Assembly: GCF_007991635.1 (NCBI RefSeq)
Contig: NZ_BJYS01000054.1
Coordinates: 1 to 38,888 of the forward strand
Source of the DNA: Adhaeribacter aerolatus
GTDB taxonomy: Bacteria > Bacteroidota > Bacteroidia > Cytophagales > Hymenobacteraceae
Direction: 5' to 3'
Length of the DNA: 38,888 bases
The notes beneath the pieces are model-generated. The model made no database searches and was not told the origin of the DNA. It saw nothing but the letters and a program-made list of their open reading frames with translations. Positions 1 to 38,888 of the stretch are shown one piece after another. The position numbers and the translations under genes were made by a program. The number at the start of each line of letters is the position of its first letter. The stretch's first letter is position 1.

Positions 1-163
1 CCCGCATCTTTTCTAAAACACCTGCGAATCAAAAGGAAGTAAGATCCTCCTGGTAAAGGAAAGGACGGGGTTTGCCTGGCCTGCTTTTACAATAGACAAA
101 ATTTTGCGATTTTCTGGTTGATTACCGGCGATAAATATGGTGGTGTGCTTTTAAGTGATTTTT

Positions 164-1237
164 ATGTTTGAAATTTTAACCAGCTTTATATCCGCTTTTC
201 TGATTACTTATTTTGTAATTCCGGCAGTCATCAGGATTGCCCATACCCGGAAATTATACGATGAGCCGGATGAAAGAAAGCACCATAAAAATATGATTCC
301 AGCACTGGGTGGTGTCGCTATATTTTCCGGTACTTTCTTCTCGGTTCTATTCTGGGCCGATGCCCTCCCCGCAGAAGCCATGCGGTGGTTTATCTTATCA
401 ATGGTGGTCATCTTTATGGTGGGCATCCAGGACGACATTGTAGCCATTCGGCCTTTAAAAAAATTAGCAGGCGAACTAGTGGCGGCCGGTATTATTATTT
501 ACTACGGCGATATCCGCATTTTTAACATGCAGGGGCTGCTGGGGTTCTATGAATTACCATATATTTTAAGCTTTGGGCTAACCCTGTTTGTGTTTGTCGT
601 TATTATTAATGCTTTTAACTTAATTGATGGCATTGATGGCTTGGCCGGCGGTATTGGTATTATCAGCGCGCTGGCGTTTGGGAGCTTTTTTTGGTATAGC
701 GGCCAGTTAGGCTGGGCAGCCGTTGCATTTGCGCTGGTAGGCGCTTTGTTGGCTTTTATCAGATTTAACTTTGCCCCCGCCCGCATCTTTATGGGCGATT
801 GCGGTTCTTTATTTACCGGCTTTTTATTAGCGGTCTTTTGCGTTAAGTTCCTGGATACCCCCATTTTACTCGATGCGCCTACTGGTTTGTTTTTACCTAC
901 ACCGGTCGTTGCGCTCGCCATTCTCATTGTGCCGCTCATCGATACTTTGCGGGTTTTTATAGTCCGGGTGATTAACGGCAAATCTCCTTTTCATGCCGAT
1001 AGAAACCATATTCATCACCTGCTGCTGAACCTGGGCTTAGGCCACAAATCGGCGGCTATTACTTTATACAGCTTTAATATATTCTTTATTTTTGGTACCC
1101 TAACATTTGTTCACCTCAGCCTTAATTACCTGTTTCTGATAGTTGTGTTTTTAAGTTATGCTTTAAGCTGTGTTCCTCAAGTTTTATTGCATCTAAATAA
1201 GCAGGAGATGAAAAAGAGAAGTATATTAAATACCTGA
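164..1237 (+). CDS. WecA/TagO/MraY-family polyprenyl-phosphate sugar-1-P transferase
   Basis: Integral membrane enzyme expected to transfer a GlcNAc-1-phosphate-type sugar from a UDP-sugar to undecaprenyl phosphate, the first step of a lipid-linked surface glycan. Family motifs are in order: the Asp pair D90-D91 (GIQDDI), the NAFNLIDGIDGLAGG block at about 149-163, GD at 211-212 (FMGDCGSLF) and the cytoplasmic HADRNHIHH loop at 277-285. About ten hydrophobic segments fill the 357 residues, usual for the family. A GTG at 155 would add three residues, but the ATG at 164 begins with MFEILTSF and is preferred. The HIHH loop and lack of MraY-specific sequence favour WecA/TagO over MraY. It lies upstream of an FkbM methyltransferase and an acyltransferase, which fits a capsule or exopolysaccharide locus. 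The exact sugar cannot be told. Confidence 0.92.
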   Translation: MFEILTSFISAFLITYFVIPAVIRIAHTRKLYDEPDERKHHKNMIPALGGVAIFSGTFFSVLFWADALPAEAMRWFILSMVVIFMVGIQDDIVAIRPLKKLAGELVAAGIIIYYGDIRIFNMQGLLGFYELPYILSFGLTLFVFVVIINAFNLIDGIDGLAGGIGIISALAFGSFFWYSGQLGWAAVAFALVGALLAFIRFNFAPARIFMGDCGSLFTGFLLAVFCVKFLDTPILLDAPTGLFLPTPVVALAILIVPLIDTLRVFIVRVINGKSPFHADRNHIHHLLLNLGLGHKSAAITLYSFNIFFIFGTLTFVHLSLNYLFLIVVFLSYALSCVPQVLLHLNKQEMKKRSILNT

Positions 1238-1615
1238 TTTTTAAATTTTATATATTTGATATTCAATAAATTAAGTAAGTTATTAAGGGTGTATTTGTAA
1301 ATTCAAAATGAACCTGCTGTAAAATCTGATTGAACAAAATAAAGTTTTTTCGCAATATTCATTTTTTGTGTGTATTATTGATGCGGAATATAGTACTTGT
1401 TTCAGACTGAGCCCGAAAACTAACTTTCCAGATAAGAAACTACTAGATTTTATAGCGGTAAAATTCAGATTTGGCAGGCCAAGGTTTAGAAGGAATTTAT
1501 CTGTTGGAAATGGAACATTTTGCGATTAAAAAATTTTAATAATTGCGACAATTGTTAAACGAAATTGTCGTATATCTTATATTTATTGAAAAATAATTAG
1601 ATTTAACCCATATTT
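1238..1615. other. AT-rich intergenic region with one inverted repeat
   Basis: No convincing coding frame is present on either strand. The only structure seen is a perfect inverted repeat CGACAATT (1546-1553) / AATTGTCG (1563-1570) with a 9-nt spacer, about 45 nt before the FkbM gene. It could be an operator or a weak RNA hairpin for that gene; nothing in the window identifies the binding protein. Confidence 0.45.
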
Positions 1616-2383
1616 ATGATTAGAACGATTACAGAAAGATTAAGCAGGGGAGTAATACTGAAGAGAAATCTTCCAAAAGAGTTTAACTCTTTGCCAATGT
1701 TTGTAACGCCCGAGGGAGGGCTGAAATATTGGAAACTCAATTTGGATAATATTGATCCTATGCTTTATAACATAGCCAACAATTTTATTCATCAAGGCGA
1801 CGTAATCTGGGATATTGGAGCCAATATTGGTTTATTTACTTTTGCAGCTATTGCCAAGGCCGGCAAAAACGGGAAGTGCCTGGCCATAGAAGCCGATATG
1901 GTAATGGCTAACCTGGTTAAAAAGTCAGCCTCTCTAAACCGCGAATACACGATTGATATTTTGCCGCTGGCCATTTCTAACTACAATGGTTTGGTAGAAT
2001 TTAATATTGCCGAAAGAGCCCGGGCTACAAACCACATTGTTACTTCGCAAGGTTCTAACCAGACTGGCGGCGTGCGGGAAACTTACAAAGTGCCAACGGT
2101 AACCTTAGATTACTTGTTGCAGCATTATGCTAAACCAGATTTTCTGAAGATTGACGTGGAAGGCGCCGAAAAGTTTGTGCTGGAAGGCGCACCGCAATTA
2201 ATGCAGATTGCCCGGCCGAAAGTTTTGGTAGAAGTTGGCGACGAAAACGTTAGCTACATTTCTAAATTATTTAACGATAATAATTATGTAATGTACAATG
2301 CCGACGACCTGCAGAATTTCTCTAAGATAAAAGAAGCTGCCTCTAATACTTTGGCCATTCCGGTCGAAAAAATGAAAGGTTAG
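1616..2383 (+). CDS. FkbM family methyltransferase
   Basis: SAM-dependent methyltransferase of the FkbM type, typically O-methylating sugars or lipids in surface polysaccharides. The SAM-binding motif I is the VIWDIGANIGLF segment at about residues 63-74. An acidic post-II position lies in AIEAD, and the FkbM hallmark LKIDVEGAE with following VLEGA lies near 178-190. It has no signal peptide or membrane segment, so it should be cytoplasmic. At 255 residues it is complete; the ATG at 1616 is the first in frame. It is separated from the upstream sugar transferase by 378 nt and so probably has its own promoter. Substrate unknown; placement beside a polyprenyl sugar transferase and acyltransferase suggests glycan decoration. 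Confidence 0.88.
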   Translation: MIRTITERLSRGVILKRNLPKEFNSLPMFVTPEGGLKYWKLNLDNIDPMLYNIANNFIHQGDVIWDIGANIGLFTFAAIAKAGKNGKCLAIEADMVMANLVKKSASLNREYTIDILPLAISNYNGLVEFNIAERARATNHIVTSQGSNQTGGVRETYKVPTVTLDYLLQHYAKPDFLKIDVEGAEKFVLEGAPQLMQIARPKVLVEVGDENVSYISKLFNDNNYVMYNADDLQNFSKIKEAASNTLAIPVEKMKG

Positions 2384-2542
2384 TGCGGAGGGCATACCCG
2401 TTTTATTGTAAATAGCTGATAAGCAGAGGAAAGACCGTTTGGGGTTAGGAAGGCCCTGGCGCTGGCTACCATCCCGGAGAAATTAAATGTTCCGGGCGCA
2501 AGTACCAGGAGCGGGTTTACTTTTTTTTATTAAATCTTACCG

Positions 2543-2580
2543 GCAATATTTTTTTCTCAATTTTTGAGAGGTAATATTGC
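2543..2580. repeat. compound hairpin upstream of acyltransferase gene
   Basis: Outer arms GCAATATT (2543-2550) and AATATTGC (2573-2580) enclose inner arms TCTCAA (2555-2560) and TTGAGA (2564-2569) with a TTT loop. The 38-nt structure ends 32 nt before the acyltransferase start. It could form in the leader RNA or be a protein-binding dyad. It lacks a following T-run, so it is not called a terminator. Confidence 0.45.
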
Positions 2581-2612
2581 TTTGCCCTTTGTGGGGTAGA
2601 TAATAATTTGGA

Positions 2613-3683
2613 ATGAATGATTATTTAAGCCAGAAAATTAGAGTCATTTCTTTTTTCGCAATGATTTTAGTTGTTTTTCTGCATTCGTATAATGTGGTGG
2701 TAAATTTTAAAACCGCCACACTGCACACAGAAAACGAAGTAAATTTATTTATTCAGAATTTTATTACCAATGGCATTGCCCGGGTAGCAGTGCCCCTGTT
2801 CTTTTTAATTTCCGGCTTTCTGTTTTTTTTTAAGCACGATTCCTCCCTACAAGGTACCCTTACCAAATACCGTCGGCGGTTCAAGTCGCTGGTAATTCCT
2901 TATTTGTTCTGGTCGGTTTTTGGGTTGCTTTTGTTTTTTGCGCTGCAAAACCTGCCTTACGCCGAAAACTTTTTCCGGAATGAGCCGGTAAAAGATTTCT
3001 CGGCCGCTAAACTAGCCGATACTATCTTTCTGAATCCCATTCCTTATCAATTCTGGTTCATCAAATCTTTGGTGGTGCTGGTACTGGTGTCGCCCATCAT
3101 TTATTTCCTGACGCAGAAGCTCAAAATTGGCTGGGTAATAATTGCCGCATTGTTGTGGTTTTTTAATTTCCCGTACCCCATCGTGCTCGGCTTTGAGTTT
3201 GGCTTGGGGCTGGCATTTTTTTCGTTAGGTGGTTTTCTGGCTTTAAACCGCAACAATTATCTGGCCCGCTTTTACCCCAAAGCGGCAACCGTAGCTTTAA
3301 TTTTGTGGTTGCTGTTTATTTTGGTGCAAACTGTGTTGATAGATACGGTTAGCCTGGCTACTTACGTTGCTCTGCAAAAAACCAGTGCCGCCCTTGGGGT
3401 ATTTGCCGTCTGGTATTTTTACGACATTCTGTTTAAAGAAAAAACCTTCGATAAAAAATACTTTAGTATCTTCTCTTTGTCGTTCTTTATTTTTGCCTTT
3501 CACGAGCCCATTCTCACCATATTTAAAAAAGGATTAATATTTCTGATGGGCCAGAAGGAGTTTACGCCTATCCTGGTTTATTTTCTGGCGCCCATTATTA
3601 CCATCCTCATCAGTATGGCCGTTGGGGCCATACTCCGGCAAAGAGCAACCTCTTTTTACCAATTAATAACCGGTGGCCGATAA
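2613..3683 (+). CDS. Acyltransferase family 3 membrane protein
   Basis: Member of the acyltransferase 3 (OafA/NolL/WecH-type) family, polytopic inner-membrane enzymes that O-acetylate or O-acylate extracytoplasmic glycans. The N-terminal signature is seen: a short basic start (KIRVISFFAM), then VVFLHSYNVV with the conserved His at residue 24. A second segment, VAVPLFFLISGFLFF, matches the family's second helix. About ten hydrophobic segments run through the 356 residues, normal length, with a basic RRRFKSLVIPYLFW loop near residues 88-101. The ATG at 2613 is the natural start. With the neighbouring FkbM methyltransferase it probably modifies a surface polysaccharide; acceptor and donor cannot be deduced. 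Confidence 0.88.
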   Translation: MNDYLSQKIRVISFFAMILVVFLHSYNVVVNFKTATLHTENEVNLFIQNFITNGIARVAVPLFFLISGFLFFFKHDSSLQGTLTKYRRRFKSLVIPYLFWSVFGLLLFFALQNLPYAENFFRNEPVKDFSAAKLADTIFLNPIPYQFWFIKSLVVLVLVSPIIYFLTQKLKIGWVIIAALLWFFNFPYPIVLGFEFGLGLAFFSLGGFLALNRNNYLARFYPKAATVALILWLLFILVQTVLIDTVSLATYVALQKTSAALGVFAVWYFYDILFKEKTFDKKYFSIFSLSFFIFAFHEPILTIFKKGLIFLMGQKEFTPILVYFLAPIITILISMAVGAILRQRATSFYQLITGGR

Positions 3684-4070
3684 TAATGCCACGCCTAAGC
3701 TTCGCTCTTTCCTGAGCCAACAATCAAAACAAGTAGGAAAGCTAGGACCAGGAAAACATTCACTGACACAATCAGGCGGGAGCAGGAACTGAAACAAACG
3801 CAGCAGCTACAACCAGCGCCAGCTTCCGCATAACTAAACTGGGGATCTTATATAAGCAGTTTCGGGACTATATCGCACTGCCAGTTCAACCGAAATTTGG
3901 TGGCTGCCAAAAAAACCTGAAGGTTCGGGAAAGCGCAGTACAAAATGCAGGTAAGCCTATCATCCTATAAATAAATTAGTTATTATTACTTTCTCTGGTA
4001 AGAATATTTATAACCTGATTTAGGCTAACAACAGCGTGGCTAGTTAGTGCTGGTTGTGGCCTGCTGATAA
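3684..4070. other. Intergenic region, no gene recognised
   Basis: 387 nt between the acyltransferase and the lipoprotein gene. A frame without stop codons runs through roughly 3780-3968 but has no good start and no recognisable protein motif, so it is not called. The last 100 nt are AT-rich and probably hold the promoter of the downstream gene, but no element is clear enough to place. Confidence 0.4.
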
Positions 4071-5219
4071 ATGCCTATGCATCGATTTACGACCTATCAA
4101 CGCTGGTTTAACCCTATTTTGCTTTTCGTGGCCTGCTTAGCGGCGGGCTGTACTTCCGCCAGCCGTAGGACCAGCGTCACCGGCACTAAAGCAGATAACC
4201 ACCCAACCGAAATAGCCATTGCCGGCGATGAGTTCTACCTGAACGACCGGCCCACCTACGAAAACCGCACCTGGCAAGGCTACAAAATTCAAGGATTGTT
4301 AATGAACGCTCGTATGGTGCAGGGAGTATTTGATGACCATAACCCCGAAACCCGCCAACGCTGGAAGTACCCCGATACCGGCACCTGGGATCCGGAACGA
4401 AATACAAACGAATTTATAGCCGCTATGCCCGCCTGGCGCCAGAAAGGGCTACTTAACTTTACCATAAACCTGCAAGGCGGGTCCCCGGAAGGCTACTCGA
4501 AGGAACAACCCTGGGAAAACAATGCTTTTGAACCGGATGGTGCTTTGAAACCGGCATATTTAAACCGACTGAAGCGAATACTGGATAAAGCCGATGAATT
4601 AGGAATGACGGTAATTGTAGGGCTTTATTATTTTGGCCAGGACGAACGCCTGCAAGATGAAGCAGCCGTAGTACGCGGCGCTGACAATGCCACCGACTGG
4701 CTGCTGAACCAGGGCTACCGCCACGTAATGGTAGAAATTAACAACGAGTGCAATCACAATACCTACAACCACGCTATTCTGTGGCCCGAACGCGTACCCG
4801 AACTAATTGATCGGGTAAAACAGAAAACCCGGCAAGGCCGGCGCTTGCTCGTTAGTACTTCTTTTACGGGCGGCGCTTTGCCCACCGATGCCGTTATTCA
4901 AAGTTCCGATTTTGTTTTATTACACGGCAATGGCGTTTCTGATCCGGAGAAAATTGCGGAATTGGTGCGGCGCGTACGGCAGCGGCCGGTGTATTCGCCC
5001 AAACCCATTCTTTATAACGAAGATGATCATTTTAACTTCGACCAACCCCAGAATAATTGCCGGGCGGCCATCAGCGAATATTGCTCCTGGGGCTATTTCG
5101 ACCCCGGTAAAAATAATTACCAGGATGGCTACCAAAGCATGCCCGTAGATTGGCGCATTAACACACCGCTGAAAACTGCCTTTTTCAATTACGTAGCAGA
5201 AATTACAGGTACCCGTTAA
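4071..5219 (+). CDS. Lipoprotein with glycoside-hydrolase-like (clan A/GH5-type) domain
   Basis: Begins with a short basic region, a hydrophobic stretch and a lipobox LAAGC, with Cys27 as the lipid attachment site, so it should be an outer-membrane or periplasmic lipoprotein. The rest looks like a TIM-barrel glycosidase of the cellulase type. An EINNECNHN motif places Glu226 as possible acid/base. PILYNEDDH places Glu317 as possible nucleophile, about 90 residues later as expected for clan GH-A. HGN at about 286-288 also fits a barrel strand end. I recognise the fold pattern, not a specific characterised family, and substrate is unknown. It could instead be a non-catalytic relative. ATGs at 4071 and 4077 are both possible starts. 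It closes the polysaccharide-related region and faces the convergent efflux operon. Confidence 0.65.
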   Translation: MPMHRFTTYQRWFNPILLFVACLAAGCTSASRRTSVTGTKADNHPTEIAIAGDEFYLNDRPTYENRTWQGYKIQGLLMNARMVQGVFDDHNPETRQRWKYPDTGTWDPERNTNEFIAAMPAWRQKGLLNFTINLQGGSPEGYSKEQPWENNAFEPDGALKPAYLNRLKRILDKADELGMTVIVGLYYFGQDERLQDEAAVVRGADNATDWLLNQGYRHVMVEINNECNHNTYNHAILWPERVPELIDRVKQKTRQGRRLLVSTSFTGGALPTDAVIQSSDFVLLHGNGVSDPEKIAELVRRVRQRPVYSPKPILYNEDDHFNFDQPQNNCRAAISEYCSWGYFDPGKNNYQDGYQSMPVDWRINTPLKTAFFNYVAEITGTR

Positions 5220-5287
5220 TTAGTTTGGCCGTTATTTGCTTCTATTTTATTGCGGAATGCCTCGGCTACTATTATCCATTTATCTGA

Positions 5288-6043
5288 TTACCCTTCCAAC
5301 CATTTTTTAAAGCCAGCGGCTTTGTCGCGACTAATATCCAGTTCCAGGTTAAAGGGCGGTTTAAGCGTAACCGAAAGACCTTTATAGGTACTCTGTAGTT
5401 TACCAACGGTATTAATATGGGCAATGGTTTGGCGGTTTATGCGGAAATATTGGGTAGGGTCGAGGAGATGTTCCACTTCTTCCAGGGTATTTTGCTCGGC
5501 CACGTATTTCTGGTTTTGCCAGGTATAAATAAATATTAATTCTTCTTTTTTGAATAAAGCAATATTGTGGGTGTTAACCGGTACCAGGGCATTTTTGTGA
5601 ACGGCCAGGAAACGTTCTTTGTATTTGGGCTGCTGTCCGGTTAAAGTTTGCAGAAGCATTTTAACCTGCTCGGAGGCCAAGTGAGTATTTTGCAGGTTTT
5701 TATATTTCTCCAGGGCTTTGGCCAGTTCTTCCCGGTCGATGGGTTTTAGCAGGTAATCGATGCTGTTGAGTTTAAAAGCTTTTAAAGCGTATTCGTTGTA
5801 GGCCGTGGTAAAAATAATGGGACAGCCAGGGTTTACCTTCTTAAAAATATCAAAGCTGATGCCATCCGATAACTGAATATCGGCCAGAATTAAATCGGGT
5901 GAAATATTGTTTTCCAGCCAATGTACGGCCGTTTCTACGCTTTCCAGCACAGCCAATATTTGTGCCGCAGGCTCCAGTTTTAGAACCAGTTTAGAAAGGT
6001 CGCGGGCCACGAGCGGCTCATCTTCAATTAGCAGAATATTCAT
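5288..6043 (-). CDS. LytTR-family response regulator
   Basis: Two-component response regulator of 251 residues. The N-terminal receiver domain (about 1-120) shows the acidic pair E7/D8, the phospho-acceptor D55 in LILADIQLSDG, a Thr in IIFTTAYN and the KPID lysine near residue 102. The C-terminal part (about 145-248) is a LytTR DNA-binding domain, with typical FRINRQTIAHIN and the YKGL segment near its end. Its start overlaps the end of the histidine kinase gene by 4 nt (ATGA), so the two are translationally coupled. It is the last gene of the TolC-adaptor-ABC operon and probably controls that operon or another envelope response. LytTR regulators usually bind two imperfect direct repeats; none was confidently located. 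Confidence 0.93.
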   Translation of the reverse strand: MNILLIEDEPLVARDLSKLVLKLEPAAQILAVLESVETAVHWLENNISPDLILADIQLSDGISFDIFKKVNPGCPIIFTTAYNEYALKAFKLNSIDYLLKPIDREELAKALEKYKNLQNTHLASEQVKMLLQTLTGQQPKYKERFLAVHKNALVPVNTHNIALFKKEELIFIYTWQNQKYVAEQNTLEEVEHLLDPTQYFRINRQTIAHINTVGKLQSTYKGLSVTLKPPFNLELDISRDKAAGFKKWLEG

Positions 6044-7086
6044 ACCAGCGGAATTTGGATAGTAAAGCTATTTTGGTCGGAAGAAACCATGATAGGGCTA
6101 GGTGAAATAAATTTATACAAGGAAGTTAAGTTTTCCAGCCCTTGCTTGTTCGAGTTTTCGATTAGCTTTTTGGGTTGTAAATTATTCTGGACGGCTAAAT
6201 AGTTGTGGTCGGCCGAAATAATTATATTTAATGGGCGAGCCGAATTAATTATATTGTGTTTAATGGCATTCTCGATTACTATTTGCAACGTAACCGGTAC
6301 AATTTCTTTTTGCCTCGCGCAATCCGGAATATCAAACTTAATTTGTACACCCTGCGCAAAACGGGTTTCCAGCAGAAAAACGTAGCTTTGAATAAAATCT
6401 AATTCGGCCTGTAACGACACTAGGCCTTTTTCTTTGTGCTGCAACACGTAGCGGTAAACCTTAGATAAATGCTGCAAAAAATCTGAAGCCAGTTGCTGGT
6501 CTTCAAATATTAAGCTGTTGAGGGAGGTGAGCGCATTAAACAGAAAATGCGGATTTAGCTGATTTTTCAGGTTATCAAACTGCACCTGCGTTTTTTCCCG
6601 TTCCAGCCTTTCGGCGTGTTGGATGCTGGTTTTCCACTGGTGCAGGAAGTAATTGGCAAAAAAGCCCAGGTTTAGCACAATGGAAAGCAAAAAAAACACG
6701 GCATAAGTAGACATCCGGAATAACTCATCCAGGTGTATGGGTAGCTTGGGCGCTCCCCACCAGAAAATAAAGGCCCGTACGAGTAAAATATAGACCATGC
6801 CGATTATAATCTGCATAGAAATACGGACCGGAATGCTGCGTTCGTAGGGGTAAACTTTATTCAGAAAGCCATCCAGCCATTTGAAAAAGTACCAGATGCT
6901 GGTAATCATCACCAACGAGACCACAAAAACAGCCAAATGCACCTGTAAGGAAACCTCCGGAAACCGAAGGTACCGGACAAAGAAACCAATGAGGGCCAGA
7001 ATTAGCATCAGCCCGTTGGTGTAAATAAAATTTTTAGATATGCGGAGGGTGGCCATATGGTTGGTTAAAGCCGGTATCAGATACAA
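6040..7086 (-). CDS. LytS/YehU-type sensor histidine kinase
   Basis: Membrane histidine kinase of the His_kinase (PF06580) class that pairs with LytTR regulators. Four hydrophobic segments at about residues 23-40, 48-68, 90-110 and 127-148 form the sensor part, with no large extracytoplasmic domain, so the signal is probably membrane-borne. A short coiled linker (about 150-175) leads to QLNPHFLFNALTSLN, with His180 as the phosphorylation site. The ATPase part contains VIENAIKHN (N box). The final G box region is degenerate but includes KQGLENL. The gene could start at Met1 or Met11 (7056). It is 52 nt after the ABC ATPase gene and overlaps the response regulator, so the efflux pump and its likely sensor are in one transcription unit. 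Confidence 0.92.
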   Translation of the reverse strand: MYLIPALTNHMATLRISKNFIYTNGLMLILALIGFFVRYLRFPEVSLQVHLAVFVVSLVMITSIWYFFKWLDGFLNKVYPYERSIPVRISMQIIIGMVYILLVRAFIFWWGAPKLPIHLDELFRMSTYAVFFLLSIVLNLGFFANYFLHQWKTSIQHAERLEREKTQVQFDNLKNQLNPHFLFNALTSLNSLIFEDQQLASDFLQHLSKVYRYVLQHKEKGLVSLQAELDFIQSYVFLLETRFAQGVQIKFDIPDCARQKEIVPVTLQIVIENAIKHNIINSARPLNIIISADHNYLAVQNNLQPKKLIENSNKQGLENLTSLYKFISPSPIMVSSDQNSFTIQIPLV

Positions 7087-7138
7087 GTTGTAAGTTTTTG
7101 GTTTTAAATTATCAGTTTTAGGTTATAATTCTTCTGGC

Positions 7139-7834
7139 TTAAGAAATCAATGCTGGATGACTGCTGATAATGCGTCCATCGCTCATTTCTACTATCCGGT
7201 CGGAGTTGGCGGCAAATTCGGGGTCGTGGGTAACGGTAATAATGGTTTGCCCGAACTCGCGGGTAAGCTGCCGGAAAATATCAAAAACTACCTGCGCGTT
7301 GTAGCTGTCGAGGTTACCGGTGGGTTCGTCACCCATAATAATGCTGGGGTCGTTTATCAGGGCGCGGGCAATAGCTACCCGTTGTTGCTGTCCGCCCGAA
7401 AGCTTGCTGGCCGGCTTGGTGGCATGTTCGTGCACGTCTAATATTTTTAATTTTTCGTAAGCCCGTTCTTCTACTTCCTGGGGTTTGTACCGGCCCAGTT
7501 TTAAAGCCGGAATCATGACGTTTTGTAAAACCGTAAACTCAGGTAACAGAAAGTGAAACTGGAAAACGAAGCCAATGTGTTCGTTGCGGAACCGCGCCAG
7601 TTCATTCTGCTTTTTGCCGGTGAGCAGGGTATTATTCATTTCCAGCGTGCCTTCGTAATCGGTGTCCATCGTCGAAATCAGGTAGAGCAGGGTAGATTTA
7701 CCGCAACCGGATTTCCCGACCAGCGACAAAAACTCGCCTTTTCTAACTTCCAGGTTTATATCTTTCAACACCTGAAATGGCTGGGGTTCATAAAAATATT
7801 TATTTAGATTAGTTGTTCTTAGTACTGTTTCCAT
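7139..7834 (-). CDS. ABC transporter ATP-binding protein, MacB/LolD type
   Basis: Cytoplasmic ATPase of a MacB/LolD/FtsE-like transporter. From the chosen ATG (7834) the protein is 231 residues: Walker A GKSGCGKS near 40-47, Q-loop in [12 protein letters not shown], signature LSGGQQQR, Walker [13 protein letters not shown] and a switch His in TVTHDPEF. An upstream in-frame ATG at 7882 would add 16 residues encoded by a degenerate cagttatcagt repeat, unlike any family member, so it is rejected. The family normally starts a few residues before a [10 protein letters not shown]-like segment. It is encoded downstream of the permease in the same operon; the 130-nt gap between them holds short repeats. 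Probably powers export of a small molecule or peptide, or lipoprotein-type transport, through the TolC-like channel. Confidence 0.94.
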
Positions 7835-7841
7835 GAGCAGT

Positions 7842-7880
7842 GTACAGTTAGCAGTTATCAGTAAACAGTTATCAGTTTTC
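7842..7880. repeat. Degenerate cagttatcagt-type direct repeat
   Basis: The string between the permease and ATPase genes repeats cagttatcagt-like units (cagttagcagttatcag, aaacagttatcag). A weaker echo (attatcagttttaggttat) occurs in the gap at 7087-7138. It is non-coding in character and creates a false N-terminal extension on the ATPase reading frame. Confidence 0.5.
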
Positions 7881-7929
7881 AATTATTGGTAAGCAATGAA
7901 TTGGTCTCGGATACTTTTCTAAATTAATA

Positions 7930-7960
7930 ATTCAACCATTCAACCATTCAACCATTCAAC
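7930..7960. repeat. 8-bp tandem repeat (attcaacc) x 3.9
   Basis: Three full copies of attcaacc at 7930-7953 and a seven-base fourth copy to 7960, perfectly conserved. It starts right after the permease stop codon on the minus strand, inside the efflux operon, upstream of the ATPase start. Copy number could vary by slipped-strand mispairing, but it is outside coding sequence, so any effect would be on spacing or mRNA structure. Confidence 0.9.
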
Positions 7961-7964
7961 AATA

Positions 7965-9215
7965 TTATTGCCCCCGGATTATTTCGATGGGGTCTACTTT
8001 GCCGGCATTTCGGCTGGGCAAATACCCGGCAAAAGCCGTAGTAACCAGGCCAAAAACTATCCCGATGATGTAATATTTAGGATCGAAATTTACCGGCAAG
8101 GTATCGATGCTGATAAAATCGCCGCCATTGAAAGGCACCTGCGATACGAGGTAAGAAAGGCCGAAGCCAATTACCAGCCCCAGTACACTACCAATTAACC
8201 CAATTACCAGCGACTGAATCAGGAAAATATTACGGACATCGGCAGCCGCAAAACCGGTGGCTTTTAAAATAGCAATATCTTTCATCTTATTGTAAATGGT
8301 CATGTTCAGGATATTGTAAATGCCGAAACCCGCCACAATCAATAGCGTAATGGAAACCGAATAAGTTAAAATATTCCGGATAATAGAGCCAGTGAGGAAA
8401 GTGGCGTTGGCGGTTTCCCAGTCTTCGGCTTTGTAACGGAACAAGCGCTGCAATTCCGCTGCCTTGGGCTTAGCGGCATTAATATCTTTTAGTTTTATAT
8501 TGATATCGGTTACATAGTTTTGGTCTTTCTGTAATATTTTCTGGACCGTTGAAATATTGGCGTAGGCTTTTACATTGTCAATCGCGCCCAAACCCATTTG
8601 GAAAGTGCCCACAATTTTTAAGGTCATGGTATAGCCTTCGGGCGTGGTAATTACTACCCGGTCACCGGTTTGGGCGTTTAATTTCCGGGCCAGGCCGGTA
8701 CCCATAATAATGCCATCCTGCGAAACGAGTAAATCTTCCAGTTGCCCGGTTTTAATTTTATGGCGCAGGTCAAAGAGTTTATCTTCTTCCATAATATCAA
8801 CACCCGCAATGGTACCGTTTAGTTGCACCGGCCCATAGTTGTAAAACACCTGGGAACTCAGCAAAGGTGCGGCTCCCAGCACCATCGGGTCTTGCTGCAA
8901 CAAGCTGGCAATCTGAAAAGCGTTCCGGATTTTAGGGGTTTCGGATTTTGGTTTCTGATGATGTACCACCAGCAGCCCTTTGCCTTGGTTTGTTTCTTCC
9001 AGAATACTTTGGCGCGGCTCCGTAATGTCATGGTAAATCCGGATATCGGGCGTAGAGGTCATGGTCAATTCTTCTGTAAAATTGTTCAGGCCGGTCATCA
9101 GGCCCACCATGGTAATAAACATGGCAATGCCAAACGTAACCCCCAGCATGGCCACAATGGTTTGCTTGGGTTTAGATATTAGATGCGTTTTGGCTATCTG
9201 GTATGCGAGGTTCAT
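7965..9215 (-). CDS. ABC transporter permease, MacB/FtsX type
   Basis: Inner-membrane permease of 416 residues with the MacB/LolCE layout. One N-terminal helix (about 18-40) is followed by a large periplasmic MacB_PCD domain (about 45-270). Three C-terminal helices (about 285-310, 335-360, 380-400) form the FtsX domain. The cytoplasmic loop IYNKMKDIAILKATGF is the classic FtsX-family coupling segment, and the tail GKVDPIEIIRGQ is typical. It starts 3 nt after the adaptor gene stop. The separate ATPase subunit means it is an FtsX permease plus ATPase rather than a fused MacB. The neighbouring HlyD-like adaptor and TolC channel make a tripartite exporter likely. Substrate unknown. Confidence 0.93.
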   Translation of the reverse strand: MNLAYQIAKTHLISKPKQTIVAMLGVTFGIAMFITMVGLMTGLNNFTEELTMTSTPDIRIYHDITEPRQSILEETNQGKGLLVVHHQKPKSETPKIRNAFQIASLLQQDPMVLGAAPLLSSQVFYNYGPVQLNGTIAGVDIMEEDKLFDLRHKIKTGQLEDLLVSQDGIIMGTGLARKLNAQTGDRVVITTPEGYTMTLKIVGTFQMGLGAIDNVKAYANISTVQKILQKDQNYVTDINIKLKDINAAKPKAAELQRLFRYKAEDWETANATFLTGSIIRNILTYSVSITLLIVAGFGIYNILNMTIYNKMKDIAILKATGFAAADVRNIFLIQSLVIGLIGSVLGLVIGFGLSYLVSQVPFNGGDFISIDTLPVNFDPKYYIIGIVFGLVTTAFAGYLPSRNAGKVDPIEIIRGQ

Positions 9216-9218
9216 GGC

Positions 9219-10337
9219 TTATTCGGTTAGGAGTTGGGAGTTGGGGTTTAAACCCGCAATAATTTCTACTTCGCTCAGGGTCTCCACGCCTTTGGTCACT
9301 TTTACTTTGCGGGCATCACCATCCTGGTTTACTGCCACCGAATCGCCGGGGAGCAATAAGGTGCGGGGAATTACCAGTGTTTTAGCTTTCTGATTGATAA
9401 TAATATTGGCTTCCAGGGCCAGGCCGGAGTAGTAACCGGGCAAGGTATCGGTCAGTTGGGCATCCACGCGCAACGATTGGTCGCGGGTATCCACAGTGGG
9501 GTAAATTTTGGTTACCTTGGCTTTAAATATTTGCTTGGGGTAGGCATCAATTTTAACCAATATTTCCTGGCCGGATTTTACCCGCTGAATATCCAGTTCA
9601 TCAACTTTAAGCCGCAAGTAAAACTGGTCTAAGCGGCCTACTACTGCAATGGCTTCGCCTCTTTTTACCAGTTCACCGGGCTCTTTCAGCATTTTGAGTA
9701 AAGTGCCTTTAATCTGGCTTTTTACCGTGTACCGGGCGCTTTCGTCGCGGGCCACACTAAGATTGCTCTGGGTGTTTTGCAGTTCCAGGTATAATTGATT
9801 TTTAAGTTTGGCGTAGCGGCTCCGGTAGGCCTGGTATTCGCTTTGGCTGTTGTCGTAAGCGAGTTTGTAGCGCTCCAGTTCGGCTTTTGAAGTAGCTTTG
9901 TTTTGGTACAAATGCTGGTAGCGGGCAAAGTTGGTAGAGTCGTAGGCTAACTTGGTTCTGGCTGCCTGCAAAGCCGATAAAGCTTCTTTTAAAACCGGGC
10001 TGTTGTTGCGGTAATTAGCGGCTGCCATATTGTAGGCTTCGCGGGCGAACTGATAGCGGGCATTTTGCTGCTGGCTTTCCAAAACAAAAAGTGCCTTATT
10101 CTGCGACACGGGTTCGCCTTCCTGCACCAGTTTTTCTACCAGCACGCCTTCGGTTTGCGCAAATACCTGGTATTCCTGGTCCGATACCACAAACCCCGAC
10201 GCATACACCGCTTCGGTTAAAGGCTTTACGGCCGGCGTAATGGTCGTAAGATTTCGGTTGCAGGCGTAAAAGGTGAATGAGCCGAAAGCCGCAAAAAGAA
10301 TTAGTATTATTATAATGGGTTTGGTATTAGTTTTCAT
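9219..10337 (-). CDS. HlyD/MacA-type periplasmic adaptor (efflux subunit)
   Basis: 372-residue membrane-fusion protein that should bridge the FtsX permease and the TolC channel. It has one N-terminal hydrophobic segment (about 8-25) followed by Cys26 in FTFYACNRN. That is a poor lipobox, so anchoring by the helix is as likely as lipidation. Next comes a biotinyl-lipoyl-like half motif (EGVLVEKLVQEGEPVSQ), and a long alpha-helical hairpin, about residues 95-195, rich in Ala, Gln and Tyr. The second lipoyl half is IKGTLLKMLKEPGELVKRGE, followed by the beta-barrel and membrane-proximal domains. Its start overlaps the TolC gene by 4 nt. Complete and of normal length. Confidence 0.93.
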   Translation of the reverse strand: MKTNTKPIIIILILFAAFGSFTFYACNRNLTTITPAVKPLTEAVYASGFVVSDQEYQVFAQTEGVLVEKLVQEGEPVSQNKALFVLESQQQNARYQFAREAYNMAAANYRNNSPVLKEALSALQAARTKLAYDSTNFARYQHLYQNKATSKAELERYKLAYDNSQSEYQAYRSRYAKLKNQLYLELQNTQSNLSVARDESARYTVKSQIKGTLLKMLKEPGELVKRGEAIAVVGRLDQFYLRLKVDELDIQRVKSGQEILVKIDAYPKQIFKAKVTKIYPTVDTRDQSLRVDAQLTDTLPGYYSGLALEANIIINQKAKTLVIPRTLLLPGDSVAVNQDGDARKVKVTKGVETLSEVEIIAGLNPNSQLLTE

Positions 10338-11674
10338 GGCTTAATCGTGTTTTCGGGTTGGGCAGATTGATTTTTTAGCTGGATAAGCGAGCGGTTGATG
10401 TAGTAATTGGCCATAGCCTGAATAAACTGATTCTGCGATTTTAGCTTTTCGGCATAGACTTGTAATAACTGGTCCACGCTATACACATCGGCTTTGTATT
10501 TGAAAACCGCCAGTTTATAATTTTCGCCGTACAGGTTGTAATGCTGTTGGTAACTTTGCAGGCTCTGGATGGTGTTCTGGTAGTTAATATTAATTTCGGC
10601 TAGTTCGTACTGGGTGCGGAGTTGGTAATTTTTTAGCTCATTTTGCACCATCTGGTGGTTCAGGCCAGCCTGCCGGGTAGCAACGCTGCGATTAAAACCA
10701 GTAAATAATGGCCAATCAGCCCGCAGACCAATCAAGCCAATCTGAAACCAGGGATAATCTGAATCTAGAAAATTAAATTCCCGGCGCTGGGCCTGGCGGG
10801 TATAACGACCGTAAGCCGATACTTCAGGTAACCACCGCAACTTTTGTTTCTGCCACTCCTGCTCCGCCGCCCGAATGCGCCATTGTAAAACCTGGTACCC
10901 GTTCTGCTGTTCAACGGGGGAGGCAAGCGTTACCTTTTCCAACTGGTTAGCCTGCAAGGTCTCGCTAAGTTCCAGCGAAGCCTCCGGTGGCAAGCCGCAC
11001 AGGTTTTTTAGTAAATTCAGGTTTTTCTCGTACGCGGTTCGGTTATCCTGCCACAACTGCCGACTTTCCAGTTGCAATGCCTTTAAACGGTTATAATCCA
11101 GGGTTTCGAGGAGGCCGCTTTTAAACTTTTGGTCGGCAATAAAAAGCAGGCTGTCGTTGATAAAGGCATTTTCCCGGGCAATTTGCGTAACCTGCCGGCT
11201 CAGGAGCGTGGCGTAATATACCCGCGAGATTTCTTCCTGCGCCCGCTGGTAGGCATTCAGTTTCTGGTAATGGACAGCTTTAACGTCCGATTCGGCTATT
11301 TTTCGGTTTTTCCAGGCCTGCACGTTTACCAAAGGCAAAGCCGCTTCCAGACCGTAGCTCAAATTATACTGTGTACCAAACTGGATGCTACGGAACTCAC
11401 CGGGTTGGCCACCCAGGAATTCGGCGGGTACGAGCTGTACCGGTAAGCCCAAATAATCGTCGAGCGCCGAAGTAGCTTTTACCTGGGGCAGTAATACCGC
11501 CGAAACTTGTTTTACCGCATTTTGCGCCTTTTTTTCAGCCAGTTCTTCGTTTTGTAAATCGGGCCGGTTTTTTAGCGCATAATCGGTGCATTGTTCCAGC
11601 GAATTGAACCGGACCTGGGCCTTCACCTGACTGCCCAGCACGAGTAAAAGGAAAATAAACAAGTGTTTTTTCAT
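10334..11674 (-). CDS. TolC family outer membrane channel protein
   Basis: 446-residue outer-membrane efflux protein. A signal peptide (MKKHLFIFLLLVLGSQVKAQ, cleavage near residue 20) is followed by two OEP repeats rich in long Gln/Ala/Leu helices. Characteristic pieces are LEQCTDYALKNRPDL at the start of the first helix and the later NYQLRTQYELAEININYQN and YSVDQLLQVYAEK segments. It is the first gene of the minus-strand efflux operon. The promoter must lie in the 395-nt divergent region at 11675-12069. Together with adaptor, permease and ATPase it forms a complete tripartite export system co-encoded with its own two-component pair. Confidence 0.93.
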   Translation of the reverse strand: MKKHLFIFLLLVLGSQVKAQVRFNSLEQCTDYALKNRPDLQNEELAEKKAQNAVKQVSAVLLPQVKATSALDDYLGLPVQLVPAEFLGGQPGEFRSIQFGTQYNLSYGLEAALPLVNVQAWKNRKIAESDVKAVHYQKLNAYQRAQEEISRVYYATLLSRQVTQIARENAFINDSLLFIADQKFKSGLLETLDYNRLKALQLESRQLWQDNRTAYEKNLNLLKNLCGLPPEASLELSETLQANQLEKVTLASPVEQQNGYQVLQWRIRAAEQEWQKQKLRWLPEVSAYGRYTRQAQRREFNFLDSDYPWFQIGLIGLRADWPLFTGFNRSVATRQAGLNHQMVQNELKNYQLRTQYELAEININYQNTIQSLQSYQQHYNLYGENYKLAVFKYKADVYSVDQLLQVYAEKLKSQNQFIQAMANYYINRSLIQLKNQSAQPENTIKP

Positions 11675-12069
11675 AGTCGGGAGCGCGCGTTAAGTAATTG
11701 CTAGTATGAATTAAATAGGCCGGCAAGGCACTTCAAAAAGTAAATGCCCCAAGCCGAAAATATTCAGATTAATGTGTAGGAAAATGGCTTTAAACCGTTT
11801 TTCTAATTTCTGTTTAAAAAAAACTATTACCCCTTCAAAAATAAGTTTGGTATATTCAAAATGCTGATGACTTTAGTCATAGCCGTAGGGAACATTAGTT
11901 AATTTCGGGATAATAGAATTACTTAATATTGCCTTGCTTAAGCCTGCTAAGAATTAGCAATGGATTTCTTAAATATTTTACCGGATGAGAAAATTGATTT
12001 TGAAATTAATAGGGCTTAACTAATTCTCTTTTCGTAATTTATTAACATAAGATACAAAGCAACAGTTAT
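11675..12069. promoter_or_regulatory. Divergent intergenic region with ATGACT-TT-AGTCAT dyad
   Basis: This stretch separates the efflux operon (minus) from a phosphatase gene (plus) and must hold promoters for both. A perfect dyad ATGACT-TT-AGTCAT lies at 11867-11880, with further pairing of GCT/AGC outside it if one base is bulged. It is roughly equidistant from the two genes and could be an operator or a small RNA hairpin. No regulator can be assigned; the LytTR regulator of the operon is only a guess. Confidence 0.4.
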
Positions 12070-12522
12070 ATGATTGCCATCCGGCCCTGGTTATTTCTGG
12101 GAAAGTACCACGAAACTTTTGAGCTCCCGCCATTGCAAGCCCACCAGATTAGCGCCATGCTCCAATTTGCCGGAAAGGTAGAATATCCCGAAATTCAAAC
12201 CCTGTATATTCCTATTGAGGATGGCGTACCTATTCCGCTGGAAATATTAAAGAAGGGTATTGGATTTATTTTAAGCCAGCAGCAGGCGGGTAAAAAGGTA
12301 ATGGTTTCATGTGGAGCAGCCATTAGCCGGTCGGTAACTTTTATTATTGCCGCCCTGAAAGAAGTTGAAAATATTCCCTTACTGGAGGCATACCAATCGG
12401 TATTAAATGCTCACGTTGGCGCTTTGCCCCATCCGGCTTTATGGCAATCGTTGTGTACTTATTACAACGAGGACGTGCCTTACTGGCAATTATTAAAGAG
12501 ATATAACCGGCGGACCGGTTAA
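12070..12522 (+). CDS. Dual-specificity-type protein phosphatase (CX5R)
   Basis: 150-residue cytoplasmic protein with the cysteine-phosphatase P-loop C81-GAAIS-R87 followed by Ser88 and a hydrophobic helix, the DSP arrangement. Upstream, IPIEDGVPIPLE (about residues 54-65) matches the position of the general-acid Asp loop and the helix before the P-loop. The usual His before the catalytic Cys is Ser here (VSCGAAISRS), which may lower activity but the Cys and Arg are intact. Short single-domain DSPs of this size are common in Bacteroidota and their substrates are unknown. It is a single gene with no operon partner, starting at the first ATG. Confidence 0.8.
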   Translation: MIAIRPWLFLGKYHETFELPPLQAHQISAMLQFAGKVEYPEIQTLYIPIEDGVPIPLEILKKGIGFILSQQQAGKKVMVSCGAAISRSVTFIIAALKEVENIPLLEAYQSVLNAHVGALPHPALWQSLCTYYNEDVPYWQLLKRYNRRTG

Positions 12523-12809
12523 ATTCCGTGTGGTCTAAAACGGTCGTAAGAGCTTGTTATTAATCACCGCTCCAGGGAATTACTTTTATTGTCCTTAAAA
12601 AATAAATAATCCTGTCGGTTATAGACTAAATTTTTAAGAGCGTAAATGCCTTAGTTGCCTGGTCTTACCTACCCGAACCAGCCAGGTATTTAATTGCGTG
12701 AAGTAACTTTTAGCCGGTACTTATTTTATAACCCTGAAAGCAGGCTGCTGATTTATTTGCCTTACGCCCCAGAATAGCCTAATTTTGTATTCTTTTTAAG
12801 GATTAATGA

Positions 12810-13580
12810 ATGGAAAGCCATCGCCTTCGGCCTCTAATTTATGGTATTTGTTTTAGCTTACTGGTTTTCGCTTGCCGGCCAGCCCTGGTTCCTACGGCCC
12901 AGCTTAGGCCCGATACCGATATTCAGATTGATGCACAGGTTACGGCCAATACCGAAATAGAAGCCCTGATTGCACCTTATCGGCAGAAGTTGGAAAGTCA
13001 AATGAACGAGGTGCTGGGGTATTCGGCGCAGGAACTGCGAAAAGTCAGTAGTGGGGAGTCGGCGTTGGGTAATTTTGTGGCCGATGTACAAATGGCCCAG
13101 GTAATGCCGCTCTTGGGGAAGCCAATAGATTTGAGCTTAATGACGACCGGCGGCTTACGGGCTACCATTCCGAAAGGACCGATTACCCTAAGTAATATAT
13201 TTGAACTCTCGCCCTTCGAGAACGAACTGGTGGTGCTTACTTTGCCGGGCACAACCTTAAAAAAATTATTCGAGCACGGTGCCCAATCTAAAAACCTGAT
13301 ATTGAAAAATGCCACTTTCACCATTAAGAATGATAAACCATTTAATATCAGAATAAAAGGGGAGCCGCTGGACCCCGGTAAGAGTTATACGGTGGTGGTG
13401 TCAGACTACCTGGCTAACGGGGGAGATGATTTATTTTTACTGAAGGAAGCCACCAAAGTGGAACCAACGGGTATTCTGGTGCGTGACGCTTTAATCAAGC
13501 ATATACGGCAACTGACTGCGCAGAATAAAAAGATAGAAGCCCGGGTAGATGGCCGGATGAAAGTACTTAAAGGAGAGTAG
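12810..13580 (+). CDS. 5'-nucleotidase C-terminal domain lipoprotein
   Basis: 256 residues corresponding to the substrate-binding (C-terminal) domain of UshA-type 5'-nucleotidases. It starts with a signal peptide ending in a lipobox-like LVFAC (Cys22), so it is probably a lipoprotein. Family motifs include SGESALGNFVADVQ, LSLMTTGGLRATIPKGPIT, the FPFENELV-like region (here LSPFENELVVLTLPG) and the substrate-stacking region VVVSDYLANGGDDLF. The metallophosphatase half is not in this gene but in the next one, 15 nt downstream, so a normal two-domain enzyme is encoded as two proteins in reversed order. The pair likely works in the periplasm on nucleotides or sugar nucleotides. Confidence 0.9.
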   Translation: MESHRLRPLIYGICFSLLVFACRPALVPTAQLRPDTDIQIDAQVTANTEIEALIAPYRQKLESQMNEVLGYSAQELRKVSSGESALGNFVADVQMAQVMPLLGKPIDLSLMTTGGLRATIPKGPITLSNIFELSPFENELVVLTLPGTTLKKLFEHGAQSKNLILKNATFTIKNDKPFNIRIKGEPLDPGKSYTVVVSDYLANGGDDLFLLKEATKVEPTGILVRDALIKHIRQLTAQNKKIEARVDGRMKVLKGE

Positions 13581-13595
13581 GGTATATTTTAGGAG

Positions 13596-14534
13596 ATGAA
13601 CAGAAGAGATTTTATCAGAGCATCAATGGCCGGGGCGGCTGGTCTTAGCTTGCTGGGGGTGCCCTCGCCCGCTTGGGCCACCGACCAGGTGCGGTTAACC
13701 ATTTTGCATAGCAACGATGTACATTCCCGTATCGACCCGTACCCCATGGATGGGCGACCCAATGCCGGTTTGGGCGGTATGGCCCGGCGGGCCCACCTGG
13801 TAAATCAAATCCGACGCCAGGAAAAAAATGTGCTGTTGTTCGATTCGGGCGATATCTGGCAGGGAACCCCTTACTTTAATTTGTTTGACGGGGAATTGGA
13901 ATATAAACTTATGACCCAGATGCGTTACGATGCCGCAACCCTGGGTAACCACGACTTTGATAATGGCTTAGCAGGTTTACAACGCCAATTACCCAATGCG
14001 GGCTTCCCTTTCCTGACGGCCAACTACGACTTTAGCCGCACCATTCTGAAAGGCCGTTTCCTGGATTATAAAATATTTGAGAAAGAAAATATTAAAATAG
14101 GCGTTTTTGGCTTAGGTATTGAACTGGCCGGATTGGTAGATAGCCGGAATTATGCCCAAACGGTTTACCTCGATCCGCTGGAGCGGGCCCGTGCTATGGT
14201 AAAACAGTTGCGCGAAGTAGAGGAATGTAATATGGTTATTTGCTTATCGCACCTTGGCTTCGATTTTACAAATGAACCTGAAAAGATAAACGACCAGAAA
14301 CTGGCCCGGCAAGTTGCCGGCATTGATGTTATTCTGGGCGGTCATTCGCACTTGTTTATGACCGAACCCAAAATAATCTCTCACCCCAATGGCCGCGATA
14401 CGCTGATAAATCAGGTAGGCAAAGATGGTTTGTACCTGGGCCGGTTGGATTTTACGTTTAACCGGCGCAGCAAAGAGAAAAACAGCGTTGCCAGTGCCGT
14501 TGTGCCAGTAGGGGCAGTTGTAAAAACTTCCTGA
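13596..14534 (+). CDS. 5'-nucleotidase/2',3'-cyclic phosphodiesterase-type metallophosphatase
   Basis: 312-residue calcineurin-like metallophosphatase equal to the N-terminal catalytic domain of UshA. A twin-arginine signal (NRRDFIRASMAGAAG, then SPAWA cleavage near residue 28) indicates folded export to the periplasm. Metal-binding motifs are complete: HSNDVHSR, FDSGDIWQGTP, LGNHDFDNG, LSHLGFD and ILGGHSHLFM. It lacks the C-terminal nucleotide-binding domain, which is supplied by the lipoprotein gene just upstream. The two genes probably form an operon and a two-subunit enzyme. Tat export of this half versus lipoprotein (Sec) export of the other half is notable. Expected role: dephosphorylating external nucleotides for phosphate or nucleoside salvage. 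Confidence 0.93.
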   Translation: MNRRDFIRASMAGAAGLSLLGVPSPAWATDQVRLTILHSNDVHSRIDPYPMDGRPNAGLGGMARRAHLVNQIRRQEKNVLLFDSGDIWQGTPYFNLFDGELEYKLMTQMRYDAATLGNHDFDNGLAGLQRQLPNAGFPFLTANYDFSRTILKGRFLDYKIFEKENIKIGVFGLGIELAGLVDSRNYAQTVYLDPLERARAMVKQLREVEECNMVICLSHLGFDFTNEPEKINDQKLARQVAGIDVILGGHSHLFMTEPKIISHPNGRDTLINQVGKDGLYLGRLDFTFNRRSKEKNSVASAVVPVGAVVKTS

Positions 14535-14638
14535 ATAAAATAATTTTTTGTTATCTTTTTTTTTTACATTTTTGTAGCCCCCCCTTTGTAAATGGGTAGT
14601 CTTCAAGCTTAATTAATACGTGGTATCAGGTGAGTGTA

Positions 14639-16063
14639 ATGGTAAAAGACTGTGCGACAGTATGGCGGAATTGTCTGCAAGTAATTAAGGACAATATCGG
14701 CGAGCAAAGCTACAAAACGTGGTTCGAGCCGATTGTGCCTTTAGCTTTAAAGGATAATGTACTGACCATACAGGTACCAACTCAGTTTTTTTACGAGTGG
14801 TTAGAGGAACATTATGTTGGCTTATTAAAGAAAGTTATTTACCAGGAACTGGGCAGCGAAGGCCGCCTGGAGTACCAGATAATAATTGATAGGGGCGATA
14901 ATTTTAATAAACCCCAAACCGTAAATATTCCTACCAAAAAAGTGCCCCAGGCGGTTGCTAATTCGTACCAGCCGGAGCAGCACTTTTTAAAAAATCCGTT
15001 CGAGTCCAAAACCATCGACCGGAATTTCCTGAACTCGCAATTAAACGCATCGTATAATTTCGATAATTACATTGAGGGGGATTGTAACCGTTTGGCCCGT
15101 TCGGCAGGTTACGCGGTAGCGAATAAACCTGGTACCACTTCTTTTAATCCTTTAATGGTTTACGGGGGTGTAGGGCTGGGCAAAACGCACTTGGTACAGG
15201 CCATTGGCAACCACATCAAAAGCAATAACCCGGAGAAATTTGTGCTCTATGTTTCTTCGGAAAAGTTCGTGAATCAGTTCATCGAATCGCTGAAGACCAA
15301 CAGTGTGCAGGATTTTGCCAATTTTTATTTATTGGTAGATATCCTGATAATTGATGATGTGCAGTTTTTGAGCGGGAAAGAAAAGACCCAGGAGATGTTC
15401 TTCCACATCTTTAACCACCTGCACCAGTCCGGCAAACAAATTGTCATGACTTCGGATTGCCCGCCGCGCAGCCTCAAAGGCCTGGAAGAACGCTTGCTTT
15501 CGCGCTTTAAATGGGGCTTAACCGCCGATTTACAAAGCCCGGATTTTGAAACCCGCATGGCTATTATTCAGAAAAAGATGCAGTCCGACGGTCTGGATAT
15601 TCCGGATAATGTAGTTGAATATCTGGCTTACTCCGTAGATACCAATATGCGGGAGCTGGAAGGCGTGCTTACTTCGCTGATGGCGCAATCGCTGCTGAAC
15701 CGTAAAGAAATTGACCTGGAACTGGCAAAAGGCGCGCTTAAACACATTATTGAGGATGTGGAAGCCGAGGTAAACCTAGACTTTATTCAGAAAACCGTAG
15801 CCGAATATTTTGAGGTAACCGTAGATTCGTTAAAAGCCAAAACCCGAAAAAAAGAAATTGTAACGGCCCGGCAGGTTGCCATGTATTTTGCCAAGGAATT
15901 TACGAGTCACTCATTAAAATCTATTGGTTATCATTTTGGCGGTCGTGATCACAGTACGGTTATTCACTCGGTGCAAACTGTTTCGGATTTAATCGATACC
16001 GATAAGAAGTTTAAAGCTTCTATTCAGGAACTGCAAAAGAAATTTAAAGTTAAAGCGGGATAG
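14639..16063 (+). CDS. dnaA: Chromosomal replication initiator protein DnaA
   Basis: AAA+ initiator that binds DnaA boxes and melts the origin. Domain I is at about 1-80 (CATVWRNCLQVIKDN, SYKTWFEPI) and a linker at about 85-115. The AAA+ domain has Walker A GGVGLGKTH (Lys182), Walker B ILIIDDVQF (Asp239-240), and sensor/arginine-finger segment RLLSRFKWGL. Domain IV carries the DNA-binding signature GGRDHSTVIHS near the C-terminus. From the ATG at 14639 it is 474 residues; a GTG at 14630 would add three. The upstream gap has a T-rich stretch (14541-14574) with weak similarity to a Bacteroidetes promoter but no consensus DnaA boxes, so the origin is not evidently here. An Rrf2 regulator follows only 13 nt after the stop. 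Confidence 0.97.
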   Translation: MVKDCATVWRNCLQVIKDNIGEQSYKTWFEPIVPLALKDNVLTIQVPTQFFYEWLEEHYVGLLKKVIYQELGSEGRLEYQIIIDRGDNFNKPQTVNIPTKKVPQAVANSYQPEQHFLKNPFESKTIDRNFLNSQLNASYNFDNYIEGDCNRLARSAGYAVANKPGTTSFNPLMVYGGVGLGKTHLVQAIGNHIKSNNPEKFVLYVSSEKFVNQFIESLKTNSVQDFANFYLLVDILIIDDVQFLSGKEKTQEMFFHIFNHLHQSGKQIVMTSDCPPRSLKGLEERLLSRFKWGLTADLQSPDFETRMAIIQKKMQSDGLDIPDNVVEYLAYSVDTNMRELEGVLTSLMAQSLLNRKEIDLELAKGALKHIIEDVEAEVNLDFIQKTVAEYFEVTVDSLKAKTRKKEIVTARQVAMYFAKEFTSHSLKSIGYHFGGRDHSTVIHSVQTVSDLIDTDKKFKASIQELQKKFKVKAG

Positions 16064-16076
16064 GGAATAATTTTCT

Positions 16077-16517
16077 ATGCTTTCTAAAAAAGCAAAATAC
16101 GCACTTAAAGCACTTCTGTATCTAACTAAAAATGCAGATAGAGGCCTGGTCCTGATATCTGAAATTGCTAATTCTGAAAGAATACCCCGTAAATTTTTAG
16201 AAGCTATTCTGGTCGACCTGAAAACCCAGGGTGTGTTGCAAAGCACCCGGGGCAAAAACGGCGGCTATTCGCTGGCCAAAGACCCTTCGCAGGTTTCGGT
16301 GGGTAATATTGTGCGGATGATTGACGGACCGCTGGCTCCCATTCAATGCGTAAGTCACCTGTATTACCGCAAATGCGACGAGTGCCTGAACGAAGAAACC
16401 TGCGAAATCCGGCTGGTGATGAAGAAAGTGCGCGATGCCACGGCGGCCATTCTCGATACAACCTACCTTTCGGATTTACAGAAAATAAATGTACTGGTAA
16501 ACGAAGAGCCCCTTTAG
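16077..16517 (+). CDS. Rrf2-family transcriptional regulator with four-cysteine cluster
   Basis: 146-residue winged-helix regulator. The N-terminal DNA-binding part (KKAKYALKALLYL, ISEIANSERIPRKFLEAIL, and the wing STRGKNGGYSLA) is clear Rrf2. The C-terminal part has Cys91, Cys100, Cys103 and Cys109 (C-X8-C-X2-C-X5-C), which could hold an Fe-S cluster or sense thiols. IscR uses three Cys and a His, whereas the cysteine regulator CymR lacks such a cluster. Regulators with this Cys arrangement occur in sulfur-assimilation neighbourhoods of Bacteroidota as far as I recall. It lies 13 nt after dnaA and may share its transcript. Its likely target is the dyad at 16851-16869, about 330 nt downstream, in front of the polycysteine ORF and TonB receptor; that link is inference. 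Confidence 0.93.
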   Translation: MLSKKAKYALKALLYLTKNADRGLVLISEIANSERIPRKFLEAILVDLKTQGVLQSTRGKNGGYSLAKDPSQVSVGNIVRMIDGPLAPIQCVSHLYYRKCDECLNEETCEIRLVMKKVRDATAAILDTTYLSDLQKINVLVNEEPL

Positions 16518-16819
16518 GTATCTCTGCCAAGGTTTCCAGATTAAGAATGGCAAGCGGCCTTTTTTCGTATTAGCTATCCGTCTGCCTGCTGTCAGATTTC
16601 TTTCCTGAAAATTACTTCCCGAAAAGCGCTGCTTAGGAAATAATCTTCTCTAAACCTTTTTCTAATATTCTTTTATCTGGAGCTTACTTTTCCGCCGGAA
16701 AGCAAGCGATTAAATTTCGGCAGAATGATTGGTTCGGTGTTTTGAACCCTTAACCAGGCCTGGTAATTGTGGCCGGTTATCAGCAGAAAAATAAAAATCA
16801 AAAATATTATCGCCTAAAA
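16518..16819. other. Intergenic region upstream of polycysteine ORF
   Basis: No gene is seen. A weak hairpin TGCCA/TGGCA followed by AGCGGCC and six T (within 16527-16566) may terminate the dnaA-rrf2 transcript. A perfect 12-bp palindrome ACCAGGCCTGGT lies at 16753-16764. The last part is AT-rich and leads into the promoter described at 16820-16851. Confidence 0.4.
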
Positions 16820-16851
16820 TTTGGTCCCTTCGTAAAAACCAATTTTATTTG
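16820..16851 (+). promoter_or_regulatory. Predicted Bacteroidetes-type promoter of the polycysteine ORF/TonB receptor unit
   Basis: A -33-like TTTG (16820-16823) and a -7-like TTTATTTG (16844-16851; seven of eight positions of TAnnTTTG) are separated by 20 nt, close to the spacing known for Bacteroidetes promoters. Transcription would start near 16857-16860, about 45 nt before the short ORF. A sigma70-like TATAAT at 16856-16861 is also present but has no good -35. Confidence 0.5.
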
Positions 16852-16869
16852 TCTATATAATCTATAGAC
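16851..16869. promoter_or_regulatory. Perfect dyad GTCTATA-N5-TATAGAC, candidate Rrf2 operator
   Basis: The arms GTCTATA (16851-16857) and TATAGAC (16863-16869) are exact reverse complements with TAATC between. The site overlaps the 3' end of the predicted -7 element and the expected transcription start, the position of a repressor operator. An Rrf2-family gene lies about 330 nt upstream on the same strand, and Rrf2 proteins bind dyads of about this size as dimers. The assignment to that regulator is inference. Confidence 0.6.
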
Positions 16870-16904
16870 TTTATGTAAATAGATGTTAAAACCACTATAA
16901 CCTC

Positions 16905-16988
16905 ATGAAAACAATTGTTTTAAACACCAGACCAATTTACCCCTCTGCCAGCACCAGACTGCCAAGCTGTTGTTGCTGCTGTGCTTAA
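16905..16988 (+). CDS. 27-residue polycysteine leader peptide (MKTIVLNTRP...RLPSCCCCCA)
   Basis: A short ORF too small for normal gene calling: ATG at 16905, TAA at 16986-16988. It encodes 27 residues with five consecutive cysteines at positions 22-26 (codons TGT TGT TGC TGC TGT), one Ala and stop. It is 42 nt before the TonB receptor start and downstream of a promoter/dyad. Five tandem codons of one amino acid next to a stop is the hallmark of an attenuator leader peptide. Polycysteine short ORFs are known cysteine-responsive attenuators in mycobacteria. Two competing pairings are visible: AGCAC-c-AG (16950-16957) with CTGTGCT (16979-16985), and CTGCT (16976-16980) with AGCAG (16997-17001). 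Ribosome stalling on Cys codons would block both pairings by covering the shared strand. No classical terminator follows, so control could act on receptor translation. Cysteine sensing is inferred. Confidence 0.75.
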   Translation: MKTIVLNTRPIYPSASTRLPSCCCCCA

Positions 16989-17030
16989 AAGTATTTAGCA
17001 GGTAAGTTTTTGTTTAGATCAATTTAAATC

Positions 17031-19934
17031 ATGAAAAAAATTTTATTATTCTTTTATATAGGTTTGTTTTTTCCCCTGTTCGCGGTATTCGCACAGGAAA
17101 CCAATATTGTACAAATAACCGGTCAGGTAACCGACCAGCAATCGAAAGCGCCGCTGCCGGGCGTGAGTGTGTATGTAAAAGGCGGTGTAACCGGTACCAT
17201 CACCAATAACAACGGCGAGTTTTTGTTTAAGACGCGCTTAAGTTTTCCATTTACCTTAGTGTTTTCGTCAGTTGGTTTCGAGACCCAGGAATTTCAGGTT
17301 ACCGGGGTAGGCGCTAAGGTAAATATTGCCCTGAATACCCAAACTTATTTGGGCAAAGAGGTGGTGGTTACGGCTTCGCGGGTAGAAGAAAGTATACTAA
17401 AGTCGCCGGTAGCTATTGAGAAACTGGATATCCGGGCCATCCGGGAAACCGCAGCGCCCAGCTTTTACGATGCTTTGGAAAACGTGAAAGGTGTGCAGAT
17501 GACTACCTCCAGCCTGACGTTTAAAGTGCCCAACACCCGTGGTTTTAATATTCCGAACAACTTCCGGTTTATGCAACTGGTAGATGGCATTGACATGCAG
17601 GCGGCCACCCTGGGTGTACCTTTGGGTAATGCCATTGGCCCTACCGAGCTGGATATTGCCAGCGTGGAAATTACGCCGGGCGCTGCTTCGGCGTTGTACG
17701 GCATGAACGCCATTAACGGCATGGCCAATCTGATTACCAAAAGCCCGTTCCTGCACCAGGGTTTGAGTGTTTACCAGAAAACCGGCATAAACCACGTAGA
17801 TGGCATTGACTATAACCCCAGTGTTTTAACCGAAACTGCTATCCGCTACGCCAAAGCTTTTAACGACAAATGGGCTTTTAAAGTAAACGGTAGCTACATG
17901 CGTGGTACGGATTGGCGCGGCAGTTCTACCAACGACCAGAACCCGAATAACCTGAGTACTGCAAACCCATTGTACCCGGAGCTGGCGGGCGCGAATAACC
18001 CCGCTTACGATGCTTGGAACAAGTACGGCGACGATGCCGGTGCCAATCCTGTAACTATTAGTGGTATTACCTACAACGGCCGACCTAACCAGACCTTCTT
18101 ATTAAGAAGAACCGGTTACTGGGAAAAAGATGTGGTAAGCCCTTATGTAGATAACCTGAAGTTTGATGCCGCGTTGCACTACCGGATAGGCGAAAAAGCC
18201 GAGCTGTCGTACGGCTACCGGGTAGGAAAAATGGATGGCGTTTTCCAGCGGGGTAACAAAGTGCAACTAGATAATGTGGTGGTACAGAACCATCATGTTG
18301 AGTTGAAGGGCGCGAATTATTTTATCCGCTCGTATGCGTCCATCGAAAATACCGGTGATTCTTACAACCTGAAACCGATGGTAGATAACCTGGAAATTAC
18401 CAGCGGCGGTTCTAATGCCGAGTGGGGTACCAAATTTAAAGGTGCGTTACAAACCGAGTTAAACAATGGTACCGACCTGGCTACCGCCATGCAACTGGCC
18501 CGCCAGGTAGCCGACCAAAACCGGGTACAGCCCGGTACGCCGGAATTCGACAACCTGAAAAACACCATTCGGGGCATTAACAACTGGGACCATGCCAAGG
18601 TTGTAGCCGGTGCGCCGGCCACCGGGGGCGCCTGGCTGAAGCAGGAAAGCCGCATGTACCATACCGAAGCCCAGTGGGATTTTACCGACCAGATTAAATT
18701 TGCCAATTTTCTAGTAGGCGTAGATGCCCGGGTATACGAAGTAATTCCGGATGGTAATAATTTCGTGGATTTTACGCGCCCTATTTCCGAAAGAACCCAA
18801 CCCGGCGGCAATAATGTGTACTACAAAAAATTTGGCGGCTTTACCCAAGTTACCAAAACTTTCTTCGAGGAGAAACTTAAATTATTTGGCTCCCTACGCT
18901 TAGATTACAACCCTGAGTTTGCGCCCAAGCCTAACCCACGTATTGCCGCGGTTTATACCGTAGCACAAAACCATAATTTCCGGGCCTCTTTCCAGAACGG
19001 CTTTCGTTTCCCGGCGTTGTTCGAAGCCGTATCTTACGTGAACAACGGCAACGTACGGCGGGTTGGGGGCTTAAGCTATATTAACGAAGGTTTAAATTAC
19101 CTCGATAACTCTTATACTCAAGCTTCTATCAATACCTTTAATGCCGCTGTAAATAAAGATGTAGCCAACGGTACCGCTGCCAACGCGACCGAAGCAGCGC
19201 TGAGAAACCGGGCCTTATTAGAAGCTACTAATCTTTCGGCTACCCGGCCCGAACGCATCAATTCTTTTGAAATTGGTTACAAAGGTACCTGGCTCGATAA
19301 TAAATTAATATTAGATATTGATGCTTATGCGAATCAGTACGATGGTTTTCTGGGCCAGGTAGAAGTAGCCGTACCTTACACCAAGGCCAACCCTACTTTG
19401 CAGGCCCAGGTGGATACCGATGAAGCCGTAATTGCCGCCTTGGCCGCCAACCGGTCGGCGCAGCAAACCCGCTACCGGGTGTACACCAATGCCAAAAACA
19501 AGTATAACAACTATGGTTCAGCCCTGGGTTTAACCTACAATTTTTACCGGAAATTTGCGGTAGCGGGTAATGTTAATTACAACAATATTTCGGAGAATAA
19601 GCAGGCCGATATATTTGTAACTGGCTTTAACACGCCCAAATGGACTACTAACCTTTCTATTGCCAACCGCGAAGTAGTGAAGAATGTAGGTTTTAACCTG
19701 GTTTGGCGGTGGCAGGATTCTTTCCTGTGGGAAAGCACATTAGCCAACGGTACTATTCCGGCTTATCACACGTTTGATGCCCAGGTAACCTACCGGGTGC
19801 CCGCACTCAAAGCATCGGTAAAAGTGGGCGGCACCAATATTTTCAACCAGCGTTATATTCAGTATGCCGCCGGGCCAACCATTGGTGGGTTGTACTACGT
19901 AGCCATTACCGTAGATGGACTTTTGAAAAAATAA
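17031..19934 (+). CDS. TonB-dependent outer membrane receptor
   Basis: 967-residue outer-membrane active transporter. A signal peptide ends near FAVFAQ (residue 22). Residues about 27-108 form a carboxypeptidase-regulatory-like beta-sandwich (ITGQVTDQQSKAPLPGVSVYVKG). Then comes a TonB-box-like EVVVTASRVEES and the plug domain (about 118-240, with NTRGFN, VDGIDMQ, and SVEITPGAASALYGMNAINGMANLITK). The rest is a large beta-barrel. It is not followed by a SusD partner, so it probably imports a small ligand alone, as siderophore or cobalamin-type receptors do. The protein contains no cysteine and few methionines. It is preceded by a polycysteine leader ORF and dyad. A sulfur-containing ligand is a reasonable but unproven guess. 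Confidence 0.95.
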   Translation: MKKILLFFYIGLFFPLFAVFAQETNIVQITGQVTDQQSKAPLPGVSVYVKGGVTGTITNNNGEFLFKTRLSFPFTLVFSSVGFETQEFQVTGVGAKVNIALNTQTYLGKEVVVTASRVEESILKSPVAIEKLDIRAIRETAAPSFYDALENVKGVQMTTSSLTFKVPNTRGFNIPNNFRFMQLVDGIDMQAATLGVPLGNAIGPTELDIASVEITPGAASALYGMNAINGMANLITKSPFLHQGLSVYQKTGINHVDGIDYNPSVLTETAIRYAKAFNDKWAFKVNGSYMRGTDWRGSSTNDQNPNNLSTANPLYPELAGANNPAYDAWNKYGDDAGANPVTISGITYNGRPNQTFLLRRTGYWEKDVVSPYVDNLKFDAALHYRIGEKAELSYGYRVGKMDGVFQRGNKVQLDNVVVQNHHVELKGANYFIRSYASIENTGDSYNLKPMVDNLEITSGGSNAEWGTKFKGALQTELNNGTDLATAMQLARQVADQNRVQPGTPEFDNLKNTIRGINNWDHAKVVAGAPATGGAWLKQESRMYHTEAQWDFTDQIKFANFLVGVDARVYEVIPDGNNFVDFTRPISERTQPGGNNVYYKKFGGFTQVTKTFFEEKLKLFGSLRLDYNPEFAPKPNPRIAAVYTVAQNHNFRASFQNGFRFPALFEAVSYVNNGNVRRVGGLSYINEGLNYLDNSYTQASINTFNAAVNKDVANGTAANATEAALRNRALLEATNLSATRPERINSFEIGYKGTWLDNKLILDIDAYANQYDGFLGQVEVAVPYTKANPTLQAQVDTDEAVIAALAANRSAQQTRYRVYTNAKNKYNNYGSALGLTYNFYRKFAVAGNVNYNNISENKQADIFVTGFNTPKWTTNLSIANREVVKNVGFNLVWRWQDSFLWESTLANGTIPAYHTFDAQVTYRVPALKASVKVGGTNIFNQRYIQYAAGPTIGGLYYVAITVDGLLKK

Positions 19935-19968
19935 TCGTATATTAGCTTTAAATCTAAAAACCAAAACT

Positions 19969-20004
19969 ATGTGTACCGACGACATGTGTAGCCCCCAGGG
20001 CTAA
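19969..20004 (+). CDS. 11-residue Cys/Met-rich micro-ORF (MCTDDMCSPQG)
   Basis: ATG at 19969, TAA at 20002-20004. Four of eleven residues carry sulfur (M1, C2, M6, C7). It lies 34 nt after the receptor stop, and a GC-rich hairpin begins 2 nt past its stop codon, ahead of the 183-residue protein gene. That arrangement resembles a second leader peptide. A weak promoter-like TAGCTTTA (19943-19950) with TTTG 17 nt upstream precedes it. The frame is so short that chance cannot be excluded; translation is unproven. Confidence 0.4.
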   Translation: MCTDDMCSPQG

Positions 20005-20006
20005 AG

Positions 20007-20034
20007 CCGGCCAAAGCTTATAAAGGAAGGCCGG
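20007..20034 (+). promoter_or_regulatory. GC-rich hairpin after micro-ORF
   Basis: CCGGCC (20007-20012) pairs with GGCCGG (20029-20034) across a 16-nt loop. It starts two bases after the stop of the micro-ORF and ends 38 nt before the next gene. A run of six T occurs only at 20048-20053, so it is not a classic terminator. It could be an attenuator-type or translation-controlling stem, or may limit read-through from the receptor gene. Confidence 0.45.
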
Positions 20035-20072
20035 AATTTCAAAGCAATTTTTTATAAGTTAAAGTTAGCAGC

Positions 20073-20624
20073 ATGAACGTGTTACAAATCAATCACGCTT
20101 ATCCATTCCACGACCAAAAAGCTTTAAATCAGCCGCAACCTGCGCCCCTTAATAGCCGGTTGGCAGCAAAAAATCTGGTCGGAATCAGCCCGGTTCTGAT
20201 AACCAGGTTCCAGTTGAGGGAGATGGAAAATATGAAAACCTCTTTCCGGAACCAGGTTCACAATGTAGTAGCCCTGGACCAGTTTATCCGCAAACGGCTG
20301 GTGCAGCATAACTCCGGAGAAAAAAGCACCGAGACTACTTTAATCGGCATAAACTTTGGCGATGAGTTGTCTTTCCGGTTGCCCGGTTCCGCCGAGGCTT
20401 TTAATATTTTTACAGCCACTTTACAGCGGAAAAGTTATTTCCTGAACTACCGCTCGCGGGCCGATGCAGCCACAAACTTGCTAAAAGTAAACCTGAAGGT
20501 AGCCGATTTGGGTGCGCTGGAACAAGAATTAAGCATTATCCTGGAAAATATTAAACCCTTGGATTATGTTTTTACCGTGTTGCAGCAGCGCCGGGAAATT
20601 CTGAAACAGAAGCTGGCCGGCTAA
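20073..20624 (+). CDS. Hypothetical protein, no family recognised
   Basis: 183 residues, no signal peptide or membrane helix, so probably cytoplasmic. I do not recognise a family. The N-terminal 45 residues are Pro/Asn/Gln-rich and look disordered. Residues about 50-85 (METs at 51 and 54, RNQVHNVVALDQFIRKRL) and 130-183 (LNLKVADL-type, LEQELSIILENIKPLDYVFTVLQQRREILKQKL) look helical and basic. The middle part, TTLIGINFGDELSFRLPGS, looks like beta-strands. It contains no cysteine. A later start at Met51 or Met54 is possible. The gene sits between the Cys/Met micro-ORF hairpin and, 6 nt after its stop, a tRNA-Cys-like sequence, so it may belong to the same cysteine-linked unit. Function unknown. 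Confidence 0.7.
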   Translation: MNVLQINHAYPFHDQKALNQPQPAPLNSRLAAKNLVGISPVLITRFQLREMENMKTSFRNQVHNVVALDQFIRKRLVQHNSGEKSTETTLIGINFGDELSFRLPGSAEAFNIFTATLQRKSYFLNYRSRADAATNLLKVNLKVADLGALEQELSIILENIKPLDYVFTVLQQRREILKQKLAG

Positions 20625-20630
20625 AAAACA

Positions 20631-20700
20631 GCCGTAGTGGCTGAGCGGAGAGGCGTAGGTCCGCAAGACCTTCTACAGCGGTTCGAATCCGCTCGCGGCG
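20631..20700 (+). tRNA. Degenerate tRNA-Cys-like sequence (anticodon GCA)
   Basis: A 70-nt cloverleaf-like element. The T-arm is perfect: AGCGG (20677-20681), loop TTCGAAT, CCGCT (20689-20693). The D-arm is normal in form: GCT (20640-20642) with GGC (20652-20654), preceded by TG and containing GAGCGG. The anticodon arm is AGGT/ACCT with loop CCGCAAG, reading GCA (Cys) at 20663-20665. Oddities: position 33 is C instead of the near-universal U. C32 and G38 can pair, closing the loop to five bases, and the outer anticodon-stem pair is T-T. The acceptor helix is short: GCCG/CGGC plus T-G, then an A-C mismatch. The discriminator would be G rather than the U needed by cysteinyl-tRNA synthetase. CCA is not encoded. 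It resembles tRNA-Cys of the phylum but is probably a pseudo-tRNA or a repurposed tRNA-like RNA. Confidence 0.6.
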
Positions 20701-20776
20701 CAATTAATATTTACTTTCAGCAGAATAATTTTTAAGTTTATAAAAAATATCCGCAACCAATTAAATCTATACTGTT

Positions 20777-21412
20777 ATGACATTAAGATTAGGCGATATA
20801 GCACCGGATTTTACCGCTGAAACCTCAGAAGGCACTATCCACTTTCACAAATGGATGGGCGATAGCTGGGCCGTTTTCTTTTCGCATCCGCGCGATTATA
20901 CGCCGGTTTGTACCACCGAACTGGGAGCAGTAGCCCGTATCAAGGGGGAGTTTGATAAGCGCAATACCAAAGTAATAGCTATTAGTGTAGATCCGCTGGA
21001 CTCGCACGCCGGCTGGATTCAGGATATAAACGAGACGCAGGATACCACCGTAAACTTCCCGCTGATTGCCGACCCGGATAAAACCGTAGCCAACCTGTAC
21101 GACATGATTCACCCAAATGCCAGCGACACGGCCACCGTGCGTTCGGTATTTATTATCGGTCCGGACAAGAAAATTAAGCTGCAGTTAACTTATCCGGCAT
21201 CAACTGGCCGCAACTTTGCCGAAATACTGCGCGTGTTAGATTCGTTGCAGCTTACGGCTAACTATAGTGTGGCTACGCCGGCCGATTGGCAAAATGGCCA
21301 GGATTGTGTAATTGTACCGGCCATAAAAGACGAAGAAATTCCGGCTAAATTCCCGAAAGGCCATAAAGTAATTAAGCCTTACCTGCGTACTACGCCACAA
21401 CCTAATTTATAA
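20777..21412 (+). CDS. 1-Cys peroxiredoxin (Prx6 type)
   Basis: 211-residue thiol peroxidase that reduces hydrogen peroxide or organic peroxides. The active-site motif P38-X3-T42-X2-C45 (HPRDYTPVCTTE) is intact with peroxidatic Cys45. The length and C-terminal extension (DWQNGQDCVIVPAI, then FPKGHKVIKPYLR) place it in the Prx6/1-Cys group rather than 2-Cys AhpC or BCP. No signal peptide; cytoplasmic. The ATG at 20777 begins MTLRLGDIAPDF as usual. It is followed by a strong terminator at 21418-21469, so it is probably the last gene of its transcript, which may start upstream of the tRNA-like element or at its own promoter. Oxidative and sulfur stress are often co-managed, which fits the location. 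Confidence 0.95.
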   Translation: MTLRLGDIAPDFTAETSEGTIHFHKWMGDSWAVFFSHPRDYTPVCTTELGAVARIKGEFDKRNTKVIAISVDPLDSHAGWIQDINETQDTTVNFPLIADPDKTVANLYDMIHPNASDTATVRSVFIIGPDKKIKLQLTYPASTGRNFAEILRVLDSLQLTANYSVATPADWQNGQDCVIVPAIKDEEIPAKFPKGHKVIKPYLRTTPQPNL

Positions 21413-21417
21413 GCCTT

Positions 21418-21469
21418 AACCGGCAAAAAGCCAGCGTCTGAATAAGCGTAAACTTTTGCCGGTTTTTTT
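21418..21469 (+). terminator. Intrinsic terminator after peroxiredoxin gene
   Basis: Stem AACCGGCAAAA (21418-21428) / TTTTGCCGGTT (21454-21464), 11 perfect pairs, 25-nt loop, followed by a T-run to 21469. It begins 5 nt after the peroxiredoxin stop codon. Confidence 0.88.
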
Positions 21470-21493
21470 ATCTTTTATAAACCTAGTTTGTCT

Positions 21494-22270
21494 ATGAACA
21501 AAGTATACAAATTATTATTACTTTTGGATTCCGTTTTCCTGATGATACCGGTATGCTATGGGCAAACCAGCACCAAGCAGGTTACGGAGCGGGAGCAGGT
21601 TTGGCTGGGCTATTTTAACCAGACCCGTTTATCCAATAAATTTTCGCTTTGGCTGGATGTGCATGCCCGTCGGAACGATTTTTTAGACCGTTGGGCGCAA
21701 ACCATTGTGCGGCCAGGCCTGACGTACCATTTATCGGACCATGCCCGACTAACGGCGGGTTATGCTTATGTGTCTAGCTGGCCGGCCTCGGAAACCGATA
21801 AAACCGTCCGGCCCGAACATCGGCCCTGGCAGCAAATAAACTGGTCGGGACGAAGCCGGAAGCTGCAAACCAATCAGTGGGTGCGGTTGGAGGAGCGCTT
21901 TAACCGCAATATTGACGACGATGCGCTGCAGGATGGCTACCATTTTAATTTCCGGGTCCGCTACATGATTGCTTTAATGATGCCCTTAAAAGGTGATTTT
22001 ATAGAGAAAGGCGTACCTTTTTTAGTATTGAACGACGAAGTTCACGTGAATTTTGGTAAAGAGATATTGTATAATTACTTCGACCAGAACCGGTTTTTTG
22101 CGGGCGTTGGCTTTCCGTTCGCTAAAAACCTGAACGCTCAGTTGGGTTACATGCAGGTTTTTCAGCAATTACCCGCCGGCAACCGGTTTTATAAAACCCA
22201 TGCGTTGCGGCTTTTTATTTTTCATACCCTCGATTTCAGAAATAAAGAAACCCTGGAATCTTCCAAATAA
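21494..22270 (+). CDS. DUF2490 domain-containing outer-membrane-type protein
   Basis: 258 residues from the ATG at 21494; an in-frame TTG at 21488 is less likely. A signal peptide (MNKVYKLLLLLDSVFLMIP, cleavage around CYGQ) is followed by alternating amphipathic strands typical of DUF2490 beta-barrel-like proteins. Recognisable pieces are VWLGYFNQTRLSNKFSLWLD at the start of the domain, TIVRPGLTYHLSDHARLTAGYAY, and the C-terminal aromatic-rich strand ending in HTLDFRN. DUF2490 has no established function. The TSUP transporter gene starts 7 nt after its stop, so the two are co-transcribed, suggesting an outer-membrane partner for an inner-membrane anion exporter. No cysteine-linked leader precedes this operon. 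Confidence 0.88.
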   Translation: MNKVYKLLLLLDSVFLMIPVCYGQTSTKQVTEREQVWLGYFNQTRLSNKFSLWLDVHARRNDFLDRWAQTIVRPGLTYHLSDHARLTAGYAYVSSWPASETDKTVRPEHRPWQQINWSGRSRKLQTNQWVRLEERFNRNIDDDALQDGYHFNFRVRYMIALMMPLKGDFIEKGVPFLVLNDEVHVNFGKEILYNYFDQNRFFAGVGFPFAKNLNAQLGYMQVFQQLPAGNRFYKTHALRLFIFHTLDFRNKETLESSK

Positions 22271-22277
22271 TAACAAA

Positions 22278-23258
22278 ATGGCTAAAGAAAACGCAGGCTT
22301 AGTTGAAAGCCCGGATGGGCAGACCAAGGTAATGACGCTGGCCGGTGCGCCACCCGAAATAATAAAAACAGGGCTAAAAGAAGTAAATAAGCAAACCACA
22401 TCGTTGCTGGTTTACTTACCGGCTTTGGCAGTTATTATTATTTTATCTGTGCTGGTAATATTTAAGCCTTTTACCGGAAGCCCGGCCGGAGATTTTTTGG
22501 CCGAAAATATTACCACCGGTTTTCTTTGGTATGTGTTGGGCGGGTTCCTGGCCCAAATGGTAGACGGCGCTTTGGGCATGGCTTACGGCTTAACTTCGAC
22601 CACGTTTTTATTAACCATTGGCGTACCGCCCGCTGCTACCAGTGCCAGTGTACACATGTCCGAAATATTTACGAGTGGCGCCAGCGGTTTAATGCACCTG
22701 AAACTGAAAAACGTTAATAAAAGGCTGTTCCGGTTGTTGTTATTACCCGGCGTATGCGGTGCTATTATGGGCGCTTATATTTTATCTTCGCTGGAGGCGT
22801 ATAGTTATCTGATGAAACCGCTGGTTGCCGTTTATACCTTGGTTTTAGGCGTATTAATTATTATAAAAGCTTTTAAGCCGGCGCGTAAAAGGTTAAAAAG
22901 CAGCCGTATTGCGCCTTTGGCTTTGTTTGGCGGCTTCATGGACTCCGTAGGTGGCGGTGGCTGGGGGCCGGTTGTATCGTCCAGCCTGATTGCCGGCGGA
23001 CGCTCACCCCGGTTTACCATCGGCTCGGTTAACCTGGCCGAATTTTTTATTGCTTTTGCCAGCTCGTTAACTTTCTTTGCCATGATTGGCATTAGCTTCT
23101 GGCAAATTATTGCCGGCCTGGTGGTAGGTGGGGTTATTGCGGCGCCCATTGCAGCTAACCTTTCTAAACGATTACCGGTTAAATCGCTGATGATTCTGGT
23201 AGGCGTAATTGTAATATTAGTAAGCCTCCGGATTTTGTTTTTAGCTTTCTTGAAATAG
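22278..23258 (+). CDS. TSUP-family transporter (TauE/SafE sulfite exporter-like)
   Basis: 326-residue inner-membrane transporter of the 4-toluene sulfonate uptake/TauE-SafE family, which exports sulfite or organosulfur anions. Two related halves are visible: GGFLAQMVDGALGMAYG with PPAATSASVHMSE in the first, and GGFMDSVGGGGWGPVVSS with GSVNLAEFF in the second. These are the repeated Gly-rich and polar motifs of the family, within about eight hydrophobic segments. The start at 22278 (MAKENAGLVESPDG) is chosen because the longer frame would overlap the end of DUF2490 with non-family sequence. An N-terminal extension of about 35 polar residues precedes the first helix. Sulfite or sulfonate as substrate is inferred from the family and the sulfur-themed neighbourhood. 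Confidence 0.9.
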   Translation: MAKENAGLVESPDGQTKVMTLAGAPPEIIKTGLKEVNKQTTSLLVYLPALAVIIILSVLVIFKPFTGSPAGDFLAENITTGFLWYVLGGFLAQMVDGALGMAYGLTSTTFLLTIGVPPAATSASVHMSEIFTSGASGLMHLKLKNVNKRLFRLLLLPGVCGAIMGAYILSSLEAYSYLMKPLVAVYTLVLGVLIIIKAFKPARKRLKSSRIAPLALFGGFMDSVGGGGWGPVVSSSLIAGGRSPRFTIGSVNLAEFFIAFASSLTFFAMIGISFWQIIAGLVVGGVIAAPIAANLSKRLPVKSLMILVGVIVILVSLRILFLAFLK

Positions 23259-23402
23259 ATATTTAATTTAAACTATCCAAAGCGCTAAACAAAATAGATT
23301 TGCCAGTTAAATAATGCTGGAGATATGCAAAAGCTTTTAATGTATTATACCAAATAGTAAATATACTGTTCCATAACAGCATAACAACCTGCTTTTCTTA
23401 CT

Positions 23403-23510
23403 TGTCATTCTGTTAAGAATCTTCTGCATAAATTGGGTAAACAGGTAATAAACCAAGTCTGGTATTTGCCTGTTATGCTTTCTATGCAGAAGATTCCTCC
23501 GGAATGACGG
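23403..23510. repeat. Long imperfect palindrome (candidate dispersed repeat/MITE-like element)
   Basis: About 108 bp in which the left half from TGTCATTC through GAATCTTCTGCATA (14-nt core at about 23417-23430) is mirrored by TATGCAGAAGATTC and GGAATGACG in the right half (to 23510). Inner pairing continues with ACAGGTAATAAACC against GGTATTTGCCTGT. There is no ORF. The shape suggests a repetitive extragenic palindrome or a non-autonomous transposon remnant in the convergent gap between the TSUP gene and 23678. Confidence 0.7.
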
Positions 23511-23573
23511 GTGTGGAGGAAATGATTTATACTTTCAGCTATGGAAGGTCATTCATACTAACTGGTATTATTA

Positions 23574-23614
23574 AATAAAAAAGAACCCGAATACTAAATA
23601 GTGGCCGGGTTCTT
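23574..23614 (-). terminator. Intrinsic terminator, mainly for the minus-strand gene at 23678-24166
   Basis: AAGAACCCG (23581-23589) and CGGGTTCTT (23606-23614) form a 9-bp stem with a 16-nt loop. Read on the minus strand it is followed by a run of T, so it terminates the small membrane protein gene. The plus side has no T-run, so its use for the TSUP gene is less certain. Confidence 0.8.
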
Positions 23615-23677
23615 CCATTTAAAAATATTATCAGGTTTATTTACGCAGTTGCTCAATCACACATTCACTCATTTAAG

Positions 23678-24166
23678 TTAATGCCGGTTATTGGGGCCTT
23701 CAGTTAGTTCAATGTCGAACTTCAGGGCCATGTTGTGGAGTTGCTCTTTAATTAGTTTTAGGTTACGCCGCCGGCGAATCAGTTTTAAGTCCAGCAAATG
23801 GCGTTCGCCGTTTTTCATGGTTAATTTTAAGGCAAAGGTGGCAATATGCATAGCCGCTACTTCGGCCAGCGGAATTACAATCTTTTTCCGGAAGTGGCCT
23901 TGCTTCTGCACAATGTAATCCGGCGTAATTTCGAAATAGGCCTGGGTCCCAAAAATAGAGGTGTTCTGCGATAATATATAAAAAAGATAGCCAAAGGCCA
24001 GAATCAGAAAAAGCGAATACAAAAAGTTGTTGTCGTTGGTAGGGTTATCGCCAAAAAGCATAAAAAGGGCACTGATAATCCAGAAAAAAACCAACATTAA
24101 CTGCACCCCAAAAGATAAACGGGCATTACGGGAAGGCCTTAATCCCACACGAACCAAAGATCTCAT
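23678..24166 (-). CDS. Small two-helix membrane protein with PH-like tail, hypothetical
   Basis: 162 residues. A basic N-terminus (RSLVRVGLRPSRNARLSFG) is followed by two membrane helices at about 22-38 and 48-66. A soluble C-terminal domain (about 75-155) of predicted beta-strands then a helix contains FEITPDYIVQKQGHFRKKIVIPLAEV. That layout recalls bacterial PH-domain (YdbS/YdbT-like) membrane proteins. The KLIRRRRNLKLIKEQL stretch is strongly basic and could face the membrane or nucleic acid. No catalytic motif is seen. The upstream gap to the convergent OsmC gene is about 100 nt; it ends in a good terminator. Function unknown. Confidence 0.75.
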   Translation of the reverse strand: MRSLVRVGLRPSRNARLSFGVQLMLVFFWIISALFMLFGDNPTNDNNFLYSLFLILAFGYLFYILSQNTSIFGTQAYFEITPDYIVQKQGHFRKKIVIPLAEVAAMHIATFALKLTMKNGERHLLDLKLIRRRRNLKLIKEQLHNMALKFDIELTEGPNNRH

Positions 24167-24270
24167 TCGTTAAGTTTTAGTTAAATTAACCGTGAAGATA
24201 GGAAAAAAATGATTCCTGCTGTGTTTGGCAAAGCGGCTTTTAAAGCTTGCTCCGGTAATGCCCGCCCCAT

Positions 24271-24705
24271 TTATTTTTTTAAAGTAGCTGTCAGTTTTAT
24301 TTCGGGCACCGCTTTCAGCGCGGCCGAAATGGGGCATTTTTCTTTTGCTTCCTGGGCATGCTGCTGAAATTCAGCTTCATCCATGCCTTCTACTTCGCCT
24401 TCAGTGTTTAGCTCAATTAATTTAATTACCGGGCCGTTATCGGTTACATCCAGGTGTACGGTGGCGTCGGTCATAATGCGGGTGGCGGGTTTGCCGGCTT
24501 TTTCGAGCAGGCTGCTCAAAAACATCGAAAAACAACCAGCGTGGGCCGCGCCAATCAGTTCTTCCGGGTTGGTGCCGGTATCGTCGCCTTCAAAGCGGGT
24601 TTTAAAGGAGTAAGGGCCGTTCAGGGCGCCGCTTTTCGACGAAATATTGCCTTTACCATCTTTTAAACCACCGTGCCAGATAGCATTTGCTTTGCTTTCT
24701 ATCAT
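24271..24705 (-). CDS. OsmC family peroxiredoxin
   Basis: 144-residue OsmC/Ohr-fold thiol peroxidase that detoxifies organic hydroperoxides. The two catalytic cysteines are present: Cys58 in GAAHAGCFSMFLS and Cys124 in EAKEKCPISAALK. The family glutamate is in NPEELIGAAH. The N-terminal GGLKDGKGNIS beta-hairpin is characteristic of OsmC rather than Ohr. Cytoplasmic, complete. It starts about 200 nt from the divergent GH3-family gene, so the two may share a regulatory region. Its closeness to the 1-Cys peroxiredoxin is consistent with a peroxide-defence theme. Confidence 0.94.
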   Translation of the reverse strand: MIESKANAIWHGGLKDGKGNISSKSGALNGPYSFKTRFEGDDTGTNPEELIGAAHAGCFSMFLSSLLEKAGKPATRIMTDATVHLDVTDNGPVIKLIELNTEGEVEGMDEAEFQQHAQEAKEKCPISAALKAVPEIKLTATLKK

Positions 24706-24905
24706 AATAATCTTGTTTAAGGGTTAAATTAAGTTTGGATTAATGGTGTATTTACTCTAAAACCAAGGTGGTAGTTTATAAATTTTTTAGCTGGTACCCA
24801 ATTTCTGGTTCGGATATTTTTATTTTTAAAATGCCCGGTAATTGTAGTGTTCCTGTTAATTTAGCAGTTTAGTTAGAAATTAAGGAGCGCAACAATTCGC
24901 CGGAT

Positions 24906-26402
24906 ATGGGTATAAAAGCCTTTTTGAGTAAACCGCTGGCTGCGGCTACGCACCGCCGGAACCAGGTTTGGATACAGCAGCCAATCGAAACGCAGGCCAC
25001 TATTTTTAAGCAACTCCTTACGCGGGCGGCTAACACCGCCTTTGGCCGGGACCACGGGTTTGCCAATATTAAAACCCACGCCAATTATGTACAGGCGGTT
25101 CCCGTGCGCGACTACGAAGGCCTGAAAAGCTATTTCGATCGCATTAAAAAAGGCGAACCCGATATTATGTGGCCGGGCAAACCCATTTACCTGGCTAAAA
25201 CTTCGGGTACTACCTCAGGCACCAAATATATACCTATTACCCACGATTCTATACCCAACCATATAAACGGGGCCAAAGAGGCCTTGCTCAATTATATTCA
25301 CGAAACCGGGAAGTCTCGTTTTCTGGATGGGAAACTAATATTTTTATCGGGCAGCCCGGAGCTGGAAGAAGTGGGCGGCATCAAAACCGGTCGCTTATCC
25401 GGCATTGCCAATCACCACGTGCCCGGATATTTGCGCACCAACCAACTGCCTTCTTACCGGACCAATTGCATCGAAGACTGGGAAACCAAACTAGATGCTA
25501 TTATCAACGAAACCCTGAACCGGAAAATGACCTTGATATCGGGTATACCACCCTGGGTGCAAATGTATTTCGATAGAATTATGCAACGCACGGGCCGGCC
25601 CATTAAAGATGTTTTTCCGGATTTTTCGTTATTTGTGTACGGCGGCGTAAATTTTGCGCCTTACCAAAATAAATTATTCCAAACCATTGGCCGGCCCGTA
25701 GATTCTATTGAGCTTTTCCCGGCTTCCGAAGGCTTTTTTGCGTATCAGAATCAACAGCACGACCCTGGTTTATTGCTCCTGCTGAACAGCGGTATCTTTT
25801 ACGAGTTTATTCCGGCCGATGAATATTTTAATCCGAATCCGACGCGTTTAACCATTGGGCAGGTAGAAACCGGGGTAAATTATGCGCTGGTGGTGAGCAG
25901 CAACGCGGGTTTGTGGAGTTATTCGCTGGGCGATACGGTAAAATTTACCTCTACCCGGCCGTATAAATTATTAGTAACCGGGCGCATCAAGCATTTTATT
26001 TCGGCGTTTGGCGAGCACGTTATTGGCGAAGAAGTAGAAAAAGCCCTGCAGCAAACCATGACTAAATTTCCGGAAGCGGAGGTGGTAGAGTTTACCGTGG
26101 CCCCGCTGGTAAGTGCCGGCGAAGGGCAGTCGCACCACGAGTGGCTGATAGCCTTTTCGCGGCCGCCGCAAGATTTACCGGCATTTGAAAAGGAACTGGA
26201 TGAGCAACTCCGGCAGCAGAACACTTATTACGACGATTTAATCGCGGGGAATATCCTGGCAACTTTAAAAGTAAAAATATTGCCGGCCCATGCGTTTCAG
26301 GAATATATGCGCACCATTGGCAAGCTGGGTGGCCAGAACAAAGTGCCCCGCTTGAGTAACGACCGGAATATTGCCGACAAACTTATCTCCCAGAACAGTT
26401 AA
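24906..26402 (+). CDS. GH3 auxin-responsive promoter family protein (acyl-acid amido synthetase-like)
   Basis: 498-residue member of the GH3 branch of the ANL adenylating-enzyme superfamily. Plant GH3 enzymes join amino acids to jasmonate or auxin by way of an adenylate; the bacterial homologues are uncharacterised. ATP-binding motif 1 is AKTSGTTSGTKYIPIT (about residues 98-113). Motif 2 lies in FVYGGVNFAPYQ. Motif 3 is the ELFPASEGFFAYQ region, then YSLGDTVKFTS. The hinge and C-terminal domain follow, with TGRIKHFISAFGEHVIGEEVEKAL. No signal peptide. The gene is monocistronic. Substrate is unknown; an amino acid plus a fatty or aromatic acid is the family expectation. Confidence 0.92.
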   Translation: MGIKAFLSKPLAAATHRRNQVWIQQPIETQATIFKQLLTRAANTAFGRDHGFANIKTHANYVQAVPVRDYEGLKSYFDRIKKGEPDIMWPGKPIYLAKTSGTTSGTKYIPITHDSIPNHINGAKEALLNYIHETGKSRFLDGKLIFLSGSPELEEVGGIKTGRLSGIANHHVPGYLRTNQLPSYRTNCIEDWETKLDAIINETLNRKMTLISGIPPWVQMYFDRIMQRTGRPIKDVFPDFSLFVYGGVNFAPYQNKLFQTIGRPVDSIELFPASEGFFAYQNQQHDPGLLLLLNSGIFYEFIPADEYFNPNPTRLTIGQVETGVNYALVVSSNAGLWSYSLGDTVKFTSTRPYKLLVTGRIKHFISAFGEHVIGEEVEKALQQTMTKFPEAEVVEFTVAPLVSAGEGQSHHEWLIAFSRPPQDLPAFEKELDEQLRQQNTYYDDLIAGNILATLKVKILPAHAFQEYMRTIGKLGGQNKVPRLSNDRNIADKLISQNS

Positions 26403-26492
26403 GATAAAAGAAAACCGGGCGAAACAAAACCGGCTGTAACACCATTAACCCGTAAGTTATTTAGCGCGAGGGCGCCATTTTGAAATATTAAC

Positions 26493-27650
26493 ATGAAGAA
26501 AGTTGCCATTTTAGGCTCAACGGGTTCTATTGGTACCCAGGCCCTGGAAGTAATTGCGTCCCAGCCAGAGGCTTTTGCAGTAGAAGTACTCACAGCCCAG
26601 AACAATGCCGATTTGCTCATCCGGCAAGCTATGGCCTTTAAACCCAATGTGGTGGTTATTGGCAACGAGCAACACTACGATGCAGTTTTTGCAGCTTTAG
26701 ACCCGCACGATATAAAAGTATACGCCGGCAGCAATGCCTTGAATGCGGTAGTAGAAATGGATACCATTGATGTGGTATTAACCGCCATGGTGGGTTACGC
26801 CGGTTTAAAGCCAACCTTGCGGGCCATACAAGCCGGTAAAAATATTGCTTTAGCCAACAAAGAAACCCTGGTAGTGGCCGGCCAACTGGTTACCGAACTG
26901 GCCCGGCAAAAAGGCGTTAATATTTACCCCGTTGATTCGGAGCACAGCGCTATTTTTCAGTGTTTGGCTGGCGAATATCATAACCCCATCGAAAAAATAA
27001 TATTAACTGCTTCGGGCGGGCCTTTCCGGGGTAAATCCGAAAATTTTCTACAATCGGTTACGAAAGAGCAAGCCCTGAAGCACCCCAACTGGGATATGGG
27101 GGCCAAAATTACCATCGATTCGGCCTCGCTCATGAACAAAGGCCTGGAAGTAATAGAAGCCAAGTGGTTATTCGGACTTAATTACAACCAGATTGAAGTA
27201 GTGGTGCACCCGCAGTCTATTGTACACTCGCTGGTACAATTCGAAGACGGTTCTATTAAAGCCCAATTGGGTTTGCCCGATATGAAGCTGCCCATTCAGT
27301 ACGCCCTGAGTTACCCCAACAGACTAAAGTCGGCTTTTCCGCGTTTTGATTTTGCGAACTACGGCCAGTTAACCTTCGAGCAACCCGATACCAAAACCTT
27401 CCGGAACTTAGCCCTGGCCTACGAAGCCATGGCCCGCGGCGGCAATATGCCTTGCGTGCTGAACGCGGCCAACGAGGTGGCGGTACAGGCTTTCCTGGAA
27501 GATAAAATCAAATTTCTGGCAATGTCGGACTTAATCGCAGATTGCTTGGCAAAAGTTGCTTATATTGCAGAACCTTCTTTCGATGATTACATCCAGACCG
27601 ACCAGGCTACGCGCTTGCGGGCCAAAGAACTGATGACCGTAATGGCTTGA
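26493..27650 (+). CDS. dxr: 1-deoxy-D-xylulose-5-phosphate reductoisomerase
   Basis: Second enzyme of the MEP isoprenoid pathway, converting DXP to MEP with NADPH and a divalent metal. NADPH-binding ILGSTGSIGTQALEVI is at residues 6-21. Metal ligands lie in PVDSEHSAIFQ (Asp148, Glu150), with SASLMNKGLEVIEAKWLF and VVHPQSIVHSLVQF in the catalytic loop region. The C-terminal NAANEVAVQAFL completes the pattern. 385 residues, normal length, with the ATG at 26493. It heads the dxr-rseP-LysM cluster; rseP begins about 100 nt downstream and the same pairing is found in many bacteria. No frameshift or missing residue seen. Confidence 0.97.
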   Translation: MKKVAILGSTGSIGTQALEVIASQPEAFAVEVLTAQNNADLLIRQAMAFKPNVVVIGNEQHYDAVFAALDPHDIKVYAGSNALNAVVEMDTIDVVLTAMVGYAGLKPTLRAIQAGKNIALANKETLVVAGQLVTELARQKGVNIYPVDSEHSAIFQCLAGEYHNPIEKIILTASGGPFRGKSENFLQSVTKEQALKHPNWDMGAKITIDSASLMNKGLEVIEAKWLFGLNYNQIEVVVHPQSIVHSLVQFEDGSIKAQLGLPDMKLPIQYALSYPNRLKSAFPRFDFANYGQLTFEQPDTKTFRNLALAYEAMARGGNMPCVLNAANEVAVQAFLEDKIKFLAMSDLIADCLAKVAYIAEPSFDDYIQTDQATRLRAKELMTVMA

Positions 27651-27747
27651 TAGTTGTGTAAGAAGAGGAATACCAAATATTGTTAGCTAAACCGGCTTTT
27701 CAGTACCAGTACACCGGGTAGCGTTTTAGTTTTTACAAATTTTATAA

Positions 27748-29061
27748 ATGGATATTTTAGTAATGGTAGGCCAGTTAATTCTGGGCCTCACAATTTTAGT
27801 TGGATTACACGAACTCGGCCACATGCTGACCGCCAAATGGTTTGGGATGCGGGTCGAAAAATACGCCATCGGTTTTCCGCCGAAGGTTTTAAGTAAGCAA
27901 ATCGGCGAAACGGAGTACATGATAGGCGCAATTCCGCTAGGCGGTTTTGTGAAAATTACCGGTATGATAGATGAGTCGCTGGATACGGCGGCTATGAGTG
28001 CAGAGCCGCAACCTTACGAGTTCCGCGCGAAGCCAGCCTGGCAGCGCCTGATTGTGATGATGGGCGGCATTATTGTAAATGTGATTACCGGTATTGTTAT
28101 TTTTATTGCCCTTTTTCACCAGTACGGCGAGCCTTACCTGCCGGCAAATGAAGTAAAATACGGGGTAGTACCAAATGAACTTGGCCGCCAGATGGGGTTC
28201 CAGACCGGTGACAAGATTGTGAAAATAAACGGGCAGCCCTTCGAAAATTTCGACGACATCTACGACCCCAATGTGCTGCTGAGTAAAGACGCTTATTATA
28301 CCGTTAACCGCGGCGGGCAGGAAGTAAATATTCCGATTCCGGCCGATTTAATGGACAAAATGGCGGATAACAAAGATCAGTTGCGGTTCGTGGAAATAAT
28401 ATTGCCGTTTGAGGTAGGCAAAGTTTTGCCGGGCAAGCCGGCCGATAAAGCCGGTTTAAAACCAGGTGATAAAATTGTAAAAGTAGGCGGCACCGAAACA
28501 CCGTATTTCCATAACCTGCAGCAAGCTTTACTCGACAATAAAGGAAAAGCTACCCCGCTAACCGTAGATCGCAATGGCCAACTCCTGAACCTGACGGCTG
28601 AGATAGACGAAGAAGGCAAACTTGGCTTTGAAAGAAAGCCTTTGCTGCATTACTCCATAAAAGATTATACCCTGGCCGAAGCTATTCCGGCTGGCACCGA
28701 GAAAGCTTTTTCTATTATTACCACCAATATTAAAGGGTTTGGTAAAATATTCCGGGGCGAAGCTTCAGCTTCAAAATCTTTGAGCGGACCGATTGGTATT
28801 GCTCAGGTATTTGGTGATACTTTTAGCTGGCATAATTTCTGGTTTATAACCGGTATGCTCTCGATGGTGCTGGCTTTTATGAACTTTTTACCCATTCCGG
28901 CTTTAGACGGCGGCCACGTTATGTTCCTGACTTACGAAATGGTAAGCGGTCAGAAACCTTCGGATAAATTTTTAGAGAATGCCCAAAAAGTAGGCATGGT
29001 GCTCTTATTAGGGTTAATGGCATTCGCCATCTTTAACGATGTGTTTAAGTTAATTTTCTAG
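27748..29061 (+). CDS. rseP: RIP metalloprotease RseP (site-2 protease)
   Basis: Intramembrane zinc protease that cleaves anti-sigma factors and signal-peptide remnants. The zinc-binding HELGH (residues 21-25) lies in the first helix. The LDGG motif (NFLPIPALDGGHVMFL) is near residue 390, giving the third ligand. Two PDZ domains lie in the periplasmic region (about 135-220 and 222-300), with typical GKPADKAGLKPGDKIVKV in the second. 437 residues with four membrane segments. It is 3 nt before the LysM protein start, so the two are coupled. Likely substrate is an ECF-sigma anti-sigma factor elsewhere in the genome. Confidence 0.96.
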   Translation: MDILVMVGQLILGLTILVGLHELGHMLTAKWFGMRVEKYAIGFPPKVLSKQIGETEYMIGAIPLGGFVKITGMIDESLDTAAMSAEPQPYEFRAKPAWQRLIVMMGGIIVNVITGIVIFIALFHQYGEPYLPANEVKYGVVPNELGRQMGFQTGDKIVKINGQPFENFDDIYDPNVLLSKDAYYTVNRGGQEVNIPIPADLMDKMADNKDQLRFVEIILPFEVGKVLPGKPADKAGLKPGDKIVKVGGTETPYFHNLQQALLDNKGKATPLTVDRNGQLLNLTAEIDEEGKLGFERKPLLHYSIKDYTLAEAIPAGTEKAFSIITTNIKGFGKIFRGEASASKSLSGPIGIAQVFGDTFSWHNFWFITGMLSMVLAFMNFLPIPALDGGHVMFLTYEMVSGQKPSDKFLENAQKVGMVLLLGLMAFAIFNDVFKLIF

Positions 29062-29064
29062 GGT

Positions 29065-30174
29065 ATGCGGTGTAAAGAAAGCTTAATTAAGGTATTTGGT
29101 CTCCTGACTTTATTCTTAACCGGAGTTATCTTTGCACCGGCGGCCTTTTCCCAGACCTTGCCGGATGCAGCTTCGGTGGGTAATGCAGCTACCGAATTCC
29201 ACCAGGTGCAGCAAGGCGATACCTATTACCGGTTGTCGCGGCTCTACAAAGTACCCGTCGATTCTTTGCAGCGTTGGAACGGACCGGACTTAAAAATGGG
29301 TACCACCATCCGGGTAAAGCCAGAAGAAGTATCGGCGGCAGCTACGGAAGAAATCCCGGCACCACCACCACCGGTTCCTGTTCATAAATCAACCGCAGCC
29401 CAGACTAGTGTAACTACCAAGAGCAATCCGGTTGCTGCTCCTGCCACAATCAGTTCGGGCAACCGGGTAGTAGTGGTGCCGTTTGATCCTGCTCTTTATT
29501 TTTCCGATGCCGACAACGATATTGCCTGGCAATCTAAAATTCAGAAACAAAAAGTACGGTATGTTTTCCAGGCCCGCTTAAATGCCCTGCTGCAGGCGCC
29601 GGGTTACCAAAGCATTAATTTGGTAAATAATCCGGTAGCCGATAGCGTCGGTGAATTAAACAGTATCCAGAAATATTTATCTTATAGTTACCAGGATATA
29701 AAGACCTCTGGCTTGCAGCCAATTGCTCCGCCCAAAGAAAAGGGCCTGAAAGCCTGGGTGAAGAACACCAAAGAAAAGGTGGGTTTGGGAGCCACCACCA
29801 AAGCCTTGGGAGTGGCCCACGACGAAACCAAATATTACGGTGTCACCATTAGTGATCCCAATTTTTTTACTACGTATAACAGCCGCACCGGTGCCAGTTA
29901 TTATTTGTTTATCAACCAGTTCGAAATATTTACCGATTATACCAATTGCATCGACCGGACGACGAAGAATTTTGTGCGCAATTTCCGGGTGCATTATACC
30001 ATTTACAACGCCCAAGGCGAGCTGGTAGCCGGCAATAAAATATTAATTCCTTACGAATCGAACGTAAACGATATAAACAAAATAGCGCGCGAAAACCTGG
30101 GCAAAATGGCCAGCCGCATTATGGCCGATTTACCCCGCCCAGATGCTACATATACTTCCGAAGTGCGTAACTAA
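29065..30174 (+). CDS. LysM-domain exported protein
   Basis: 369 residues. A signal peptide (hydrophobic 10-28, cleavage near AFSQ) is followed by one LysM peptidoglycan-binding repeat (about 45-87, FHQVQQGDTYYRLSRLYKV). A Pro/Ala/Thr-rich linker (about 93-125) leads to a roughly 240-residue C-terminal domain that I do not recognise. That domain has a repeated YFS/YYG-type aromatic beta pattern and a final helical segment. Likely periplasmic, held to the cell wall by LysM. It starts 3 nt after rseP and probably shares its transcript. That linkage is common in Bacteroidota, but the function of the C-terminal part is unknown. Confidence 0.88.
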   Translation: MRCKESLIKVFGLLTLFLTGVIFAPAAFSQTLPDAASVGNAATEFHQVQQGDTYYRLSRLYKVPVDSLQRWNGPDLKMGTTIRVKPEEVSAAATEEIPAPPPPVPVHKSTAAQTSVTTKSNPVAAPATISSGNRVVVVPFDPALYFSDADNDIAWQSKIQKQKVRYVFQARLNALLQAPGYQSINLVNNPVADSVGELNSIQKYLSYSYQDIKTSGLQPIAPPKEKGLKAWVKNTKEKVGLGATTKALGVAHDETKYYGVTISDPNFFTTYNSRTGASYYLFINQFEIFTDYTNCIDRTTKNFVRNFRVHYTIYNAQGELVAGNKILIPYESNVNDINKIARENLGKMASRIMADLPRPDATYTSEVRN

Positions 30175-30522
30175 AAAGGGGAAATTAAATCCTTATAACT
30201 TTAATTGCTCGCTTTAATAGTAAGTTGGTAAATATTTAAAATATTTTTCATTCAATTTTGACATACAGCCAGCCGCGACGAAGCAAACTACATCAGTTTG
30301 GGCGATGAGGGCCTTTTGGAAGATGCTCTTCTAGGTTTCCGGTGCGCAGCATTGCGAGGTACGAGCAAAGGAAAGATGAGCAGCCCGAATGACCGAACGG
30401 GGCCCCGCAGCCTGGAGCAAACTTAGGCTTCTAAAATCGGTTAGCACCTGAGCCTTGAAAGATGTAATCTTTCAAAAGAAATCAAATTAAAGGGATTTGT
30501 TAAATAGCTGTTCAGTCCAAAG
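30175..30522. other. Convergent intergenic region with GC-richer non-coding block and short hairpins
   Basis: No gene is called. The stretch 30262-30430 is richer in G and C than other gaps in the window. Perfect short stems are present: CAAACT/AGTTTG near 30286-30303 and TTGAAAGAT-GTA-ATCTTTCAA at 30455-30475. The segment looks like a dispersed repeat or mobile-element debris. No stem is followed by a T-run, so no terminator is claimed. Possible transcript ends for both flanking genes must lie here. Confidence 0.4.
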
Positions 30523-32502
30523 CTATTTCCCATTCGGTTTAATAATCTTAAACTCTACCCGGCGGTTAATGCGCCGGTCTTCTTCGGTTACCTCGTCTTT
30601 TAAAGGTTCGGTGCTGCCGTAGCCCCAGGCTTCAATCCGGGCTTCCGGGAACTTACCTTTGCTCATAATATATTTTTTTATTGCATCGGCTCTTTTCTGC
30701 GATAACTCGAGGTTAAAATCCGGATCGCCACTGGCATCGGTATGCCCGCTTATTTTCAAATTAAAATCCGGATGATCCGCCAGGAACAACACAATCCGGT
30801 CCAGGATCCCCTCCATACCCGGCTTTATCTCGGCGGATCTTTCTTCAAATTCAATGTTGCGGAATATGAGCGGCAAACTGTAATCTATAACCGAAGTCAT
30901 TACTTTAAAAAGAGTGTCCTGTTTCAGGTCAAACTTCTTTTCTACCGAAAAATAATCCGGACTTTGAATAATCATCATATAACGGTTCTGGTCAATCAGG
31001 TCGAAATCGAAAGAGCCGTCGGGGCGTAAATATTTAGAAGCTACCTCTATGCCGTTTTCCAGGTCGATAATGGAAATAATGCCTTGCAAAGGTTTGTTTG
31101 TAACTGAATCGAGCAAGGTACCTTCTACGTGGGTAACGGCCAGCGGATGCGCCTCCATGGGCAGCGGGAACGAATATAAATCCAGGTTCTTCAGGTCGTC
31201 GGGTTCGGAACGGGCGTAGTACAAATTTTTAGAATCGCTGTCGATGGTGAAATAATATTCGCTGCCTTTACCATTTACCAAAGGGCCAATATTGCGCGGT
31301 TCCTGCCAACGGCCATTTACCCGGTAAGTTTTATAAATATCAAAATCGCCGTTGTTTAGCAATTGGCCGCGCGAACTGAAATACAGCACCTGGTACTGCG
31401 GGTGAAAAAATGGGCTCACCTCACTTTCGCGGGTGTTTATTACGGGACCGGCATTTTGGGCCGGCGCCCAGCGTCCGTTTTTTAGCTTATAGGTAAAATA
31501 AATATCCGAGAGGCCAAAGCCGCCCAGCCGGTCGGAGGCAAAGTAAAGCGTATCTTCGTTGCGCGACAAGCTGGGTTGCGAATCCCAGGCGCTGCTGTTT
31601 ACCGCTGCCCCCAAATTCCGGATATTACCCCAAGTGCCATCTTTTAGCTTACTGGCTACAAAAATATCGCAATTGCCGTGGCAGTTCGGGCAATCGCAGC
31701 GGGTAAAATACAAGGTCTGTCCATCTTTGGTCATGCAAGCCGAGCCCTCGTTATAAATGCTGTTAATGGGTTTACCGAAAGATTTGGCTTCCTCCCAGTA
31801 GCCGTCCTGGTTCGTAGAATAAAATAAATCTTCGTTAGGCGTGCTTTGAATATCTTTTCGCCGGACCCGTTTCGAGGAAAAAATTAATTGCTTCTGGTCT
31901 GGGGTAATAACCGGCGCGTAATCTTCGTGTTTAGAGTTTATGGCCGTACCCATGTTGGTGTAAACCCCTACCGGCGGCTGAAAAGCAGTAAGGCCTTTGC
32001 GGTATTCAACTAACTCATAGTAATGTTTCAGGGGTACGTACAAAGCTTTTTGCCCCGTTTCGAGCGAATCGTAATACTGCGGTATGGTTTTTACATCGGT
32101 GCGGTGGTGTTTCAGGGCCAGGCGGTAATAAGCCAGGGCCCTTGCTTTATCGCCGGTCCGTTCGTAAAGTTGGCCTAACTGCCACAGCATAGGGGTATCT
32201 TTGTAGAAATTTTCAACCCCAAAATTACTTACATAAGCCTGAAGCAGGGGAAGCGCCTTTTGCCAGTTTTTTCTTTTTTCGAACTTCCGGATAGCACCTT
32301 TCTGCCGGCGGTTGTCGTAGTAAGGTATTTTATTCAGGTTCGGGAAGTCTATAACTATATCGGCTTTAGGCGTTGCATTCCGGAAGGTAGTGTCAGGGTT
32401 TGCCGGATTCTTAAGCCGAAACTGGGGCTGCTGCGCCACAGCCAGCAGGGGTGGCAGGGTAAAAAATAAGAAAAGCAGCCAGTTAAGAAAGTTTCTCTTC
32501 AT
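30523..32502 (-). CDS. PorE-like OmpA family protein (TPR, PD40 propeller, OmpA C-terminal)
   Basis: 659 residues. A signal peptide (cleavage near AVAQ, residue 24) is followed by TPR-like helices (about 75-165), and a PD40/WD40-type beta-propeller (about 195-445) with repeated LYFSS, DIYK and YFASD blades. Next is a carboxypeptidase-regulatory-like domain (about 455-535) and an OmpA-like peptidoglycan-binding domain (about 550-655) with SGHTDASG and the SQKRADAIKKYI helix. That order matches PorE of the type IX secretion system of Porphyromonas. No lipobox is seen. The propeller has an unusual cluster, Cys269, 271, 274 and 278 (CDCPNCHGNC), plus Cys256. Divergent from lon. Proximity of a PorQ-like gene supports the T9SS theme, but assignment to PorE itself is by architecture only. 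Confidence 0.85.
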   Translation of the reverse strand: MKRNFLNWLLFLFFTLPPLLAVAQQPQFRLKNPANPDTTFRNATPKADIVIDFPNLNKIPYYDNRRQKGAIRKFEKRKNWQKALPLLQAYVSNFGVENFYKDTPMLWQLGQLYERTGDKARALAYYRLALKHHRTDVKTIPQYYDSLETGQKALYVPLKHYYELVEYRKGLTAFQPPVGVYTNMGTAINSKHEDYAPVITPDQKQLIFSSKRVRRKDIQSTPNEDLFYSTNQDGYWEEAKSFGKPINSIYNEGSACMTKDGQTLYFTRCDCPNCHGNCDIFVASKLKDGTWGNIRNLGAAVNSSAWDSQPSLSRNEDTLYFASDRLGGFGLSDIYFTYKLKNGRWAPAQNAGPVINTRESEVSPFFHPQYQVLYFSSRGQLLNNGDFDIYKTYRVNGRWQEPRNIGPLVNGKGSEYYFTIDSDSKNLYYARSEPDDLKNLDLYSFPLPMEAHPLAVTHVEGTLLDSVTNKPLQGIISIIDLENGIEVASKYLRPDGSFDFDLIDQNRYMMIIQSPDYFSVEKKFDLKQDTLFKVMTSVIDYSLPLIFRNIEFEERSAEIKPGMEGILDRIVLFLADHPDFNLKISGHTDASGDPDFNLELSQKRADAIKKYIMSKGKFPEARIEAWGYGSTEPLKDEVTEEDRRINRRVEFKIIKPNGK

Positions 32503-32618
32503 TCCTCCTGTTGTGTGTGCGAGATCAAAATAAGCTTAACTGTAAAACTGTCAAAATTACTATTTTTTGGTATATATTCGTGTTTTCTAATTTATAAAAT
32601 ACAAAAAAGATTTACTTG

Positions 32619-32632
32619 CTTATACGTATAAG
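32619..32632. promoter_or_regulatory. 14-bp perfect palindrome CTTATACGTATAAG upstream of lon
   Basis: CTTATAC and GTATAAG meet exactly at the centre (32619-32632), within the 264-nt divergent gap, about 135 nt before the lon ATG and 117 nt beyond the PorE-like start. It has the look of a small dimeric-regulator operator. No regulator is adjacent, so no assignment. Confidence 0.45.
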
Positions 32633-32766
32633 AATTAGGGAAAATTACTAACTTAGATGACATAGATAGTACGAGTGAGTTGGCACGTCTCTTGTTTTAT
32701 AGTACCTTCACGGTTTAATATACACTAATTCGATTATTGCTGCCAAATTGGCACTTCATATATCTT

Positions 32767-35274
32767 ATGAATTACAATTCAAAAAACTTTCTTCAGAATC
32801 TGATGCTAACCGACTTAGCCGATGAAAATGAAGATATTATCTCTATTATTACTACCGATCCGGCCGAAGACAAAGAAGAGCAACGTGCGCCAGCTACCCT
32901 GCCCATTTTGCCGGTCCGGAATACGGTGTTGTTTCCGGGCGTAGTATTGCCCGTAACGGTTACCCGCAAAAAATCGGTCCGGCTAGTACGCAAAGCCTAC
33001 CGGGGCGATAAAATTATTGGGGTGGTAGCCCAAAAAAATACCACCAGCGATGATCCGGCCATTGAGGATTTGTACCAGGTAGGTACCATGGCCAAAATAT
33101 TAAAAATGCTGGTGCTGCCTGATGGCAATACAACTATTATTATTCAGGGCCAGAGCCGTTTCCAAATCGAAGAAGTGGTGCAGGATATTCCTTTCCTGAC
33201 GGCCAAGGTAACATATTGCCAGGAAACCTTCCCGAACAAAAAGAGCCGCGAAGTAAAAGCTTTGGTGCAGTCGCTGAAAGATGCGGCGGCTAAAATGCTT
33301 AAGCTAAACCCCGAGATTCCGCAAGAGGCGCAGATTGCCCTCGATAATATTGACAGCCCCAGCTTTTTAACGCATTTCCTGTCATCCAACATAAATGTGG
33401 AAGTGCAGTTAAAGCAGAAGCTGCTGGAAATAAACGATGGCGTGGAGCGGGGCACTACCTTGCTGGAACTGATGTTAAAGGAAATTCAGCTTTTGGAAAT
33501 AAAGCAGGAAATCCAGACAAAAGTGCATACCGATATTGATCAGCAGCAGCGCGATTATTTTTTGCGGCAGCAGATTAAAGTATTGCAGGACGAACTGGGC
33601 TTTGACGGACCCGACCAGGAAATTGACAAGCTGCGTACCGCCGCTGCAAAGAAAAAATGGCCCGAAACCGTAGCGAAGCACTTTAACAAAGAACTGGATA
33701 AGTTATCGCGCATTAACCCGGCCGCCGCCGAATACCCGGTTTCTTTAAATTATGCCGAGTTTTTACTCGAACTGCCCTGGGGCGAATACACCAAAGATAA
33801 TTTTAACCTGAAGCGCACGAAGAAAATTCTGGATGCCGACCATTACGGACTGGAAAAAGTAAAGGAGCGCATCATCGAATATATTGCCGTTCTGAAATTA
33901 AAGAACGACATGAAAGCGCCTATTTTGTGTTTGTATGGCCCACCGGGGGTGGGTAAAACTTCTTTAGGCCGTTCTATTGCCAAATCATTAGGGCGTAAGT
34001 ACGTGCGGATGTCGTTGGGCGGCGTGCGCGACGAAGCCGAAATTCGGGGGCACCGCAAAACATACGTAGGCGCTATGCCTGGCCGGATTATTAACAGCCT
34101 GAAAAAAGTAGGTACGGCTAACCCGGTAATGGTACTCGACGAAATAGACAAAATCAGTTCGGACTTCCGCGGCGACCCGTCTTCCGCTCTATTAGAAGTA
34201 TTGGACCCCGAACAGAACAGTACTTTCGTAGATAATTACCTGGAAGTTGAGTACGACTTGTCCAGAATATTATTTATTGCCACGGCCAACTCGCTCGATA
34301 CCATTCATCCGGCGCTCCGCGACCGTATGGAAATTATTGATATTACCGGTTATACCATCGAGGAAAAAGTAGAGATTGCCAAAAAGCATTTAGTACCCAA
34401 GCAAAAGACCGAGCACGGTTTGGAGCAGAAAGATGTGGCCATTGCGAACGGCGCTATCCGGAAAGTAATTGAAGATTACACCCGCGAATCGGGCGTGCGG
34501 AACCTCGAACGCAAACTGGGTGCGCTGGTCCGGAATATTGCCAAATCCAAAGCCATGGAGATAGACTACAAGAAAGTAGTAGAGGCAGCCGATGTGGTAC
34601 AAATATTAGGCCCCGAAACATTTGATAAAGAGCTTTACCAAGACAACGATACTGCTGGCGTGGTAACCGGTTTGGCCTGGACTTCGGTGGGCGGCGATAT
34701 TTTATTTATTGAATCAATCGTAAGCCGGGGGCGGGGTAAATTAACGCTATCAGGTCAGTTGGGCGATGTAATGAAAGAATCGGCGGTAACGGCGCTGTCT
34801 TACCTCAAAGCCCACGCTTCGGACCTGGAAATTGACTACCGCTTGTTCGACCAGTACGATCTGCATATTCACTTCCCGGAAGGGGCAGTTCCAAAAGACG
34901 GGCCGTCGGCGGGCATTGCTATTTTTACGGCTATTGCTTCGGTATTTACGCAACGCAAAGTACGGGCACGCCTGGCCATGACCGGCGAAATAACCCTACG
35001 GGGCAAAGTATTGCCGGTAGGTGGCATTAAAGAGAAAATATTAGCCGCCAAGCGGGCGGGTATTACCGATGTTATCTTGTGCGTTAAAAACCGGAAAGAT
35101 ATCAGCGAAATTTCTGCTGAGTATCTCAAAGGCCTGAATATTCATTACGTAGATAAAGTAGACGAGGTACTGGAACTGGCCTTGCTGCCCGAAAAGGTGA
35201 AAAATCCCTTGCATTTAGCCGTTATTGAACCATCGGTACCAACCCCCACTTTAGCCGATACTTACGTGGTTTAA
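32767..35274 (+). CDS. lon: Lon ATP-dependent endopeptidase (LonA)
   Basis: 835-residue AAA+ serine protease that degrades misfolded and regulatory proteins. Domains in order: LAN N-terminal ([18 protein letters not shown], about 45-70), a long helical region, then the AAA+ module with Walker [10 protein letters not shown] (Lys397) and [11 protein letters not shown] as Walker B. The proteolytic domain has PKDGPSAG (Ser714 as nucleophile) and [14 protein letters not shown] (Lys757), 43 residues apart exactly as in E. coli Lon. The ATG at 32767 is preferred; a TTG at 32737 in the longer frame gives a non-family extension. It is followed closely by porQ (25 nt), probably co-transcribed. Confidence 0.97.
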
Positions 35275-35299
35275 GCCCTAGTAATTATTGCCTGAAAAT

Positions 35300-36337
35300 A
35301 TGCACAAATACTGGCTGCTTTTTTTAGGGCTTATAATTAGTCTGGCAGCAAACAGCCAGGTAGGCGGTAAAACTACTTTTAGTTTTCTGGATTTGCCGGC
35401 CAATGCGAAAGTAGCAGCTTTGGGAGGTTTTACCATGGGGCAAGGGCCGGAAGTTTACCTGGTAACAGCAAACCCGGCCCTGCTGCAGCCCCAAATGCAT
35501 CAGCAGGCCGCATTTAGTTCTACTGGTTTTCTGGCCGATATTGCCTACCATAACCTGCAGTACGCGACCCAAACCAAGCGTTACGGTACCTGGGGTTTAG
35601 GCTTGTCTTACCTCGATTTTGGTGAATTTACGCAGCGCGATGCGACCGGACAGGAAGAAGGTAAGTTTTCGGTGAATGCCTATAGCCTGAACCTGACCCG
35701 AATTTCTACCATTAGTGCTTTTACGCTGGGCATAACGGCTAAACTGGCCGTAGCCGGTATGGCCGAATATAAAGCAATGGCCGTTTTAACCGATATTGGC
35801 GGAATATTCAAGCATCCGGGAAAAGATTTAACCGTTGGCATTCTTTTAAAAAATATTGGCTACCAGGTAAAATCTTTTACCGGAAACGAGCACGAGCCAT
35901 TACCGTTCGATGCCCAGCTGGGTTTTACTTACAAGCCTGAGCACATGCCGCTGCGTTTTTCGCTAACCGCCCACCACCTCCAGAACTTTAACCTGGCCTA
36001 TACCGATACCGCTTTTACAGCACAGCCGGGGCAAAAAGAAAAGAAATCAGTAGCCGACGAAATAGCCCGGCATTTGGTAATAGGAGGGGAGTTTTTATTG
36101 AGTAAGCATTTTGCGGTGCGGGCCGGCTATAATCATAGGCGCCGCCGCGAACTCCGGTTAGAAAATGCCGGCAACGCCGCCGGTTTCTCTTTGGGCGCTA
36201 TGCTCCGGATAAAAGCCTTTCAGCTCGATTATGCCCGGGCTACTTACCATGTAGCCGGAGGCAGCAATCATTTTACAGTGAGTACCAGTTTGCAAAAAAT
36301 ATTCAAGCCGAAAAAAGACAAGACAAGAGCTACCTGA
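35300..36337 (+). CDS. porQ: Type IX secretion system protein PorQ-like
   Basis: 345-residue outer-membrane protein of the PorV/PorQ family (FadL-like barrel). A signal peptide (MHKYWLLFLGLIISLAANSQ) is followed by the hallmark TTFSFLDLPANAKVAALGGF, then TANPALL. Strands typical of the barrel follow, such as GTWGLGLSYLDFGEF and LTVGILLKNIGY. The ATG at 35300 is preferred over a TTG at 35288. PorQ is reported as an accessory T9SS component with PorU/PorZ. Here it follows lon by 25 nt, and a PorE-like protein is encoded divergently upstream. The RKK-rich C-terminal tail lies past the last strand. Confidence 0.88.
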   Translation: MHKYWLLFLGLIISLAANSQVGGKTTFSFLDLPANAKVAALGGFTMGQGPEVYLVTANPALLQPQMHQQAAFSSTGFLADIAYHNLQYATQTKRYGTWGLGLSYLDFGEFTQRDATGQEEGKFSVNAYSLNLTRISTISAFTLGITAKLAVAGMAEYKAMAVLTDIGGIFKHPGKDLTVGILLKNIGYQVKSFTGNEHEPLPFDAQLGFTYKPEHMPLRFSLTAHHLQNFNLAYTDTAFTAQPGQKEKKSVADEIARHLVIGGEFLLSKHFAVRAGYNHRRRRELRLENAGNAAGFSLGAMLRIKAFQLDYARATYHVAGGSNHFTVSTSLQKIFKPKKDKTRAT

Positions 36338-36498
36338 ACCGGCCGGAGAACCTTTTAAGCCGTAAACGCTTATAATTAAAACTTATGGCTTAATTTTGGC
36401 ATAACCAGTATACCAGTAGCAGTTCTTTCCAAAGGCGCTGCTGTTAGTTAATATTATCATCTTGAAATGACAGCCTGGCTGTATTTACTTACGAAAGC

Positions 36499-37896
36499 AT
36501 GTTAGAATCAACCAAATACCTGACACCGGCGCAAATTGTTGCCGAACTGGATAAATATATTATCGGGCAGCACGATGCCAAGCGCAACGTGGCCATTGCT
36601 TTACGCAACCGTTGGCGCCGGATGAACGCCAGTCCCGAGATGCAGAAAGAAATAGTACCCAACAATATTTTAATGATTGGCGCCACCGGGGTTGGTAAAA
36701 CCGAAATTGCCCGCCGACTAGCCAGCATTGCCGATGCGCCTTTTACCAAAGTAGAAGCATCTAAATTTACCGAAGTAGGTTACGTGGGCCGCGATGTAGA
36801 AAGCATGGTGCGCGACCTGGTAGAGCAATCGGTAAACATGGTAAAAATGCGCAAGAAGGAAGAAGTGAAAGTGCAGGCCGCCGTTGTGGTAGAAGATATA
36901 ATCCTGGATGCCCTTATTCCACCTATCAGCACGCCTGCCAACCGACCGGTTGCCGGTTACGGCGCTAATGATAGCATAATGCCCGACAACGACCAGGAAC
37001 TGAATGAGCGTACCCGTGAAAAATTCCGGATCAAAATTCAGAACGGTGAACTCGACGACCGCAAAATTGAAATAAAAATTCAGCAGAGCAACACGGGCGG
37101 TTTGGGTATTATGGGGCCGGGCATTGATGAAGCCTCCATCATGAATATTCAGGAAATGATAAGCGGCATGATGCCCAAAAAGACTAAGAAGCGCAAAGTT
37201 ACCATTGCCGAAGCCCGCAAAATATTGCTGGAAGAAGAAGCCGTGAAGCTGATTGACATGGATGAGGTAAAAGAAGAAGCTATTCGGAAAGCCGAAAACG
37301 CCGGCGTAATATTTATTGATGAAATTGACAAAGTAGCCAGCGCCAGCAACAAAGGCGGGGGCGGACCCGATGTAAGCCGCGAAGGGGTGCAGCGCGATTT
37401 ATTACCTATTGTAGAGGGCAGTACGGTTAACACCAAGTACGGCGTCATTAACACCGACCATATTTTATTTATTGCCGCCGGTGCTTTTCACGTAGCCAAA
37501 CCTTCCGATTTAATACCGGAATTACAAGGCCGTTTTCCGATTCGGGTAGAACTAAGCAGCTTAACCAAAGAAGATTTCTACAACATCCTAAAATTTCCAA
37601 AAAATGCCTTAACCAAGCAATACGAAGCCTTGCTGCAAGCCGAAGACGTGGAACTCACCTTCGACGATGAAGCGTTAGAGAAAATTGCCGAGATTGCATT
37701 TGAGGTAAACGCCGAAGTAGAAAATATTGGCGCCCGCCGTTTACATACGGTCGTAAGCCGTTTATTGAACGAAATATTATACGATGTACCCGATAAAATT
37801 GGCGCCAACGCCCGCATCCTGATTACGAAAGAACTGGTGGAAGACCGGTTGAATGACATGGTTAAAAACCGCGATTTAAGTCAGTTTATTCTGTAA
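36499..37896 (+). CDS. hslU: ATP-dependent protease ATPase subunit HslU (ClpY)
   Basis: 465-residue AAA+ unfoldase of the HslUV protease. N-terminal TPAQIVAELDKYIIGQHDAKRNVAIALRN is classic; Walker A GATGVGKTEIA has Lys67. The inter-domain (I domain) helical part spans about 110-245. Walker B is VIFIDEIDK, sensor and arginine-finger region GRFPIRVEL, and the C-terminal tail DLSQFIL, which inserts into HslV, is intact. The peptidase gene hslV is not in this window. The gene is followed 28 nt later by a strong terminator. Complete with no frameshift. Confidence 0.96.
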   Translation: MLESTKYLTPAQIVAELDKYIIGQHDAKRNVAIALRNRWRRMNASPEMQKEIVPNNILMIGATGVGKTEIARRLASIADAPFTKVEASKFTEVGYVGRDVESMVRDLVEQSVNMVKMRKKEEVKVQAAVVVEDIILDALIPPISTPANRPVAGYGANDSIMPDNDQELNERTREKFRIKIQNGELDDRKIEIKIQQSNTGGLGIMGPGIDEASIMNIQEMISGMMPKKTKKRKVTIAEARKILLEEEAVKLIDMDEVKEEAIRKAENAGVIFIDEIDKVASASNKGGGGPDVSREGVQRDLLPIVEGSTVNTKYGVINTDHILFIAAGAFHVAKPSDLIPELQGRFPIRVELSSLTKEDFYNILKFPKNALTKQYEALLQAEDVELTFDDEALEKIAEIAFEVNAEVENIGARRLHTVVSRLLNEILYDVPDKIGANARILITKELVEDRLNDMVKNRDLSQFIL

Positions 37897-37924
37897 TTTT
37901 TTCTGCCTTATGGATATTTCGAAT

Positions 37925-37959
37925 CGGGCTGTTAAAAAATTTAACAGCCCGGTTTTTTT
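37925..37959 (+). terminator. Intrinsic terminator after hslU
   Basis: A 12-bp perfect stem CGGGCTGTTAAA (37925-37936) / TTTAACAGCCCG (37940-37951) with a three-base loop, followed by GTTTTTTT. It starts 28 nt after the hslU stop codon. Confidence 0.92.
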
Positions 37960-38044
37960 ATGCAGTTTTTGCAGCTAATGGGCAGTGAAGAATAGAACTA
38001 AAGCCTAAAGACGGCGTAATGGCTAGTACACCAACGTTAAAATA

Positions 38045-38773
38045 ATGGAATATTATTTTATAACCGGCACCAGCAAAGGCATTGGCAAAGCCTTAACCGA
38101 AGCCGCGCTGCAAAAGGATAACACTTATGTTTATGGTATTTCGCGCAACTGTTCCCTGAAACACGAGCGTTACCACCATTTGCACTTTGATTTATCGGAT
38201 ACGACAGCGCTCCGCAACAACCTGCACAAGATTTTTGTGCCGCTGAAAGAACCCGAAAAAATAGTATTGGTAAATAATGCCGGTGTGTTGGGCGAGATTG
38301 GCTACATCGGCAGCTTACCCTCCGATAATTTTGAGTTTGTGTTCGACATAAATGTAATTGGTCCGGCCATTCTCATGAATACTTTTCTGAGCGCTTATTA
38401 CGACCAAAAGTGTCCGAAAATAATTCTGAATATCAGCTCCGGGGCCGGTAAAAAGCCGCTGGACGGGTGGTCGGCGTATTGTGCTTCTAAAGCCGCGTTG
38501 GATATGCTGTCGCTGACCTGCCAGAAAGAACAGGATTTATTAGGCACTGGCGTAAAAGTTTATTCCTTAGCACCCGGCGTGGTAGATACCGCTATGCAAG
38601 CCCATATCCGCGAAGCAGAAATTGATAGCTTTTCAGAGCTTCAAAAATTTAAGGATTATAAAGAGAAAGGTGAGTTGTATAAACCAGAGGAAGTAGCTAG
38701 GAAAATACTAACTCATTTTATTCAGGAAGCGGCTCAAAAGCCGGTAATATCATCCATACGGGATTATTATTGA
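38045..38773 (+). CDS. Short-chain dehydrogenase/reductase (SDR), unclassified
   Basis: 242-residue NAD(P)-dependent oxidoreductase of the classical SDR type. The cofactor motif TGTSKGIGKAL (about residues 7-17) and the NNAGVLG motif (78-84) are present. Catalytic residues are Ser131/132 in NISSG and Tyr145-X3-Lys149 in YCASK. The SPGV-like segment LAPGVVDTAMQ follows the active site. The substrate cannot be deduced; a yeast sepiapterin-reductase-like or benzil-reductase-like assignment is possible for this length but not shown. It is a single gene between two terminators, starting at ATG 38045. Confidence 0.9.
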   Translation: MEYYFITGTSKGIGKALTEAALQKDNTYVYGISRNCSLKHERYHHLHFDLSDTTALRNNLHKIFVPLKEPEKIVLVNNAGVLGEIGYIGSLPSDNFEFVFDINVIGPAILMNTFLSAYYDQKCPKIILNISSGAGKKPLDGWSAYCASKAALDMLSLTCQKEQDLLGTGVKVYSLAPGVVDTAMQAHIREAEIDSFSELQKFKDYKEKGELYKPEEVARKILTHFIQEAAQKPVISSIRDYY

Positions 38774-38834
38774 TTTATATGGAGCGGATGAGCTATAACT
38801 ATTTTAGTTCCCTTTCTTAGTCCAAATTCTCATC

Positions 38835-38872
38835 AACAAAAAAGGCTGCTTTATTTGGCAGCCTTTTTTGTT
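38835..38872. terminator. Bidirectional intrinsic terminator
   Basis: AACAAAAAAGGCTGC (38835-38849) and GCAGCCTTTTTTGTT (38858-38872) form a perfect 15-bp stem with an 8-nt loop. T-runs are within the arms in both directions. It ends the SDR gene, 62 nt after its stop, and could stop a converging transcript from beyond the window. Confidence 0.92.
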
Positions 38873-38888
38873 ATTAATGCAGATCTAA

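Follow-up and report, generated by a model that had tools for sequence, protein, structure and literature searches.

The window analyzed in the current study, by which we mean the whole stretch of 38,888 nucleotides from Adhaeribacter aerolatus, carries on its forward strand a gene for a TonB-dependent receptor of 967 amino acids (17031..19934), recognized by the Pfam domains CarbopepD_reg_2, Plug and TonB barrel and by the synteny of its orthologues; the only solved relatives found for this protein were colicin I receptors, which matched weakly over the plug region. Upstream of it on the same strand lies a leader ORF (16905..16988), whose 27 codons before the stop translate to MKTIVLNTRPIYPSASTRLPSCCCCCA and which is backed by its recurrence before orthologous receptors and by an alignment with three close sequences. 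Five consecutive cysteine codons (TGT TGT TGC TGC TGT; 16968..16982, forward strand), the putative site of ribosome stalling, are followed by GCT and TAA, and the stop, ending at 16988, is separated from the receptor ATG at 17031 by a 42-nt spacer (16989..17030, forward strand) that holds no terminator hairpin and has fractions of 0.07 for C and 0.17 for G. The translation and the coordinates bear out the preliminary description, in which a 27-codon ORF with five tandem Cys codons had been placed 42 nt before the receptor start.

Further upstream, a gene on the forward strand (16077..16517) encodes a transcriptional regulator of the Rrf2 family, which scored 120.5 bits with the Rrf2 superfamily model (cut-off 73.3) and 125.9 bits with Pfam Rrf2, and did not reach the CymR equivalog (79.7 bits, cut-off 195). 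This protein is the candidate repressor for a perfect palindrome, GTCTATA-TAATC-TATAGAC (16851..16869, assigned to neither strand), which is a candidate operator at the promoter. On the 3' side of the receptor, all on the forward strand and named by Pfam, are genes for a peroxiredoxin (20777..21412; AhpC-TSA), found in a like position in the loci L070 and L071, and for two recurrent neighbors, a DUF2490 protein (21488..22270) and a TauE/SafE family permease (22200..23258). A weak tRNA match (window about 20631 to 20700, forward strand, the same as L021:5101-5170; 31.1 bits against a gathering score of 29) lies between a 183-aa ORF and the peroxiredoxin gene. Around the leader (16500..17200), the best Rfam match had an E-value of 2.3, far under the gathering score.

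The occurrence of the leader was surveyed in a named set comprising the best 80 of 449 genome records matching the receptor, from which the 80th locus (L134) was excluded, its contig beginning 15 nt 5' of the receptor, and in a further set in which 118 relatives matched and 30 loci were fetched, several of them from the same genomes as the named set. A leader was defined as an ATG-started ORF of 6 to 70 amino acids with its stop 15 to 150 nt upstream and CC within its last six residues, and the control genes were the others in the same loci that have 150 nt or more of free sequence on their 5' side. Under this fixed rule, Cys leaders preceded 30 of the 79 orthologous receptors versus one of 263 control genes (best 80 of 449; Fisher p = 1.4e-20), and the sole control match, in L089, is the gene immediately 5' of the receptor and probably shares its operon. 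With the rule relaxed, the counts were 30/78 receptors versus 6/468 other genes, and no Cys leader was found upstream of 20 hand-picked receptor paralogues (41-47% identical). These counts support the earlier assertion that the Cys run goes beyond chance. The 79 receptors include that of L142, where receptor and leader are found in a MAG titled Williamsia (Actinomycetota); since this receptor groups with Chitinophagaceae in the tree, the title is probably wrong.

Leader-bearing receptors belong to Hymenobacteraceae, Sphingobacteriaceae and Chitinophagaceae, and the residues before the stop codon are CCCR or CCCCR in Rufibacter and Sabulibacter (longer in L077), CCCCYFA or CCSCCLAL in Adhaeribacter, CCC or CC among others in Pedobacter and Mucilaginibacter, CCCCR in Hufsiella, and CCC in Flavihumibacter petaseus. 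Between genera, the Cys run is kept with little other peptide sequence, the rest being alike only in near relatives, and both the number and the order of cysteines vary. Eight Rufibacter-type sequences switch between TGT and TGC in their terminal Cys codons yet keep encoding cysteine, save for one serine and one gap, and the alignment with three close sequences contains two single-codon, frame-keeping indels within the ORF. Within the best 80 of 449 records, the closest named relative found was Adhaeribacter rhizoryzae, whose receptor is 95% identical. Distribution of the leader is nevertheless patchy: a tree of 87 receptors has a leader in 37, a weaker one recognized by eye in 6 and none in 44, and the leader label needs 21 changes on this tree, of which well-supported branches impose 15. 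Even among the seven congeners of the window, the leader is present in L022, L023 and L049, absent in L024 and L027, and replaced in L025 and L026 by a Cys cluster further upstream. Similar peptides of the form MxxNLLLLFNGxGxxGDSLC, with few cysteines, are present 5' of the receptor in L087, L094 and L096, and their last Cys is some 56-59 nt away from the receptor's start codon. The stricter pattern TGY5-GCN-TRA, searched in 148 relatives, matched in 6 genomes; the six sites besides that of the window, none of them before a receptor, were set aside on reading as chance.

Genes adjoining the receptor in the 80 loci were clustered, and the clusters were named by reading their sequences, with Pfam or NCBIfam backing for the genes of the window and of its own genome. 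By a hand count of the maps (best 80 of 449), sulfate-assimilation genes adjoin the receptor in 33 of 80 loci, counting those with at least one of CysH, CysD, CysN, CobA, CysJ and CysI near it. The clusters comprise CysI-like proteins (28 loci), CobA (25), CysJ (23), CysN (14), CysD (9) and CysH (7) and, with the window counted, DUF2490 (19) and TauE/CysG (52), the latter a cluster in which single linkage merged TauE with siroheme-synthase-like proteins. No sulfate-assimilation gene was found near the receptor in the loci of Adhaeribacter and Rufibacter, and that of the window itself has TauE and Rrf2. Judging by the synteny in the 33 loci, the receptor appears to belong with the supply of cysteine or sulfur.

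Within the window's genome, four tandem TGY codons gave 86 matches versus 23 for the reversed control pattern. Reading all 86 yielded 15 ORFs that start with ATG, span no more than 60 codons and contain a run of four cysteines, leaving out those without an ATG before the run or with more than 60 codons from the first ATG; seven of the 15 are intergenic, and six of these precede sulfur or redox-partner genes. Besides the window receptor, their targets are rhodanese-cysH (L235), sulfite reductase (L238), a Cys/Met PLP enzyme with an alpha/beta-hydrolase-fold gene behind it (L239), a ferredoxin reductase-like gene that lies 234 nt 3' of the ORF and is accompanied by a ferredoxin, with metH and metF identified by eye 5' of that ORF (L234), and a SusC-like receptor 0.97 kb 3' of the ORF, with SusD identified by eye and a sulfatase further on (L237). 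The seventh, L208, precedes no gene, and CCCC ORFs in L007, L012, L014, L018, L020, L199, L205 and L222 were rejected for more-than-half overlap with long open frames. The L237 leader (near 9790-9880, minus strand) is part of a promoter/operator-leader block copy, about 71% identical over some 310 nt to that of the congener L023, which stands before the SusC-like receptor and sulfatase as if moved to another sulfur-source locus. The search proposed in the preliminary description, for Cys runs before receptor and sulfur genes in other Bacteroidota, found them at both, and the suggested tie of the leader to sulfur supply is strengthened by the synteny in 33/80 loci, the leaders in three families and the sister leaders on sulfur genes.

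The leaders of sulfite reductase and rhodanese-cysH in this genome have, by their sequences, a textbook attenuator anatomy, with terminator and antiterminator in the expected order. The rhodanese-cysH leader, which contains TCCCCMAVPC, is followed by a hairpin of -18.9 kcal/mol and a T run, and a leader stretch 9 nt past the Cys codons could base-pair with the terminator's 5' arm (z -4.1). At sulfite reductase, two tandem leader-terminator units occur in the window's genome and in 6 of its 7 congeners. In these sister units, a ribosome stalled on the Cys codons would leave the antiterminator arm free and allow readthrough, whereas an unstalled ribosome would cover the arm and let the terminator form. 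Across 20 units from 12 loci, which were picked for having a terminator and come from near relatives that are not independent, a possible antiterminator arm begins 0-14 nt past the Cys run, and the duplex compared with shuffles reached z of -2.9 or lower in 15, and was unconvincing in the second units of L243-L246 and the first of L247 (z -1.5 to -0.1). A terminator was found in 11 of the 19 sulfite reductase loci scanned over 150 nt (30 fetched), versus 8% for shuffles. Among nine further leaders, the shuffles were beaten by L165 (-13.5), by L177 (-10.3, at a distance) and narrowly by L234 (-12.3), and by no other. Tandem Cys-leader/terminator units were observed in L240, L241, L243-L247 and L257, about 390 to 30 nt 5' of the sulfite reductase start, and in five of the tandem loci one of the two units has no convincing antiterminator. 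Eight and ten consecutive Cys codons stand before a cysH-type gene and sulfite reductase in L165 and L250, respectively, both from the genome G018; a -13.5 kcal/mol hairpin with TTTT lies directly past the run in L165, and the hairpin of L250 is not beyond its shuffles.

Additionally, an Rfam scan of 28 different loci, all at sulfur or receptor genes, identified 14 SAM-I aptamers, each at a place of its own, in 10 genomes (seven of group g3, two of g5 and that of the window), located at L181:677-909 and in L165, L169, L155, L154, L150, L156, L248-L252, L255 and L256. A leader with a Cys run starts 6-10 nt past the aptamer in 14/14 cases, a proportion that says nothing of SAM-I aptamers generally, because sulfur genes were the criterion by which the loci were selected; the start is ATG in 12 and GTG in two, both of the latter in g5 and 9-10 nt past the aptamer. 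Their targets are cysH-type genes and sulfite reductase, with the Cys/Met PLP enzyme as the target in the genome of the window. When seven SAM-I loci with a far-upstream leader were scanned from the Cys run to the gene, only in L248 did a hairpin beat all six shuffles, and it lies far from the Cys run. We lean toward the view that a Cys-codon leader system in Bacteroidota spans outer-membrane uptake to assimilation in three designs, namely the terminator-less leader of the receptor, attenuators with single or tandem terminators for sulfite reductase and rhodanese-cysH, and a SAM-I/poly-Cys composite in which SAM would gate translation of the sensor and both end products would be read in series.

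Taken together, the recurrence before the receptor, the sulfur synteny and the sister leaders of the same genome make sensing through Cys codons well supported, and it is likely that the 27-codon leader is translated, that its five Cys codons gauge the level of charged tRNA-Cys and that the receptor operon is raised when cysteine is short. We infer that, under cysteine shortage, a ribosome would stall on the Cys codons, some 50-60 nt short of the receptor ATG, and the receptor operon would be expressed more strongly, whereas with plentiful cysteine the ribosome would reach the stop codon and expression would stay low. The receptor leader would then have sister leaders on several sulfur genes of its own genome, and it probably belongs to a broader cysteine-leader system. 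Hairpins of terminator type, at -10 kcal/mol or stronger, were found in 0 of 37 receptor leaders, which agrees with the earlier remark that no classical terminator follows the ORF; the window leader would sense like the ribosome-mediated attenuation family and is not filed as a classical member.

How stalling would be passed on to the receptor is a matter of two tentative proposals. In the first, translational attenuation, a ribosome on the leader would, while stalled or while terminating, alter access to the receptor start or re-initiate there, with the same Cys sensing and without a premature end of transcription. This possibility is favored by the lack of a terminator in all 37 leaders and by several leaders in which the Cys run holds its distance to the receptor start and the stop codon does not. 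In 26 of 37 leaders, the end of the run lies 45-66 nt 5' of the receptor ATG, and among nine with at least four residues past the run its end is still at -45 to -66 in six (L077, L080, L087, L102, L135 and L147; not in L071, L126 and L148). Over all 37 leaders, however, the quartiles of the Cys run (-77 to -54) are no tighter than those of the stop (-62 to -45). Folding of 26 leaders also speaks against it, since the predicted accessibility of the start site was 0.557 in free RNA, 0.573 with a ribosome on the Cys run and 0.608 with one at the stop, and was equal with shuffled spacers (0.562, 0.593 and 0.615); this check lent no support to the idea that a stalled ribosome uncovers the start. 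The competing pairings put forward in the preliminary description are possible in the window sequence but are not conserved in the nearest relative, which has a 95% identical receptor and lacks the AGCAG arm past the stop.

The second proposal, held just as tentatively, is a Rho-type termination that a stalled ribosome would hinder. The excess of C over G in the 45 nt before the receptor averages 0.155 in leader-bearing loci versus 0.049 before other genes of the same loci (p 3e-7, higher in 28/32) and 0.083 in leaderless orthologues (p 6e-4). Simply counting the spacers in which C exceeds G gives no separation between leader-bearing (29/35) and leaderless receptors (36/45), and in the window itself G exceeds C. 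We place the Rho-type and the translational output at even odds, because the plain count and the spread of the run position weigh against the respective clues.

Other explanations of the Cys run itself fare much worse than a gauge of charged tRNA-Cys. Clusters of cysteine are able to bind metals, and the poly-Cys peptide might act as a nascent-chain sensor of metals or thiols for a metal-related TonB receptor. A copper-responsive nascent exported protein exerting translational control has been described (PMC9973294). We nonetheless regard metal sensing as very improbable, given the sulfate-assimilation neighbors in 33/80 loci, the like leaders before cysH, sulfite reductase and the Cys/Met PLP enzyme, some with classical terminators, the varying number and order of cysteines, and the lack of an export signal by eye. 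Even less credible is a precursor of a modified, methanobactin-like Cys-rich peptide imported by the adjacent receptor: methanobactin clusters likewise place a short Cys-rich ORF close to a TonB receptor, but Pfam searches of the receptor and five neighbors found no MNIO/DUF692 or other peptide-modifying enzyme, and conservation of the peptide between genera is limited to the Cys run. That the ORF arose by chance in a long 5' region can practically be dismissed: runs of four TGY codons are no rarity in the genome (86 versus 23 reversed), yet leaders precede 30/79 receptors against 1/263 controls and 6/7 of the intergenic ORFs precede sulfur or redox-partner genes.

Control by charged tRNA-Cys may be overlaid by another layer. 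The palindrome in its general form, GTCTA-N9-TAGAC (at most one mismatch, within 250 nt), occurs before 47 of 79 orthologous receptors versus 18 of 272 control genes (best 80 of 449) and before none of 20 receptor paralogues, and the sole exact match to TTGTCTAT-N6-TATAGAC in the genome is that of the window. In 13 of the 47, the palindrome reads TAnnTTTGTC and merges with the Bacteroidota -7 box. On these sequence grounds, the palindrome at 16851..16869 is probably an operator, and the Rrf2 protein may bind it as a repressor, forming a layer above the leader. The palindrome is commoner in leaderless receptors (33/45), in many of which it lies close to the start, than in leader-bearing ones (14/34), where it stands 5' of the leader in 12 of the 14 with both; the operator may accordingly be the older or more general layer, to which the leader was added in part of the clade. 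In the window, 35 nt separate the palindrome end (16869) from the leader ATG (16905), and with the palindrome probably overlapping the promoter this spacing hints at an untranslated 5' stretch, in which case the ORF would probably not be leaderless.

Ribosome-mediated transcription attenuators of the trp/his type have leaders with codons of the end product, as do the leaders described here, and the terminator and antiterminator order of sulfite reductase and rhodanese-cysH also resembles theirs, whereas the receptor leader has neither element. In attenuation of the tnaC type, a leader peptide without an intrinsic terminator is combined with Rho dependence; the receptor leaders are similar in having no intrinsic terminator and an average excess of C over G in the spacer, and differ in that sensing would be by a codon run, the window spacer is not C-rich and a role of Rho is conjectural here. 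Poly-Cys leaderless short ORFs of mycobacteria, reportedly described by Canestrari and colleagues in 2020, are said to exert control without a terminator. Attenuation of the tnaC type with Rho is also named in a study of actinobacterial cys operons, which reports Cys leader peptides without terminators and suggests Rho (Seliverstov et al., 2005; PMC1262725). The window ORF shares with these mycobacterial and actinobacterial systems a Cys run near the stop, sulfur genes downstream, the lack of a conserved terminator at the receptor leader and the suggestion of Rho; it differs in phylum and in having an outer-membrane TonB receptor as target, and, unlike the mycobacterial ORFs, it is probably not leaderless and has sisters with terminators in its own genome. 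The uORFC-8-2 motif upstream of cysS in Rhodobacterales is a two-Cys attenuator (PMC8632094), which the sulfite reductase and cysH leaders resemble in their tandem Cys codons and terminator-type attenuation; it differs in its target, a cysteinyl-tRNA synthetase of alphaproteobacteria, and the receptor leader differs from it in having no terminator.

Within Bacteroidota, leader-peptide attenuation at amino-acid operons of Flavobacterium psychrophilum (PMC9723704) and sORFs in 5' regions of Bacteroides thetaiotaomicron (PMC7366714) have been reported, in passages that do not mention cysteine. The literature searched, which included few subscription journals and no supplements, contained no report of Cys-codon attenuation in Bacteroidota. 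If our interpretation is correct, Cys-codon attenuation would extend from actinobacteria and the alphaproteobacterial cysS to Bacteroidota, and a simple rule suffices to find such Cys leaders. The composite of SAM aptamer and poly-Cys leader, if true, would be a two-input RNA device for SAM and cysteine. Overall, the charging of a single tRNA would control an outer-membrane nutrient receptor, and sulfur sources would become a testable class of substrates for this receptor clade.
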